NCBI GenBank assembly: GCA_020052615.1
Contig: JAGVOT010000012.1
Span: forward strand, 1-64,000
Origin: Nitrospirota bacterium
Lineage (GTDB): Bacteria; Nitrospirota; UBA9217
Direction of reading: 5' to 3'
Length of the DNA stretch: 64,000 nt
How positions within the stretch are numbered: the first letter of the stretch is position 1; the number at the start of each line of letters is the position of its first letter. Under the pieces are notes generated by a model, which did not search any database, was not told the DNA's origin, and was given only the letters and a program-made list of their open reading frames with translations. A program made the translations under genes and the position numbers. Of the stretch, positions 1 to 64,000 are shown piece after piece.

Positions 1-105
1 GATGTAGTGGAGGGTATGCTCGAAGGTGCCGGGGAGAATTTGTTTGTCGAAGCTGATCGGGATGAATTTGCCTTGGGAATAATCGTAATGCTTGTATCTC
101 GCCAT
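1..105 (-). CDS. IS1182-type transposase, N-terminus only (runs off window edge)
   Basis: Minus-strand translation from ATG at 105: MARYKHYDYSQGKFIPISFDKQILPGTFEHTLHYI, the typical N-terminus of IS1182/DUF772-type transposases. Not in the supplied ORF track because it is truncated. Confidence 0.75.
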   Translation of the reverse strand, partial: MARYKHYDYSQGKFIPISFDKQILPGTFEHTLHYI

Positions 106-198
106 GCGCCTCCCGTGGGTGAGGGGTTTTGGTGCTTCAGAATTGCGTTTCGATGGCTCCAGTATAGCACAAAATGACTTTTCCTACACCTTCAACAC

Positions 199-240
199 GC
201 GGGTGACGCGCCGCCTTTTGGCGCGTCGCTGTCGACCCGC
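199..240. repeat. Nested palindrome (two-tier hairpin)
   Basis: GCGGGT-GACGCGCC-gcctttt-GGCGCGTC-gctgtcg-ACCCGC; both stems are perfect. Confidence 0.7.
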
Positions 241-255
241 AGGTTAATACTGCAG

Positions 256-1323
256 TTACTTCCAACCTTTCTTCTTTTCGAACTCAAAAATGAATTCAAT
301 ATTCTTCTTTTCGATGTCAGAAAGCTCCGATTCTTTAAAATCCGGTCTGGGCTTATACCAGGGCGCAGATTCAAATATCCTTTTCATTTCTGGTGTGGTG
401 AAGATGCGACCATGACGCGCAAAGATTTCATTTCGCAAAGCCTTGGCGTTCAATCTTTCCATGTTTTGATGTTTCAAAGGGATGTCATCACCGAATAACA
501 ATTTGTACCGAATGTCATGGTCTGTATATGCTCGTTTATTACCTTCATATTGTTTGGCTTTGTAGTATTCAATCGTCATCTCAAGAGCCTTGTCCGGGGT
601 TGGTACCTCCTCTACTACAGTTACGTTTATATTTTCCGTTGGTTTCCAGTTAGTAAAATGCCATTCAATTTGGCTATCTTTAATCTTGTACCCACTGGGT
701 TTAATATCCAATCTGTAAGTTAAATAAGTATCCTTCAGGGTTCGAACGACATCTTTGGGCAATTGAATAGAATAATCCGCTTTGCTTATATTTCCGTTCC
801 ATAGGGCGACTGTTCTCATAATATAAAATAATGATTGCTCTGGTAAACGCCGTATATCGGAATCCCAAGCTACAGAATATTCCACCTTGATATTTTTGCC
901 TTCCTTAGCCTTAAGCTCGATATCCCAACAGTATGCTTCAATTGAGGGTGTACTTTTATTATCCTCAAATAATATATTGATGGCCGAACTATCCAGTACA
1001 CATGGACTAACTTGAACAAGCTTATTATTTATCCAAGCTTTGAATTCCTGTGGATCATTTCCTTCGAAACCACCTTCTTCGAATTTAAGCAGGGGGTAAG
1101 CAATTTTAACAATTGACGGCTTATCCGAAATATTTTCATAAGCAATATGTTCCGTAACTTTACTTCCGTCCTTTATGGTTACTTCTACAGAAACGATGCG
1201 AACAGTGTTGTTTTGGACTGGCTTAAATGAGCTTCCCTCTATTCGCTCGATAGTTACGCCACCGGCCAAAGCAGAAGTTATTAGCAGACAATAAATTGAC
1301 GCAAATAATGTAAGTATTTTCAT
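256..1323 (-). CDS. Secreted/exported protein with C-terminal YARHG domain
   Basis: Internal start MKILTLFASIYCLLITSALAGG resembles a signal peptide. C-terminus LRNEIFARHGRIFTTPEMKRIFESAPWYKP matches the YARHG pattern. Confidence 0.7.
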   Translation of the reverse strand: MKILTLFASIYCLLITSALAGGVTIERIEGSSFKPVQNNTVRIVSVEVTIKDGSKVTEHIAYENISDKPSIVKIAYPLLKFEEGGFEGNDPQEFKAWINNKLVQVSPCVLDSSAINILFEDNKSTPSIEAYCWDIELKAKEGKNIKVEYSVAWDSDIRRLPEQSLFYIMRTVALWNGNISKADYSIQLPKDVVRTLKDTYLTYRLDIKPSGYKIKDSQIEWHFTNWKPTENINVTVVEEVPTPDKALEMTIEYYKAKQYEGNKRAYTDHDIRYKLLFGDDIPLKHQNMERLNAKALRNEIFARHGRIFTTPEMKRIFESAPWYKPRPDFKESELSDIEKKNIEFIFEFEKKKGWK

Positions 1324-1356
1324 AGTATGATTGAGGAAATCCTTCCAGCCTGGATT

Positions 1357-1485
1357 AATGGGGCGGTAAGTCGCGGCCCCGTAAGGGCGACGATCTTGAC
1401 TGCCTGGTTCTCCCGGCGCTTTTGCCGGGATGGCAGTCCACGAGTTACCGCCCCATTCTCCCGGCGGCGCGAAGCGCCGGGAGAA
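1357..1485. repeat. Multi-branched palindromic element
   Basis: Outer arms AATGGGGCGGTAA (1357-1369) and TTACCGCCCCATT (1445-1457) enclose a nested hairpin GACTGCC..TCCCGGC gcttttGCCGGGA.GGCAGTC (1398-1438). An 11-bp perfect hairpin TTCTCCCGGCG/CGCCGGGAGAA follows (1456-1485). Confidence 0.75.
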
Positions 1486-1503
1486 CAAGTAATTGACTAT
1501 AAG

Positions 1504-1568
1504 GAAACTATCTACAGGTATATGAAACTATCTACCCGTAGATAACAAGCTGTCATATACAGGTAGAT
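1504..1568. repeat. Interleaved direct and inverted repeats
   Basis: Direct repeat gaaactatctac at 1504 and 1524. Outer inverted pair ATCTACaggTATATGA (1510-1525) / TCATATAcagGTAGAT (1553-1568). Inner perfect palindrome ATCTACCCGTAGAT (1530-1543). Confidence 0.7.
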
Positions 1569-1589
1569 GATTTTTTCTTGTTCGCATGA

Positions 1590-1937
1590 CTAGGAATCAT
1601 CTGCTTGTATATGCTTTTCCAGAGGTGTGCCGACTATTTTACCATACTTCACGAACCAGAGCTTTTTCTCCGGGTTCCACCGTCCGCCTGCGGTCTTGGC
1701 TTGCGACCGCGCCAGCATGTCGAAAGCGTCGATGCGCAGGGGAACGAGCGTATCGGCTGTATACCGCGGCGGGGGAGGGGTCCATTCGGTCTTTTCCACG
1801 ACGAGTTCGACCGTTTTCAACCGCTGCCGCGACTCCCTGTCGTACTTGAAGCGAATGCATAGCAAGGCATCGCCGTACTTTTCCGTGAGCCTTTTGGTCC
1901 CGGGTTGACCCGGTTTCAGGATCAGCCGTGTTCTCAT
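1590..1937 (-). CDS. Conserved hypothetical 115-aa basic protein, possibly mobile-element associated
   Basis: Intact ORF MRTRLILKPGQPGTKRL...GGRWNPEKKLWFVKYGKIVGTPLEKHI; lies next to structured repeats. Confidence 0.55.
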   Translation of the reverse strand: MRTRLILKPGQPGTKRLTEKYGDALLCIRFKYDRESRQRLKTVELVVEKTEWTPPPPRYTADTLVPLRIDAFDMLARSQAKTAGGRWNPEKKLWFVKYGKIVGTPLEKHIQADDS

Positions 1938-2015
1938 TCAGTTACCTGCGACAGTGGGGTCAGCTTATCATTGCAAATGATTTTTCTCAAGACGGAAATT
2001 CACGAACGTCAAAGA

Positions 2016-2054
2016 ACTTTTACCGCGAAGGCGCGAAGGACGCGAGGAGGGCAG
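2016..2054. repeat. Left inverted repeat of the GxxExxY unit
   Basis: ACTTTTACCGCGAAGGCGCGAAGGACGCGAGGAGGGCAG; pairs with 2476-2515. Confidence 0.8.
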
Positions 2055-2081
2055 CTAAAAACCAAAATGTTTTTCCGAACG

Positions 2082-2459
2082 TTACAGGTTGTTCACCATC
2101 CGCTTGATGCCGTCCTTCATGCGCGGGACATTCCAATTGAGGATAAAACCCAGTTTGCACTGCTTCATTTTAAGATAGGTCAGCAATTGAGCTTCATGTA
2201 TAGGCAGAAGCCGCTCCACGGTCTTATGCTCAATAATAATAGTGTTTGCAACGAGCATATCGATGCGATATCCAGCGTCAATGATGATCTCACCATATCT
2301 GATCGGCAGAACTACTTCGCATTCGATGCGCAGACCATCGTTTTTCAGATCATATTCCATGCACTTCTGATATGCAGATTCCAATAGTCCAGGCCCCAAA
2401 GCAGTATGCACTTTGATGGCAGTTGCCACGATCTTGCTTGCGATCTCTTCGATATCCAT
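2082..2459 (-). CDS. GxxExxY protein (PD-(D/E)XK-like superfamily)
   Basis: Motif GPGLLESAY near the N-terminus, conserved ..IDMLV..IIIEHKTVERLLPIHEAQLLTYLKM..LGFILNWNV; 125 aa. Confidence 0.9.
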   Translation of the reverse strand: MDIEEIASKIVATAIKVHTALGPGLLESAYQKCMEYDLKNDGLRIECEVVLPIRYGEIIIDAGYRIDMLVANTIIIEHKTVERLLPIHEAQLLTYLKMKQCKLGFILNWNVPRMKDGIKRMVNNL

Positions 2460-2475
2460 TGTTTTGCCCCTGATC

Positions 2476-2515
2476 CTGCCTTCCTCGCGTCCCTCGCGCC
2501 CTCGCGGTTCAAAGT
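2476..2515. repeat. Right inverted repeat of the GxxExxY unit
   Basis: Reverse complement ACTTTGAACCGCGAGGGCGCGAGGGACGCGAGGAAGGCAG; about 35 of 40 aligned columns identical to 2016-2054 by hand alignment. Confidence 0.8.
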
Positions 2516-2550
2516 TTTTGTTCTTTTCTCTTAAGTTTTGCGGTTCTATT

Positions 2551-3147
2551 CTATTTGTACTTCCTCACCACCGCCGTCACCACGCCTGCTACTTTCAGCT
2601 CGTTCTTGGGCTTGATGGGCTGGTACTTGGGATTGGCGGGGATGAGGGTGATGGTCTCGCCTCGTTTGCGGAGATACTTCATGGTCCACTCGCCGTCCAC
2701 CTGGGCAATGACGATGTCGCCGCTCTTGGGCGTTTGTCCCTTGTCCACGATGACCATGTCCCCAGGCAGGATGCCCGCGCCCGACATGGAATCGCCCGAT
2801 ACTTTCAACAGGAATGTCGCCTCGCGGTTCTGGATGAGGAGTTCGTCCAGGGAGAGGGTGTCGACCAGTTCCTCCTCGGCGGGAGAGGGGAAGCCCGCCT
2901 CGACGGTGCCCAGGACCCGGACGGAACCGGCCATGGCCAGGGGGATCAGCCTGCCTTTCTTGTCCTTTTCGACGATCTTCAGTTTTTCCAGCTTGGCGAT
3001 TAGCTTGAAGACGGCATTCTTGGAGCGCAGGCCGGTCATGTCGCCGATCTCGGAGTAACTCGGCATCCTGCCGCTGTTCTTGTAGAACTTCCTGATCTTG
3101 CCGACGCGCGAACTGATCGTTTCCCGTTTTTTAGTGATCCGTGGCAT
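2551..3147 (-). CDS. lexA: LexA-like SOS/S24-family repressor
   Basis: Start MPRITKKRETISSRVGKIRKFY. HTH region RMPSYSEIGDMTGLRSKNAVFKLI, VEAGFPSP cleavage-like site, SGDSMSGAGILPGDMVIV and catalytic-Lys region WTMKYLRK. Confidence 0.8.
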   Translation of the reverse strand: MPRITKKRETISSRVGKIRKFYKNSGRMPSYSEIGDMTGLRSKNAVFKLIAKLEKLKIVEKDKKGRLIPLAMAGSVRVLGTVEAGFPSPAEEELVDTLSLDELLIQNREATFLLKVSGDSMSGAGILPGDMVIVDKGQTPKSGDIVIAQVDGEWTMKYLRKRGETITLIPANPKYQPIKPKNELKVAGVVTAVVRKYK

Positions 3148-3158
3148 GGAGGCATTAT

Positions 3159-3178
3159 AAGTGAACGAACGTTCACTT
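3159..3178. promoter_or_regulatory. LexA-type operator (GAAC-N4-GTTC) upstream of lexA
   Basis: AAGTGAACGAACGTTCACTT: 8-bp arms AAGTGAAC/GTTCACTT around a 4-nt centre, 11 bp upstream of the lexA start codon. Confidence 0.8.
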
Positions 3179-3235
3179 GTCAAGGATGAAGTGGAACGCC
3201 GGGCAGCTGTTGCCGCAGTAAAAAGGGCAAAACAA

Positions 3236-3264
3236 AAGGGGCCAGTCTTTTCGACTGACCCCTT
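3236..3264 (-). terminator. Rho-independent terminator downstream of tRNA-Gly
   Basis: Minus strand AAGGGGTCAGTC-gaaaa-GACTGGCCCCTTttgtttt; 12-bp stem with one G-T pair and a T-rich tail. Confidence 0.8.
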
Positions 3265-3273
3265 CATTCATTC

Positions 3274-3349
<76 letters not shown>

Positions 3350-3484
3350 GCTCGTTTTGAGCAGGGACAAATATAACAAAACCGGCCGAGTGTTGTCAAC
3401 AGAAAAGTATGCTGCTCAGGTCATAACTGTCGTTCGGACCGAACTTTTTTCTCCCGCTCCTTCACCGGACAGGTCCGCGAAGTG

Positions 3485-3514
3485 TTGACTTCTCCTGTGC
3501 CAATGTGGTATCTA
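3485..3514 (+). promoter_or_regulatory. Predicted sigma70-like promoter of htpX
   Basis: TTGACT-N18-TATCTA upstream of htpX. Confidence 0.4.
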
Positions 3515-3565
3515 TATCCATAGTGAAACACCAGTTATATCTCTTCAGGAGGTAGGAAAAGCAGT

Positions 3566-4420
3566 ATGAATACGCTCAAAACAGTGGTTCTTTTGACCTT
3601 TATGACCGTGCTCCTGGTGTTCGTGGGAGCGGCGATCGGCGGCCGGAACGGCATGATCATCGCCTTCATGATGGCCCTGGTCATGAACTTTGTCTCGTAC
3701 TGGTTCAGCGATAAGATCGTCCTGAAAATGTATAATGCCCAGCCGGTAACCGAGGCCCAGGCGCCCGACCTGTACGCCATGGTGCGCAGGCTCACCCAGA
3801 AGGCGGGTCTTCCCATGCCGAAGGTCTATATCATACCGGAAGAGGCGCTGAACGCCTTCGCAACGGGCAGGAACCCGGAGCATGGTGTTGTAGCTGTCAC
3901 CGAGGGCATCATGCGGGCCCTCGACCGGGAAGAGCTGGAAGGCGTCATTGCTCACGAACTGGCCCACATCAAGCATCGCGACATCCTGACCGGCACCATC
4001 GTGGCGACCATCGCAGGCGCCATCAGCATGCTGGCGCAGATGGCCCACTGGGCCATGCTTTTCGGCGGCGGCAGGAGGGACGACGATGATGGAGGAAGCC
4101 CTGTCGTCGCCCTGGTCATGATGATCGTGGCGCCCATCGCCGCCATGCTGGTCCAGATGGCCATATCGCGCACTCGGGAGTATGAGGCCGACAGGGGAGG
4201 CGCGGCGATTGCAGGAAATCCCTACGGACTTGCGAACGCGCTCCTGAAACTGGAGCGCGGCGCCCAGGTAGTACCGATGCATGACGCGAAGCCCGCGACA
4301 GCCCACATGTTCATCATGAATCCGCTCTCCGGCGGCGGACTGATGAAACTGTTCAGCACCCACCCCCCGATCGCTGAGCGGGTGAAGCGGCTGAAGGAAA
4401 TGCAGCGGGGGATGCGTTAG
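3566..4420 (+). CDS. htpX: Zinc metalloprotease HtpX (M48 family)
   Basis: N-terminal membrane segments, [12 protein letters not shown] zinc motif, [19 protein letters not shown] upstream. Confidence 0.95.
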
Positions 4421-4449
4421 ACCAATGATCAGCAGCCTGTAACATATTG

Positions 4450-4476
4450 AAAAACCGGGATAATACCCGGTTTTTT
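4450..4476 (+). terminator. Rho-independent terminator after htpX
   Basis: AAAAACCGGG-ataata-CCCGGTTTTTT. Confidence 0.85.
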
Positions 4477-4629
4477 ATTATTTGCAATATATAATTGTAA
4501 TTTGGCATGTTCGCAACTTATTACTATATATAATTCATAACTTCAGCACCCTATCCCTGTTTTTTTTTCGTCGGATCGTCAATGAATTGACAGGGTGATA
4601 GAAACGTTTCAATCCCTGCGAATTGGAAT

Positions 4630-4717
4630 CCCCCGGCTCCCGCCGGGGGAGGAATGCGGAATTCGCGGGAGGTCGCGTTCTTAAAGGGAGCAACCGGCTC
4701 CTGCCGGTGGGGGCTCC
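4630..4717. repeat. Pair of CGGC/GCCG hairpins
   Basis: CCCCCGGCtcccGCCGGGGG (4630-4649) and nested GGAGC-aaCCGGCtcctGCCGGtggg-GCTCC (4687-4717). Confidence 0.65.
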
Positions 4718-4749
4718 ACTGAACAAACTCTGATTCCGAAAGGGAGAAT

Positions 4750-5643
4750 ATGTTCAAAAAACTCGCTATTTCAAAACGTTTCAGTCTCATCCTGCTCATC
4801 ATCTTCCTCCTTACCCTTCCGGCGATGACCACCGTAATGTATTATTTCTTCCGGGAGAATGCCATCCGCGAGGTTGCCGACAAGGCGTTGTTGACCATGA
4901 ACTCCATGGAATCGGTCAGAAAATATGTAGGCAAGGAACTGCGGCCGGCGGTATCAAAGGATCAGCAGGGCAAATTTCTTCTCGAAGGCATGTCGGGGTT
5001 CTACATTCTGCGCAAGGTCGCTTATAATCTCCAGGAAGTCCAGCCCTATTATCGCTATAAGCAGGCTTCAGCCAATCCGCTCGCGCAAGAGAACAAGGCC
5101 GATCCCTTCGAAGAAACGCTGCTGATGAAGTTCCAGGAGAATCTCGCAGTCAAGGAGCTCACGGGGATCAAGACCGACGGGCGCGTTCCGCTCTACTACA
5201 TCGCACGACCCGTCGTGGCAGACCGGCCCGAATGCATGAACTGTCACAGTAGTGTTGAAGCCGCGCCGAAGGAACAGGTTGAGCGGTACGGCACGGCCTC
5301 GGGGTATAACTACGCAATGAACAGCGTGGTCGGCTCGAACATCATCTACGTCCCCGCCTCGGTCCCGATCAATATCGCCACGCGGTCCACGATCATGGTG
5401 GCCATCGTTTTCAGCCTCCTGTTCTTTGTGCTGTTCATCGTGATAAACGTGTTGATCAGGAAGAGCATCATCCGTCCCATCGAGAATTTCGTGAAGGTCG
5501 CCGATCAGGTCAGCAAGTCGAAGTTCGACAATAAGTTCGAGGTCGACACCGAGGACGAACTGAAGACGCTCGCAGAGTCGTTCACAAGGCTCAAGACGAG
5601 CATCGTGATGATGATGGACATGATGAAGAAAAAGGACAAGTAG
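4750..5643 (+). CDS. Membrane Tll0287-like (DUF3365) heme-binding sensor with HAMP domain
   Basis: TM segment, periplasmic region with CMNCH heme motif, second TM, HAMP-like RKSIIRPIENFVKVADQVSKSKFDNKFEVDTEDELKTLAESFTRL; ends without an output domain. Confidence 0.8.
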   Translation: MFKKLAISKRFSLILLIIFLLTLPAMTTVMYYFFRENAIREVADKALLTMNSMESVRKYVGKELRPAVSKDQQGKFLLEGMSGFYILRKVAYNLQEVQPYYRYKQASANPLAQENKADPFEETLLMKFQENLAVKELTGIKTDGRVPLYYIARPVVADRPECMNCHSSVEAAPKEQVERYGTASGYNYAMNSVVGSNIIYVPASVPINIATRSTIMVAIVFSLLFFVLFIVINVLIRKSIIRPIENFVKVADQVSKSKFDNKFEVDTEDELKTLAESFTRLKTSIVMMMDMMKKKDK

Positions 5644-5646
5644 ACT

Positions 5647-6207
5647 ATGAGAAAGAACCTGGGCGATGCAATAACCGAGATCAGCGCCGCACGCATGACC
5701 GGGGTCCTGTCGGTCAGCATAAAAAACGACAACAACCAGCTCAAGTTCTTTTTCCGGGAGGGAACGGTCTACCATGTCACCTACAGCAGCTGCCGGAACC
5801 TCGAATGCCTGGTCAGACTGGGGGCCCTCGAAGTTGAACGGGGATTTTTCATCCTTGGCGCCAGGATGGAGGTGTCTCATCCCATCACGATACGAACCGA
5901 GGACATCATTACCAAGATCAAAAGCCTGAACAAGATCATCGTATGGAGTGACAGCGCGGCATCGTCGTCGAACGCGGGAAGCGGTCCCGCGCTGGCCAGC
6001 GGCTCCGACCTTGCCCGCCTGGAAGAGGAGCTTTTGACCATGCTCGGACCGGTCGGCGGCATCGTGCTTGATCGGGCGCTCCAGGAATGCGGCGTCCAAA
6101 AAGGCGGTGCCATGCCGAAACAAACCTTCCACTCCCTGGTCAAAACGATATCCCGGCAGATTCCCGAGGAACATCAGAAAAAAATTCTTGCTCTTTTCGC
6201 GTTCTGA
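5647..6207 (+). CDS. DUF4388-like protein
   Basis: N-terminus GDAITEISAARMTGVLSVSIKNDNNQLKFFFREGTVYHVTY resembles DUF4388; C-terminal LEEELLTMLGPVGGIVLDRALQECG; starts 3 nt after the preceding gene. Confidence 0.6.
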   Translation: MRKNLGDAITEISAARMTGVLSVSIKNDNNQLKFFFREGTVYHVTYSSCRNLECLVRLGALEVERGFFILGARMEVSHPITIRTEDIITKIKSLNKIIVWSDSAASSSNAGSGPALASGSDLARLEEELLTMLGPVGGIVLDRALQECGVQKGGAMPKQTFHSLVKTISRQIPEEHQKKILALFAF

Positions 6208-6281
6208 ACATCGGTCCCATCAACGTCCCCGGTTTTTTCCTCGAATATCTTGTGACTATGGGTGTGCTCCAGCCATAAGTC

Positions 6282-6310
6282 TTGAAATTCCCCATTTCCT
6301 GTGTTAATGT
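6282..6310 (+). promoter_or_regulatory. Predicted sigma70-like promoter upstream of hsp20
   Basis: TTGAAA-N17-TAATGT. Confidence 0.45.
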
Positions 6311-6437
6311 ACACCACGTTCGGACGGGGATGGTGAACACCATCCCCGCTTGCTCTTGAAGGTCCCCGCAGTCTTGCTCAGGGGGGCAGGGGATCTTCGA
6401 TCATGGATTCCCAGTTGCGTCACGAAAGGGGGCAATC

Positions 6438-6845
6438 GTGCGATACCGATACATTTCCTATAAATATTCCCGGAAGGTGAGCCCGGACGCCGCGCTGCAG
6501 AATATCTGGGAGACCTTCGGCACCTGGGCGGTGCCCGTTGCATCGGGGTGGCGTCCTCCTACGGACGTCTATGAGACCCCTGACCGGCTCATCGTCCTGA
6601 TCGAAGTGGCCGGGGTCACCGAGGAAGACATTTCGGTAACGCTCTTCAGCGATCTTCTCGTGGTCGAGGGGATCCGCGAACAGCCGAATTACTTTAAAGC
6701 GGGGATGTCCGCCTGCCACCAGTTGGGAATCAAGTTCGGCGAGTTCCGTACGGAGGTCTATATCCCCGTCACGGTGGACCATGACAATGTCACCGCAGAG
6801 TACAAGAATGGAATGCTCAAGATCATGCTGCGCAAACTTGAATGA
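6438..6845 (+). CDS. Hsp20/alpha-crystallin family small heat shock protein
   Basis: GTG start; PPTDVYETPDRLIVLIEVAGVTEEDISVTLFSDLLVVEGIR...YKNGMLKIMLRK alpha-crystallin core. Confidence 0.9.
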   Translation: MRYRYISYKYSRKVSPDAALQNIWETFGTWAVPVASGWRPPTDVYETPDRLIVLIEVAGVTEEDISVTLFSDLLVVEGIREQPNYFKAGMSACHQLGIKFGEFRTEVYIPVTVDHDNVTAEYKNGMLKIMLRKLE

Positions 6846-6920
6846 TGCTTCCGTGCGAGCGCCATGAAGATGCGTGACGTGTTCAACAGGCTGTTCAGGA
6901 TCTATCAGAGAGGAACGAGG

Positions 6921-9311
6921 ATGAGCGAAATGGAAGACAAACTGGAAACACCATCAGACAAGATACCGCCGGTGCCGGCGGAGCTCCCGCTGCTGCCGCT
7001 CAAGGACACGGTAGTCTATCCGATGACCGTGTATCCTCTCGTGATCGGCAAGGAAAAGTCCATCCGGTTGATCAACGACGTCACGGTGGGCGACAAGATC
7101 CTGGCCCTCACCGCCCAGAAGAAGACGGACACGGAGGTCGCCGGGACGGGGGATGTCTACGCCGTCGGCACCATGGCGCGCATTCTCCAGATGGTCAAGG
7201 CGCCCGATGGAACGCTCCGGGTCCTGGTCCAGGGGATGGAGCGCATCGCCATTACCGAATTCGCGCAGAGCGAGCCCTATATCAGGGCGAAGGTCACCGC
7301 GAATCCCGAGGCGAGCGAAAAGTCGGTCCAGATCGAGGCGCTGATGCGGGGGATGGCCGAGCTCTTCCAGAAACTGGTGTCGCTTACGCCGAACATGCCG
7401 GAAGAGCTTTCAGCGGCCGCACTCAACATCGAAGACCCGCGCCAGCTTGCCTACCTTGTGGCGACGAACATCCGCCTGGACCTTCCGCAGCGGCAGGAGA
7501 TCCTGGAGATCGATCCTGTCGAGGAAAAGATGAACCGCCTTGTCCAGGTGCTGAACCGGGAGATCGAGGTTCTTGAACTGGGCAGAAAGATCCAGGGCCA
7601 GGCCAAGGATCAGATGCAGAAGGCCGAGCGGGAGTACATCCTCCGGCAGCAGCTCGCGGCCATTCGCAAGGAACTGGGCGAAGAGGCGGAGGACGGCTCA
7701 GAGACCAGAAGCCTGCGGGAGAAGATCGAGAAGGCGAAACTGCCCCCGGAAGCGGAGAAAGAGGCGAAGCGGGAGCTCTCGCGCATGGAAAAGCTTTCCC
7801 AGACCTCACCGGAGTTTTCCGTGATCCGGACCTACCTGGAATGGATGACGGGCCTGCCCTGGAACACGCTGTCTTCGTCGGCAATCGACATCGCGAAGGC
7901 CAAGGAGACGCTTGACGCGGACCACTATGGCCTGGAAAAGGTCAAGGACCGCATCCTCGAGTACCTGGCGGTGAAAAAGCTGGGAGATGAACGCGCCGCG
8001 GGGGAGGGTTCCCGCATGCGGGAGCCCATCCTGTGCTTTGCCGGCCCTCCCGGCGTCGGCAAGACGTCCCTGGGACAGTCGATCGCGCGGGCGCTCAACC
8101 GTAAATTCGTCCGCCTGTCCCTGGGCGGTCTCCACGACGAGGCCGAGATCCGCGGACACCGCAGGACCTACATCGGCGCCATGCCGGGCCGCATCATCCA
8201 GGTGCTGAAGCGTGTCGAGACCCGCGATCCCGTCATCATGCTCGATGAGGTCGACAAGGTCGGTGCAGACTGGCGGGGAGACCCCTCGTCCGCGTTGCTG
8301 GAGGTGCTGGATCCCGAGCAGAACAAGGACTTCCGGGACAACTATCTCGATGTTCCCTTCGACCTGTCAAAGGTCATGTTCATAACCACGGCGAACCAGT
8401 TGGAGACCATACCGGCGCCGCTTCTCGACCGAATGGAGGTGCTCCACCTCTCCGGGTACACGGAGCACGAGAAACTGAATATTGCGCGGAAGTATCTTGT
8501 TCCGAAGGAAACCAAGGCGAACGCGCTCAAGATCGAAGAGATACTCTTCGAGGATGACGCGATTCAGGGCATCATCAAGGAATTTACGAGGGAAGCCGGC
8601 GTCCGGAACCTGGAACGGGAGATCGCGAATGTCTGCCGCAAGGTGGCGAAGGCTGTTGCCGAGGGCAAACCGACGCCCATAACCATCACGCAGAAGAATC
8701 TCCATGAGTATCTCGGGAAGCCAAAGTACTTTGCCGAGACGTCCACGATGATCGACCGGCCGGGAGTGGTCACCGGTCTTGCCTGGACGCCCGTGGGAGG
8801 GGACATCCTGTTCGTTGAGGCGTCCATGATGCCGGGGAACAAACAGCTGACGCTTACGGGCCAGTTGGGGGACGTGATGAAGGAATCCGCCCAGGCGGCC
8901 CTGTCCTATGTCCGCGCCCATGCGGAAGAACTGGACATCAAAAAAGATTTCTTCGAAAAGACCGACATCCATATCCATGTTCCCGCAGGGGCCATCCCGA
9001 AGGACGGACCGTCGGCAGGCGTGACGATGACCACGGCCATCGTGTCCCTGCTGACCGGAAGGACCGTGAAGAAGGACCTCGCCATGACCGGCGAGATCAC
9101 CCTGCGGGGAAAGGTGATGCCCATCGGCGGGGTGAAGGAGAAAGTGCTTGCGGCGCGCCGGGCCGGGATCAAGACCGTTATCCTGCCCGAGCGGAACATC
9201 AATGACCTCGACGATATTCCCGAGGACCTGCGGAAAGAGATGACCTTCATATCGGTAGAACGGATAGACCAGGTGATCGCCGCAGCACTCGGGGAGAAGG
9301 GGACGGCCTGA
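6921..9311 (+). CDS. lon: ATP-dependent protease Lon
   Basis: LON substrate-binding domain, GPPGVGKTSLGQSIARAL Walker A, PKDGPSAGVTM catalytic Ser region. Start MSEMEDK preferred over 6864 (RBS gaggaacgagg). Confidence 0.97.
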   Translation: MSEMEDKLETPSDKIPPVPAELPLLPLKDTVVYPMTVYPLVIGKEKSIRLINDVTVGDKILALTAQKKTDTEVAGTGDVYAVGTMARILQMVKAPDGTLRVLVQGMERIAITEFAQSEPYIRAKVTANPEASEKSVQIEALMRGMAELFQKLVSLTPNMPEELSAAALNIEDPRQLAYLVATNIRLDLPQRQEILEIDPVEEKMNRLVQVLNREIEVLELGRKIQGQAKDQMQKAEREYILRQQLAAIRKELGEEAEDGSETRSLREKIEKAKLPPEAEKEAKRELSRMEKLSQTSPEFSVIRTYLEWMTGLPWNTLSSSAIDIAKAKETLDADHYGLEKVKDRILEYLAVKKLGDERAAGEGSRMREPILCFAGPPGVGKTSLGQSIARALNRKFVRLSLGGLHDEAEIRGHRRTYIGAMPGRIIQVLKRVETRDPVIMLDEVDKVGADWRGDPSSALLEVLDPEQNKDFRDNYLDVPFDLSKVMFITTANQLETIPAPLLDRMEVLHLSGYTEHEKLNIARKYLVPKETKANALKIEEILFEDDAIQGIIKEFTREAGVRNLEREIANVCRKVAKAVAEGKPTPITITQKNLHEYLGKPKYFAETSTMIDRPGVVTGLAWTPVGGDILFVEASMMPGNKQLTLTGQLGDVMKESAQAALSYVRAHAEELDIKKDFFEKTDIHIHVPAGAIPKDGPSAGVTMTTAIVSLLTGRTVKKDLAMTGEITLRGKVMPIGGVKEKVLAARRAGIKTVILPERNINDLDDIPEDLRKEMTFISVERIDQVIAAALGEKGTA

Positions 9312-9370
9312 AACCGCATTCCGCCAGAGGAGCGGGACGGAGCGCGGAACGCCTTCCCCCGTGGTTCCGC

Positions 9371-10210
9371 GTGGGCCTGTCGCTGAACGGACGCTACAGG
9401 CTGCTTCGGAACCGCCTTCGCGACCTGCAGCTTCACACGGTCTGCGAGGGAGCGGCCTGCCCCAACCGGAACGAGTGCTGGAACGCGGGAACGGCCACGT
9501 TCCTGATCCTGGGCGACCGCTGCACCCGCTCCTGCAGGTTCTGCAACATCCCCTCCGGTGAGACCAGCGCAGCAGATCACGATGAGCCGAGACGCATTGC
9601 CGACGCCGTCGCAGCGATGGGTCTTGCCTATGCGGTCGTCACGTCGGTGACGAGAGACGATTTGGCGGATGGAGGGGCATCGGCGTTCGCCGATACCATC
9701 AGGGCGATCAGAAAAAGGTCTCCGGAATGCCGCGTCGAGGTCCTTGTCCCGGACTTTCAGGGTTCCTTTGCATCGCTGGAAGCAGTACTGGATGCACGTC
9801 CCCACATTGTGAACCACAATATCGAGACGGTTCCATCGCTCTATCCTCGCGTTCGGCCCGGAGCCGATTACGGAAGGTCGCTTCGCATCCTGGAGCAGGC
9901 GAAGCAGCGCGGCTTCACCACCAAGTCGGGTATGATGCTGGGTCTGGGCGAGGAAGGCAGCGAGGTCCGCTCCGTCCTGCGGGACCTTCGAAGCGTCGGG
10001 TGCGAGATCCTGACCGTGGGTCAGTATCTGCGGCCTTCTCCGCGCAATCTTCCCGTGGAACGCTATTATCGGCCCGAGGAGTTCGAATCGCTCAGGAGCG
10101 AGGCACACGACCTGGGTTTCCGCCGGGTTGCCGCAGGTCCGCTCGTGAGAAGCTCCTATCATGCCGCCGGTTACGGATCTGAGCGGGAGAACGGGGAGCA
10201 AAACCCATGA
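9371..10210 (+). CDS. lipA: Lipoyl synthase (start probably upstream of 9371)
   Basis: CRFCNIPSG radical-SAM motif, VCEGAACPNRNECW auxiliary cluster motif, NHNIETVPSLYPRVRPGADY. Confidence 0.95.
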   Translation: MGLSLNGRYRLLRNRLRDLQLHTVCEGAACPNRNECWNAGTATFLILGDRCTRSCRFCNIPSGETSAADHDEPRRIADAVAAMGLAYAVVTSVTRDDLADGGASAFADTIRAIRKRSPECRVEVLVPDFQGSFASLEAVLDARPHIVNHNIETVPSLYPRVRPGADYGRSLRILEQAKQRGFTTKSGMMLGLGEEGSEVRSVLRDLRSVGCEILTVGQYLRPSPRNLPVERYYRPEEFESLRSEAHDLGFRRVAAGPLVRSSYHAAGYGSERENGEQNP

Positions 10211-11154
10211 CCTATCGCTGCCGGATCTGCAATGCCCTAGGGGACCATCCAGTCTATACGGTTCGGGAACAGATGCTCCGGTCCGGAGACCCTTTTCGGT
10301 ATTTTCAGTGCTGCCGCTGCCAGTGTCTGCAGATCGCCGAGATCCCTGAGGACATGGGCAAGTACTACCCACGGGACTACTACAGTTTTTCAGCGACCTC
10401 GCGGGACAAGACAGAAAATAAGTTCATCAAACTTGCCCGCAGGATCAGGAACTTCAGCTCCGTTAGTGGACGGGGATTCGGGAACAACCTGGTCAGGGCA
10501 TTGTTCCCGAACAAGAAACTGCTTCCCCTTATGCGGCTGGGCCTTACTCCCGCTTCCCGGATCCTTGACGTGGGATGCGGATCAGGATGGCGGCTCTACG
10601 CTTTGCGGGAAGCCGGTTTTCGCAACACCCTGGGAGTCGATCCCTACATGGAGCACGACCTCGCGTACGCGAACGGCCTGCAGGTCCTGAAGAGGACCGT
10701 GAACGAGGTGGAAGGCTCATGGGATGTGGTCATGTTCCATCATTCCCTTGAACATATTCCCGACCAGGCTGCTGCGCTTCGGGCCGCTTCCGGACTTCTG
10801 CGTCCCGGAGGCACCTGCCTGATCAGGGTCCCGGTGGCATCTTCGTATGCCTGGGAGTTCTACCGCGAACATTGGTACCAGATCGATGCGCCGAGGCATT
10901 TTTATCTCCATTCCTATGAGAGCATGCGGCTGCTGGCGGAACAATGCGGACTGGTGCTCCGGTCCACGGAGTGCGACTCGACCCTCGATCAATTCAGGAC
11001 CAGCGAACTGTACAAGCGCGGTCTCCGGTCCTTCAAGGAGGCCGGGTTCACCGGGTCGCAAGAGGGCGAGTGGAAGCGCCGCGCCGCGAAATTGAACCAG
11101 GAGGGCCGGGGAGACCAGGCCGTGTTCTATTTCGGGAAAGCCGGGGCGCATTGA
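10207..11154 (+). CDS. Class I SAM-dependent methyltransferase with N-terminal Cys-rich module
   Basis: CRICN...CCRCQC; ILDVGCGSGWRL; HHSLEHIPDQ. Confidence 0.85.
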   Translation: MTYRCRICNALGDHPVYTVREQMLRSGDPFRYFQCCRCQCLQIAEIPEDMGKYYPRDYYSFSATSRDKTENKFIKLARRIRNFSSVSGRGFGNNLVRALFPNKKLLPLMRLGLTPASRILDVGCGSGWRLYALREAGFRNTLGVDPYMEHDLAYANGLQVLKRTVNEVEGSWDVVMFHHSLEHIPDQAAALRAASGLLRPGGTCLIRVPVASSYAWEFYREHWYQIDAPRHFYLHSYESMRLLAEQCGLVLRSTECDSTLDQFRTSELYKRGLRSFKEAGFTGSQEGEWKRRAAKLNQEGRGDQAVFYFGKAGAH

Positions 11155-11202
11155 CCTGTTCGCGCGACCACGATCAAGGATCGTAACCCAGGGGAGACAA
11201 CA

Positions 11203-11907
11203 ATGACTAAAGAACAATACCGCAAGCTGACCAGAAACATTCGCAAGCCGTTCAACCGCTATTTCGCGTTCCGGCGGCTCAGGAAATTCCATGAGCGGCG
11301 GCGTTCCCTGGAAGAGATCGTTCAGTGGGCGATGAACTTCGGCAGCAGCGGATACTATCGGGTGAGGACGTCGCAGATGCCGTCAGAGATATTGTCGCTC
11401 ACCAGGGCCGTAGCCGAGTTGAAGCCCGAGGTCATCCTCGAGATCGGTACGGCCCGCGGCGGTACGCTGCTGATCTGGTCGCAACTGGCGACGAAGCAGG
11501 TGATCACCTGTGACCTCGAGGACCTGAGCGAGAAAGAGTCGTTTCTCCAGTCATTTCCACCGCCCGGATCCGCGTGCCGGGTAACGCTGCTGAGCGGTGA
11601 TTCCCATGGTCAGGCATTCAAGGACCGCGTGGCGCGACAGCTCGATGGGAAGAAGGCCGACTTCCTTTTCATCGACGGAGATCATACGGAAAAAGGCGTG
11701 ACAGCGGATTATGCGATGTATCGCGAGTTCGTCAGGCCCGGAGGCATCGTCGCATTTCACGATATTGTAGAGTCGCAGCCGTTCGCCACGAACCAGGTAT
11801 ACAACCTTTGGAAGCGCCTGCGCCTCGAACAGCAGACAGAGGAGTTCATCCAGGACCCCGGCCAGAGCGGCTTCGGAATCGGCATGGTCAGGGTGCCGCT
11901 CAAATAA
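11203..11907 (+). CDS. CmcI-like / class I SAM methyltransferase
   Basis: VILEIGTARGGTLLIWSQLA, DFLFIDGDHTEKGVTADYAMYREFVRPGGIVAFHDI. Confidence 0.8.
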   Translation: MTKEQYRKLTRNIRKPFNRYFAFRRLRKFHERRRSLEEIVQWAMNFGSSGYYRVRTSQMPSEILSLTRAVAELKPEVILEIGTARGGTLLIWSQLATKQVITCDLEDLSEKESFLQSFPPPGSACRVTLLSGDSHGQAFKDRVARQLDGKKADFLFIDGDHTEKGVTADYAMYREFVRPGGIVAFHDIVESQPFATNQVYNLWKRLRLEQQTEEFIQDPGQSGFGIGMVRVPLK

Positions 11908-11930
11908 CACTGCGGGCAAGCGAAGGAAAC

Positions 11931-12770
11931 ATGAAGATCACGGTCATCGTACCCACCTTCAACAGACCACAAGCACTCGAACTTTGCCTGCTGAGCCTGG
12001 CCGATCAGAGCCTTGTGCCCGATGAGGTCATGATTGCGGACGACGGGAGCGGGCCGGAAACGAAAGGGACCATCGGGATACTGGCGGATCGGCTCAAAGG
12101 GCGTTTTCCGGTGAAACACGTCTGGCAGGAGGATATCGGTTTCAGAAAGCCCCGGATCCTGAACGAAACGGTCAGGCAGTCGACCGGTGAATATTTGATC
12201 TTCCTGGACGGTGATTGCATGGCCCACCGCCATTTCGTGCTGTCCCACGTCAACGCGAGCGCTCCCGACGCCATTCTGAGCGGGAAGCGGGTGGACATGG
12301 GAGCAGCACTGACCGAACGGGTCCTCGCGCGCCGAAGGCCCGTTCTGACGCTGACGTTCGAACTGGTATGGGATGCGGTCTTTGGAAAGGGGGTGCGGTC
12401 GAGAAAGGTCGAAGAATCGCTGCGCATAGAGAACCGGCTGCTTCGGAGGCTCCTGCATAGAGACAGGATAACCGATGATGGTGTTTGGGGATGCAATTTC
12501 AGCCTTTATAAGGACCTCTTTCTTGCTATCAATGGCTGTGACGAGGACTTCCTTGACGGCTCGATCGAGGATAATGATCTTGGCATTCGGGTGCTTAACC
12601 AGGGCGGGAAATTGAGATCGGTCAGAAATTATGCGATCATATATCATCTTTGGCACAAGTCAACATGGAGCTTTCAGAATGAAAAATACCGGCATAACCT
12701 GGCCATCATGCAGAGACGCATTGCGAACAAGGAAAAGTTCTGCCTGAATGGGATTGTTAAGAAAGAATAG
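11931..12770 (+). CDS. Glycosyltransferase family 2 with galactosyltransferase-like C-terminal domain
   Basis: MKITVIVPTFNRPQALELCLLSLADQS...IADDGSG..FLDGDC...GCNFSLYKDLFLAINGCDEDF. Confidence 0.85.
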   Translation: MKITVIVPTFNRPQALELCLLSLADQSLVPDEVMIADDGSGPETKGTIGILADRLKGRFPVKHVWQEDIGFRKPRILNETVRQSTGEYLIFLDGDCMAHRHFVLSHVNASAPDAILSGKRVDMGAALTERVLARRRPVLTLTFELVWDAVFGKGVRSRKVEESLRIENRLLRRLLHRDRITDDGVWGCNFSLYKDLFLAINGCDEDFLDGSIEDNDLGIRVLNQGGKLRSVRNYAIIYHLWHKSTWSFQNEKYRHNLAIMQRRIANKEKFCLNGIVKKE

Positions 12771-12935
12771 GAGAAGGAGAAAGGAGAGATGAGGGAAGGG
12801 TTAAGATCGTTTCAATGGGAGTAGATACTGACAGAAAAAGGATCCTAATATACAATTTGACATAATATACATTATCAGTCATATTAATTATTTAAACCAT
12901 TGGCTAACTAATATTGCTCTAACATGATGTTATTT

Positions 12936-13772
12936 TTAAAGTTTAATGCTTATCATTCCTATCATTCTGTTGGAATCTGAGAACCCTTCCTGAGACTTGT
13001 GAATGAACTGAGTTCCGAACGTAAAATTGAAACGTTCGTTGACGAGGCGCAATCCATAGGTCATAGCACTGAAATCCACGCCGTCGATCGTGACAATGTC
13101 CTTGCCCTTGCGTAGGTTATACTCAATGATCATCTGCAGATTCCTGTATTTGCTTATGGGAAACAAGATACCTGCGTTCACCAGTAAGTAGCTGTCCTTG
13201 AGCTCATTGTCGGAAAGGTCCTGGACCGCAGCCTGTCCGTCGGCGAATATGCCGATAATACGGTCTTCCCATATAAGTTCACTGCCAATGGATATACCCA
13301 TGCGTCCGCCCCAATGCGAGACACTGTTCGTCCCGGCGGTTCTGTCTCCTGTCGGGAACACGCCGGCAAAGGTCAGCGCAATTCCCGGAATGTTGCTGAG
13401 CTCGTTCTGCGGCCTGATGTTCCACTTATAGGACAGTTCCGTATCACCCATGCCGCGGGATATTTGATCAGGGTCCTTGTTCACGTAATGAAAGGCACCT
13501 TTTAAAGCGATCTCGCTGCCGGGAGAAAGCCCCAGACTGACCGTCATGGGATATGCCGTAGCCGTATAATTGGGAACAAGGCTGCTCTCAGAAAGGGCCA
13601 TGATGCCGACCTCCAGGGATCGGGGCGGCAGCGTAAATGGAGACGTTGTCACGAGGAGCCCGGTCATTCCGGAGGTGTTGACCGGACGATTGACGATCTC
13701 CAGTTCTTCTGCCTGAGGAACGGCGGGCAGTAGAAAGGCAATGATGATCTGGAGAATGAGCAGGTATCGCAT
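12936..13772 (-). CDS. Outer-membrane beta-barrel-like hypothetical protein
   Basis: Signal peptide and alternating amphipathic strands, C-terminal MIGMISIKL. Confidence 0.6.
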   Translation of the reverse strand: MRYLLILQIIIAFLLPAVPQAEELEIVNRPVNTSGMTGLLVTTSPFTLPPRSLEVGIMALSESSLVPNYTATAYPMTVSLGLSPGSEIALKGAFHYVNKDPDQISRGMGDTELSYKWNIRPQNELSNIPGIALTFAGVFPTGDRTAGTNSVSHWGGRMGISIGSELIWEDRIIGIFADGQAAVQDLSDNELKDSYLLVNAGILFPISKYRNLQMIIEYNLRKGKDIVTIDGVDFSAMTYGLRLVNERFNFTFGTQFIHKSQEGFSDSNRMIGMISIKL

Positions 13773-13846
13773 GGTGAGTGAACTGTATCAATAAGACCGG
13801 AGCGCGTCAAGAAAATTATCTGTTGCAACCGGATATTTGTCGTTGC

Positions 13847-13875
13847 TTGACGAGGAAGCTCGTTATTGATATCTT
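13847..13875 (+). promoter_or_regulatory. Predicted promoter of cytochrome c gene
   Basis: TTGACG-N17-TATCTT upstream of 13928. Confidence 0.4.
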
Positions 13876-13927
13876 TTCGATACAGAGTGATACAGAGTAA
13901 CGTAAGAACGTCAAGGGAGGGATCGGC

Positions 13928-14308
13928 ATGCGAACATTTGGTGTAAGCGCGGCTGCGATTCTCGTGGTAGGGATGCTGGCAGTCGTTGTCTATGCAATGC
14001 AGCATGAAGCGACGGCTGACAAAGGAAGAATGTTGTTCAACGACACGAAACTCGGTACGAACGGAAAGTCGTGCAATGACTGCCACAAGGATGGGGCCGG
14101 GCTGGAGAAGGCCGGGGTAAGAAAGGACCTGGAAACGATGGTGAACGCCTGCATCACCAAGGCATTGAACGGCAAATCCCTGAAGACAAGTTCCGCGGAG
14201 ATGCAGTCGCTGGTGCTGTATATCAAAGGACTTGGCAGTGAGAAAAAGCCCTCGGGTAAAAAGGTTCGGTCGGATGTTGAGATGGCAGTGGGAATAAGCA
14301 GACAATAG
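13928..14308 (+). CDS. Small c-type cytochrome
   Basis: Signal/anchor sequence, single CNDCH heme motif, MQSLVLYIKGL. Confidence 0.8.
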   Translation: MRTFGVSAAAILVVGMLAVVVYAMQHEATADKGRMLFNDTKLGTNGKSCNDCHKDGAGLEKAGVRKDLETMVNACITKALNGKSLKTSSAEMQSLVLYIKGLGSEKKPSGKKVRSDVEMAVGISRQ

Positions 14309-14341
14309 CCCCTTTATTCACGATCGAACAAGGGGGTTTTA
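14309..14341 (+). terminator. Terminator after cytochrome c gene
   Basis: CCCCTT..AAGGGG followed by gttttatttt. Confidence 0.55.
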
Positions 14342-15016
14342 TTTTAACGTCAAGAGGCACTTCATAATGGACGTTAAGTCCTTCCGCCCGTAGGTGACAT
14401 GGCCGATGACCGGGACGCCGGACAAGCGTTCAATGGCAGGGGGGCTCGTTCTCTCGGCCAATCCCGGGCTTTTCTTCGAACGGTGGCTGATCACGATCCC
14501 TGCGATGGGCAGCCTGCGGGAACGAAGGGCCATGACGGTCAAAAGCGTATGATTGATCGTACCCAGCCCGGGGCGTGCAACAATGAGTACCGGCAGGCGC
14601 AGAATGCCGGCAAGATCCAGATACTGACGGTTATTGGTCAACGGGACCATGATCCCGCCTGCCCCTTCCACCAGCATGCAAGTGTGCTTCCGGGCAAGGA
14701 TACGGTATGCGGAAACGATCTTTCTGATCTCGATCCTTTTCCCTGCGCGAGCCGCAGCGATCGCAGGGGCGAGTGGATCGCGGAACCGGTAGGGATTCAC
14801 GAGATCCAGCGGATCATCCACCCTTCCCGCCTTTATCAGCTTCAACGCGTCACGGGGAACCAGAACCCCATTCCGGAGCAGGCATCCTGTCTCTGCCGGT
14901 TTCATCACGCCAACGTCGATCCCCTGTTCGCGCAAGGCCCCTGCCAGGCCGGCGCCGACATAGGTCTTTCCCACCCCCGTATCTGTCCCGGCTATGAATA
15001 TCCCCGGTACCATCAT
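14339..15016 (-). CDS. bioD: Dethiobiotin synthetase
   Basis: MMVPGIFIAGTDTGVGKTYVGAGLAGALR, VMKPAETGC, VEGAGGIMVPL; ATGA overlap with upstream gene. Confidence 0.93.
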   Translation of the reverse strand: MMVPGIFIAGTDTGVGKTYVGAGLAGALREQGIDVGVMKPAETGCLLRNGVLVPRDALKLIKAGRVDDPLDLVNPYRFRDPLAPAIAAARAGKRIEIRKIVSAYRILARKHTCMLVEGAGGIMVPLTNNRQYLDLAGILRLPVLIVARPGLGTINHTLLTVMALRSRRLPIAGIVISHRSKKSPGLAERTSPPAIERLSGVPVIGHVTYGRKDLTSIMKCLLTLK

Positions 15017-15750
15017 GGGATCCTGCTGTCCAGGTTGAATACCTGGCCTGACACATGGTGCATCAGTGAAAGATGATAAATGAATTCTGCGGCCTCTTCC
15101 CGGGTCGAGGACCTGCCGAGGGCGTTTTCCCCGATGATCCGGTCGAGGACGGATCGCGAAACCGAGTTTCCCATCTCCGTTTCGAGAAAACCGGGGAGGA
15201 CGGCATTGACCTTGATGTTGAACCCTCCCAGTTCTTTTGCCGTCGCTCGGGTAAGCCCGACAAGCCCGGCTTTCGCTGCCGAGTAATTTGCCTGGCCCGC
15301 CCTGCCCTGCATGCCACTGAGGGACGCAAGGGAGATGATATGGCCGGAGCGCTGCCGCATCATGGTACGGGATACCGCGCGGATACCGTGAAAGGGCCCT
15401 GTCAGGTTCGTGGAGAGGACGTCGTCCCAGTCCTGCTCGGGCATACGGACGGCAAGGCCATCTCTCGTTATGCCGGCGTTGTTCACCAGAACATCTACTG
15501 TACCCCATCGCTTCAATGCCGCGTCTATCATCGCATCTACCTCGGTCCCCTGCCGGACATCGGCCTGAACGGCCAGGGCATCTCCTCCCTGCCTGGTTAT
15601 ACTGTCGGCTACGGCAACAGCGTCCTGATGCCGTTCGAGATAGTTTATGACGACCCGTGCGCCGGCAAGGCCGAACCGCAGGGCGATCGTCCTGCCGAGG
15701 CCCCGGGATGCTCCGGTGACGATAATGACGCGGTTATCCCGGTCTGCCAT
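15013..15750 (-). CDS. SDR-family 3-oxoacyl-ACP reductase (FabG-like)
   Basis: VTGASRGLGRTIALRF, LVNNAGITRDGL, SLASLSGMQGRAGQANYSAAKAG; inside the bio operon. Confidence 0.88.
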   Translation of the reverse strand: MADRDNRVIIVTGASRGLGRTIALRFGLAGARVVINYLERHQDAVAVADSITRQGGDALAVQADVRQGTEVDAMIDAALKRWGTVDVLVNNAGITRDGLAVRMPEQDWDDVLSTNLTGPFHGIRAVSRTMMRQRSGHIISLASLSGMQGRAGQANYSAAKAGLVGLTRATAKELGGFNIKVNAVLPGFLETEMGNSVSRSVLDRIIGENALGRSSTREEAAEFIYHLSLMHHVSGQVFNLDSRIP

Positions 15751-16918
15751 GGGAGAAATACCCCTCGTCGTTCAATTGACCGAATATCGCGACGGCCTGC
15801 TTAATCTCTTCTTCCGAATGTGTGGCCATGACCGTTGCCCTGAGCCGTGCGCTGCCGTCGGGGACCGTGGGAGGCCTGATGGCCGTGGCGAAGATCCCCC
15901 GGGCGAACGCCTTTTGAGACGCCCGAACTGCCCGATCGGAGCTCCCTACCAGGAGCGGAAATATGGGGGTTCCCGACGGAGCGGTGTTGACGCCCAGGGA
16001 CGCCAGGCCGCGAGCGAGACGTTCCCTGTTGTCCCAGAGCTTCTCCCGGCGCCAGGGCTCCGCTTCCAGGACATCGAGGGCCGCTATCGATGCAGCGCAG
16101 ACGGCGGGTGGGAGCGACGTGCTGAACAGGTAGCTCCTGCAGGTGTTCAACAAGTACTGCACAAGGTCCCGGGCTCCTGCAACATAGGCGCCGAACGATC
16201 CCAGGGCTTTTCCCAGGGTGCCCATCTGGATATGCACCCGGTCTTCCATACCGAAGTGTTCTGCGGTTCCCCTCCCCCGGTTGCCCAGAACACCCGTGGC
16301 ATGGGCGTCGTCGACCATCAGGATCGCGTCATGGCGCTCGGCGAGCCTTACAAGGTCAGGAAGCGGCGCTATATCTCCGTCCATGCTGAAAACACCATCA
16401 GTGACGATCAATTTCCGGTGAGCAGCTGTATTCGATCGCAGAAGGGATTCAAGGTGGTCCATATCCCGGTGCCGATAGACTTCGGTCCTGGCCCTGCTCA
16501 GGCGGCAGCCGTCTATAATGCTCCCGTGGTTCAGCCTGTCGCTCAATACCAGGTCCCCTTCCCGGGCTACGGCAGGGATGACGCCGGTATTGGCGGCATA
16601 CCCGGAATTGAACACGATGGCGGCGTCGGTTCCTTTGAACGAGGCTATCCGGCGCTCCAGCTCTTCATGCAGAATACAGTTCCCGGAGACCAAGCGGGAG
16701 GCGCCGGAGCCGGCTCCAAAACGCTCAAGGGCGGAGCGGGCAGCCTCCTTCAGGGCCGGATGTTCCGCAAGTCCTAGGTAGTTGTTCGAACAGAGCAGGA
16801 TGACCTCCCGGCCGTTCAAAGCGACCCGGGGACCCTGCGCCGACCCGATGGGGACCTGAGTCCGCATGAGATCCTGTTCAAGTAAAATGTCGAGCTCTCG
16901 TTCGAACATGGCGGTCAT
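15734..16918 (-). CDS. bioF: 8-amino-7-oxononanoate synthase
   Basis: LLCSNNYLGLAEHPALKEAA, DDAHATGVLGNRGRGTAEHF, MGTLGKALGSFGAYVAG PLP-Lys motif. Confidence 0.95.
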   Translation of the reverse strand: MTAMFERELDILLEQDLMRTQVPIGSAQGPRVALNGREVILLCSNNYLGLAEHPALKEAARSALERFGAGSGASRLVSGNCILHEELERRIASFKGTDAAIVFNSGYAANTGVIPAVAREGDLVLSDRLNHGSIIDGCRLSRARTEVYRHRDMDHLESLLRSNTAAHRKLIVTDGVFSMDGDIAPLPDLVRLAERHDAILMVDDAHATGVLGNRGRGTAEHFGMEDRVHIQMGTLGKALGSFGAYVAGARDLVQYLLNTCRSYLFSTSLPPAVCAASIAALDVLEAEPWRREKLWDNRERLARGLASLGVNTAPSGTPIFPLLVGSSDRAVRASQKAFARGIFATAIRPPTVPDGSARLRATVMATHSEEEIKQAVAIFGQLNDEGYFSHGRPG

Positions 16919-17703
16919 GGGGACATGATGCAGCTGCCAACGGAGGTTATCAGGACGGGATCGTACTGGAGAAAGCTCAGTAGAGGGTCTTTATCAAGCT
17001 TATCGCCTCTGACAAAGAACACCCTGCCTCCCCGGTCGATCCCCTTCTCTTTCATACAGGGATAACGGCAATACCCCGTTGCTCGGGATGCTATATATCC
17101 TGCAGTGTAGGTGCTGTCGTCGGACCAGCAGAGCTCTGCTATGATGCCGGGCGCGTAAGCGACCTTGGTTGCCAGCGCAAGGGCTTCCTTCGTTCGAAAA
17201 TGCGTCAGGTTGATGCGCGCGAGCGATCGGTCGATCTCGCCGGAAGCAGCATCGCTCCAGTCGAACCGCGACACCCGCACGCCCCGTTCATGATCGGGCT
17301 CGAGCCGGGTTCCCGAGGCCGCGTCCATGATCATGGCGCCCCGCATATTCCCGCCGGAGGGCGCCGGGCCGTCATCGAGATGCTGGAACGCCGCTTCGAT
17401 GGCAAGAGGAGATATGCCAAAGCTCAGCAGCATGGTTCGTGCCGCCTGTCTGCAGTCAGCGATGTCTGACGCGGCCGACGCCGTGAGGTCCAGAGACCGG
17501 AGCTCGCGAAGAGACGCGCCCTTGAGTGCTTCGACCGTGACAACGATCCGGTCAGGCGCTGCACCGCGCGAAAGAGCGCGGGTCATGAGCTCCTGGACGA
17601 TAATGCTGACACGCTCCTGATCAGAAAGACGTTCTGCGCCGGAAATATGATGTGATGCAGCGGAAGCCCGCATACGGATGCTGTAGAGCAAGGGAGTGGT
17701 CAT
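16915..17703 (-). CDS. bioW: 6-carboxyhexanoate-CoA ligase (pimeloyl-CoA synthase)
   Basis: YSIRMRASAASHHISGAERL, GGNMRGAMIMDAASGTRLEPDHERGVRVSRFDW, GYIASRATGYCRYPCMKEKG. Confidence 0.93.
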   Translation of the reverse strand: MTTPLLYSIRMRASAASHHISGAERLSDQERVSIIVQELMTRALSRGAAPDRIVVTVEALKGASLRELRSLDLTASAASDIADCRQAARTMLLSFGISPLAIEAAFQHLDDGPAPSGGNMRGAMIMDAASGTRLEPDHERGVRVSRFDWSDAASGEIDRSLARINLTHFRTKEALALATKVAYAPGIIAELCWSDDSTYTAGYIASRATGYCRYPCMKEKGIDRGGRVFFVRGDKLDKDPLLSFLQYDPVLITSVGSCIMSP

Positions 17704-18692
17704 GCCGGACGGATGGAAAGGCCGAGATCCCTGAGCATCTGGAGGTCGCTCTCCGGATCGAGGCCGGTCCTGGTAAGATAGTTCCCGATCATGAAACCAT
17801 CGGCACCGGCTTCGAAGATACGGGAATGGAGGTCAGACAGGGCGGTGCCCCTTCCGCCGCAGACACGGATCTCACGGTCCGGAAGGATCATCCTGAACAG
17901 GGAGATGGTATGGAGTGCTTCGAGCGGAGCAATGGGAGTCACCTTGTCCAGGGGTGTTCCCGCGATGGGCATCAGAAAGTTTATCGGGACCGAATCGACG
18001 TCGAGTTCCCTGAGCGAGAACGCCATGTTTACGCGGTCACCCATGGTCTCTCCCATGCCCAGGATCCCGCCGCTGCAGGCAGAGAGTCCGATCGCGCGGG
18101 CATGACGCAGAAGGTCTGTACGCTCATCGAATGTATGGGTCGTGCAGATACGCGGAAAGAACTCCCGGGAGGTCTCGATGTTGTGGTGATAGCGATGAAG
18201 ACCGGCGTCCTTCAGATACCGGAGCTGGTCATGGGTGAGCGTTCCCAGGGTTGCGCAGGGCGAGAGGCCGGCGGCACTGACCCGCTCTACGCCCCGGGCG
18301 ATGTTCCGGAGATCCGATACGTCGTCGATGCCCCGTCCGCTGGTCACGATGCAGAACCGGCGGGCGCCGTTCTTTTTGGCCTCCCTGGCTGTCGCTTCCA
18401 TGCGGTCCACATCGATGAGCGGATAGACCGGCGCATCGGTGGAATAATGGGACGATTGCGCGCAGAAGCGGCAGTCCTCGCTGCAGGCGCCGGATTTCGC
18501 GTTGACGATGGAACAAATATCAACTGAGGAACCATGGAAATGCTCTCTGACGCGGCTGGCCGCGATAAAAAGGTCAGCGAGGCCGGCACCGGAGCACTGC
18601 GACAGTGAAAGGGCTTCGGAAAGGCCGATGCTGCCGCCACTGAGGATCTTGTCCGATGCTGATGCTATTTCTGTCCGCAGCGATGCGCTCAT
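17700..18692 (-). CDS. bioB: Biotin synthase
   Basis: NAKSGACSEDCRFCAQSSHY radical-SAM motif, YHHNIETSREFFPRI. Confidence 0.97.
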   Translation of the reverse strand: MSASLRTEIASASDKILSGGSIGLSEALSLSQCSGAGLADLFIAASRVREHFHGSSVDICSIVNAKSGACSEDCRFCAQSSHYSTDAPVYPLIDVDRMEATAREAKKNGARRFCIVTSGRGIDDVSDLRNIARGVERVSAAGLSPCATLGTLTHDQLRYLKDAGLHRYHHNIETSREFFPRICTTHTFDERTDLLRHARAIGLSACSGGILGMGETMGDRVNMAFSLRELDVDSVPINFLMPIAGTPLDKVTPIAPLEALHTISLFRMILPDREIRVCGGRGTALSDLHSRIFEAGADGFMIGNYLTRTGLDPESDLQMLRDLGLSIRPA

Positions 18693-18723
18693 AGGGTATT
18701 GTTGTACCCGATGGGGGGTGAAA

Positions 18724-18753
18724 TGTCAACCAAATATGGCAAGATGGTTGACA
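18724..18753. promoter_or_regulatory. BirA-type biotin operator
   Basis: TGTCAACC-N14-GGTTGACA perfect inverted repeat 32 bp upstream of the bioB start. Confidence 0.85.
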
Positions 18754-18865
18754 ATCGATCTTGGCAGAGGGATTTGCGGGAATGCGGCATCAGCAGGCAA
18801 TAGGGGATCGTTTCAGGTAAGGAGGGCCGGGGAATAAAGCAGCTTCTGCAGCGACGGGACACGGG

Positions 18866-20299
18866 TCAACTCAGGCGGGTGATGACCGTTCGCACCTGCT
18901 CTTCCATCAGGGTCCTGATAGACTGAAGAGATGCCTCGTCGACAGCTTCAAAGCGCATGACAAGAACGGGTTGGGTATTGGATGCCCGTATGAGACCCCA
19001 TCCCTTCTCAAAGACGGCACGGATCCCGTCGACGGTTATTACTTCCCGGACCGGGAGGGTTGACTTCGCGGGAGCGGCGTAGATATGCCGGACCTGTTCT
19101 ACGACCTTGAACTTGAGCGCGTCGGGACAGTCGAAGCGTATCTCGGGAGTATTGAAGTTTTTCGGAAGATCGGCAATGAGCGAACTGACGGGTACGTCAG
19201 CGCTCTTCTGGTGCCGGGCCTTCTTGAGAAGTTCCACAACCCGGCAGGCCGCGTAAATGGCGTCATCGTAGCCGAAATACCGGTCCGCGAAGAAGATATG
19301 GCCGCTCATCTCCCCTGCAAGGGCAGCGCCGGTTTCCTTCATCTTTGCCTTGATGAGCGAATGGCCGGTCTTCCACATGATGGCCTTGCCGCCGTGGCTG
19401 CGTATGTCATCGTACATGGTCTGGGAACATTTGACCTCGGACACGAAGGTCGCACCCGGCCTGTCGGCCAGAATGTCACGGGAGAACAGGACCATGAGCT
19501 GGTCGCCCCAGAGAACGGCCCCCTGCTGATCTACGAGCCCGATGCGGTCGGCGTCACCGTCGAACGCGACGCCGAAATCTGCGTGTTCCTTTTCAACGGT
19601 GCTGATGAGGGCATCGAGGTTCTTGGGGATCGTCGGATCGGGATGATGATTGGGAAAGCTGCCGTCAGGCTCTGAATAGAGCTCCGTGACACGGCAGCCC
19701 ATCGAGCGAAGCACTTCCGGCGCGGCCAGGCCGGCAGTGCCGTTCCCGGAATCGAGAACGACAGACAAGGGGACATCATGGTATTCCCGGAACAGGCCTT
19801 TCAGATAGCTCACATAGTCCGGGATGATGGGGTGGTTTGTTACGGCTCCCTTCTCCCCCTTTCCCTGGCTTCGGCCTTCAGGATCCCGCAGCGATCCCAT
19901 GATCCCCCCCAATTTCTGGATCTCCGTGCCGTAGATCGTGTCCTTGCCGACACAGAGCTTGAATCCGTTGAATTCGGCCGGATTGTGGCTTCCCGTGATC
20001 ATGATGCCGGCGCCGGGCTTCAGATGGTAGAGGGAAAAGTAGAGGGCCGGCGTGGGACAGAGTCCTATGTCGATCACATCAACACCCGATGCGGTCAGAC
20101 CGCGGCCAAGGGCGTCCCGGAGCCGGGGTGAACTGAGACGCGCATCGTACCCGATGGCAACCCTGTTGATCCCCGACGGCCTCAGGTACTCAGCGAAGGC
20201 CCTGCCCAGCAGTTCGATCACCGGGTCAGTCAGGTCCCGGTCGGCAATCCCCCGGATGTCGTATTCTCGGAAGATCTCACGATTGAACAATGATGTCAT
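18866..20299 (-). CDS. Phosphomannomutase/phosphoglucomutase
   Basis: FREYDIRGIADRDL, ITGSHNPAEFNGFK phospho-Ser loop, FDGDADRIGLVD. Confidence 0.93.
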   Translation of the reverse strand: MTSLFNREIFREYDIRGIADRDLTDPVIELLGRAFAEYLRPSGINRVAIGYDARLSSPRLRDALGRGLTASGVDVIDIGLCPTPALYFSLYHLKPGAGIMITGSHNPAEFNGFKLCVGKDTIYGTEIQKLGGIMGSLRDPEGRSQGKGEKGAVTNHPIIPDYVSYLKGLFREYHDVPLSVVLDSGNGTAGLAAPEVLRSMGCRVTELYSEPDGSFPNHHPDPTIPKNLDALISTVEKEHADFGVAFDGDADRIGLVDQQGAVLWGDQLMVLFSRDILADRPGATFVSEVKCSQTMYDDIRSHGGKAIMWKTGHSLIKAKMKETGAALAGEMSGHIFFADRYFGYDDAIYAACRVVELLKKARHQKSADVPVSSLIADLPKNFNTPEIRFDCPDALKFKVVEQVRHIYAAPAKSTLPVREVITVDGIRAVFEKGWGLIRASNTQPVLVMRFEAVDEASLQSIRTLMEEQVRTVITRLS

Positions 20300-21756
20300 T
20301 TTGGCAGCTCCGGCAGGGGGGATCTCTTCTTCGCGTCATGGCGGTGGTAGTCGTCGTCGAATCGGACGATGTCGTCCTCTCCGAGATATTCACCGTTCTG
20401 GACCTCGATGATCTGGAGCGGGACCTTGCCGGGATTTTCCAGACGGTGTTTCGCCGATATGGGAATATAGGTGCTTTCATTGGTATGGACGTCATAGACC
20501 TTGTCGCCGTTCGTGACGCGCGCCGTTCCGGATACCACGACCCAGTGCTCGCTGCGGTGATGATGGCTCTGATAGGACAATTTTGCGCTCGGATTGACGA
20601 CGATGCGTTTTATCTTGTACCGCTCGCCCTCCTCCAATACCGTATAGTTCCCCCAGGGGCGGTGGACGGTGCGGTGGATCAGTCGTTCTTCAGACTTGCG
20701 TCGTTTCAGCTCGTCCACGACCTTTTTGACGTCCTGAGCCCGTTCCCTGCTGCAGACCAGCGTGGCATCAGGGGTATCGACAACAATGGTATTGTTCAGG
20801 CCTATCGTGGCTACGAGACGCTTCTCCGCATAGACCACTGAATCGGTGCTGTCGATATCAATGACATTCCCCGAGATGATGTTACCGGAGGCATTCTTGT
20901 CGGTCACCTCTTCCAGGGCTGTCCAGCTGCCCACATCGGACCACCCGATGTCCGCGGGCACGATCGCGGCACGGGCGGTCTTTTCCATGATGCCGTAATC
21001 GATCGAGATCGGGTCCAGCCGGGAGAACAGGGTGCGGATCGAGTCAGCCTCGCTGCCGCTGCCGATGCTTTTCTGAAAATCCATGAGTCCCTGGTGAAGA
21101 GCGGGCAGGTGTCGTTCTATCTCCTCAAGGAAGGTGCGCACCTTCCAGACGAACATGCCGCTGTTCCAGTAATACTGGCCGCTTTCCAGATATTCTTGTG
21201 CGGTCTTCAGATCGGGTTTCTCGACGAATCGCTCCACGCGGGAAATCCCGGCAAGGCCGTCCTCGCGGCAGGGTTCCCCGGCCTTGATGTAGCCATAGCC
21301 GGTCTCCGGACGGCTGGGCTTGATGCCGAGGGTCACGAGATAGTCCTGACGGGCCGCCTGCTCGGCGGTACTGATGCAGGCCAGGAAGGCCTTGACGTTC
21401 CTGATGGCATGGTCCGCTGAAAGGACCACTACGATGCCTTCGGGATCGATACGGTTCACGTGTATGGCCGAAAGTCCAAGCGCCGGGGCGGTATTCTTCG
21501 CTTCAGGTTCGAGGATCAGGTTCCGGTCCCAGGAACCGCCGAATCGCTGGGTGAGCTGTGTCTCGATATCGCCGGCTATCCCCTGATTGGTCACGATAAA
21601 GACGTGCTCCCGCTTGATCAGCGGCAGCACCCGGTCGACGGTCAGCTGGATAAGGGTATCCTCACTCCCTATCTTGAGCAGCTGTTTGGGCATCTTTTCG
21701 CGGGAGAGCGGCCAGAAGCGCGTTCCCGATCCCCCTGCCATGATCACTGCGTACAT
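20296..21756 (-). CDS. manC: Mannose-1-phosphate guanylyltransferase/mannose-6-phosphate isomerase
   Basis: VIMAGGSGTRFWPLSREKMPKQ; C-terminal cupin VHRPWGNYTVLEEGERYKIKRI. Confidence 0.93.
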   Translation of the reverse strand: MYAVIMAGGSGTRFWPLSREKMPKQLLKIGSEDTLIQLTVDRVLPLIKREHVFIVTNQGIAGDIETQLTQRFGGSWDRNLILEPEAKNTAPALGLSAIHVNRIDPEGIVVVLSADHAIRNVKAFLACISTAEQAARQDYLVTLGIKPSRPETGYGYIKAGEPCREDGLAGISRVERFVEKPDLKTAQEYLESGQYYWNSGMFVWKVRTFLEEIERHLPALHQGLMDFQKSIGSGSEADSIRTLFSRLDPISIDYGIMEKTARAAIVPADIGWSDVGSWTALEEVTDKNASGNIISGNVIDIDSTDSVVYAEKRLVATIGLNNTIVVDTPDATLVCSRERAQDVKKVVDELKRRKSEERLIHRTVHRPWGNYTVLEEGERYKIKRIVVNPSAKLSYQSHHHRSEHWVVVSGTARVTNGDKVYDVHTNESTYIPISAKHRLENPGKVPLQIIEVQNGEYLGEDDIVRFDDDYHRHDAKKRSPLPELPK

Positions 21757-21794
21757 ATCGTTTCGGTCCTCCGAATAGTATTTCTTCCGGCGGG

Positions 21795-22919
21795 TTACGG
21801 CCGCTCCGCCATCTTTGATTCGACATATTCCCGGAATTCCCGTTCAAATCGCTCTCTGCTGAACGTCATAGCATGCTCCCGGATTTGCTTACCGTCAAAT
21901 TTATCCCGGATCTTCTCGAACCGCTGGACCGCGGCGATTATCGCCTCGGGTGTCTGTTCTTCGAAGAACAGCCCGGTCCCCTGCCTGCCTTCCGCCCCGA
22001 GCGGGACGACCGTTTCGAGCGATCCGCCCTTCCCGTAGGCGATCACCGGTGTTCCGCACGCCTGCGCTTCGACCGGGAGAATGCCGAAGTCCTCCTCTGC
22101 CGCGAACACGAATGCCCTGGCATTTTGCAGGGATTCTTTCAGCACTGGGAACGGCTGGTAACCGAGCAGTTCAATGTTACGTCCTGCCCGGGACCTTACT
22201 TTTTCGAGGTCCGGTCCATCCCCTATGACCACCAGGCGCTTATCGGGCATCCGGGAGAATGCCTCTACGACCAGGTCTATTTTTTTGTACGGCACCATCC
22301 GGGAAGCCGCCAGATAGAAGTCTTCCTTCCGGGTCTCGAGCTCGAACCGATCGACGTCCACCGGGGGATAGATCACGGTGGCGTCCCTCCCGTAGACTCT
22401 CTTGATGCGCCGGGCGATGTAATGTGAAATAGCGGCGAAGTGGTCGACCCGCTGGGCCGTGCCAAGGTCCCAAATCCGCAGGTAGTGAAGGACCAGCTTC
22501 GCGATCCTGCCTTTCAGCCCGCGGTCCAGGCCGGAATCCCGCAGGTACTGGTGATAGAGGTCCCAGGCATAGCGCATCGGAGTATAACAATAGCACAGGT
22601 GCAACTGGTCCGCGTTCACGAGGACGCCCTTCGCGACCGCATGGGACGACGAGATGACAACGTCATACCCGGACACATCGAACTGCTCAACCGCCAGGGG
22701 AAAGAACGGCAGATAGCTCCGGTAGCGTTTCACGGCCTGCGGGAACTTCTGCAGGAACGAGGCGGTCACCCGCGCCGGATCGATGCCGAGCGACCGCACG
22801 CTCTCATCCTTGCAGACGAGCGCAAAGACGTCGGAAGGAAAGATTCGGTAGATGCTTTCCACGCAACGTTCGGACCCGCCGATCTCTGCGATCCATTCAT
22901 GCACGATGGCTGTTCTCAT
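21795..22919 (-). CDS. Glycosyltransferase family 4
   Basis: MRTAIVHEWIAEIGGSERCVESI; FVFAAEEDFGILPVEAQACGTPVIAY. Confidence 0.88.
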   Translation of the reverse strand: MRTAIVHEWIAEIGGSERCVESIYRIFPSDVFALVCKDESVRSLGIDPARVTASFLQKFPQAVKRYRSYLPFFPLAVEQFDVSGYDVVISSSHAVAKGVLVNADQLHLCYCYTPMRYAWDLYHQYLRDSGLDRGLKGRIAKLVLHYLRIWDLGTAQRVDHFAAISHYIARRIKRVYGRDATVIYPPVDVDRFELETRKEDFYLAASRMVPYKKIDLVVEAFSRMPDKRLVVIGDGPDLEKVRSRAGRNIELLGYQPFPVLKESLQNARAFVFAAEEDFGILPVEAQACGTPVIAYGKGGSLETVVPLGAEGRQGTGLFFEEQTPEAIIAAVQRFEKIRDKFDGKQIREHAMTFSRERFEREFREYVESKMAERP

Positions 22920-24060
22920 TGCATCCCTTTCCCGTCCTGGTCAACGCGTCATAGGCTTGCAGATGGTCCTCAACGATCCTGTCCCAGGAGAACAGGCCGC
23001 TGAGCTCTCTCGCATGCGCCGACAATCGGGCCGCCAAGGCGCTGTCGGCCAGTACCCGGACGATGCCCGCGGCCATCCGATCGCGGTCCGCGGCGAACAG
23101 GATGTTCTGCCCGTCGACCAAAAGCCTTGGCGTGACCGCCGATCGCGATGTGACGATGGGTACGCCCAGAGAAAGCGCTGCCATGAGCGTTGTCCGCCGG
23201 AAGGTCGCCCCGTCGGGATAGGGAAGAAGACACACGGATGATGACGAAAGGGCCAGGGCGACTTCCCGGGGTGTCTTTCCCATGATCCACTCGATACGGT
23301 CCGCGGGAAGCTCCTTTTCGGCGAACGATCTGATCGAGCGGAAATAATCCTGATGCAGGGGATGGACGTCGCCGATGAACCGAAACCGGACATCAGGGCG
23401 CTCCCGTGCAACCTCCCGGAAAGTCTCGACGACCGTTTCGATCATTCTGCCCGGATAGAAAAGCCCGAAAAAAGCAACAGTCTTGCCGATATCCCCGGTT
23501 CCCTCCTGCACAGGCACCTGCGGGATATTGGTGCCCACGGGGATGATGAAGGATGCTCGGTCGATTTTCTTTCTTAACCACGGCATGGCGTCAATGATCG
23601 CGGCCCGCTCCTCATCGGAGGTCAGGATCAGCGCATGGGAAAATAGGAACAGGGGGATCAGGCTCAGCCGGCGCAGTAGCCTTGCCCGGATGAACTCATG
23701 GCTTGTTGTTATGACCCTGAGGCCCGCAAGCCTGCACAGCATCACCAGGGCCTGGGGTCCCAGGCGGTACCCGTACCCGTTGGTGGGATATTGCAGATGC
23801 ACGATGTCCGGCCGCAGGTTCTGAATACGCCGAAGCAAGCGAGGCATTGCGAATACGCCCCACCGGTCCGTAAGCGCAAGGACCGCTTCAGGACCCGACG
23901 GTTGACCGGAACCCGGTGAGGTCACCACCGTGACCTGCTCCCCTCTTCCGGCAAGCGCCGCCGCCAGCTGCGAGGCGTAATCACCGACGCCGCAACGAAG
24001 GGGGGGGTAGGAACCCGTGATAAGGCAGATAGTTTGTGGAAAGGTCATGGTGAATATCAT
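22897..24060 (-). CDS. Glycosyltransferase family 4
   Basis: ICLITGSYPPLRCGVGDYASQLAAAL; LLPYPDGATFRRTTLMAALSLGVPIVTS. Confidence 0.85.
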   Translation of the reverse strand: MIFTMTFPQTICLITGSYPPLRCGVGDYASQLAAALAGRGEQVTVVTSPGSGQPSGPEAVLALTDRWGVFAMPRLLRRIQNLRPDIVHLQYPTNGYGYRLGPQALVMLCRLAGLRVITTSHEFIRARLLRRLSLIPLFLFSHALILTSDEERAAIIDAMPWLRKKIDRASFIIPVGTNIPQVPVQEGTGDIGKTVAFFGLFYPGRMIETVVETFREVARERPDVRFRFIGDVHPLHQDYFRSIRSFAEKELPADRIEWIMGKTPREVALALSSSSVCLLPYPDGATFRRTTLMAALSLGVPIVTSRSAVTPRLLVDGQNILFAADRDRMAAGIVRVLADSALAARLSAHARELSGLFSWDRIVEDHLQAYDALTRTGKGCNENSHRA

Positions 24061-24244
24061 TGTGCCGGGGAACGGTATTGCCGGCGCGACGGTCTGCGGC
24101 GTTTCGTCGGAGCATGCATACTGATGGCGCTGCGCAGCATTTGAAATTTATAGCATACACAATACGGATGATACAAGCTAAAAAATGAAGCGGTGTGTCG
24201 CACCGGGAACACCCGGGCCGCCGGCAGGAACGCGACGCGGCGTT

Positions 24245-25141
24245 CTACGGCTTGTTCAGCAGGGAGAGGATGAAATCGGTGGCCTTCCGGGGGAGCACTT
24301 TCTTCACCGCTATCTTCAGCAAGGTCACGACGTACTGTTTTGCGTAGAAGGCGTTGACCGGGAGGGTATTGCGGTACTTGGTCACGATCGACCAGAGCTC
24401 CTGGTTCCCCAGAAGCAGGTTCTTCTCGGATACCCCCCCCGTGGAAACAGCGGCGATCACCTGATCGCAATTATGGAACGAATAGTTGTTCATGTAAGCA
24501 AAAAAGATGAATTCGTAGTCCGCGCCGATCCTGTAGGAAAGATCGAAGGGATGCTGTTTCATCAGGGCGGTCCGCACGAACAGGCTCTGGTGCCGGAAGA
24601 CCATCCCCTTCCAGAGGAACTTGAGGTCGAGGGCCTTCTTGACCATGGAAAATCTTTCGTGGTAGTTGACCTGGTGATGGCCGTAGATAAGGTCCGCTTG
24701 CACGACCTTCCCGGGAAAGATCGTTGAGAGAACGTCGCTCCGGCAGAACGTATCACCGGAGTTCATAAAATTGATCCAGTCGCCGGAAGCCGCGGAGATA
24801 CCTTTGTTCATCGCATCGTAAATGCCCCGATCGGGCTCGCTCTGCCAGTATGCGACCCGGTCTTCGTAACGCCGGATGATGTCCACGGTCCCATCGATTG
24901 ATCCACCGTCAATGATGATGTACTCGATATTCTGGTAGGTCTGACCCAGCACGCTGAGGATGGTCTGTTCCAAGTGCTGACGGTCATTGAACACCACGGT
25001 CACAATGCTTATCTGGGGCATGCCGGGCCGAGGTACTGCTGTCTTTGTTTCAGAAAAGTGTGCACTGCCCTCCCTACGATCTGCAGGAGACATCCGACGC
25101 GTTTTCGACGAAAGGTGTGTGATCATGTCATAAGAACTCAT
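24245..25141 (-). CDS. Glycosyltransferase family 2 (start uncertain)
   Basis: ISIVTVVFNDRQHLEQTILSVLGQTYQNIEYIIIDGGSIDGTVDII. Confidence 0.88.
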   Translation of the reverse strand: MSSYDMITHLSSKTRRMSPADRREGSAHFSETKTAVPRPGMPQISIVTVVFNDRQHLEQTILSVLGQTYQNIEYIIIDGGSIDGTVDIIRRYEDRVAYWQSEPDRGIYDAMNKGISAASGDWINFMNSGDTFCRSDVLSTIFPGKVVQADLIYGHHQVNYHERFSMVKKALDLKFLWKGMVFRHQSLFVRTALMKQHPFDLSYRIGADYEFIFFAYMNNYSFHNCDQVIAAVSTGGVSEKNLLLGNQELWSIVTKYRNTLPVNAFYAKQYVVTLLKIAVKKVLPRKATDFILSLLNKP

Positions 25142-25164
25142 CATTGCAGCTGGGCTGTTTATTG

Positions 25165-26145
25165 TTATGCCGTACCTTTTTTGAGGAGCGATAATTCGCT
25201 GTTGATCATCTCTTCGACGATCTCGGGAAAGGTCTTGGTCCTTGACCATCCCAGTTTTGCGACAGCTTTTGCGGGATTGCCGCAGAGCGTGACGTTTTCC
25301 ATGGGCCGGAACAAATTATGGTCAACGGCAACATGGTTCTGGTAATCAAGGCCGAGCGCGGAAAAGGCCGCGTTGACAAACTCCCGTACGCTGTGCGTTT
25401 CACCGGTGGCAACGACGTAGTCGCCGGGGGCATCGTTCTGGAGCATAAGCCACATGGCTCGAACATAGTCCGGAGCGTAGCCCCAGTCACGGTTCGCATC
25501 CAGATTGCCGAGTGAAAGCGTTTCCTGGAGACCCAGCTTGATCTTTACCGCGGAGGAAACGATCTTTCGCGTCACGAACTCGTAACCCCGTCTCGGTGAT
25601 TCGTGGTTGTACAGAATGCCGGAACAGGCGAACATTTTATACTGCTCACGGTAGTTCTTGACCAGGTGATAACTCGCTACCTTGGAAATGCCGTAGATGG
25701 AACGCGGGTTATACGGGGTCGATTCATCCTGGGGTGAGTGGATGACATTGCCGAACATCTCGCTCGTACCGGCAAAATAAACACGACACCGGGGGGAGAA
25801 TTCCTTGAGCGCGGCAAGCAGATAATGGGTGCTGTTCACGTTGTTGTTCAGGATGGAGATCTCATCCTCAAAGGAGTAGCTGACAAAGCTCGATGCCGCC
25901 AGATGGTAACACTCGTCCGGCAGGATATCCTTGACGATCTTTATCAAAGAGAGAACGTTGTCCAGGGAAGCAACGTGCAACTTGATCTTGCCCAGAAGAT
26001 GCTGGATGTTCTTCAATTTGTGCTCGGTATCCTCGATGGATATCCTCCGAACTACGCCATGGACCTCATATCCTTTCGACAGGAGGAACTCGGTGAGATA
26101 GGATCCGTCCTGGCCTGCGATGCCCGTTATAAGAGCCTTTTTCAA
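25165..26145 (-). CDS. gmd: GDP-mannose 4,6-dehydratase
   Basis: TTG start after GGGGAGGAGAGGG; KKALITGIAGQDGSYLTEFLL, GNLDANRDWGYAPDYVRAMWLMLQ. Confidence 0.88.
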   Translation of the reverse strand: MKKALITGIAGQDGSYLTEFLLSKGYEVHGVVRRISIEDTEHKLKNIQHLLGKIKLHVASLDNVLSLIKIVKDILPDECYHLAASSFVSYSFEDEISILNNNVNSTHYLLAALKEFSPRCRVYFAGTSEMFGNVIHSPQDESTPYNPRSIYGISKVASYHLVKNYREQYKMFACSGILYNHESPRRGYEFVTRKIVSSAVKIKLGLQETLSLGNLDANRDWGYAPDYVRAMWLMLQNDAPGDYVVATGETHSVREFVNAAFSALGLDYQNHVAVDHNLFRPMENVTLCGNPAKAVAKLGWSRTKTFPEIVEEMINSELSLLKKGTA

Positions 26146-26297
26146 CCCTCTCCTCCCCCGCGCCGATGAATTGTACTTCGCCCGATCATCCTGTGTTCTT
26201 GTCCTTCGGATACGTTGGTTACCTGATAATCGATTGTAATATAGAGTATTTCCGACATGCTGTAAAGAATTATGTGCATGGCCGGCGGCCGTAGCAA

Positions 26298-27008
26298 TTA
26301 TAGGTTCTTCTGCAAAACGATCCAGGCGAACGTGTATTCTTTCCCCTGCCAATTCACGGCCCGTTCCCCGGCGTCAAGGTCCACCGTTCCAAAGGAAGAA
26401 AAGCCGTAGGATGCCGCCTGCCTCACCAGGGCGAACACTTCATCGCGAGCGAAGATGGTCCAGTCGAGACCGAATGCTTTGATACCGCCCGTGTCGATCT
26501 TGTCTGGCCAGTAATCAACAGATGCGAGAAAATATCCTCCGGGCTTTACGATACGGGACATCTCGGCGAGCAAGCGGTCGCCAGCGAATCCGTGTTCGAT
26601 GACCGATACGGCCGTGACCGCGGAGAACGCGGCGTCGGGAAAAGGAGTCTGCATGAAGTTGCCGACCTGGTAACGAATACTGACGGCATGGGGCATCATG
26701 ACGATGTCCGGGTTGAGATCGATACCGGATAGGTCCGTGTAACCCATTTTGTGAAGAGCGCACAGGACTTCCGAGGAATAAGCGCCGATATCGAGCACCG
26801 GCGAGTTTCGGGGCACCTTTTCCATCAGGAACTCCAGTGTTTTTAGCACGTCCCAGTTCTTTCTACGGTCTCCGATAGCGACGGTCTTGAAGATCCTCTT
26901 TTTCACTACGCGCATCAGCCAGGAACTGGTAAGGTCCAGCCCTCTCCTGCGCAATTCTCGCCGTGCATGCTCATTATCAGCTTTTGTCTTGAGAACTTCA
27001 ATCGGCAT
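26298..27008 (-). CDS. Class I SAM-dependent methyltransferase
   Basis: SPVLDIGAYSSEVLCALHKMGY, VSVIEHGFAGDRLLAEMSRIVKPGGYFLASVDYW. Confidence 0.8.
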   Translation of the reverse strand: MPIEVLKTKADNEHARRELRRRGLDLTSSWLMRVVKKRIFKTVAIGDRRKNWDVLKTLEFLMEKVPRNSPVLDIGAYSSEVLCALHKMGYTDLSGIDLNPDIVMMPHAVSIRYQVGNFMQTPFPDAAFSAVTAVSVIEHGFAGDRLLAEMSRIVKPGGYFLASVDYWPDKIDTGGIKAFGLDWTIFARDEVFALVRQAASYGFSSFGTVDLDAGERAVNWQGKEYTFAWIVLQKNL

Positions 27009-27885
27009 GTATCACCTCGTGCCATAAGATCGTAAATAACCGTCTGTCGAACTTTTGGAACCATATCAGGTTGCGTACAACGCGAAGGATGAACCGTATC
27101 AATGTGATCTGGTAGCTGGGGCGGCAGCGGCGTTTCAGCTCTCCGCTATGAAGCAGGATCGCCATCACGGCCTGGCGATTCATGCGCATGACCTGCCTCG
27201 AAAGATTGGCATCGTGCAAGCGATAGGAAGCTAGCGGTTGCTCCAGGTAGTAGAGCGCCAGACCGGAAAGCGACAACCGCAGCAGCAGTTCATAATCACA
27301 GGTGTAGGGAAAGGCCTCGTTGAACAGGTTGTCTTTCTGCTTCATCCTGGCGACCGTGGCCCGTCTGAAAAGAGCGAACACGATGGGAAAAGGGTTATGG
27401 ATGAGCACCTTGGCGCAAAAATCGCGGTACGCGCCTTCGTCCACATATTTTCGCCGTCTCTTTTTTGTCGAACCCCTGAGCCAAAAGTGGTTCGTGGTCA
27501 CCACGTCGACATCGTTGTCCTTGAACACGCCGAGGCACGTGGACAAGTAGTTCTCTTCCATGACATCGTCCGCGCTCATGAGGAGGATGAAATCGCCTTG
27601 CGCCCGGTTGATCGCGATGTTCCAGTTCGGCGCCATGCCGACATTGAAGGCGTTCCGCTGAACGGAAATCTGCGGATGCCGCTGCGCGAAGGATCGCACG
27701 ATGTCCCCCGTAGTATCCGTCGAAGCGTTGTCCTGGATGATGATCTCGATGTTCGGATAGCGCTGGCCAATGATGGACCGGATCGCATCGCCGATATACC
27801 GTTCGCCGTTGTATACCGGTATGCAAACGGATACGAGGGCCGGAGCCCCTGCCGGCGCCGGTCGTGAGGATCGATCAGTTGTCAT
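26998..27885 (-). CDS. Glycosyltransferase family 2
   Basis: VSVCIPVYNGERYIGDAIRSIIGQRYPNIEIIIQDNASTDTT. Confidence 0.88.
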   Translation of the reverse strand: MTTDRSSRPAPAGAPALVSVCIPVYNGERYIGDAIRSIIGQRYPNIEIIIQDNASTDTTGDIVRSFAQRHPQISVQRNAFNVGMAPNWNIAINRAQGDFILLMSADDVMEENYLSTCLGVFKDNDVDVVTTNHFWLRGSTKKRRRKYVDEGAYRDFCAKVLIHNPFPIVFALFRRATVARMKQKDNLFNEAFPYTCDYELLLRLSLSGLALYYLEQPLASYRLHDANLSRQVMRMNRQAVMAILLHSGELKRRCRPSYQITLIRFILRVVRNLIWFQKFDRRLFTILWHEVIHAD

Positions 27886-27895
27886 GAAATCCGCG

Positions 27896-29296
27896 CTAAT
27901 GACCGGCCTCCTTTCCCGAAAAGATGCGAAGACCCCGCGTTGTCAACCGGTCGGACCGGACGCGCGGGCAATGATCGGCGGCTTGAAGGCCGCGTTCGGC
28001 GCCTGCAGGTCTCATCGCGATGAGCAGACCGGAACATATCCAGAACAGCTTGCCCCCCAGGGGATCGCTCAGAAAATCGGCAACGGAAGAGATCATGAGG
28101 ATAAAGGCGATCGCGGTCCCGGCCCGGTCATCAGGCGTTTGCATCACGAGACGGATGGCAGACCGCAGGAGGTAAATAAAGAACGCCGCAAAAGCCGCCG
28201 TTCCGAGGATTCCCATTTCCGCGAGGCGGGTGAAGAACGCGCTGTGTGCGTCGAACTCCGGAGACCGGTAAAAATAGTCCATCATGTCCTTGAACTCATC
28301 GCTCGCATAGGATCCCGACAGGTAGAGACGCTTATAGTTGTCCAAGCCCACGCCGGTCAGGGGGTGGTCACGGAACATGTTCATAGCGATGGTCCAGAGC
28401 TCGAACCGCAGGCGGCCTGTTTTTGTTCCGCGTTCGGATAATGCGGAAACATAGTCGCCGGGCAGTGCGTTCGCAGCCTTTCTCTCGCTGACCGAAGCGC
28501 CAATGAGGGCGGCGGCGAGGGCGAGACCGAGGGCGAGGGATGTTGCAATTCGCCTGAGGGAGGCGCCCGTGCGGAAGCGGGCGATCAGGATGAGAACGGA
28601 TAGCGCCGTCAGGAGCCAGATGATCCGTACCTGGGCCAGCACCAGGACGCTGATCAGTAGTGTCGTTATCGCGGCGTAGCCGGTCCAGCGCCTGGTCGAC
28701 GGGTGCATGAGGTAGACGGCGCTGATGATGACCCCGACCAGGATATGCGAGGAAAAGTAATAGCCCAGAGTCCCGGAGATCCGTACGATGTTCCAGATAT
28801 GGAGATCTCCGTAATTGAACAGTTGCTGGAAAAAACCGATACCGGCCTCAATGAGGCACATGATGACGATCATGTGCAGGACGTCCCCGGCCAGCGGTCG
28901 CTCCCGCATCGCCCACACAGTGAACACCGTGAGGAATAAGTACTCGAGATACTGGACCAGCCTGTTGAGGGAATGTCCGGAGTGGTGCGTACTGAAGAAC
29001 GTAAGCAGCGCGGAACACGCGATCGCCGCCAGGAGCAGGATCGGCGTGCTATGGTCCCTGACCAGGTGCACGATCTCCGCGCCCTTGTGCCGGAGGTTGA
29101 ACGCTGCGAAGAGCAGGACAGCTCCGAGGACGGCGATATCCATCAACCGTGGATTGAACTCGCCTACCTTCCATCGGGGAAAGGTAAAGAAGAACTCCAG
29201 GAGGACGATAAGCATCAGCAGCGCAGAGGCGGCAGAGGCCCTGAACGTCGTTGAGAACTGCGTATCGAATAGTTGTTTCATCGGTTGTAAGTCCAT
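27896..29296 (-). CDS. O-antigen ligase/polymerase family membrane protein
   Basis: About 12 hydrophobic segments and a central loop ..DHPLTGVGLDNYKRLY..EFDAHSAFFTRLAEMGILG typical of the Wzy/WaaL family. Confidence 0.85.
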   Translation of the reverse strand: MDLQPMKQLFDTQFSTTFRASAASALLMLIVLLEFFFTFPRWKVGEFNPRLMDIAVLGAVLLFAAFNLRHKGAEIVHLVRDHSTPILLLAAIACSALLTFFSTHHSGHSLNRLVQYLEYLFLTVFTVWAMRERPLAGDVLHMIVIMCLIEAGIGFFQQLFNYGDLHIWNIVRISGTLGYYFSSHILVGVIISAVYLMHPSTRRWTGYAAITTLLISVLVLAQVRIIWLLTALSVLILIARFRTGASLRRIATSLALGLALAAALIGASVSERKAANALPGDYVSALSERGTKTGRLRFELWTIAMNMFRDHPLTGVGLDNYKRLYLSGSYASDEFKDMMDYFYRSPEFDAHSAFFTRLAEMGILGTAAFAAFFIYLLRSAIRLVMQTPDDRAGTAIAFILMISSVADFLSDPLGGKLFWICSGLLIAMRPAGAERGLQAADHCPRVRSDRLTTRGLRIFSGKEAGH

Positions 29297-29397
29297 GTCT
29301 CACGGATGCGGCTTCAGGAACGGCCGCCCGGCCGCCTAGGGACTGGCCCGTCCCGTCCCGTCCTGCGGGATCATCTCCCATACTCGTGCGACCACGT

Positions 29398-30960
29398 TCA
29401 CCTCCAGAATGCAATCGCCCGTTCGAACACCCGCCGTTCATCCTGCAGCATCAGGAGCCAGTACGTCATGGCCAAGCCCGCTGCCGATGATGCTAGAAAG
29501 GCAAGGACGGCGCCGGGAAATGGCGGGAGGCCGTCCGTAAGCTGTCGGAGGCCCGCATTTGCCGCCAGCAGCGCAAGCAGCAGCAGCACCAAGGGGGCCG
29601 CGACGTTTCCGGCGTAACGGCGCAATGGGAGGTTGAAGAACCGGAGTGCTGTATAGGGCGCATACCAGTTATTGGTCGCCAGTTGCGCGATCAGCGTGCC
29701 GAGGGCGATGCCCCAGAGCCCGAGCGTCCGCGCCAGAAGGATTGACAGCACTACTTTCAAAATGCCCGCGAAGATCGCCGGGCGGAGAAAAACGAGGTGG
29801 CCTGCGGCCATCGTTGCGGTAGCATGGATGACGTGGTGCACTTCCAGGGTCAGCATGACCAGGAGCGTCCAGAGCACCGGGAACCCCACGAAGTTGCCGG
29901 GGCCGAGCCAGGCCTCGATGACCCGGTCGCCGAACAACGCGAGGTATGACGCAAGCACGATCATGACCGCCATGCCGAAACGGACGTTCCTGAGCAGGAG
30001 CACCGAGACCGTGTTGATCTCCCTCGCCGCGTATGCCTTCGAGATGAACGGCGTCGAGCTGGTTACGATCAGCAGAGAGAACGTCATCAGCGCGGCGATG
30101 ATCTTCGCGACCGCTTCGTAGGGCGGGATGGACCCGACTCCCAGGGTCGCCGCGATGATGGGATTGTCTGTCTGCAGGATCAGGATGGCGCCCACGCCCA
30201 TGGCGGCCCACTTGAGGCTCGGAGCCGCGATCGAGCGTGCCAGGGCCGCGGACGCCCTCCCCTGTGCCGTCTTCAGTTCAGGATGATAACGGTACAGCAT
30301 CCGCCAGCCCGCGATCCGCGCGATGATGTTCTGGGCCGCCCAGGCAACGGCCAGGCCGATGATGCCTGCGCCAAACGCGAGGAGCAAGGCGCTGAGCGCA
30401 AGCCCCAGGAACTGGGTCGACGCCCGGATGATCCGCTCGGTTGCAACGTTTCCCGTACCGTACAGCGCGGCAAATGCAGCTCCGCCCAGAAGGTTGAGCG
30501 AAGCACCGATGGTGAAGATCAGCCAAGCGCCGCCGAGCACGTTGCGGTCGACGCCCGGTGCGACCGCGTTCAGAAAGAGCCATCCCAGGACCAGGCCCAG
30601 AAAAAAAACGACGACAGCAGCGGTCTGGAACATGCGCTGGCAGGTTGCGATCAGGTCCGGTATGGTCCGGTCATTGAGGGGAACGCTGCCCGGTTGCCTG
30701 CCGGTTATGAAGCTGATCTCCCTGCTGAGCGTAGGGCTGATGCCGAGATCGAAATAGGCGAAGTAGGCGCCGATGCTCAGGAACAGGAACCAGGTGCCGG
30801 CGGCATCCGTCGGGAGGAACGCGATGATCAGGCGAAGCTGGATGATGGACGCCATGATCGTCACGACGGTCTGACCCGTCCCCCCCAGGATGCCGTGCAC
30901 TATCCGCGTGGCCGTTGTGGACGGAGGAACCGCCCCGCGTCCGGCGTCGTCCTTCATCAT
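29398..30960 (-). CDS. Polysaccharide flippase (MOP/Wzx-like)
   Basis: Multi-TM protein; LSIGAYFAYFDLGISPTLSREISFITGRQPG. Confidence 0.75.
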   Translation of the reverse strand: MMKDDAGRGAVPPSTTATRIVHGILGGTGQTVVTIMASIIQLRLIIAFLPTDAAGTWFLFLSIGAYFAYFDLGISPTLSREISFITGRQPGSVPLNDRTIPDLIATCQRMFQTAAVVVFFLGLVLGWLFLNAVAPGVDRNVLGGAWLIFTIGASLNLLGGAAFAALYGTGNVATERIIRASTQFLGLALSALLLAFGAGIIGLAVAWAAQNIIARIAGWRMLYRYHPELKTAQGRASAALARSIAAPSLKWAAMGVGAILILQTDNPIIAATLGVGSIPPYEAVAKIIAALMTFSLLIVTSSTPFISKAYAAREINTVSVLLLRNVRFGMAVMIVLASYLALFGDRVIEAWLGPGNFVGFPVLWTLLVMLTLEVHHVIHATATMAAGHLVFLRPAIFAGILKVVLSILLARTLGLWGIALGTLIAQLATNNWYAPYTALRFFNLPLRRYAGNVAAPLVLLLLALLAANAGLRQLTDGLPPFPGAVLAFLASSAAGLAMTYWLLMLQDERRVFERAIAFWR

Positions 30961-31871
30961 GATGACGGCGCTTCCATTCTGCCGATGCCGTCCTCAAGGC
31001 CGACCTCGGGTTCCCATCCCGGCAGCGTACTTCCTGTATGCCAGGGGACCATCACTTCGCGCGGACGGTAAGGACGGCCGCCCCACTGCACGTTCAGGTC
31101 CTTCCCGGTCACGTGGCAATAGGTCTCTACCAGCTGTTTCAAACTGACCGGCGATCGTGATGATACGGCGTATTTCTCGCTCCGGTCCGCGGAACCGGCA
31201 AGGAGCCGTTCGGCTGCCAGCGAAAAGGCGCGCGTCACATCATCGATATAGACGAGGTCGATAAGCTGATCTCCCGGCGACATGGCAAGCAGCTCCCGTT
31301 CCCGTGCAGCTTTTCTGAGCACGGTGAACAGCTTGGGACGCGGATCATCTGGGCCGTAGGTGTCGAACAGTTTCAATGTGATGACCTTGAGCGGTGTTGT
31401 TTCCGTGTAAAAGCGCAGCACTGCCTCGAATGCCTGCTTGGTGGCAGCGTAGAGGCAGACCGGATCATAAGGCGAATTCTCATAATGCTGCCATGAGGTC
31501 CCGGTGTTGACCAGGCGGTGTATGTTGTTCTTTGCCATGGCCTCGGCCAGCTGGGTTCCCATAAGGATGTTGCTCCGGACCAGCGGCTCGATGTCCTCCG
31601 GCCGGTGCTGCGCGAGGAACCGGGACGCCAGGTGGAACACAACGGACGGTTTCGCCTCGGCGACGATCGACAGCATTCTCTCCGTTGTTCCGTTGTGGCG
31701 ATGGACGGCCGCGGACGAGCGCACCGGAGCCAGCAGCGCAAGGTTTGAATCGGGGCGGACGACGACATGGACGTCCCACCCGCCGGCGACAAGCTGTCGT
31801 ACAAGACGGGAGCCTACGTAACCCGTGGCGCCCGTTACGAGGGCGGTCTTTCGCGTGGTTTCCGGTGTCAT
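30957..31871 (-). CDS. NAD(P)-dependent epimerase/reductase (candidate CDP-sugar 4-ketoreductase)
   Basis: ALVTGATGYVGSRLVRQLV, YAATKQAFEAVLRFY; adjacent to CDP-dideoxyhexose genes. Confidence 0.8.
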   Translation of the reverse strand: MTPETTRKTALVTGATGYVGSRLVRQLVAGGWDVHVVVRPDSNLALLAPVRSSAAVHRHNGTTERMLSIVAEAKPSVVFHLASRFLAQHRPEDIEPLVRSNILMGTQLAEAMAKNNIHRLVNTGTSWQHYENSPYDPVCLYAATKQAFEAVLRFYTETTPLKVITLKLFDTYGPDDPRPKLFTVLRKAARERELLAMSPGDQLIDLVYIDDVTRAFSLAAERLLAGSADRSEKYAVSSRSPVSLKQLVETYCHVTGKDLNVQWGGRPYRPREVMVPWHTGSTLPGWEPEVGLEDGIGRMEAPSS

Positions 31872-32428
31872 TTCGGGGTAGTGGCGGAAAAGACAAAAGG
31901 GCTTTTGAACTCGGCGAAGGCCGGGAAACCACCGTCCCGTACGGAGATGATCGGGCTGCGGTCCGGCCAGGATATCCCAGCGGAGCTCCAGAGCAATCCT
32001 GCGTCATGCGCCGGCGAGTACACGCTTGTTACCTTGTACAGCAGCAGCGCGTCGGCGCTCTGCACGTAGAAACCGTGCGCGAGCCCCGCGGGCAGATAGA
32101 GCATGTTCGCCTTTTCCGCGCTTAGCTCGAAGGTCAGGTGTTTCCCGTACGCGGGAGAACCGACCCGGAGATCGACGACGGCGTCAAGCACAGCGCCGGA
32201 AACGCAGGTCACGAGCTTCACATGGTCCCTGGGCGGAATCTGGAAATGAAGACCCCGCAGGACCCCCCGGCGTGAGTAGGTGTAATATTCCTCGGCGAAG
32301 CGGGTGGCCAAGCCGTGTTCGGTAAATATGTCCTGGTGGAACGTCTTGACGAAGCGGCCCCGTTCGTCCTTCAGGATGTTCGGAAGGATCTCATAGCAGC
32401 CGGGTATGATCGTTTCCTGGATGCGCAT
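31868..32428 (-). CDS. RmlC-like cupin sugar epimerase
   Basis: DERGRFVKTFHQDIF, EEYYTYSRRGVLRGLHFQIPP, LPAGLAHGFYVQS. Confidence 0.87.
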   Translation of the reverse strand: MRIQETIIPGCYEILPNILKDERGRFVKTFHQDIFTEHGLATRFAEEYYTYSRRGVLRGLHFQIPPRDHVKLVTCVSGAVLDAVVDLRVGSPAYGKHLTFELSAEKANMLYLPAGLAHGFYVQSADALLLYKVTSVYSPAHDAGLLWSSAGISWPDRSPIISVRDGGFPAFAEFKSPFVFSATTPK

Positions 32429-32439
32429 GGATTATCGGA

Positions 32440-33789
32440 TCACCGGCGGGAAAAGTCCGCGATGCTCTTCAGCATATGGTCGATCATTGCATCCGACATA
32501 CCCGGATACACGCCGATCCAGAAGGTGTCACGCATGATCCGGTCGGTGTTCTCCAGTTCGCCGGCTACGCGGAATCCCGTCCCCTCCCGTCTCATCTCGT
32601 TGAAGCACGGGTGCTTGATCAGGTTGCCCGCGAAGAGCATCCGGGTCTGGATGCCGCTTCTCTCCAGATGTTCCACGATCCCGTCACGGGTAAATCCGGC
32701 GTCCTCGCGCACCGTGAGCAAGAAACCGAACCAGCTCGGGTCCGAGTCCAGCGTAGCGTCGGGAAGGATGAACCGGTCGGCGAGCGGCGCCAGTCCGTCC
32801 CGCAGGCGCTTCCAGTTACTCTTCCGTGCCGCGATGAACGCCGGCAGCTTCTCGAGTTGGGCGCACCCGATCGCCGCCTGCATGTCCGTCACCTTCAGGT
32901 TGTAGCCGAAGTGCGAATACACGTACTTGTGGTCGTACCCCTTCGGGAGCTCGCCGAACTGCTGATTGAACCGCTGCCGGCATGTGTCGTCCTTTCCCGA
33001 AGGGCACCAGCAGTCGCGGCCCCAGTCCCGGAAGGACTCAATGATGCGTTTGAGCCTGCCGTCGTTCGTATAGATCGCGCCGCCCTCACCCATGGTCATG
33101 TGATGCGGAGGATAGAAGCTCGAGGTCCCGATGTGCCCGATGGTTCCGGTGTACTTCCACGCTCCCTGATGCCGGTAACGGGAGCCGAGCGCGTCGCAGT
33201 TGTCCTCGACGAGCCAGAGGCCGTGCCGGTCGCAGAACGCCTTCACTGCGGCAAGGTCGAAGGGATTGCCGAGCGTGTGGGCGACCATCACGGCCCGGGT
33301 CCTGTCCGAGAATGCCTGTTCCAGTCGTGCTGAGTCGATATTGTAGGTGGGAAGCGTCACGTCTACGAACACCGGGACGGCGCCGTACTGGATGATCGGC
33401 GCGACCGTGGTGGGGAAGCCGGCCGCGACCGTGATCACTTCATCGCCCCGCACGATCCTTTTGTCTTCCAGCTTGGGCGAGGTCAGCGCCATGAACGCCA
33501 GCAGGTTGGCCGACGAGCCGGAGTTGACGAGCGAACAATGCTGCACACCGAGGAAACGGCCGAATTCCTTCTCGAACCGGGCCGCGAAGCGGCCGGTGGT
33601 GAGCCAGAAGTCCAACGACGCGTCGATGAGGCTCGCGATCTCCCGTTCATCGAACACCCGTCCGGCATAGGGTATCCGCTCACCGGGCCGGTACTCCCCG
33701 GTCTTCATATGCTTGAACGTGTAGTACTGGACCGCTGCGCGGATCGCCCGCTCCCGAAGTTCATTTTCCGTATCCTGAGGTCTGTCCAC
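32440..33789 (-). CDS. rfbH: CDP-6-deoxy-L-threo-D-glycero-4-hexulose-3-dehydrase (E1/RfbH)
   Basis: Aminotransferase fold with [15 protein letters not shown] (His in place of the PLP Lys) and [18 protein letters not shown] Fe-S cysteines. Confidence 0.92.
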
Positions 33790-34875
33790 CTATCCCCCGC
33801 TTTTCCGTTCCTCGTGTTCCGCGATCTGCGCCAGGCAGGCACTGCGGACGTCCTTCCCCTGCCGGTAGGCCATCGTCCATGCGACGATGCTGTCCAGCGC
33901 CTTGTCCAGGTCCCAGCGGGGCCGCCAAGGGAGCCTCGATCGTGCCTTGGAACAGTCCAGTTTCAGGTAATGGGCCTCATGGGGATGCGTTCCGGGGTCC
34001 ACCGTCCAGGACGCCCCGGCACCCCATTTCTCGCACAGGTTCCTGACCAGCCATTCCACCGGCTTCGCATCGGCATCATCGGGACCGAAGTTCCATGCCT
34101 CGGAAAATTGCGTCCCTGATTCATATAAGCGCTGTGCGAGGAGCAGGTATCCCGAAAGCGGTTCCAGGACGTGCTGCCACGGCCGGACCGCATGCGGATT
34201 CCTGACGCGGACCGTTTCCCGCCGGAGGATCGCGCGGATACAGTCCGGGACGATCCGGTCTGCCGCCCAGTCCCCGCCGCCGATGACGTTCCCCGCGCGC
34301 GCCGAGGCGATGCCCACGCCGTGCTCTGCATACGCTTCCGGGTTGAAGAAAGAGCTCCGGTAGGCTGCGGTGACCAGTTCGGAGCAGGCTTTGCTGTTCG
34401 AATAGGGATCGTAGCCGCCCAACGGCTCATTCTCCCGGTAGCCCCAGATCCATTCACGGTTCTCGTAGCACTTGTCGGTCGTCACGTTGATGACCGCTTT
34501 CACAGACCGGCAGTTCCGGACGGCTTCCAAAAGATGCACCGTGCCCATGACATTGATGGTGTAGGTCTCCGCCGGCACCCGGTAGGAGTCCCGGACCAGC
34601 GGCTGGGCAGCCATATGGATGACGATCTCGGGATCGGCTTTCTTGAGAGCCCCGGTAAGCGCCTCATGGTCCCGCACGTCGGCGATGATGGAGTGGACCA
34701 CATCCTTGACCGCGGCGAGCGCGAACAGGCTGGGGTCCGAGGGAGGATCAAGCGCATAGCCGTGGACCGTGGCTCCGAGAGCGTTCAGCCACAGCGAAAG
34801 CCATGAGCCTTTAAATCCGGTGTGGCCGGTCAGAAAGACCCGCCTGCCCTTCCAGAAGGCATGCTCGATCGTCAT
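33790..34875 (-). CDS. rfbG: CDP-glucose 4,6-dehydratase
   Basis: FWKGRRVFLTGHTGFKGSWLSLWL, VTTDKCYENREWIWGYRENEPLGGYDPYSNSKACSEL. Confidence 0.93.
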   Translation of the reverse strand: MTIEHAFWKGRRVFLTGHTGFKGSWLSLWLNALGATVHGYALDPPSDPSLFALAAVKDVVHSIIADVRDHEALTGALKKADPEIVIHMAAQPLVRDSYRVPAETYTINVMGTVHLLEAVRNCRSVKAVINVTTDKCYENREWIWGYRENEPLGGYDPYSNSKACSELVTAAYRSSFFNPEAYAEHGVGIASARAGNVIGGGDWAADRIVPDCIRAILRRETVRVRNPHAVRPWQHVLEPLSGYLLLAQRLYESGTQFSEAWNFGPDDADAKPVEWLVRNLCEKWGAGASWTVDPGTHPHEAHYLKLDCSKARSRLPWRPRWDLDKALDSIVAWTMAYRQGKDVRSACLAQIAEHEERKSGG

Positions 34876-34880
34876 CGTTC

Positions 34881-35654
34881 CTATTCCCAGACCTTCCAGG
34901 GGGCCTTGCCCGCGTTCCACAGGTCTTCCAGGTGCTTCTTGTCCCGAAGCGTGTCCATGGGCTGCCAGAACCCCGCATGCGTGTGCGCCACCAACTGGCC
35001 GTTCTTCGCAAGATTTTCCAGGGGTTCTTTCTCCCAAACGGTCTCATCCGATGCGATGTACGTGAAAACACCCGGTTCCAGGACAAAGAACCCGCCGTTG
35101 ATCCAGGCGCCGTCTCCCCTCGGTTTTTCCTGGAACGACAGGACGTTGCCGCCGGGGCCCAGGTGCAACGCTCCGAACCTGCCTGAGGGCTGGACCGAGG
35201 TAACGGTGGCCAGCTTCTTTTTCGAACGGTGCAGGTCGAGCAGCGCCCGCAGGTCCACGTTCCCCACCCCATCGCCGTAAGTGAGCAGGAAGGTATCGTC
35301 TCCCACGTAGTTCTGTACGCGCTTGATCCTTCCTCCGGTCATCGTGTTAAGCCCGGTGTCCACGAGAGTGATCTTCCAGGGTTCCGCCTTTGACTGATGG
35401 ATCTCCAGGGCGTTCTTCTGGAGGTCGATGGTCACGTCGGACTGGTGCAGGAAGTAATTGGCGAAATACTCTTTGATCACGTATCCCTTGTATCCCAGGC
35501 AGATGATGAAATCATTGAACCCATACTGGGAATAGATCTTCATGATGTGCCACAGGATCGGCTTGCCCCCAATCTCCACCATGGGTTTGGGTTTGATGTC
35601 GGTCTCTTCGCTCAGGCGCGTTCCCAGTCCGCCTGCGAGTATCACGATTTTCAT
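34881..35654 (-). CDS. rfbF: Glucose-1-phosphate cytidylyltransferase
   Basis: MKIVILAGGLGTRLSEETDIKPKPMVEIGGKPILWHIMKIYSQYG. Confidence 0.95.
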   Translation of the reverse strand: MKIVILAGGLGTRLSEETDIKPKPMVEIGGKPILWHIMKIYSQYGFNDFIICLGYKGYVIKEYFANYFLHQSDVTIDLQKNALEIHQSKAEPWKITLVDTGLNTMTGGRIKRVQNYVGDDTFLLTYGDGVGNVDLRALLDLHRSKKKLATVTSVQPSGRFGALHLGPGGNVLSFQEKPRGDGAWINGGFFVLEPGVFTYIASDETVWEKEPLENLAKNGQLVAHTHAGFWQPMDTLRDKKHLEDLWNAGKAPWKVWE

Positions 35655-35879
35655 GGATGTCCTTTCTGGAGAGGATGGGGCCGACCTTGGCGCCGGGCAG
35701 CAGATCGGGCGGACGGCGCCGTTCCCGGCAGCTGTTCCCCGCAGGTGATGGCACCTATAAGTTACTAATAATACTACATTATTGCGATCGTGTAAAGATT
35801 TATTTGCCTTGCATTTTCCCCGGTTTTGTACTATCTTTTTTACGCGTTGCATCAGGTTCCGCGCGCGCAAAGGACCATC

Positions 35880-37328
35880 GTGAACAATACGCTCAAGAAC
35901 ATCATCAGGATCGTTTCCCTGCTTGTCATCGACCTGCTGGCCTTCTATGGTTCCCTGAGCATGGCGTACTACACCCGGAAACTGCTGAACGTCTTCTCTC
36001 CGAACCTGATTGCGCTCGATCGCTCCTTCGCCTACTTTCTGAACATCTGGTGGATCCCCCAGATCTTCATTGCCTTCCTCGCCTATGACCGCTTGTATAA
36101 CAAGAAGCTTCCGTTCTGGGACGAGACCAAGGTCCTGATCCAGGCCGTGACCGCCTCCACGATCGCGATACTCGCCGTCATCACTCTCGGCAATATGACC
36201 GGACAAGTCTCGCGGTTGACCATGCTGTTCCTCTGGGGATACGGTCTTCTCCTGTTCCCGCTCCTGCGTCTGTTCGGAAAGCGGATACTGTTCACCGCGA
36301 GCATCGGGAAGGAGAATGTGATCATTATCGGCGCCGGAACGGCCGGGATCGCGGCGGCGAACGGCTTGCGTTCCGAGACTCACTTGGGGTATAACCTCAT
36401 CGGTTTTCTGGACGATGCAGAGGACAAGATCGGCACGGAGATCGATATCCGCGGGAAACAGTACAAGGTCTTTGGCAAAACGAACAAGTTCGGCAGGTTC
36501 GTCAGCATGCTCAACATATCCACCATCATCATTGCCATACCTTCGCTGCCGGTGGACAAGCTCACGGAACTCACCAATAACATCCAGAAGCATACCAAGA
36601 ACATCCTGCTGATCCCGGACCTTAAGGGAATCGCGCTCACCAACACGGAGCTCTACCATCTCTTTGATCAGCAGCTTTTTCTCCTGAAGATCAACAACAA
36701 CCTGAAATCGCCGTATAATCGCTTCATTAAAAGGACCTTCGACCTTGCATGCTCCTTCGTGTTCCTGGTCCCGCTCCTTTGTCTCCTCGGGCTCCTCGGA
36801 CTGCTGATCAAGTTCGATTCTCCGGGCCCGGTCTTTTACCGCCACATGAGGATCGGCCGGGGCGGAAGGCCATTCGGCGTGTACAAGTTCAGGAGCATGT
36901 ACCGGGACTCGGCGAAACGGCTTGCCACGATCCTCCGGACCGATCCCGATGCCCTGCGGGAGTGGGACCTTTCGTTTAAGCTCAAGAACGATCCCAGGAT
37001 AACGCCGATGGGCGCGTTTCTCAGGAGGACATCGCTCGACGAGCTGCCGCAGATTATCAACGTTCTGCGGGGAGAGATGAGCCTGGTCGGGCCGCGTCCG
37101 GTGGTCGATGAAGAGATCACGAAATATTATGGAGCGTACGCCGAGTACTACTTCCTGGTTCGTCCCGGCATCACCGGATTGTGGCAGGTCAGCGGACGGA
37201 ATGATGTGAATTACGACATGCGGGTCAGGCTCGATTCGTGGTACGTCCTCAACTGGTCCCTCTGGCTTGATCTCCTGATGCTGTTCAAGACCGTCCGGGC
37301 GGTCCTGAAAAAAGAAGGTGCCTATTGA
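35880..37328 (+). CDS. Undecaprenyl-phosphate sugar phosphotransferase (polyprenyl glycosylphosphotransferase)
   Basis: GTG start VNNTLKNIIRIV. C-terminal FDLACSFVFLVPLLCLLGLLGLLIKFDSPGPVFYRHMRIGRGGRPFGVYKFRSM...LRRTSLDELPQIINVLRGEMSLVGPRP. Confidence 0.93.
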   Translation: MNNTLKNIIRIVSLLVIDLLAFYGSLSMAYYTRKLLNVFSPNLIALDRSFAYFLNIWWIPQIFIAFLAYDRLYNKKLPFWDETKVLIQAVTASTIAILAVITLGNMTGQVSRLTMLFLWGYGLLLFPLLRLFGKRILFTASIGKENVIIIGAGTAGIAAANGLRSETHLGYNLIGFLDDAEDKIGTEIDIRGKQYKVFGKTNKFGRFVSMLNISTIIIAIPSLPVDKLTELTNNIQKHTKNILLIPDLKGIALTNTELYHLFDQQLFLLKINNNLKSPYNRFIKRTFDLACSFVFLVPLLCLLGLLGLLIKFDSPGPVFYRHMRIGRGGRPFGVYKFRSMYRDSAKRLATILRTDPDALREWDLSFKLKNDPRITPMGAFLRRTSLDELPQIINVLRGEMSLVGPRPVVDEEITKYYGAYAEYYFLVRPGITGLWQVSGRNDVNYDMRVRLDSWYVLNWSLWLDLLMLFKTVRAVLKKEGAY

Positions 37329-37370
37329 TCGGCCCAGACCGGCGGCAGGCGATGTTCAGATCGAGATGGC

Positions 37371-38261
37371 ATGAAAATTATGGTGACCGTCGTAGCCGGC
37401 CATAGCGACAGCCGCTGGTATGCGGCAGGCTGGCCGTCGGATACCTGAACGACAAGGATCTGCTCGACCGGACGATCGGCGAGTGCCGGCCAGACGCGGC
37501 CATGCACTTCACGGCGTTCATCCAGGTCGGGGAATCGGTCCGGAAGTCTCTCAAGTATTACCAGAACAACAGCGGGAATACGGTGAACCTGCTGGAAACC
37601 ATGATCCGCCACGGGGTCTCGAAATTCATCTTCTCCTCAACAGCGGCCGTCTAACGACACGTACCCATAACCGAGGACGAGCCCATCAAGCCGATCAACC
37701 CGTACGGAACGTCAAAAGCCTTTATCGAGGCGGTCCTGCGGAACTTGTCGATGTCCGGGGAGTTCCGGTATGTCGCGCTCCGCTGCTTCAACGCTGCCGG
37801 GGCAGAGCCCGTCCCCGGATCGGCGAACGCCATGACCCGGAGAACCATCTCATCCCTCTCGTCCTGAAGGCGGCCAAGGGGAACGGGAGAACATCACGGT
37901 GAACGGGATCGATTACGCTACACCCGACGGGATCTGCGTTCGGGACTATGTCCATGTTTCGGACCTTGCCGATGCTCACGTCCTGGAGTGGAAATATTTG
38001 CGCGATGGAGGGAAAAGCGACGTCTTCAACTGCGGATATGGACATGGATGTTCCGTTCGGGAATTCATCGACGAGGCGCGGACGGTGACCGGGAAGGTAT
38101 TCCGGGTAGTGGGATCGGCAAGACGGGAGGGCGACTCGCCGGTCCTGGCCGCCGAAAACTCGAAGCTGAAGTGGTCCCTGGCATGGACGCCGCAGCATGA
38201 CGACCTGTGCTCGATCATCAGGTCCGGCTGGGAATGGGAGAAGAAAGCACCGAGACGCTGA
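37371..38261 (+). pseudogene. galE: Degraded UDP-glucose 4-epimerase
   Basis: GalE pieces in different frames: MKIMVTVVAG; DAAMHFTAFIQVGESVRKSLKYYQNNSGNTVNLLETMIRHGVSKFIFSSTAAV then an in-frame stop; ITEDEPIKPINPYGTSKAFIEAVL; ERHDPENHLIPLVLKAAKG; NGIDYATPDGICVRDYVHVSDLADAHVLEW. Confidence 0.92.
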
Positions 38262-38280
38262 TGGAGCGACGCGCCGAAGA

Positions 38281-39447
38281 TCACTCGTTGTTCAACAGCT
38301 CCGTGATAAACAGATGAAATTGTCTAACGTACCTGTCGACATTTGAATAATAAGACGATTTGCGCACTTTGTTGAAGGACAGCCTATCCAAAAGGCCTGA
38401 TAATTCATGATCATGGCGAGGCTGATAAAAGTGTATGGCATGCTTAAATGTATCAAATTCGAACATTGGTTTTCTCTTGGTATCTTCCGCAGGTATGATC
38501 ACCTGGCAGCCCGCATAGAGGCCCTCGTAGATGGTCCTGCCGATGCATTGATACTCCTCGCCGCGGAGAATATAGTCGCTGATCGAATATATCTTGAGTA
38601 TATCCCGCTCTTCACCCCAAAAGATGATCCGTTCATCCGGTAAGGCGATCCGCCTGCAAAGGGATTCATAGTTCTTCTCCCCTCGTCCGACTATGAGCAA
38701 CCTGGCGTTATCATTCCGCAGCTTCATAAAGCTCCGGATGATAAAATCGACCCCTTTCTTATTCGTAACGCCCCCGATAATGCTGAATATCACCCTCTTC
38801 GTGAAATCCTGCTCAGGCCAGTTAAAATGGCTCTTCGCATATTCACTGAGCAGTGTCATGTCAAATGGATTGTTCAGAACGATGCTATGCGCGAACGATA
38901 CGCCCAGGAAAGGGTCTCGCGTTGCTTCATCGATAAAAATAACGCCTTTTGCATTTTTGATATTGTTCAGGGCATGTTTGCTGCTGCGATCGTAAATATC
39001 ACGCATGTGTATGACAAAAGGGTACCTGGGGGTAATAAGCGGATGCAGCACCAGTGAATTTAAGTGGATGAAATCATAATTGCCTCTATTAATATAATCA
39101 TATACTCTGCTTCTGGTGGCCCTCCACACGATCCTGTTGATGATCTTCTGGAGCGCGAGCTTCCAGGAATTCGCAGGTTTGTACTTATAGCAGAGATCGA
39201 AAGGCAGATACTGCCGGGAGATCGCGGCAATATGAGGACCGAATCTGCTGCGGATGTCCTGAATACTTGCATCTTTTCTAAACAGATTTTTCCTGACTAT
39301 GAGATCGATGTGTATGTCCGGTAAATTATTAAGGAGTAATTGAAGACTTCGTGAAGCTCCATAGTTGCTGACATCGTGTGTTATAAAAAGTCCCCGAACG
39401 TTCCGTGTCTTATCCAGTGGTTGTGGTCGCATTAAAGAACTTTCCAA
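38281..39447 (-). CDS. Glycosyltransferase family 4
   Basis: GLFITHDVSNYGASRSLQLLLNNL, FSIIGGVTNKKGVDFIIRSFMKL, LRGEEYQCIGRTIYEGLYAGCQVI. Confidence 0.82.
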   Translation of the reverse strand: MESSLMRPQPLDKTRNVRGLFITHDVSNYGASRSLQLLLNNLPDIHIDLIVRKNLFRKDASIQDIRSRFGPHIAAISRQYLPFDLCYKYKPANSWKLALQKIINRIVWRATRSRVYDYINRGNYDFIHLNSLVLHPLITPRYPFVIHMRDIYDRSSKHALNNIKNAKGVIFIDEATRDPFLGVSFAHSIVLNNPFDMTLLSEYAKSHFNWPEQDFTKRVIFSIIGGVTNKKGVDFIIRSFMKLRNDNARLLIVGRGEKNYESLCRRIALPDERIIFWGEERDILKIYSISDYILRGEEYQCIGRTIYEGLYAGCQVIIPAEDTKRKPMFEFDTFKHAIHFYQPRHDHELSGLLDRLSFNKVRKSSYYSNVDRYVRQFHLFITELLNNE

Positions 39448-40525
39448 GCGTTGTCGTCACGCTTTCAATCTCGTCGGCATCCAGATGCTCGCCTATCGGC
39501 ACGCTTATGATCTGCGCATCATAACTATTTGCTAGCATAGGATCATTCTGCTGCCCGAGATAGGCATATGCCTGTTGTTTCGGGAGTGCGATGGGATAAT
39601 GAATGCCGGTCTGAATGTGATTGTTTTGCAGATAGGTCAGCAAGATATCGCGTTTATGCGTACGGATAACATACAGGTGCCATACATGTTTTGCCCATGG
39701 AGCCTGATAAGGCAGCGTTATCTCGGCCAGGTTCGACAAATGCTGCTCGTAGTAAGCGGCGATCGTGCGGCGATGCGCAAGCCACGCATCAAGATGGCTA
39801 AGCTTTACGTCAAGGACCGCTGCCTGCAATCCGTCCAGACGGGAATTTCTTCCCTCGAATTCATGGGCGTATTTCAGCGTTCGTCCATGATTGGCGATCA
39901 TCCTGCAGCGCTTTGCCAGGTCATCGTCGTTCGTTACGATGGCTCCGGCGTCGCCAAAAGCACCGAGATTCTTTCCCGGGTAGAAGCTGAACGACCCGAT
40001 ATCCCCGATTGCCCCCACGCGGCGCCCCTTGAATTCAGCACCGTGTGCCTGCGCGCAGTCCTCAATAATGAAGAGGTTGCTCCGCCGGGCGAGGGAAAGG
40101 ATCGCGTCCATGTCGCACGGATGACCGTACAGATGGACCGCCATGATCGCGCGTGTTCGCTGCGTTATGCGACGAGCGGCATCTTCCGGAGATAGCGTAT
40201 AGGTGCGCGGGTCGCAATCACAAAAGACAACACGATGGCCGGACCGCGTTACTGCCTCGCTGGATGCGATGAAGGTATTTGCCGGGACGAGGACCTCGCT
40301 CCCGGGGGGCATCGCCAGGGCCTCGATCGCGATCTCCAATGCGTCGGTCCCGTTCGCGACGCCGATGCAGTGCCGTACCTGCTGATAGGCCGCAAAGTGC
40401 TCTTCGAACTTCGTCACATAGGTCCCGCCGATAAATGCGCTATCCTGTATGACCGATTGTATCGCGCGATCGATGTCGGTCTTTATGCTTCGATATTGTT
40501 TTTCGAGGTCAAGAAATTTAATCAT
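39410..40525 (-). CDS. DegT/DnrJ/EryC1/StrS aminotransferase (WbpE/WlbC-like)
   Basis: MIKFLDLEKQYRSIKTDIDRAIQSV, FIIEDCAQAHGAEFKGRRVGAIGDIGSFSFYPGKNLGAFGDAGAI. Confidence 0.92.
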   Translation of the reverse strand: MIKFLDLEKQYRSIKTDIDRAIQSVIQDSAFIGGTYVTKFEEHFAAYQQVRHCIGVANGTDALEIAIEALAMPPGSEVLVPANTFIASSEAVTRSGHRVVFCDCDPRTYTLSPEDAARRITQRTRAIMAVHLYGHPCDMDAILSLARRSNLFIIEDCAQAHGAEFKGRRVGAIGDIGSFSFYPGKNLGAFGDAGAIVTNDDDLAKRCRMIANHGRTLKYAHEFEGRNSRLDGLQAAVLDVKLSHLDAWLAHRRTIAAYYEQHLSNLAEITLPYQAPWAKHVWHLYVIRTHKRDILLTYLQNNHIQTGIHYPIALPKQQAYAYLGQQNDPMLANSYDAQIISVPIGEHLDADEIESVTTTLGKFFNATTTTG

Positions 40526-40533
40526 AGGGAGCG

Positions 40534-41133
40534 TTAATAATCGATCTTTCTGATAAATACAGCGGGATTGCCTGCAACAATCTGGTTTTCCTGCACGTCG
40601 TCAGTGACGACGCTTCCTGCTCCTACCAGCGAGTTTTTGCCGACGATTACTCCCGGAAGTATGGTGGAATTCGCACCGATCTTCGCGAACTCGTCAATGA
40701 CCACGCCTTGAAGGAGCTCCTTCACGCGCGGTGATCGAGGGTATTTAGCGTTGGTCAGAACGACATTGGGGCCGATCCAGCAGTTCTTTTTTAATACGCT
40801 GTACTCCGGGATGAACGTCTGAGAGTGTATCCTGACGTCGTTTTCAATGATGATATGATGCTCCAATACGCTCAGGGTGCCGATGCTGACATTGTCGCCT
40901 ATGCTGTTCAGCTCTCGGATATTCGCTTTGTTGCCGGTTTGAAAATCAGCTCCGATCTTGTTGCCGGCGTAGATGACCGTATGCGATCGGATGACCGCGT
41001 TATCTCCGATAATGGTCTCTTCGTCCGTTTGGCCTGTGAACGGAGCTCCAATCACGCAGAAATCCTCTATTATGACATTGTTCCCGAGCTTTACGTGAGG
41101 ATAGAGTCTGGCTGTTTCCGCGATCCTGTTCAT
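40534..41133 (-). CDS. Left-handed beta-helix acyltransferase (WbpD/WlbB-like)
   Basis: Hexapeptide repeats; VLTNAKYPRS, VIDEFAKIGANSTILPGVIVGKNSLVGAGSVVTDDV. Confidence 0.85.
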   Translation of the reverse strand: MNRIAETARLYPHVKLGNNVIIEDFCVIGAPFTGQTDEETIIGDNAVIRSHTVIYAGNKIGADFQTGNKANIRELNSIGDNVSIGTLSVLEHHIIIENDVRIHSQTFIPEYSVLKKNCWIGPNVVLTNAKYPRSPRVKELLQGVVIDEFAKIGANSTILPGVIVGKNSLVGAGSVVTDDVQENQIVAGNPAVFIRKIDY

Positions 41134-42194
41134 TTTTTACCCAGGCGGCACTTCTTGGGGATGAATTTGAGGAAGACCTCCCTGCCCGTCTCGATCGACT
41201 CATAGATGGCCATGATCAGTTCGAGGGATTTACGACCTTCAAAACCGTCAACGAGGGCCTTTTTGCCGTGAGCAATGGAATCTACCACATGCTCAAGGTA
41301 GGCGACATGTCCGAACCCATAGACGTTGGGCGGATTCTGACGATAGTTGGCCAGAATATCAGCGTCTTCCAGCCTCGGTTCCGCGAAATTCCAGATCTTC
41401 ATTTCATTGACGGCGAATCCGCCGATTTCGGCAGTACCTTTTTCGCCCAGGATGGAGAGGGAACCTTCCAGATCTTTCGGCCTCGTGGCAGTCGTTGCTT
41501 CGATGACCCCGAGGGCTCCGCTCCGGAACTTGATGACGGCAACACCGGTATCTTCAGCTTCTATATTGACGAGAGCCGTGGCTGATCTGGCAAAGACGGA
41601 TTCCGGCTCGCCGAGCATCCATTCAAGCAGGTCCACGTGATGACTTGCCTGATTCGTGAATACCCCGCCGTCCATGGCCCAGGTGCCCCGCCAGGCATCC
41701 TGGTCATAGTATTGCTGGGTCCTGCACCATCGGACCCTGACCGTTCCCATGACGATCTTGCCGAACCTTCCCTCTTCAAGCGCTGACCGCAGTTTCTGGA
41801 CGGGAAGGTTGTAGCGGTTCTGTTTGACCACAAACAGCTTTACGCCTGCCGCGTCGCAGGCGCTGATCATCGCGTCGGCGTCCTCGATCGTCAAGGCCAT
41901 CGGCTTTTCGACGACGAAGTGCTTGCCGTAGCGGGCGAGTTGCAGGACATTTGCAGCATGGTTGCCGCTTTCCGTCAGTATGCTCAGGACATCGATGCTG
42001 CCTCCGATCTTGCTCATCATCTCATGCATATCGGTGAAAGAGGGCACCTGATACTTCTCGCCATAGGCCTTTGCCCGGTCCGCCCGAAGATCGCAGACGC
42101 CTACGAGCTCGGTCCCCGAGATCTGCTTTCCACCGACGATCTCAGCATGTTTCTTCGCGATCCTGCCGCATCCTACTATTGCAAATCGCACCAT
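41130..42194 (-). CDS. Gfo/Idh/MocA oxidoreductase (WbpB/WlbA-like)
   Basis: MVRFAIVGCGRIAKKHAEIV, HFVVEKPMALTIEDAD, WAMDGGVFTNQASHHVDLLEWMLGE. Confidence 0.88.
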   Translation of the reverse strand: MVRFAIVGCGRIAKKHAEIVGGKQISGTELVGVCDLRADRAKAYGEKYQVPSFTDMHEMMSKIGGSIDVLSILTESGNHAANVLQLARYGKHFVVEKPMALTIEDADAMISACDAAGVKLFVVKQNRYNLPVQKLRSALEEGRFGKIVMGTVRVRWCRTQQYYDQDAWRGTWAMDGGVFTNQASHHVDLLEWMLGEPESVFARSATALVNIEAEDTGVAVIKFRSGALGVIEATTATRPKDLEGSLSILGEKGTAEIGGFAVNEMKIWNFAEPRLEDADILANYRQNPPNVYGFGHVAYLEHVVDSIAHGKKALVDGFEGRKSLELIMAIYESIETGREVFLKFIPKKCRLGKK

Positions 42195-42271
42195 ACCATC
42201 TCCTGTTAACGTATTGAATCTAGACGCAAACTCCTGCATCATTGAATATCAAGATATGCGGCTGCCTGTCC

Positions 42272-43408
42272 TTAACGGCGGATCCCCGAAGATTTTTTCA
42301 ATTGAGTATACAGGGAAAAGGCCGCTTTGAAAAGAGGGGATTTATAAATATAACCCTGTGAGGGATAATCCGAGTAGCTCCTCAACGGAAGAGACATTAT
42401 TTCCTCGAATTCCGTTTCCGTAATGCCCAGTTTTTTTATGACATATTCCCTGTCCTGTTTCTGGAGCTCCAGCGGATAGGTCTCTTTTTTCAGCTCCTCC
42501 AGCGCCTCTTCCCGCGTGATCTCCCCTGAACAGATCAGGCTCGATAAATGCGTTCGCCTTTTGTCGAAGCCAAATTTTTTCGGCAGAATATATCCCTGGT
42601 AGAATCTCGTGTAGATCGATTCATAATGTTTTCCGCCATAGTATTTCCAGTCGAGTTCTTTTTCCAGGATCTTCATAGCGTCTTTTTTGACATAATCAAC
42701 ATAGTTCAGGACGCTGATCCATCGCTGCGAAAGCCGGTACCAGACGAGCCCAAAAAAGGTTGCGTGCGGAAAGGTCGTAAGAGGCACCTTGCCAAAGCGC
42801 TTATGAATACTTTTGATATATTTCCAGTCATAGTGCCCCTGGGACCATGCCTTCGGCAAATGCGACTCAGTTCGTCCATTGAATCCCGGCAGAACGTACC
42901 TGATCTTGAATTTATCGGCGAGCTGGTACAAGAGCGAAAAGATGGCATGATCCGTCGGGATCTCTGAATCGGGTGTTGAAGCCTTCAAAAATGCGAGCTG
43001 CAAATCCTTGAACTCTTCCCAGTCGATAACGAACGTATAGAGCTCAATATGCAGCTTTTTTAGCACATTTTCTATGTTCTGGACGGCAAGCTCCGAATCC
43101 CAACCATTGTCAAGATGGACAGCGAGAGGTCGCAGACCCAGCTTTTTCACAATATACGCGAGATAGGTACTATCGACGCCTCCGCTTACCCCGATGATGC
43201 AGTCGTAGGGCTTGCCCACGCCGTCACCCTTGATCATTTCAGCGATTCGGACAAGCTGTAACCTTCCCTCCTCCCCTGAAATGCTCTGTGTCTTTAACGT
43301 TTCATCATAGTTCCTGCAATGGTTGCAGACACCGGAGGCATCAAATGATATCTCAGGGTCTGATGTGTCCATGATGCATCTGGTGCAGATCTGATATGCT
43401 ATGCTCAT
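42272..43408 (-). CDS. N-acetyl sugar amidotransferase (WbpG/PseA-like)
   Basis: CTRCIMDTSDPEISFDASGVCNHCRNY, DCIIGVSGGVDSTYLAYIVKKLGL. Confidence 0.9.
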   Translation of the reverse strand: MSIAYQICTRCIMDTSDPEISFDASGVCNHCRNYDETLKTQSISGEEGRLQLVRIAEMIKGDGVGKPYDCIIGVSGGVDSTYLAYIVKKLGLRPLAVHLDNGWDSELAVQNIENVLKKLHIELYTFVIDWEEFKDLQLAFLKASTPDSEIPTDHAIFSLLYQLADKFKIRYVLPGFNGRTESHLPKAWSQGHYDWKYIKSIHKRFGKVPLTTFPHATFFGLVWYRLSQRWISVLNYVDYVKKDAMKILEKELDWKYYGGKHYESIYTRFYQGYILPKKFGFDKRRTHLSSLICSGEITREEALEELKKETYPLELQKQDREYVIKKLGITETEFEEIMSLPLRSYSDYPSQGYIYKSPLFKAAFSLYTQLKKSSGIRR

Positions 43409-43467
43409 AAGCCCCCTCACCTCTTGTTCGATGTCTATCGTAGAGACCGTCTTCCGTTCCTGTGCCG

Positions 43468-45015
43468 TTATGTGAGTATCTCCCGTACGCTGTCAGCGAT
43501 AACCAGCAATTCGTCGATCTTGTCACGAGATCTGTCCGGTACGGCATAGGATTGCACGGACGTCAGCCGTCTTTTTGTGGCTTGCCGTCCGATGGTCTCG
43601 ATGACGGCATCTGGATCATAAGCAGCAACGGCGGCACCTGAGGCTATCTGTCTTTGGAAATAGACACTTCCCATTTCTCCTATGATCACCGAAGGAACAT
43701 TGAATGATTCGGCTTCGATAACGACCGCTGAGTGCAAAGTTACATGGACATCGACGTTCGGCAAGACCGCATACAGGGGGAGGCCGGTTGCCTCGTTTAT
43801 ATCGTAATTCGTTATATGATACCTTGTCAGTAACATCTCGATCTTTGCCTTGTCGCTCATCATCATCGGATGAAGACGAATCCACCAATGCCAGGTCGGG
43901 GGCGATTGCTTCATGGTCTTGAGCAAGATATGCAGATGATCCTCACTTGAGAATCCGTATTGCAGGGTGACCAGAATGTGAGTGGTCGCAAGATGGTCAG
44001 TCTTTACCTTGAGAAAGGCATCACGATACTCCAAAGCGATGGGAAAAGTCCCGTCACGCCACCTGTCGAGAAAAAGATTGCCGCCTGCGAACGCCTGGTG
44101 AAGTGGAAATGCGGGCGAGCTCCAGGCATTTATTATTCGCGCATCTTCTTCGCTCCAGCACCAAAATATGCTCGGCAGCAGCTCATAGCCGTCCTTCGGT
44201 ATGTTCATCCAGCGTCCATATGCCTCGTTAAAGTCGCCCTGTACTCCGTGTTGGATCACGACGGTCGGGATGCCCTGAGCGCGGCATGCTAGGCAGAATG
44301 CCAAACCTTCAAGTGACGGATAATCCACGAGGAAACCGATCCGAGGCCTCAACTTGGCCAGAAGCGACCTGAAATAAACAGAAAGTGAAAGTATCGTGTG
44401 TACGCGTTTTGCTATGATCACTAAGGAAAGCCCGCTATTCACGACATTCTTGTCAGAAAGCAATCGCTGGAATGCATCATAACGGTCGGCATTATCCGTT
44501 TTGCATGGTATGGCAGTGCCGAATAACGATGTCTTTATCCGTATAGCGTCAAGATGGGGTCCGATGAACAGGGACGGCCGGTATCGGGGAATGAAGTAAT
44601 AGTGATTCGGTTCGAGATGAAAACAGGACATGCCCTTATTCTGGAACTGGTCCATGAACGGATCGCAGAGTCTATCATACCAGGAGCCTTGAAGGTTAAC
44701 ACGGGATATTCCATCACCAAGAAGTACCACGTCCACCGGTCCCCGGAGAGGGCTGTGGTGTGAGGAATCCTTGATACGAGCTGCGGAATACCTGGCCATG
44801 TCATGTATTTTACCGGCTATTGTCGGAAATAGATGCGGCAGTGAATAACCTATGGTACGGATATGCTCCCCGGTTGTCATGTGCTTGGTCGTCAGATCCC
44901 ATGCCAGTTTTATCCTGACGATCGGCCAGAAGTGAACCTTCTCCATATTCCACTGATGGACAGGAAAGGTATGCTCGATCTCATTCAGCAATGCCATTGT
45001 TTTTTGTGCGTTCAT
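43468..45015 (-). CDS. Putative GT-B-like surface carbohydrate biosynthesis protein
   Basis: Intact 515-aa ORF; RIGFLVDYPSLEGLAFCLACRAQGIPTVVIQHGVQGDFNEAYGRW; C-terminal VTLHSAVVIEAESFNVPSVIIGEMGSVYF. Confidence 0.5.
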   Translation of the reverse strand: MNAQKTMALLNEIEHTFPVHQWNMEKVHFWPIVRIKLAWDLTTKHMTTGEHIRTIGYSLPHLFPTIAGKIHDMARYSAARIKDSSHHSPLRGPVDVVLLGDGISRVNLQGSWYDRLCDPFMDQFQNKGMSCFHLEPNHYYFIPRYRPSLFIGPHLDAIRIKTSLFGTAIPCKTDNADRYDAFQRLLSDKNVVNSGLSLVIIAKRVHTILSLSVYFRSLLAKLRPRIGFLVDYPSLEGLAFCLACRAQGIPTVVIQHGVQGDFNEAYGRWMNIPKDGYELLPSIFWCWSEEDARIINAWSSPAFPLHQAFAGGNLFLDRWRDGTFPIALEYRDAFLKVKTDHLATTHILVTLQYGFSSEDHLHILLKTMKQSPPTWHWWIRLHPMMMSDKAKIEMLLTRYHITNYDINEATGLPLYAVLPNVDVHVTLHSAVVIEAESFNVPSVIIGEMGSVYFQRQIASGAAVAAYDPDAVIETIGRQATKRRLTSVQSYAVPDRSRDKIDELLVIADSVREILT

Positions 45016-45069
45016 GTTTTCTCTGCCATTGAATGCCCGACCGGTAAATTGAGAACAGTCATTGTACGG

Positions 45070-46518
45070 TCACTGCTCAACGGTCGGCGGTCTAAGGTAC
45101 TTGCCCAGCAGGGCATATGCCGAACCGATTGCGAGAAGAATCTTTATAAAAAAAACGATCACCGGACCTTTGATGAACAGCTGTGTGAGTGCAGCTGCCA
45201 CCGTAAATAGCATCAGCACTGCAAGCGGCCTCAGAATGGCTGAAGGCGGTGTTGTGTAGAGATTCAGGATGTACCGACAAGTAACCCAGGCCATCAATGC
45301 CATGAGAATGAAGGAAGCCAACGTTGCGTAGGCCGCTGCCTCATACCCGTAATGGGGAATCAATATCCGGTTCAATAAAATGTTTACGATCCCGGCAGCC
45401 AAAACGATGAAAGATACCCAGAGGGTCCGATATCCATAGCCCATGCTCCAGGCGTAGAGCGGGAAGATAGCATAAAAGACATATCCCAGAACGATGACCG
45501 GAACGATGTGCAGCGATTCATAATAGTTTCTTCCTGCCAGCATCTGGCCGATGTCCTGTCCGAAATAGATAAGGAGAACAGCTGCCAGGAGGATGATCCG
45601 AAACATCCGCTCTGCGTTTACATTGAGACTGGAGAAGTCCTTCTTATTCATGTATTCGAAAAAGTTAGGCATCCAGGCCTGGTAAAGCGCGCTGGAGAAT
45701 ACATTTAACAACATGCCGATGTTATAGGCGAAGCTGTACAGCCCGGCGCTGGCCGATCCGCTGTAGCTGTTGATCATGATCCTGTCGAATTGGTCGAGAA
45801 TGATGCCGCTTAGCGTATAGGGGATGAGCGGGATGGAGTAGGAAAAGATGTAGCGGAGGTGTCCGGTCTCAAGCTTCCAGGAGATATGTGGCCGCATCTG
45901 ATGGAGCAGGTAGACGGAAACCACCAGTCCGATGATGATCTGGCCCCAGATCAGGCCCAGGTAGCGGTTACCGGCAAGCAGGAGGACGATCACGACGCCC
46001 ACGCCGAAGGTCAGATAGGTGCGCCATATGGTGACAACGGCGATCTTCCTGCTTTCCTTCAGGCCCTGAAAGAGCTGCTGGAAAAGGTTGTCGACCAGGA
46101 CGATGAGGATCACGACCGGCATGATCATGATCACCAGGGGGGGTAGGGAAAACCAGGAACTGAGCCTGTCGAGGATGAACAGGAACGCGACGGTGCTGAC
46201 GACCAGCTGGATCGTGTTCACGATGATGACTGTTCCAAGGAATGATCTGAAATCCGGTTTATTCTCGTAGAAATACCGACCGACAGCCGAGGACAGGTTG
46301 AGCGTCAGGAGAACGGAAAACAGGCCTGTGTACGACAGAAAGACGTTGTAGGTACCGTATTCCTCGGGAGAAAGCAGCCGGGTAAGGACGGGGATGGAGA
46401 TGAAGGAGATGGCCTGCGTCGCGATCCGCGTGCTCAGATAGTTCTTGAAATGGCTGAGCGTTTCGGAAAAGAAGGTGCTGTTCCGCAATCGTGTGATATG
46501 TTGGGCAAGTGAGGTCAT
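45070..46518 (-). CDS. Oligosaccharide flippase (Wzx/MOP family)
   Basis: Multi-TM; ISFISIPVLTRLLSPEEYGTYNVFLSYTGLFSVLLTLNLSSAVGRYFYE. Confidence 0.9.
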   Translation of the reverse strand: MTSLAQHITRLRNSTFFSETLSHFKNYLSTRIATQAISFISIPVLTRLLSPEEYGTYNVFLSYTGLFSVLLTLNLSSAVGRYFYENKPDFRSFLGTVIIVNTIQLVVSTVAFLFILDRLSSWFSLPPLVIMIMPVVILIVLVDNLFQQLFQGLKESRKIAVVTIWRTYLTFGVGVVIVLLLAGNRYLGLIWGQIIIGLVVSVYLLHQMRPHISWKLETGHLRYIFSYSIPLIPYTLSGIILDQFDRIMINSYSGSASAGLYSFAYNIGMLLNVFSSALYQAWMPNFFEYMNKKDFSSLNVNAERMFRIILLAAVLLIYFGQDIGQMLAGRNYYESLHIVPVIVLGYVFYAIFPLYAWSMGYGYRTLWVSFIVLAAGIVNILLNRILIPHYGYEAAAYATLASFILMALMAWVTCRYILNLYTTPPSAILRPLAVLMLFTVAAALTQLFIKGPVIVFFIKILLAIGSAYALLGKYLRPPTVEQ

Positions 46519-46596
46519 GAATCGTTAGTTAATAACCGTTCCGGGAACAAGGGTTCCCGCGATGCATTCCCCGCATTGTGAACATCGGGCAACCAA

Positions 46597-47091
46597 TTAA
46601 GACCGAAGACCTGCCGGCGGTTGTATCGTCTTGACGGGTCTTGCCGGTATTCCCGCAACGATCGTGTATGGTTCTATGTCGTGTATGACAACAGAACCTG
46701 CGGCAACGACGGCGTGCTCGCCGATAACGCACGGTCCGAGGACCGTTGCGTTGCTCGATATCCAGGCGCCGCGCTTGATCGTAATGTCGTTGCCCGAGGC
46801 TGGAATGCTGGTCTGGCGTTGAAGATCGAACTTGTTGTAGTCATGGGTGCCGGTTATGAGGGTGACATTGTGGCCGAAGAACACGTAATCCCCTATGGTA
46901 ATATTGCCGGAAGCAAGGTTGAAAAATCCGTTATTGACGTTGGCGGTTTTCGCCAGGTGCAGGCGTTTTGCATCGCCATAGATATGGTGCTCTCGAAAAA
47001 TTCGGTTTTCGATATATTGTTTGAGAAATGCATCCAGGATCTTGTTGGTCATGACCCGGGATAAGAGCATTAGTTTGTTGAATATCGTCAT
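46597..47091 (-). CDS. Hexapeptide-repeat O-acetyltransferase
   Basis: ITIGDYVFFGHNVTLITGTHDYNKF...IKRGAWISSNATVLGPCVIGEHAVVAAGSVV. Confidence 0.88.
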   Translation of the reverse strand: MTIFNKLMLLSRVMTNKILDAFLKQYIENRIFREHHIYGDAKRLHLAKTANVNNGFFNLASGNITIGDYVFFGHNVTLITGTHDYNKFDLQRQTSIPASGNDITIKRGAWISSNATVLGPCVIGEHAVVAAGSVVIHDIEPYTIVAGIPARPVKTIQPPAGLRS

Positions 47092-47115
47092 GCGTTGTCA
47101 GCTCCCTGTAAAAGG

Positions 47116-48144
47116 CTATCTTTTTCTGGCGATGACTTTGATGACACTTCCGCGATGTAACGTATTGGCAAGCCAGGGAAGGATGAGGTTGTCCAGATAT
47201 TGAAAGGGCGAAAGGGAGCATATCCCCTGGATGACCTTGAGCATGGTGCGCAATACCGGATTGATGGGATTCGCCTGTATTGCGGTAAATTGCTGATCTG
47301 CCAGATAGGAAGTCAGGTATCGCAGGTTGAAGTCAAGTGACGCATGCATGATTTTATCAACGTAAAATCCGGTAGAAGACAGGACCGCGCTCAGGGTCGT
47401 CGGTGACCAGTAGTTGAGGTGCTCGAATCCAAAGACGACCACGTGTTTTTCCCCGACCATCCGGTAAATGAGCCCTTCGATGTTGGGGACCTCGATGTAG
47501 AGAATGCAATTCTTCTTGGCGATGCGGTGTATTTCCTGCAGCATCTCTTTGGGATTGGGTACGTGTTCGAATACATCCCGCATATAGATAACGTCAAAGA
47601 ACTCCGGTTCAAACTTGAGGTCGAACAGGTCCTTGTTGAATATGGTGTCGCCGATCTCCCGCCGGGTCAGTTCGTAGTTCTTCTGGTTGAGCTCGATCCC
47701 GTATACGTTATAGCCCTGATCCCTGGCCTTTTTAAGGAAGTATCCCTTGGCGCTTCCAATTTCAAGAAGGCTGTCGCCCTTGCGCGGCGGCCGAATTTGG
47801 CCGATCGACATGAGGTTCGAGAGGTTGATCTTGTCGTCGAGTGCCGTGGAGGCGGTCGTTGCGTCAAACTTCAGTTCATTATAGATCGAATTCCACATGC
47901 TGTTGTAAAACGCATGGGTTGCGGTATTGTTCAGGCGCGGATTCAGGAAGACCATTGAGCACGCCGCGCACTGCGTGAAAGTAAAGAAATCCTTCCTCAT
48001 ATACACGGAATTTCTGTCCGATCCGCAGACCGGACAATTCAAGTGCTCCGCGAATTCATCTCGGAGGCGCTTCTTTTCGTAGTCGAAAACGAGCTTGTGC
48101 TGATCGATGAGCGCATTCCGCAGGCGAGTCTGATAGTCATTCAT
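47116..48144 (-). CDS. Class I SAM-dependent methyltransferase
   Basis: CPVCGSD..FTQCAACSMVFLNPR, LLEIGSAKGYFLKKARDQGY, MRDVFEHVPNPKEML. Confidence 0.87.
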   Translation of the reverse strand: MNDYQTRLRNALIDQHKLVFDYEKKRLRDEFAEHLNCPVCGSDRNSVYMRKDFFTFTQCAACSMVFLNPRLNNTATHAFYNSMWNSIYNELKFDATTASTALDDKINLSNLMSIGQIRPPRKGDSLLEIGSAKGYFLKKARDQGYNVYGIELNQKNYELTRREIGDTIFNKDLFDLKFEPEFFDVIYMRDVFEHVPNPKEMLQEIHRIAKKNCILYIEVPNIEGLIYRMVGEKHVVVFGFEHLNYWSPTTLSAVLSSTGFYVDKIMHASLDFNLRYLTSYLADQQFTAIQANPINPVLRTMLKVIQGICSLSPFQYLDNLILPWLANTLHRGSVIKVIARKR

Positions 48145-48381
48145 GTACGGTTCCGTTGTCGAGCGATTATTTTGTGAATTCGACGGTGGAAAGATAGTTC
48201 CTCGTCGACAGATACGAGTCAAACGGTGCATCGATGCCTTCCTCAACGGGGACCTGCAGGAAAGTTGTCGACCGATAGGATGATTTTTGATCGCAAGGCT
48301 CTAATCATACAGGCTCCTGTGCTCTTATGGATTGATGGTGACGTGTGCCAGGATCACATGCTATTTCTGGCGGAACGTTGC

Positions 48382-49362
48382 TCACATCAAGGGCCGGATA
48401 CGTCTTGCCAGGTCATGCAGGTGCAGCATTCTGATCGCTTTGTAGGCGAACGCAACCCATGGCCGGTAATAATGAGGCAGCCACCGAGGGTTGGTCTTTG
48501 CAACCCATTTCCTGAACTGCGCATGGTCGAGTTCCCCCAGTTCCAGGAGCCGCAGCAGATGGGCTTCCGCCTCTCTCGCGAGGTTCCTCGACGGCTCCAG
48601 GTATTTGATGATCCCGTACAGCTGCATGGTGGACGCCCGGACCTCTTCGTCGCGGCTCCATTCGACCTGGACCGCCACGCGCTTCAACTTCCGTGCCCAG
48701 GGGCTCGGCTTGTGCATGACCTGATGGTAATGGAACGTGTCCTCGATGCGGCCATGGCGGAAGCCGGCCTTCTCGATGATGCCCGCGAGGACATAGTCCT
48801 CCTGGCGGTAGACGAAGTCATCGTCGATGCCGGCAAGGCCCTGGAGGAATGCGCTCTTCCTGCCCATCTGGCTGCCCGCATAGGGTCGCGTCTCGCCGAA
48901 AAGCTTGTCAACATTCGGGTACTCGATAAGCGCCGTGATGCGCTGGGGACAGCCGAACCATTCGTAGGACCCCTGATGCCGCTTCATGGCATCGAACCAG
49001 CCGTCAGGCAGGTACACGTCGGAATGGACATAGATGAACCAATCCGTTTCGACCGCCTCGATCAGTTTCCGGAGGCAGTACCCCAGGGAGACATAGTTCC
49101 GGTGATCGAGGACGGTCACCCGGGGAAACCGCCGGGCGATATCGAGCGAATCATCCTTGCACCCCCCGTCCGATATGAGGAGCCGGTTGATCGGTATCTC
49201 GCGGTACAGCGAGCGCAGGTTGCTTTCCCAAAGCTCGTTTGCATGGACCACGGGGATGAGGACATCGACAGCGTCCGCAGGCGAGGCGGCAAACCGATCG
49301 ATGAACGGCTCTTCGGTATAGTACCGCCGGAAGATAGATGCGCGGGGTGCCTCATTGTTCAT
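48382..49362 (-). CDS. Glycosyltransferase family 2
   Basis: VDVLIPVVHANELWESNLRSLYREIPINRLLISDGGCKDDSLDIAR. Confidence 0.82.
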   Translation of the reverse strand: MNNEAPRASIFRRYYTEEPFIDRFAASPADAVDVLIPVVHANELWESNLRSLYREIPINRLLISDGGCKDDSLDIARRFPRVTVLDHRNYVSLGYCLRKLIEAVETDWFIYVHSDVYLPDGWFDAMKRHQGSYEWFGCPQRITALIEYPNVDKLFGETRPYAGSQMGRKSAFLQGLAGIDDDFVYRQEDYVLAGIIEKAGFRHGRIEDTFHYHQVMHKPSPWARKLKRVAVQVEWSRDEEVRASTMQLYGIIKYLEPSRNLAREAEAHLLRLLELGELDHAQFRKWVAKTNPRWLPHYYRPWVAFAYKAIRMLHLHDLARRIRPLM

Positions 49363-50308
49363 GAAGTACTGCTCCTTCCGCCTGCAGCAGCAGTTTGATC
49401 ATGCCGGTAAAATCGACCGATGGCTTCCAGCCCGTCACGGCCATGAGCTTGGCCGGACTACCGACAAGCGTGACGTTCTGCTTCGTGATGAGCGACGGTC
49501 GCTCCTCCACGTGCTTCGTCCAGTCGAGTCCGAGGGCGTTGAAGGCGATGGAGACGAAGTCGCGGACCCGGTGCTTGACGCCGGTCGCGACGATGAAATC
49601 ATCGGGCCGGTCGCTGTTCAGGATGCGGTGAAAGGCGTCGACATAATCGGGTGCATAACCCCAGTCGATCTCGGCATTCAGGTCGCCGAGGACGATCTTG
49701 TCCTGGCGGCCGTTCTTGATGCGCGCAGCGCCCCTGATGATCTTCATGGAAACGAACTTGTCCTGACGCAGGGACGATTCATGGTTGTACAATATGCCGT
49801 TCGCGACGAAGAGGTTATGCGCGTTCCGGTAGAAACGTCCGGTAAAATAGCCCGCGGTCTTCGTGATCCCGTAGACGCACAGCGGATGGATCGGCGTTCG
49901 TTCATCCTGCCGGTCGGCCGCCGTTCCCTTGAAGATGTGGGACGAGGCAGCATAGAAGATGCGCGTTGTCGGCGATGCGTTCTTGACCGCCTCCAGCACA
50001 TTGATATAGGCCTCGACGTGTATCGCATAGCTGGCACGGAACAGCTCTGCATCGGCGTCGAGCCGGTCCTCGGACGAATGATGATAGGCCGCGAAGAAGT
50101 AAAGCTCGTCGGGACGGAAACGGGTGATGGTCTGAGCGACCGCGGCGCGGTCCAGGATGTCCACGGGAGGATAAGGCTCCGCCGGCGCTCCGGAAAGCGA
50201 CGTCTCTCCCCGGTCGATCCCCAGGACGGCGTACCCCCCGGCAAGGAGCAGATCGGTCAGCAGGCGTCCGTCCTGGCCGCGCGAGCCGATGATGATCGCT
50301 TTTTTCAT
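49352..50308 (-). CDS. GDP-mannose 4,6-dehydratase-like SDR (diverged paralog)
   Basis: MKKAIIIGSRGQDGRLLTDLLL, VYGITKTAGYFTGRFYR, LGDLNAEIDWGYAPDYVDAFHRIL. Confidence 0.85.
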   Translation of the reverse strand: MKKAIIIGSRGQDGRLLTDLLLAGGYAVLGIDRGETSLSGAPAEPYPPVDILDRAAVAQTITRFRPDELYFFAAYHHSSEDRLDADAELFRASYAIHVEAYINVLEAVKNASPTTRIFYAASSHIFKGTAADRQDERTPIHPLCVYGITKTAGYFTGRFYRNAHNLFVANGILYNHESSLRQDKFVSMKIIRGAARIKNGRQDKIVLGDLNAEIDWGYAPDYVDAFHRILNSDRPDDFIVATGVKHRVRDFVSIAFNALGLDWTKHVEERPSLITKQNVTLVGSPAKLMAVTGWKPSVDFTGMIKLLLQAEGAVLHEQ

Positions 50309-51564
50309 TGGTTCCCGACAGCCTCCAGTTCGGGAAGGGGGAAGAACATCTTTCCTCCCGACCGGAGATATTCGGCTTCCTTTGCCACGATGTTGTCCTT
50401 GAAATGCCACGGGAGCACCATGAAATAATCGGGCATCATGGCACGCGCTTCCGCTTCCGAGATGATCGGGATGAGCGTCCCCGGCGTGTAACAGCCGAAC
50501 TTGTCCTTGTTGACCTCTGCGATGTACGGGATGTCCCTTTCGCTGATATTGCAGAACTGCAGGATCACGTTCCCTTTCGTGGAGGCGCCGTATCCCAGGA
50601 TCTTCTTGTTCTCCGATTTAGCGCGTCTGATGAACTGCATGAGTTGGTCGCGGTGCTCGAAGACACGGCGCTTGAACGCCTCGTAGGGCATCATGGTCTG
50701 CAGCCCCGTCTCCGATTCTTTGCGGAGGATCGTCTCCACGAGCGTCGTTGCCTCCCGGTACGGTGCGCCGGACTTGGCGACCATGAGAGAAAAACTGCCG
50801 CCGTTGACGTTGTTCAGCTCCACATCCAGGACCTTGAAGCCTACCTTGTCAGCCATCCATTTGATCTGCTTCAAACCGTAGTACTCGAGGTGCTCGTGAC
50901 AGATCGTATCGTAGGCGTTCATGTCCAGCATGGTGGGCATATAGCTCTGTTCGAAGACCCAGATCCCGTCGTCGGCAAGAACGTCATGGATCTGCCGCAT
51001 GAAATCGACAGGCGACTCCAGATCGTAGAACATGGAGATCGATGTGATCACCTTCGCCTTTGCGCCGCCGAAGCGCTTCTTGACCGCGCCGGCCGAGAAG
51101 AACTCCGGGATCAATTGGACCCGGTCCGGATAGTAGTCCTTGAACTTTATGCCCGTAGGATCGATCCCGACAAGGTTATAGCCCTTCTGCGGATATCCCT
51201 GGAGCAGAGTGCTGTCATTGCTGCCGATGTCAATGACGAGGTCCCCCTGCTTCAGATCGACCATCGCGCAGATCTTGCCGACTTTCAGATGAAGATGTTC
51301 GACCATGGACCGGTTCAGACCCGAGCGGTATCCGTAGTTCCGCCCGTACATCTCCTGCAGGTCATAGGAGTGCCTCAGTTGCAGCAGGCCGCAGGACCTG
51401 CCGGTACCGTCATCAGAGCATTTGACGAGCTCCAGGGGACCGGAGGTGATCTTCTGATCCCTTCTTGACGGAAAGACCCCGGTCAGGCTCTGCTCCCCAA
51501 GGCTCAGGACCGGCACCAGATCGATGTTTCCGCATATTCTGCATTTTGTGATCTCGCTGTACAT
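50305..51564 (-). CDS. NDP-sugar C-methyltransferase-type SAM enzyme
   Basis: CRICGN..PVLSLGEQSLTGVFP, LVIDIGSNDSTLLQGYPQKGYNLVGIDPTG, C-terminal ILGYGASTKGNVILQFCNI. Confidence 0.88.
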   Translation of the reverse strand: MYSEITKCRICGNIDLVPVLSLGEQSLTGVFPSRRDQKITSGPLELVKCSDDGTGRSCGLLQLRHSYDLQEMYGRNYGYRSGLNRSMVEHLHLKVGKICAMVDLKQGDLVIDIGSNDSTLLQGYPQKGYNLVGIDPTGIKFKDYYPDRVQLIPEFFSAGAVKKRFGGAKAKVITSISMFYDLESPVDFMRQIHDVLADDGIWVFEQSYMPTMLDMNAYDTICHEHLEYYGLKQIKWMADKVGFKVLDVELNNVNGGSFSLMVAKSGAPYREATTLVETILRKESETGLQTMMPYEAFKRRVFEHRDQLMQFIRRAKSENKKILGYGASTKGNVILQFCNISERDIPYIAEVNKDKFGCYTPGTLIPIISEAEARAMMPDYFMVLPWHFKDNIVAKEAEYLRSGGKMFFPLPELEAVGNQ

Positions 51565-51576
51565 GAATGATCCTTT

Positions 51577-52530
51577 CTACCCAACCGGGGGATAGTTTGA
51601 CATCTTATAGTAAACAGCCATCATATCGGCCTGTTCTTGTATCGAACAGAGTTCCCCTTCTGCTCCGCGAACGAATGCCTGGACCTGTCTGAAGAGTCCG
51701 GGCTTGTAGTCCCGGTCCAGCGGGTCGTCGATCTCCAGGAATTCTATGGCGACGGAGCCGACTTTTTGGATCTGGAGCTTTTCGAGGGGCCGGAAAATCA
51801 GGCGATGTTTCTTGGTGAGGACTTCTACACCCCATCGCCCCGGAGCTTCCCAGTTCGCCTGATAGGAGAACAGAGCGTTCCGGTCGCTTACGCCAGCCCC
51901 GGAGAAGATCGACGCAGCAGGATGCCAGTCGATCCCACCCCCGGTGTAACAGGCGATATCTCGGGGCTTCCCCCCAAGGTTGAATGCGAGGTCTATAACA
52001 TGGGTCGAATTGTGCAAGAACCAGTGTTCCTTGACTCCCGTCTCTTTTTTAAGATCTTTGACGACGTGGCTCCATTCGGTAAACTCGAAATTAAAGGAGG
52101 TTACTCCGCCGTCCTCACTGATGATATCCCGGCTCTTCATGACCGATGCGTAGAACCGCCGATTGTAGCCAACGAACACCTGCGCTCCGCATTGTCCGGC
52201 CATTTCGCGCACTTGTCTGATCTCGTCGATTGTGGCGCCACCGGGCTTTTCTACTAAGAGGTTTTTGACGCCGTGCTTTATGAGCAGCAAGGCGGATGAT
52301 CCGATGGACTTCTCGCCCACGGCTATGATCGCGTGCGATGGAAGAACGGCGTTCAAGGCCAACCATGCCTCGATGCCGCCCTCGTGGACCTCGACTCCGG
52401 TTGCTTCCTTAAAATCAGCAGCCGAGCCCGCCCCCCGGCCGACCACGGTCGTATCTACGGATAGAGAGCGCAGGACCTTCGCGTATTCGATCGCCATCGG
52501 ACCCGCTCCGACCAGCAGCATGTCGCTCAT
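51577..52530 (-). CDS. Gfo/Idh/MocA oxidoreductase
   Basis: MLLVGAGPMAIEYAKVLRSL, NLLVEKPGGATIDEIRQV, VGYNRRFYAS. Confidence 0.83.
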   Translation of the reverse strand: MSDMLLVGAGPMAIEYAKVLRSLSVDTTVVGRGAGSAADFKEATGVEVHEGGIEAWLALNAVLPSHAIIAVGEKSIGSSALLLIKHGVKNLLVEKPGGATIDEIRQVREMAGQCGAQVFVGYNRRFYASVMKSRDIISEDGGVTSFNFEFTEWSHVVKDLKKETGVKEHWFLHNSTHVIDLAFNLGGKPRDIACYTGGGIDWHPAASIFSGAGVSDRNALFSYQANWEAPGRWGVEVLTKKHRLIFRPLEKLQIQKVGSVAIEFLEIDDPLDRDYKPGLFRQVQAFVRGAEGELCSIQEQADMMAVYYKMSNYPPVG

Positions 52531-52553
52531 TATGTGCTCCTTCTTCAGTGTGC

Positions 52554-53549
52554 CTAAGTGAACGGGTAGTGCTCCTGCTTTCTCGCGCCCCGGCCCTCCA
52601 GAAATTCCCGCAGAGGTTCGAGCATTTGGAGATGCAACTGCATCGACTCATTGTAAGGGACCAGGCCGCAGGTTCCCTTTGTGAGAATATCCCCAACGAC
52701 CTGTGCTGTCATTTGGCTTTGGTAGGGGATGACAGCATCCGTTTCCTTCCACGCCCAGCCTTCACCGGATCTCGCGATCCATGCCTTTCGTTCCCATTCC
52801 CGCGAGATCAGCCGTGTCCCGGCGGAGATTATCTCGACCATCACCGGCAGGTCGCCGTCAGGAAAACAGGTTAAAACGCCTGAGCAGCCGTTTTCGAACC
52901 TCACTGTCAGCGTCCCGTTAAGTTCCAGGAAGCCCTTTCGCTTGCTCTCTATTGGCGGAAGGTGGAGCAGGGACGTGTCTAGAGAGAATCGCGAGCCGCC
53001 CGAGAGAAAGGCCATGTGGTCGATGTAGTGAATCGCGTTGGTAATGAGGCCGAACTGACTTCCGGTAACTATGTAGGTGAACGGTGTCCCCTGGAACAGC
53101 GTCCGCAGCCCGGCATAGAACGGCATGGTGCGCATGCTGCAGTTCACCCATGCCCGGACCTCGTTATTTCTGAGAAGGTCCTCGACGGTCGCGTAATCGT
53201 TCTTCTTATCAAACAATAGTTTTTCCAGCACCATACTGCGGACCGTTCCCCTCCCGAGGAGCGTTTCAACGATCTGACGCCGCATGTCGGAGTTCGAGGG
53301 GATGATCGCGATGTCGACCGGATCGAAAGACGCGGGGACCTCTCTCAGGTACCGCACACTATGTGTCTGAACGCCCGGGATGCTTTCATAGCGTTCCCGC
53401 GCGGTCCTCAAGGACGTCTCTGAGGGATCGACCACCGTAATATCGAGCGAGATAGGGACCGTCTTGAGCGCCTGGAGGTGGCGGCTTCCGAGTTGCCCGG
53501 CCCCAACGATAAAGATCGATCTCGTTTCCGCGCCCTCAGTCATCGGCAC
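52554..53549 (-). CDS. Gfo/Idh/MocA-like oxidoreductase
   Basis: IFIVGAGQLGSRHLQALKTV, SMVLEKLLFDKKNDYATVEDLL, WVNCSMRTMPFYAGL. Confidence 0.78.
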   Translation of the reverse strand: MPMTEGAETRSIFIVGAGQLGSRHLQALKTVPISLDITVVDPSETSLRTARERYESIPGVQTHSVRYLREVPASFDPVDIAIIPSNSDMRRQIVETLLGRGTVRSMVLEKLLFDKKNDYATVEDLLRNNEVRAWVNCSMRTMPFYAGLRTLFQGTPFTYIVTGSQFGLITNAIHYIDHMAFLSGGSRFSLDTSLLHLPPIESKRKGFLELNGTLTVRFENGCSGVLTCFPDGDLPVMVEIISAGTRLISREWERKAWIARSGEGWAWKETDAVIPYQSQMTAQVVGDILTKGTCGLVPYNESMQLHLQMLEPLREFLEGRGARKQEHYPFT

Positions 53550-54762
53550 CGTCCTTATTCACCGTGTGGCGAAGCATCCATTCGTCGTTGACCCTCGTCC
53601 AGAGGTGGGGAGAGCGGCCCTGGTCGCAGAGCTTGTGGAACTGCTCCGGCTGCATGCCGATGTAATCCATGATCTCGTTGAAGTATCGGTCCGGGAACTC
53701 TCCGTCGAACCGCTTTACGAGAGCCGCGCCTTCCTCGCGCGTAATGTGACGGTTCCGGATCTCCTGCGATGCGTCGTAGGTCGCGCGGCCGATCCCGAAC
53801 TTAATGAACGTCGTGTAGTAGTGCAGGTCGTCGATCTTGTCGTCGATGCTATTGTATTTGCTGTAGGTCCCCTGGGTCCGGAACGGGCGCGCTTGAAATC
53901 CAGTGTGCTCCACGGCATAGTAGTAGGATTCCTGCGGCGTCCACCTGAGGTAGTACCCGAGATAGTGCACCTCGATATTCGACCGCTCGAGCTCCTGGTG
54001 GTCCGCCGGGAGAAAGGTCATGAGGTCGCCCAGGTCCACCTGGTAGCGGTCGATGAGCTCGCGGACTGAGACCCCCCCAAGGTATACCTCGTCGACGTTC
54101 TTCATGCTGTAGTACGACTTGTCGCGGAGTGACGTGGCATTGTCGGCGATGGGGTTGCCGTATTCCGCCTCGTTCTCGCCATAGAAAATGAGCGGGATCC
54201 CGAACTTTGCTGCGATCTTTGGTGCTAGGTTCTTCTGCCCCAGCATGAAGGTCTGGAACGGATGCAGCAGATTCTCGATCGAGAGGCGCGTCAGAAGCTT
54301 CATTACGCGGCCGTTCTGATTGAAGGTGATGTTGTCGAATCCCCCAACCTCTATCCAGTTCCGGAAATTGCGGTATCCATAGTCAGTGTAGAGGATTGGC
54401 GGCCACGTTATCGTGAGAGGGTGCATGCCGTACTTATATTTCAGTACGTGGGCCTGGAAGGCGCTGTCCTTGCCGCCGCTTCCGGGGACGATGCAGTCGT
54501 AGTGGCCATCCTTCCGTCGGTGACTGTCCAGAAGCCTGAGAAGTTCTTCTTCCCTCTTTTTCCAGTCAATCTTCTCCTTTTGCTCCGCGACCCTGCATGC
54601 GTCGCAGATGCCGTCACGATCAATGTTCATGGTGGTCTTTTTGCTGTCCCTGGTGTGCTTGAATTCAACTGCAGAGGCGGGGCGCTGGTTTGATATGACA
54701 CAGCGGTTGCAGAAAACCACCTTTTCCGGCAGACCATATTTAGTCTCGAACTTCTTATTCAT
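53536..54762 (-). CDS. N-acetyl sugar amidotransferase (PseA/WbpG-like)
   Basis: CNRCVISNQRP..DRDGICDACRVAEQKEKIDW, YDCIVPGSGGKDSAFQAHVLKYKYG. Confidence 0.9.
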   Translation of the reverse strand: MNKKFETKYGLPEKVVFCNRCVISNQRPASAVEFKHTRDSKKTTMNIDRDGICDACRVAEQKEKIDWKKREEELLRLLDSHRRKDGHYDCIVPGSGGKDSAFQAHVLKYKYGMHPLTITWPPILYTDYGYRNFRNWIEVGGFDNITFNQNGRVMKLLTRLSIENLLHPFQTFMLGQKNLAPKIAAKFGIPLIFYGENEAEYGNPIADNATSLRDKSYYSMKNVDEVYLGGVSVRELIDRYQVDLGDLMTFLPADHQELERSNIEVHYLGYYLRWTPQESYYYAVEHTGFQARPFRTQGTYSKYNSIDDKIDDLHYYTTFIKFGIGRATYDASQEIRNRHITREEGAALVKRFDGEFPDRYFNEIMDYIGMQPEQFHKLCDQGRSPHLWTRVNDEWMLRHTVNKDGADD

Positions 54763-55441
54763 TTTCTTTCTCCCGATGCTTCACCAGGGAAGCAAAGTTC
54801 TCGTAGATCTTCATGCCTTCCGTTGAGCTTTTTTCCGGATGGAATTGGCATGCAAATACATTGTTCCAGGCGACGCTTGAGCAGTATTCCGTCCCTTCAT
54901 AGTTGGTGAAAGACGCCGCCATCCGGACGTCGTCCGGTATCGTGTAAAAGGAATGGATGAAATACATGAACTCCCCCTCCCGAATGCCGTGAAGCAGTGA
55001 GTCTTGCCATGCGGTCTTGCCGGTTTGAGCCGGGAGGTAGATTCGGTTCCAGCCGACCTGCGGAACCTTGACGGTGCGCCCGTCCTGGCCGGTGGTCGAG
55101 AATTTGACCACCCGTCCCTGGATGATATCCAAACCGCTATGATGCCCGAATTCCTCGCTCTCGGTCATCAGGAGCTGCAGACCAAGGCAAACTCCCATGA
55201 ACGGCCTGCCGCTTGCAATAAAGTCCCTGATCGACGATACGAGGTCGAGCCGCACGAGGTTCTGCATCGCATCCCCGAAGGCGCCGACACCGGGCAGCAC
55301 CATTGCATCAGAACTCTGGATGACCGCTGGATCGGATGTGATCACGGGTAAGAGCCCCACCTGTTTGCAGGCACGCACAACGCTGAACAGGTTGCCCATT
55401 TGATAGTCGATGACGGCTATCTGCCCCTTACGTGCCTGCAC
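54755..55441 (-). CDS. hisH: Imidazole glycerol phosphate synthase glutaminase subunit homolog (HisH2-type)
   Basis: IAVIDYQMGNLFSVVRACKQVG, PFMGVCLGLQLLMTESEEFG, ACQFHPEKSSTEG. Confidence 0.93.
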   Translation of the reverse strand: MQARKGQIAVIDYQMGNLFSVVRACKQVGLLPVITSDPAVIQSSDAMVLPGVGAFGDAMQNLVRLDLVSSIRDFIASGRPFMGVCLGLQLLMTESEEFGHHSGLDIIQGRVVKFSTTGQDGRTVKVPQVGWNRIYLPAQTGKTAWQDSLLHGIREGEFMYFIHSFYTIPDDVRMAASFTNYEGTEYCSSVAWNNVFACQFHPEKSSTEGMKIYENFASLVKHREKENE

Positions 55442-56312
55442 GAAACTTCTCCTCTGATCGCGTTGTACGGCAGTTTATCCCATGACGGGACAAGTGCTCC
55501 TTGATCGCCGGCATTCCGGCCGGCGTTATACTGGAGAACGTCCTTCCGCTTCTCAGGAACGATTGGTTCCCTTCGTTTGACTCGTCCAAGGAGCGTTCCT
55601 GGCTGCGAATGATGTCGTAGTGCAGCACCGATGCGATGGCAACGGCGTCTGCGCCAGCATCGGAAATGACCTGGCGGATATGATCGATCTCGCCGGCTCC
55701 CCCGCATGCTATGACGGGGATAGTGACCGCATGGGCAACAGCCTTCGTCAGGTCGATGTCGAACCCCCTGCCGGTTCCTTCACGGTCGATCGACGTGATC
55801 ATGATCTCACCCGCTCCTAGCTCCTCGACCTGCTTCGCCCACGCAAGAACTTCGATCCCCGTATGTTCCCGGCCGTTATCAGTATATGCCAGATAACGGC
55901 CGTCGGGTTGTCGTATCGCTTCGATGGATATCAGGATGGTCGATGAACCAAACTTTCGCGAGGCATCCCTGATGATCTGCGGGTTCTTGATCGCCGCGGT
56001 GTTCAGCGATACCTTGTCCGCTCCGGCTCGAAGCACGTCACGGATGTCCTCAATTGTCCTCAGCCCGCCGCCAACGGTCAGGGGGATGAATATTTCCCGT
56101 GCGGTGCGTTCGATGATGTCGTGCAGGCTGTTCCGCTCATAAAGACTTGCCACCACATCCATGTATACCAGCTCATCGGCGCCGCTGTCATAGTAGGAAC
56201 GAGCGAACTGTTCCGGTTTTCCCAGGACCCGGAGGCCTTCCAGATGGATGCCCTTCACGAGATTGGGTCCCTTGATGTCAAGTCGCGGTATTATCCTTAT
56301 GTTCTTTGACAT
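55428..56312 (-). CDS. hisF: Imidazole glycerol phosphate synthase cyclase subunit homolog (HisF2-type)
   Basis: RIIPRLDIKGPNLVKGIHLEGLRVLG, PLTVGGGLRTIEDIRDVLRAGADKVSLNTAAI, C-terminal NEGNQSFLRSGRTFSSITPAGMPAIKEHL. Confidence 0.93.
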   Translation of the reverse strand: MSKNIRIIPRLDIKGPNLVKGIHLEGLRVLGKPEQFARSYYDSGADELVYMDVVASLYERNSLHDIIERTAREIFIPLTVGGGLRTIEDIRDVLRAGADKVSLNTAAIKNPQIIRDASRKFGSSTILISIEAIRQPDGRYLAYTDNGREHTGIEVLAWAKQVEELGAGEIMITSIDREGTGRGFDIDLTKAVAHAVTIPVIACGGAGEIDHIRQVISDAGADAVAIASVLHYDIIRSQERSLDESNEGNQSFLRSGRTFSSITPAGMPAIKEHLSRHGINCRTTRSEEKFRAGT

Positions 56313-57022
56313 GGCTGGGATGAAGGCTTCTTTCCGATCAGCAGTTCTGCAAGCTGGAAGTCGATCCTCGTGTCTATGTCGACCGACCGTTCCCCGGGCA
56401 TGACGAATGCGTACGCCCCCTTCCCGAAGAAGGTCTTGCCGGTCCGCAGATGATCGCAATACGCCGCGTTAATCGCGCCGTTCAGGCGATAGAACGTCGG
56501 AAGCTCCTGGCGGTTCTTGTTCATAATATCGGGCCGCAGGAACCCGTCCAGAGAACCATCCGCCGGGAGCACGTTTGACCAGTACGGGTGATGTTCGGTC
56601 TCGCACACGGAGACGATCGCACGAGCGTCCTTCGAGAACAATAGGGTGAGCGCGTTGTCGATGTCCTCCGTCGTCCGGAGCGGCGATGTCGGCTGCAGGA
56701 GCACGAAGACGTCGTATCGGTCGCGGTTTTCTTCCAGCCAGGAAAGGGCGTGGAGAATGACGTCCATCGCCTTGGCCGTGTCGGAGGCGAGTTCCTTCGG
56801 ACGCAGGAACGGTACGTCCGCGCCGTGGGCCCGGGCGACAGACGCGATCTCCTCGTCATCGGTCGACACGATGACCCTGTCTATATGCACGCTCGCTTTC
56901 GCCTGTTCAATGGTCCATGCGATAAGAGGCTTTCCATTCAGGGGAAGAACGTTCTTCCGCGGGAGTCCTTTAGAACCGCCGCGTGCTGGTATCAGTGCAA
57001 CGATCCGCTTATCCTTATACAT
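56297..57022 (-). CDS. Acylneuraminate/legionaminate cytidylyltransferase
   Basis: IVALIPARGGSKGLPRKNVLPLNGKPLIAWTIEQA, VFVLLQPTSPLRTTEDIDNAL. Confidence 0.92.
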   Translation of the reverse strand: MYKDKRIVALIPARGGSKGLPRKNVLPLNGKPLIAWTIEQAKASVHIDRVIVSTDDEEIASVARAHGADVPFLRPKELASDTAKAMDVILHALSWLEENRDRYDVFVLLQPTSPLRTTEDIDNALTLLFSKDARAIVSVCETEHHPYWSNVLPADGSLDGFLRPDIMNKNRQELPTFYRLNGAINAAYCDHLRTGKTFFGKGAYAFVMPGERSVDIDTRIDFQLAELLIGKKPSSQPCQRT

Positions 57023-58106
57023 TTCCCAATTCCTTCAGGCTCTTTCGGTACTCATCCCACTGCCCGATATCGAACCAGCCACCCCAGTGCGGGTAGACAC
57101 CGACCCGCTCCGCGCGCTGCACCGTGACCAATGCAATGAGCTTGTCCATATCGAGATGCTGGCGGTCCTTGATAAAATCGAATATGGAGGGATCGAACAT
57201 ATAGGTCCCGGTGTTGATGAACAGGTCCAGCTTGGGCTTTTCATCGATGCGCTCGAGAACGCCGTTGTTCATGCAGAGCACTCCGTAGGGAACGGTAAAT
57301 TCCCTGTGAGACCCTATGATGGTCATGATGTTCTTGTGGTTATGGTGCCACTGTATGAAGTCATGGTAGCTGCCTTCGAGGATCGTATCGCAATTGGTCA
57401 CAATGAACGGCCGGTCGATCATCCTCCGCAGCAGGAACATGCCGCCTGCGGTCCCGTAGAATTCCTCCTCTTCCACGAACGTGATGCTGTAGGGGAGCGT
57501 ATTTTCCCCGAAGTAGGCCTTGATCATCTCCTTTTTGTAATTGACGACAAGGATGAACCGGGAAAAACCGTTTTCATGGTACCGGTCCATGATATTCTCG
57601 ATGACGGGCTTGTCCCCGAGGGGAATGAGCGGCTTGGGCAGGATCTTGGTAAAAGGATCCAGACGCGTCCCCTTTCCTCCCGCCATGATGACGACCGGGT
57701 TGTCAAGGGCGGCCGCTTTCTTGGTTATTACCGGTCTGTCATCGCCCAGAAAGTCGATCCAGAGCAGGACGTCAACGATGACACCGTTCTCGTTGACGAC
57801 AGGGACCTGCTCGATCATATGCTTCTGCATCAAGGTTTTCGCGTCATGAGCCAGGTCCCGCGTGTTCAAGGGAAGGGAAAAGAACTTTTTTGTCATTACT
57901 GATTCCACGGGCGTGTTCATTACGAGGCCGGTGATGATCCCCCGCCTGATATCGCCGTCCGATAGCGCGCCGATGAGTTTGTTCTGAGCATCGGTGACAA
58001 AGAGGATCTTCCGGCCGGTATCATTCAACCGCTGGATCGCCTCCTTGATCGTGCTGTGCGGCGCTATAAGAAGCGATCTGAGAAGTTCCTGGTCCATTGC
58101 ATTCAC
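57015..58106 (-). CDS. CBS-domain sugar-1-phosphate guanylyltransferase (PtmE-like)
   Basis: N-terminal CBS pair; VVIMAGGKGTRLDPFTKILPKPLIPLGDKPVIENIM. Confidence 0.88.
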   Translation of the reverse strand: MNAMDQELLRSLLIAPHSTIKEAIQRLNDTGRKILFVTDAQNKLIGALSDGDIRRGIITGLVMNTPVESVMTKKFFSLPLNTRDLAHDAKTLMQKHMIEQVPVVNENGVIVDVLLWIDFLGDDRPVITKKAAALDNPVVIMAGGKGTRLDPFTKILPKPLIPLGDKPVIENIMDRYHENGFSRFILVVNYKKEMIKAYFGENTLPYSITFVEEEEFYGTAGGMFLLRRMIDRPFIVTNCDTILEGSYHDFIQWHHNHKNIMTIIGSHREFTVPYGVLCMNNGVLERIDEKPKLDLFINTGTYMFDPSIFDFIKDRQHLDMDKLIALVTVQRAERVGVYPHWGGWFDIGQWDEYRKSLKELGNV

Positions 58107-58117
58107 CTGGTTAAGCG

Positions 58118-58765
58118 TTAAGATATTTTCGACGCACGTTGACGAGCCGGTACACCGGCATATTCGGTGTTTTCAGGGACGTCCGTGACCACGACCGATC
58201 CCGCGCCGATCAGACTGTTCCTGCCGATCCTGATGCCCTGTATCACCGTCGCGCCGGTGCCCAGATGGACCTCGTCGGCGACACGGATGTCGCCGGAAAG
58301 CGTCACCCCCGGGGAAATATGGACATGGTCGCCGATAGAACAATCGTGGTCCACGGAAGCCTTCGTGTTAACGATCGTGTTCATGCCTATCGTGCTGCCG
58401 GGCTGGATCACCGCCCCCGCCATGATCTGCGCCCCTTCGCCGAGCGCTACATCGGACGCGATGACGGCCGACGGATGGACCACGGTGACAAAGGCATAGC
58501 CTTTGCTTTTGAACTTCTCGAACAGGGCTGTCCTCGCCCGCGGTACGTTGACAGAGCCCATACCGTTCACCAGACGGATACTTCCCGGGAGATGATGCAA
58601 GACAGCGCCGTCATCGCCCAGGACCGGGATCCCCATGATGAGCATATTGTGCTTGGCGGGATCGGCATCGGTTATGCCCAGGATGGTCCTCTTGGAGGTC
58701 TTCAGGGCCTCGATCAATACCTTCGCATGTCCGCCGCCGCCCAGGATGATCACCGGCAGGTTCAT
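58118..58765 (-). CDS. NeuD/PglD-family sugar O/N-acyltransferase
   Basis: VIILGGGGHAKVLIEALK; hexapeptide repeats VDHDCSIGDHVHISPGVTLSGDIRVADEVHLGTGATVIQGIRIG. Confidence 0.9.
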   Translation of the reverse strand: MNLPVIILGGGGHAKVLIEALKTSKRTILGITDADPAKHNMLIMGIPVLGDDGAVLHHLPGSIRLVNGMGSVNVPRARTALFEKFKSKGYAFVTVVHPSAVIASDVALGEGAQIMAGAVIQPGSTIGMNTIVNTKASVDHDCSIGDHVHISPGVTLSGDIRVADEVHLGTGATVIQGIRIGRNSLIGAGSVVVTDVPENTEYAGVPARQRASKIS

Positions 58766-59844
58766 ATGACGATCACCTCGTCCTTACGAAAGTTCTTTTT
58801 CGCCCTTTTTCCAAGGAGGCTCCAGTAATGCAGCGGAGAGGATCCCGTTCCCGGACGCTTGCAGGCGATATTCTCCGGTGAGAAGATCTCGTTCCTTTCG
58901 ATGTTTCGCGCCGCAACGAGGCTTCTTCTGGCAACGGTGATATTCTTCTTTTCGCTGACCGCGGGTCCTTTTCTGCCCGAGCCGAGCGCCGATTCGATGT
59001 CGCGGACAGCCTTGACCATTGCCGCAAGCTCCTGCGGCTCCAAAGATGAGCGATGGTCCGGGCCGGGGAGCGTTCGGTCAAGCGTGAAATGCTTTTCAAT
59101 CAGCACTGCCCCCCTTGCTGCTGCAGCGATGGGGATGGACATGCCGGCCGTATGGTCGGAATAGCCCACGGGAAGACCGAAGGCCTCCCGCATGGTGTCC
59201 ATGGCCTTCAGGTTCACATCGGCCGCCGGAGCAGGATATTCGGTCGTACAGTGAAGGAGCGTGACCTTCTTCCGTAATGCTCGCCTGCCTTCCGGTGAGG
59301 CGAAGGCCTTGCGAAAGGCGGTCCGGGAAGGAGCGTCCTTGGGACGGGTATACCCGAAGGCGACCACCCCGAGGGCGGCCTCAATATCGCGCAGGTCGCT
59401 CATCCCGGTGGAAAGGACGATAGGTTTTCTCGTGCGCGCGGCCTTGAGCAGAAGCGGACCGTTGGTGATCTCGCCTGAAGGTATCTTGAGCATCGAAACG
59501 CCGATCTTCCGTACCAGGAGATCGACGCTCTCCTCGTCAAAGGGGGTGGACAGGAACTGGATGCCGCGGGCGCGGCAGTGGACGGCCAGAGCGCGGTGCG
59601 CTGCCTCGCTTAATTCCAGTTTCTTGAGCATCTGGTACTGCGATTCAGCGGCATCGGTATACTGCTGCTGGTAGGCCGCTTTCGGAGCTCCTTCGCTCAC
59701 AAGCGCTTCAGCGCGGAAGGTCTGGAACTTGACCGCGTCCGCTCCGGCATCTGCAGCGGCATCGACAAGCTTGTGCGCCAGGTCGAGGGAACCGTTGTGG
59801 TTCACTCCCGCTTCGGCAATGATATAGATACGGTCAGATCTCAT
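58762..59844 (-). CDS. N-acetylneuraminate/legionaminate synthase (NeuB/LegI-like)
   Basis: IYIIAEAGVNHNGSLDLAHKLVDAAADAGADAVKFQTF, GYSDHTAGMSIPIAAAARGAVLIEKHFTLDRTLPGPDHRSSLEP, SAF-like C-terminus. Confidence 0.94.
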   Translation of the reverse strand: MRSDRIYIIAEAGVNHNGSLDLAHKLVDAAADAGADAVKFQTFRAEALVSEGAPKAAYQQQYTDAAESQYQMLKKLELSEAAHRALAVHCRARGIQFLSTPFDEESVDLLVRKIGVSMLKIPSGEITNGPLLLKAARTRKPIVLSTGMSDLRDIEAALGVVAFGYTRPKDAPSRTAFRKAFASPEGRRALRKKVTLLHCTTEYPAPAADVNLKAMDTMREAFGLPVGYSDHTAGMSIPIAAAARGAVLIEKHFTLDRTLPGPDHRSSLEPQELAAMVKAVRDIESALGSGRKGPAVSEKKNITVARRSLVAARNIERNEIFSPENIACKRPGTGSSPLHYWSLLGKRAKKNFRKDEVIVI

Positions 59845-60998
59845 TTGTCGAGGTCGTAAAATTTCTTCTTTAATAGTTTTCGATAGTCCGGCACATTCTT
59901 CAGTTCCCTGACGATGCGGCCGGCACTGTCGCCGTTCCCATATGGGTTCACAGCGCCCGAACAGTCCTTGACGAAGGCTTCTCTGATCGCGCGCTCGATA
60001 TCGCCCGCGTCAGGCCGGCAGTTGATGACAGACGTGGCCTGGAGGCGCCCCTTCTGCCGGTCCCCTATGTTCACCGTTGGTTTTTTGAACGAGGGGACCT
60101 CATACAGGCCGCTCGAAGAGTTCCCCACGACGGCGTCTACCTGTGCCACGGCGCTCAGGTAACGGACATGACCGAGCGAGGCAAACACCTTTGCCCGCGG
60201 CCGGGTCGCAACGTATCCGTTGATCATGTCGATGATAGCCTTGCCGTCCGGGTCGGCGTTCGGCATCGTGAAAATCGCTCCCACGCCGGCGCCCAGCCGG
60301 TCAATCGCTGTAAGCAGGCCACGGAACTGATCTTCTGACGAACGTTCGTCAAGTGTAACCGGGTGGAAGGTCACCAGCAGGTTGCGTTCGAGGAACTGGA
60401 ATCCCAGCTCCCGTTCCAGCGACGTGCGGTCCAGGAGCGTCACCTTCCTGATGACATCGATACCCGGGCTCCCGACAGTATGGATATGGGCCGGGTTCTC
60501 GCCGAGCTGCCGGACGCGGCGGGCAGCAGGCTCATTGGTCACGAAATGCAGATGCGCCATCTTGGTGATGCTGTGACGGATGGCCTCGTCGAAGGCGCCT
60601 TCCGTGGTATCACCGCCGGCGATATGCGCCACCGGAATTTTCGCGATCAGCGCGGCCTGTGCTGCCGCAAGGATCTCGTACCGGTCACCCAGCAGGACCA
60701 CGAGGTCAGGCTGCAGCCGGTCGAACGTATCAGCGAATCCCATCACTGCCAGGCCAAGCGATCTCGTAATGCCCGCGGAAGTGTCGGTGGTCAACTGCAT
60801 GTCAACCTTCGAGTCGATCACGAATCCGTCCGCCTCGATCTCCTTCCAGGTAAGGCCGAACTGCTGAGCGAGGTGCATGCCCGTGGCAACTACCTGGAGC
60901 GTGAATGCGGGCTCATCCTTGATCGCTCGCATCACCACAGAGAGCAGTCCATACTCGGCGCGGGATCCGGTAACGACACATACCTTACGCCTGATCAC
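59841..60998 (-). CDS. Hydrolyzing UDP/GDP-sugar 2-epimerase (NeuC/LegG-like)
   Basis: VCVVTGSRAEYGLLSVVMRAI, AHIAGGDTTEGAFDEAIRHSITKMAHLHFV, VVGNSSSGLYEVPSFKKPTVNIGDRQKGR. Confidence 0.94.
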   Translation of the reverse strand: MIRRKVCVVTGSRAEYGLLSVVMRAIKDEPAFTLQVVATGMHLAQQFGLTWKEIEADGFVIDSKVDMQLTTDTSAGITRSLGLAVMGFADTFDRLQPDLVVLLGDRYEILAAAQAALIAKIPVAHIAGGDTTEGAFDEAIRHSITKMAHLHFVTNEPAARRVRQLGENPAHIHTVGSPGIDVIRKVTLLDRTSLERELGFQFLERNLLVTFHPVTLDERSSEDQFRGLLTAIDRLGAGVGAIFTMPNADPDGKAIIDMINGYVATRPRAKVFASLGHVRYLSAVAQVDAVVGNSSSGLYEVPSFKKPTVNIGDRQKGRLQATSVINCRPDAGDIERAIREAFVKDCSGAVNPYGNGDSAGRIVRELKNVPDYRKLLKKKFYDLDK

Positions 60999-62172
60999 GA
61001 TGCGCTCCCAGCACGGCGCTGCTCGGGATGTTGATGAGCCGCCGGGCGATGCCCTCTGCAGTGCACAGGTCCATACGGGGGCAGCTCCGATACATCGGGA
61101 GCCTGTGCATGAGCGTCCACGCCGGTCTCGTCTGGATCCCGCTCTTGTTCGTCAGTTCCAGGATGGCATCACGTGCATCCGCCCCCGCTTCATCGAGCAA
61201 AAGCGAGTTCAGCCAGTAATTGCTCCTGGCATGCTCAGGCTCCGTGAAGAACTCTATCCCCCGTATGCCGGCAAAAGCCTTCCTGTATCGCTCCGCAAGG
61301 TCCCGTTTCCGCTCAAGGAATGCCGGCAGCTGCTCGAGCTGGGCGCATCCCAGCGCGGCATTGATGTTGGGCATGCGGTAGTTGTATCCGACCTGGTCAT
61401 GGGACAGCTCCCAGGGGTGCGCGACGCGCGCCGTGGTCGTCAGGTGCTTCGCCTTGCGACCAAGTTCATCGTCATTCGTCAGGATCGCTCCTCCCCCGCC
61501 TGTCGTTATCGTCTTGTTCCCGTTGAAGCTCAGGGCCGAAACTCGACCCCAGTTCCCCGTGTGCCGCTTCCGGTAGAACGAGCCAAGGGACTCGGCAGCG
61601 TCCTCTACCATGGTGATGCGATAGCGTTCGCTGATCTCGGTAAGCGCGTCGAGGTCCACGGGATGGCCAAAGGTGTGCATGGGGACCATGGCCCGGATCG
61701 GCCGGCCCGTTTCCCGATTCCAGCAGCCGTCCTGTCGGACATCGGCGAACCGATGAAGGTGGGCATCCAGTTTCAGCGGGTCCATGCCCAGGGTCTTGAG
61801 GTCGCTGTCGGCGAAATGCGGTGTCGCGCCGCAATAGGCGACCGTATTGGCTGTTGCCACGAAGGAAAGGGACGGCACGAGCACTTCATCTCCCGGTTTG
61901 ACGCCGACGAGGAGAAGGCTCATGTGCAGTGCTGCCGTTCCATTCACCATCGCGACCGCTCGGCGGCAACCGGTATACGCGGCAAGCTGCTCTTCGAAAC
62001 GATCCACGAATTTTCCGACCGATGATACCCAGCCGGTGTCAAGGCACTCCTTCACATAGGACCACTCGTTGCCGTTGAAGAGCGGTTCGTGGAGAGCAAC
62101 TGCCCCTTTTGATCCCGAAACAACGCTTCTGAGCGCCGCGAGAATGCCACCGGTGTCCAGACGTTCGTTCAT
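60985..62172 (-). CDS. LegC-family aminotransferase
   Basis: LDTGWVSSVGKFVDRFEEQLAAYTGCRRAVAMVNGTAALHMSLLL, VEDAAESLGSFYRKRHTGNWGRVSALSFNGNKTITTGGGG. Confidence 0.93.
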   Translation of the reverse strand: MNERLDTGGILAALRSVVSGSKGAVALHEPLFNGNEWSYVKECLDTGWVSSVGKFVDRFEEQLAAYTGCRRAVAMVNGTAALHMSLLLVGVKPGDEVLVPSLSFVATANTVAYCGATPHFADSDLKTLGMDPLKLDAHLHRFADVRQDGCWNRETGRPIRAMVPMHTFGHPVDLDALTEISERYRITMVEDAAESLGSFYRKRHTGNWGRVSALSFNGNKTITTGGGGAILTNDDELGRKAKHLTTTARVAHPWELSHDQVGYNYRMPNINAALGCAQLEQLPAFLERKRDLAERYRKAFAGIRGIEFFTEPEHARSNYWLNSLLLDEAGADARDAILELTNKSGIQTRPAWTLMHRLPMYRSCPRMDLCTAEGIARRLINIPSSAVLGAHRDQA

Positions 62173-63179
62173 AGGTTATAGAGATGCGATTTGTAAGCCT
62201 TAAGGTTATCGGGATTGCGGAACCAGTCAATGGTCTCGACGAGACCGCGCCGAAGCCCGTCCTTGCCTGCAAACCGGGGCTCCCAACCGGCAAGCTGTTT
62301 CGCTTTTCCATTGTCGGCCCAGAGCCGTTCGACCTCGCTCTTTTCAGGGCGGATTCGTACTTCGTCGGTCTCGATCTCGAGCGCGGCGCCCATGATGTCG
62401 CTGATGAGCTTCACCGTTTCGCCTATGGCAATCTCGAAGTTGCTGCCGATATTGATGACCTCTCCCACCGATCTGTCGGATTCCGCAACTGCCACGAATC
62501 CCCGGACCGTGTCGGCGATATAGTTGAAGTCCCGCGTCGGATGGAGCGATCCGAGCTTGATCCTCATCTGACCCTGGGCTATCTGGGTTATTACCGTGGG
62601 GATCACGGCGCGCGCAGACTGTCGGGGGCCATAGGTATTGAAAGGCCGGATAACCGCAACCGGCGTACCGAACGAAGAGCAAAAGGACAGGGCGATCTGG
62701 TCCGCGCCGATCTTGGACGCAGAGTAGGGAGACTGACCCTGGAGAGGATGCTCCTCCGTGATGGGTACGAACTTTGCCGTACCATATACCTCGCTCGTAG
62801 AAGTATGGACCACCTTCTCAACTCCCAGGTCTTGGGCGGCCTGGACGATGTTCAGGGTCCCCTTCACGTTCGTATCCACATAGGTATCAGGCGAATGATA
62901 GGAATACGGGATGGCGATCAAGGCAGCCAGATGCAGGACGACATCGCAGCCGGTCATGGCTTTGCGCACACCGTGGGGGTCGCGAATGTCTCCGGAAAAG
63001 ACCTCCAGGGAGCGCAGGACATCCGGTGACGCATGATCAAGCCATCCCCAGGAATTGAAGGAATTGTACAGGACAAATGCGCGAACATCCCTGCCCTGCC
63101 GCACAAGCTCTTCGGTCAGATGAGAGCCGATAAATCCATCGGCCCCAGTGATCAGGATCTTTTTATTTTTAAGGTCCAT
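62169..63179 (-). CDS. NDP-N-acetylglucosamine 4,6-dehydratase (LegB-like)
   Basis: KILITGADGFIGSHLTEELVRQGRDVRAFVLYNSFNSWGWLDH, HTSTSEVYGTAKFVPITEEHPLQGQSPYSASKIGADQIALSF. Confidence 0.93.
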   Translation of the reverse strand: MDLKNKKILITGADGFIGSHLTEELVRQGRDVRAFVLYNSFNSWGWLDHASPDVLRSLEVFSGDIRDPHGVRKAMTGCDVVLHLAALIAIPYSYHSPDTYVDTNVKGTLNIVQAAQDLGVEKVVHTSTSEVYGTAKFVPITEEHPLQGQSPYSASKIGADQIALSFCSSFGTPVAVIRPFNTYGPRQSARAVIPTVITQIAQGQMRIKLGSLHPTRDFNYIADTVRGFVAVAESDRSVGEVINIGSNFEIAIGETVKLISDIMGAALEIETDEVRIRPEKSEVERLWADNGKAKQLAGWEPRFAGKDGLRRGLVETIDWFRNPDNLKAYKSHLYNL

Positions 63180-63181
63180 GA

Positions 63182-64000
63182 TTAATTTGGCAGAACTGCG
63201 GCTCCTTCATCATGATGACTACAATACCAGCTATAGACCGTTTTAATGCCTTCCTCAAGCGTTATCGATGCATGCCACCCAAGCGCCTGCAGACGTGAGA
63301 TATCGAGCAGTTTTCTGGGGGTCCCGTCCGGTTTGCTCTGATCGTATTTGATGGCGCCCGTATATCCGATGGTCTCTTTAACGAGCAAAGCAAGATCGGT
63401 TATCGTGGTATCTCTGCCCGTTCCGATATTTATGAACTCACCGATTTCCCGATGGTCATAACGCTGCATGAGATACATGCAGGCATCAGCCAGATCATCT
63501 GTATGGAGGAACTCGCGGAATGGCGTTCCGCTCCCCCAAATGGTCACATGGGGGAGCTGCAGCTTCTTTGCCTCATGAAATTTTCTGATGAGCGCGGGCA
63601 GGACATGTGAATGTTCAAGATCAAAGTTATCATTCGGGCCATACAGGTTCGTAGGCATGACCGAGATGAAGTTCGTACCGTACTGTTCGTTGTAATACCG
63701 GCACAGTTTGATCGCCGAGATTTTCGCTACGGCATAAGGTTCATTTGTCGGTTCGAGCGATCCGGTAAGAAAATACTCCTCTTTCATCGGTTGGGGGGCG
63801 AGTTTTGGATAGATGCATGAAGATCCGAGATTGAGCAGTTTTTTAACGCCAGATCTATGGGCCGCATTGATCACGTTCGCCGCGATCATGATGTTGTCAT
63901 AAATGAACTCTGCCCTATAGGTGTTGTTCGCCAGAATGCCGCCGACTTTTGCCGCTGCAAGGAAGACGAAATCCGGACGTTCCTGTTCAAAGAATGCGTC
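63182..64000 (-). CDS. fcl: GDP-L-fucose synthase (5' end beyond window)
   Basis: Frame continues to the window edge: [77 protein letters not shown]. Confidence 0.93.

Follow-up and report, generated by a model that had tools for sequence, protein, structure and literature searches.

A GxxExxY nuclease-family gene between inverted arms of repeated 7-nt units, and related gene-less hairpins in bacterial intergenic DNA

The 500-bp segment that separates lexA from a DUF5710-like gene in the 64-kb stretch of Nitrospirota DNA analysed here (hereafter the window) is an insertion element, in which a GxxExxY gene is enclosed by inverted arms made of short repeated units. The best explanation of this element, to which we assign a probability of about 0.5, is a hairpin system with a GxxExxY mobiliser that works in the manner of REPIN/RAYT. 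The original prediction, a mobile cassette moved in cis or in trans by its nuclease-like product, holds as far as a discrete, insertable segment with terminal repeats tied to GxxExxY is concerned, whereas movement of the element by the protein is what we infer from the features described below.

The inverted repeats of about 40 bp proposed to bound the gene are real. A repeat search returned a single long inverted pair of 45 nt, 82% complementary and 421 nt apart, and the 39-40-nt arms delineated originally fall inside it (Table 1). Their reported distances to the gene, 16 bp to the start codon and 27 bp to the stop codon, are correct, and the internal repeat seen in each arm resolves into three 7-nt units at spacings of 8 and 9 (on the left, CGCGAAG-G-CGCGAAG-GA-CGCGAGG). 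The arm core CGCGARGGCGCGARGGACGCGAGGA occurs twice in the window, compared with a mean of 0.00 in shuffles, and a near-identical core pattern gives 21 matches genome-wide versus 0 for the reversed pattern; the inverted arms around the window gene are beyond chance expectation. The encoded protein matches TIGR04256 (E=1.3e-39; 135.1 bits, cut-off 35) and PF13366 PDDEXK_3 (E=1.1e-37; 129.3 bits, cut-off 22). A screen of the window for known RNA families matched just one tRNA and no rRNA. Positions 1504-1612, by the end of the DUF5710-like gene, contain further repeats, GAAACTATCTACAGGTATAT / GAAACTATCTACCCGTAGAT, together with a diverged copy.

Table 1. The GxxExxY element and its host flanks, in window coordinates.
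Feature	Position	Strand	Details
GxxExxY gene	2082-2459	-	125 aa, PD-(D/E)XK; matches TIGR04256 and PF13366
Left arm	2010-2054	+	outer end 2010, inner end 2054; inverted-repeat search
Left-arm units	CGCGAAG 2024-2030; CGCGAAG 2032-2038; CGCGAGG 2041-2047		read from sequence
Right arm (inverted copy)	2476-2520	-	inverted-repeat search
Right-arm units	CGCGAGG 2500-2506; CGCGAGG 2492-2498; CGCGAGG 2483-2489	-	
lexA (host flank, outside element)	2551-3162	-	upstream of insertion; TIGR00498, E=5.2e-38
DUF5710-like gene (host flank, outside element)	1590-1937	-	downstream of insertion; E=1.5e-5, just under cut-off

The link between arms and gene extends to relatives and to other phyla; homologues elsewhere do have such arms, whose absence the original prediction had named as adverse to it. 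GxxExxY occurs at eight loci in the genome that contains the window (G000; 3.99 Mb assembly, 135 contigs); a stop codon interrupts one of them and a frameshift another. Arm pairs flank all eight, and their units differ by locus: CGCGAAG in the window, CACAGAG at two loci, CACGAAT, CACAGAT/CACGGAT, CGCAAAG, ACAGGAT, and a weak CACGGA-like pair. GxxExxY is also present in each of the 13 other genomes of the family, in one to nine copies, many of them broken, and a homologue 82% identical over the protein is present in a Nitrospiraceae metagenome assembly. Across 16 related genomes, matching inverted arms (pair score of at least 13 within 230 bp) were found at 63 of 65 GxxExxY copies with at least 100 aa aligned, compared with 22 of 955 other ORFs drawn from 1.25 Mb, a contrast to which no p-value is attached because the loci are related by descent. 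Several of these 22 control ORFs adjoin other hairpins or are themselves a four-helix-bundle gene or Y1 transposases. In a small, non-random sample of other phyla, related arms or hairpins accompany GxxExxY of Bacteroides, Bernardetia, Treponema and three metagenomic loci (L199-L201). One of two Gemmatirosa copies has clear arms and the other a one-sided hairpin; a left arm of the window's own unit type is present in Sphingomonas, where the right arm was not found; repeats are weak or unclear in Persicobacter and Prevotella; and direct repeats flank the gene in Fusobacteria. L199-L201 are the arm-bearing members of seven IMG/VR loci, the phage-like loci L202-L205 being armless, and a search of phages returned no match.

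Each arm comprises about three units with the skeleton C[AG]CNNA[GT], spaced 8-10 nt. The original picture of the arms had omitted that they form locus-specific matched pairs: the left and right arm of one locus share their unit, which varies from locus to locus. A deep split in the protein tree tracks both unit ending and spacing. In the lower half of the tree (33 rows) units end in AG and are spaced 8-9 nt, whereas in the upper half (32 rows) endings are mostly AT or AA and spacing is 9-10 nt. The AG ending was recorded at 32 of 32 lower-clade loci scored and AT or AA at 22 of 25 upper-clade loci scored; 10-nt spacing occurs at 19 of 32 upper-clade versus 0 of 33 lower-clade loci. Such agreement could arise by joint inheritance without recognition. 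At the orthologous C110 locus, identified by synteny, some genomes have the unit CGCAAAG where others have CGCAGAG, several units having changed together, which fits either selection for a match to a binding protein or inheritance of whole units with homogenisation.

The insertion is polymorphic among relatives. For lexA, relatives in 11 of 13 genomes served to read the spacer. The empty site envisaged originally does exist: in G002, which belongs to the same genus, the spacer is about 100 bp long, free of the element and followed directly by the DUF5710-like gene. In the window genome this place is taken by the CGCGAAG element, whereas G005 and G010 have GxxExxY of the CACGAAG clade, and G004 and G008 GxxExxY of the CGCAAAG clade; the elements in these four genomes thus belong to two other clades and have other arms than the window's. 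G009 has a truncated remnant, and toxin-antitoxin-like genes occupy the site in place of an element in G001, G003, G012 and G013. The lexA-downstream spacer (window 1938-2550; L208-L218) is a hotspot, occupied by three GxxExxY clades, by BrnT-type or other toxin-antitoxin genes, or empty. Three spacers of the nuo operon contain, depending on the genome, GxxExxY elements, gene-less hairpins of varied units, or neither; adjacent spacers within one nuo operon (L071, L081, L097) carry a different hairpin or GxxExxY element per genome. Several other GxxExxY copies keep one position across the family, as judged by synteny, a feature absent from the original picture, and movement of the gene is therefore occasional. 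Vertical inheritance, which the original prediction had set against mobility, describes these copies, yet the lexA site is empty in G002. In co-directional spacers, 38 GxxExxY genes are in sense and 4 in antisense orientation. As first noted for the window element, no target-site duplication is visible, either there or at the lexA and nuo sites, where the empty spacers are too diverged to define ends; the exact ends of the window element cannot be fixed because the relative's empty spacer is too diverged for alignment.

Gene-less hairpins, which the original picture did not include, are commoner than the gene-bearing form. A census of 862 kb of G000 and 393 kb of G001 yielded 43 of them in 1.25 Mb, 37 being intergenic by crude ORF calls, with densities biased because the contigs were partly chosen for containing matches. 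Most arms of this type lie away from GxxExxY genes, in such hairpins, and the condition named as adverse to the original prediction, arms mostly elsewhere with no positional link, applies in part; the positional link is nevertheless orderly. The hairpins occupy 22 co-directional, 7 convergent and 8 divergent contexts, against a baseline of 430/135/122. Three identical units make up 26 of 48 three-unit arms in the part of the window genome analysed, whereas 2.7 would be expected after unit reshuffling; both genomes together have 92 three-unit arms versus 5 in reversed sequence. The loops of gene-less hairpins are mostly unrelated. Nevertheless, the hairpins at C2:19844 and C2:23669 have 143 bp in common, a stretch that stops some 12 bp beyond the arms. 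A copy of 200 bp at C2:35281-35480 is found again, with 87% identity, at C113:66802-66999, where it lies within the loop of a hairpin of another unit type, CACGGAG. Both pairs are recent copies, and the C113 copy is a nested insertion. The hairpins, together with the arms around the window gene, constitute a large family of insertable elements, seemingly not described before, that is scattered through these bacterial genomes. A short repeat, CCGGACAAGCCGGAA, adjoins hairpins of varied unit types (G000: C2:35466, C113:66807, C110 and C76:153422; G001: C12 and C13).

The presence of gene-less copies partly tracks that of a cognate GxxExxY gene when unit counts per genome are taken among the matches listed. 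Matching gene-less arms are present in G008 and G013, which have CGCAGAG cognate genes, and in G001, G002 and G005, which have CGCAAAG cognate genes, a pattern that is suggestive. Correspondence is mixed in G000 and G003, as it is for CACAGAG/CACGGAG arms, and gene-less arms for which no cognate gene was found occur in G006 and G010. Y1 transposases are the usual REPIN enzymes, and the window genome encodes two of them; those inspected are flanked by GGGGACGTTGTTNCT, unlike the GxxExxY arms, and Y1/RAYT transposases were rejected as the cognate enzyme on account of this flank. The inverted GGGGACGTTGTTNCT flanks of the Y1 genes L032 (G000:C76:135618-137315) and L163 (G001:C13:9762-10841) represent a separate repeat system.

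The window protein has the GxGxxExxY motif and the PD-(D/E)XK catalytic residues, and G22, G24, E27, Y30, D67, E77, K79 and Q91 (window-protein numbering) are invariant among 22 sequences; the alignment has no invariant cysteine. A sequence search against solved structures gave no relatives. The AlphaFold2 model (pLDDT 96.8) finds its nearest folds in Cas4 and lambda exonuclease, with modest TM-scores of about 0.5 and E-values of 0.003 and up, so that the model points to a minimal Cas4/lambda-exonuclease-like nuclease and not an HuH transposase. Consistent with the Cas4-like fold, a published reverse-transcriptase survey mentions, in passing and beside a reverse transcriptase, a GxxExxY domain assigned by its own pipeline at a place that CRISPRone took for cas4 (PMC8934634). 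Intact GxxExxY genes are under purifying selection: of 15 pairs compared, nine were saturated at synonymous sites and one (dS 0.013) was too similar to inform, dN/dS was 0.03-0.08 in all four intact pairs (dS 0.2-1.2), and it rose to 0.18 in a pair with a frameshifted copy.

Collectively, these observations suggest that the GxxExxY enzyme recognises the repeats flanking its gene. The GxxExxY nuclease gene occupies the loop of a long hairpin, the arms of which are built of repeated short units; purifying selection maintains this resident gene between arms of its own type, and hairpins that have related arms but no gene are dispersed through intergenic DNA. In the mechanism that we propose, the protein would most likely bind the repeated units (3 + 3) of the arms cognate to it, probably as an oligomer and on hairpin DNA that is extruded or single-stranded, and cleave at or close to the arm ends. 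Hairpins, occasionally with the gene, would be copied or moved into intergenic spacers, with mobilisation in trans of those that lack the gene.

Other genes also reside in hairpins. In the same genomes, inverted arms scoring at least 13 flank 21 of 27 TIGR02436 four-helix-bundle genes, with a period of 7 in 18. The arms of these loci (L101-L130, in G000-G013) have a period of about 7 nt, with units such as CAGGGTT, GTAGACA, GACGCGG and GCATGGG, among others. As four-helix-bundle genes sit in like hairpins and encode no nuclease, hairpin architecture alone needs no nuclease, and it is mainly this parallel class that holds the mobiliser claim at the level given above. The loci L101-L130 are free-standing elements akin to 23S rRNA intervening sequences (IVS). 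One further hairpin, at G000:C113:114970-115468 (L012, L223), has CGCGAAGG arms of the window's type around a gene for a 132-aa protein that belongs to no Pfam family; its homologues in G002, G004 and G010 have no arms, and the idea of general cargo based on this protein was dropped on that account. In the widest reading, which we put forward tentatively and with some doubt, the elements would form a new class of hairpin mobility, comprising small Cas4-like GxxExxY nucleases in many bacterial phyla, each specific for its periodic 7-nt arm unit and mobilising its cognate hairpins, and a parallel four-helix-bundle class with arms of about 7-nt period; in both, the repeats may be read by an oligomer, the spacing of its subunits setting the period.

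Several alternatives to a GxxExxY mobiliser have to be considered. Another agent, be it host replication or template switching or a different enzyme, might spread the hairpins, small genes being cargo of the loops. The four-helix-bundle genes in analogous hairpins are in line with this, as are the gene-less copies lacking a cognate gene and the single hairpin around the unrelated 132-aa protein, whose homologues are armless as chance predicts. Nevertheless, a random passenger predicts neither the near-complete association with GxxExxY (63/65) nor the subfamily-specific unit and spacing, and purifying selection on a catalytic gene also speaks against it; we consider this explanation rather unlikely. 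Still less probable in our judgement is that the arms act at the RNA level, pairing in the transcript so that a nuclease of the host, RNase III for instance, cuts the stem and frees the GxxExxY cistron, which would make insertion into operons harmless, the protein serving another function. The sense bias in co-directional spacers and the location of elements within nuo, lexA and, in Sphingomonas, fab gene strings would follow, and there is a precedent in the S23p IVS, stem-loops around a small gene that are cleaved by RNase III (PMC4990558). However, homogeneous units at a fixed 8-10-nt spacing are left unexplained, as is the link between unit type and protein clade. Such RNA processing may operate alongside hairpin mobility.

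The hotspot downstream of lexA, which hosts BrnT-type and other toxin-antitoxin genes in other genomes, brings to mind an autoregulated selfish nuclease, comparable to a toxin-antitoxin or defence gene, for which the flanking repeated units could serve as operators. Against this stand the position of arms on both sides of the gene and the many gene-less hairpins at a distance from such genes, and we deem this explanation quite improbable. Even more so are ordinary bidirectional transcription terminators that flank GxxExxY genes by coincidence: although the hairpins are G+C-rich with T-rich ends, they also lie inside operons, control genes are without them, and the gene-less ones have no convergent-gene bias, the distribution of contexts relative to the baseline being what disfavours terminators. 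A hairpin system with a GxxExxY mobiliser therefore remains our preferred reading.

In the literature searched, which comprised few subscription papers and no bioRxiv preprints, we found neither a description of arms or hairpins of this kind nor a role assigned to the GxxExxY family, the name of which barely occurs there. The present results tie GxxExxY to common intergenic hairpins; they place these proteins in a genetic context, pair them with matched DNA sequences and propose a testable specificity code that consists of unit sequence and spacing. Should recognition be confirmed, the system would be REPIN-like while using an unrelated nuclease, and dozens of protein-DNA pairs would be ready for studying how sequence specificity changes.

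Among known systems, MITEs and foldback elements are non-autonomous and have inverted termini. The window element shares the terminal inverted repeats, and copies of the hairpins are nested in one another as in MITEs; the differences are the periodic sub-repeats of the arms, the lack of a visible target-site duplication and the lack of an identified transposase. Cas4 and lambda exonuclease, QxxxY-type PD-(D/E)XK enzymes, provide the nearest folds and share the D-ExK-Q motif, but GxxExxY proteins are about half the size, without conserved cysteines for an iron-sulphur cluster, and the window gene neighbours lexA and the DUF5710-like gene and no cas or recombinase genes. Rpn proteins (YhgA-like, PF04754) likewise belong to the PD-(D/E)XK group, are multicopy and have been connected with DNA mobility; for one paralogue, it has been suggested that insertions at the same place occurred independently (PMC5350276). 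They belong to another Pfam family, the window protein matching only PF13366; RpnA shows little sequence specificity, and the outline and abstract of that paper make no mention of arm repeats. The 23S rRNA IVS, described as a selfish element (PMC4990558), resembles the window element in its size of about 430-500 bp and in its plan, a long stem whose loop contains a small gene. It differs in its location within rRNA, in encoding the S23p four-helix-bundle protein, and in lacking the periodic-unit arms and the gene-less relatives throughout the genome that are seen here.

The nearest described system is REPIN/RAYT, with the same logic but a different enzyme and repeat design. In both, gene-less inverted-repeat hairpins populate extragenic space, a gene lies between repeats of its own type, distinct repeat flavours coexist per genome, the gene is often inherited in place, and clusters occur near it (PMC3116915); in REPIN/RAYT, the transposase and repeat co-evolve (PMC8266576). 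The enzyme linked to the repeats here is of the PD-(D/E)XK type (PDDEXK_3), whereas that of REPINs is the HuH (Y1) TnpA_REP. A REP, two of which as a doublet form the REPIN hairpin, is a short imperfect palindrome with a GTAG/CGTC tag, whereas single arms of the hairpins, read by eye, are direct 7-nt units in tandem with no internal palindrome or tag, and the GxxExxY gene occupies the loop between them.
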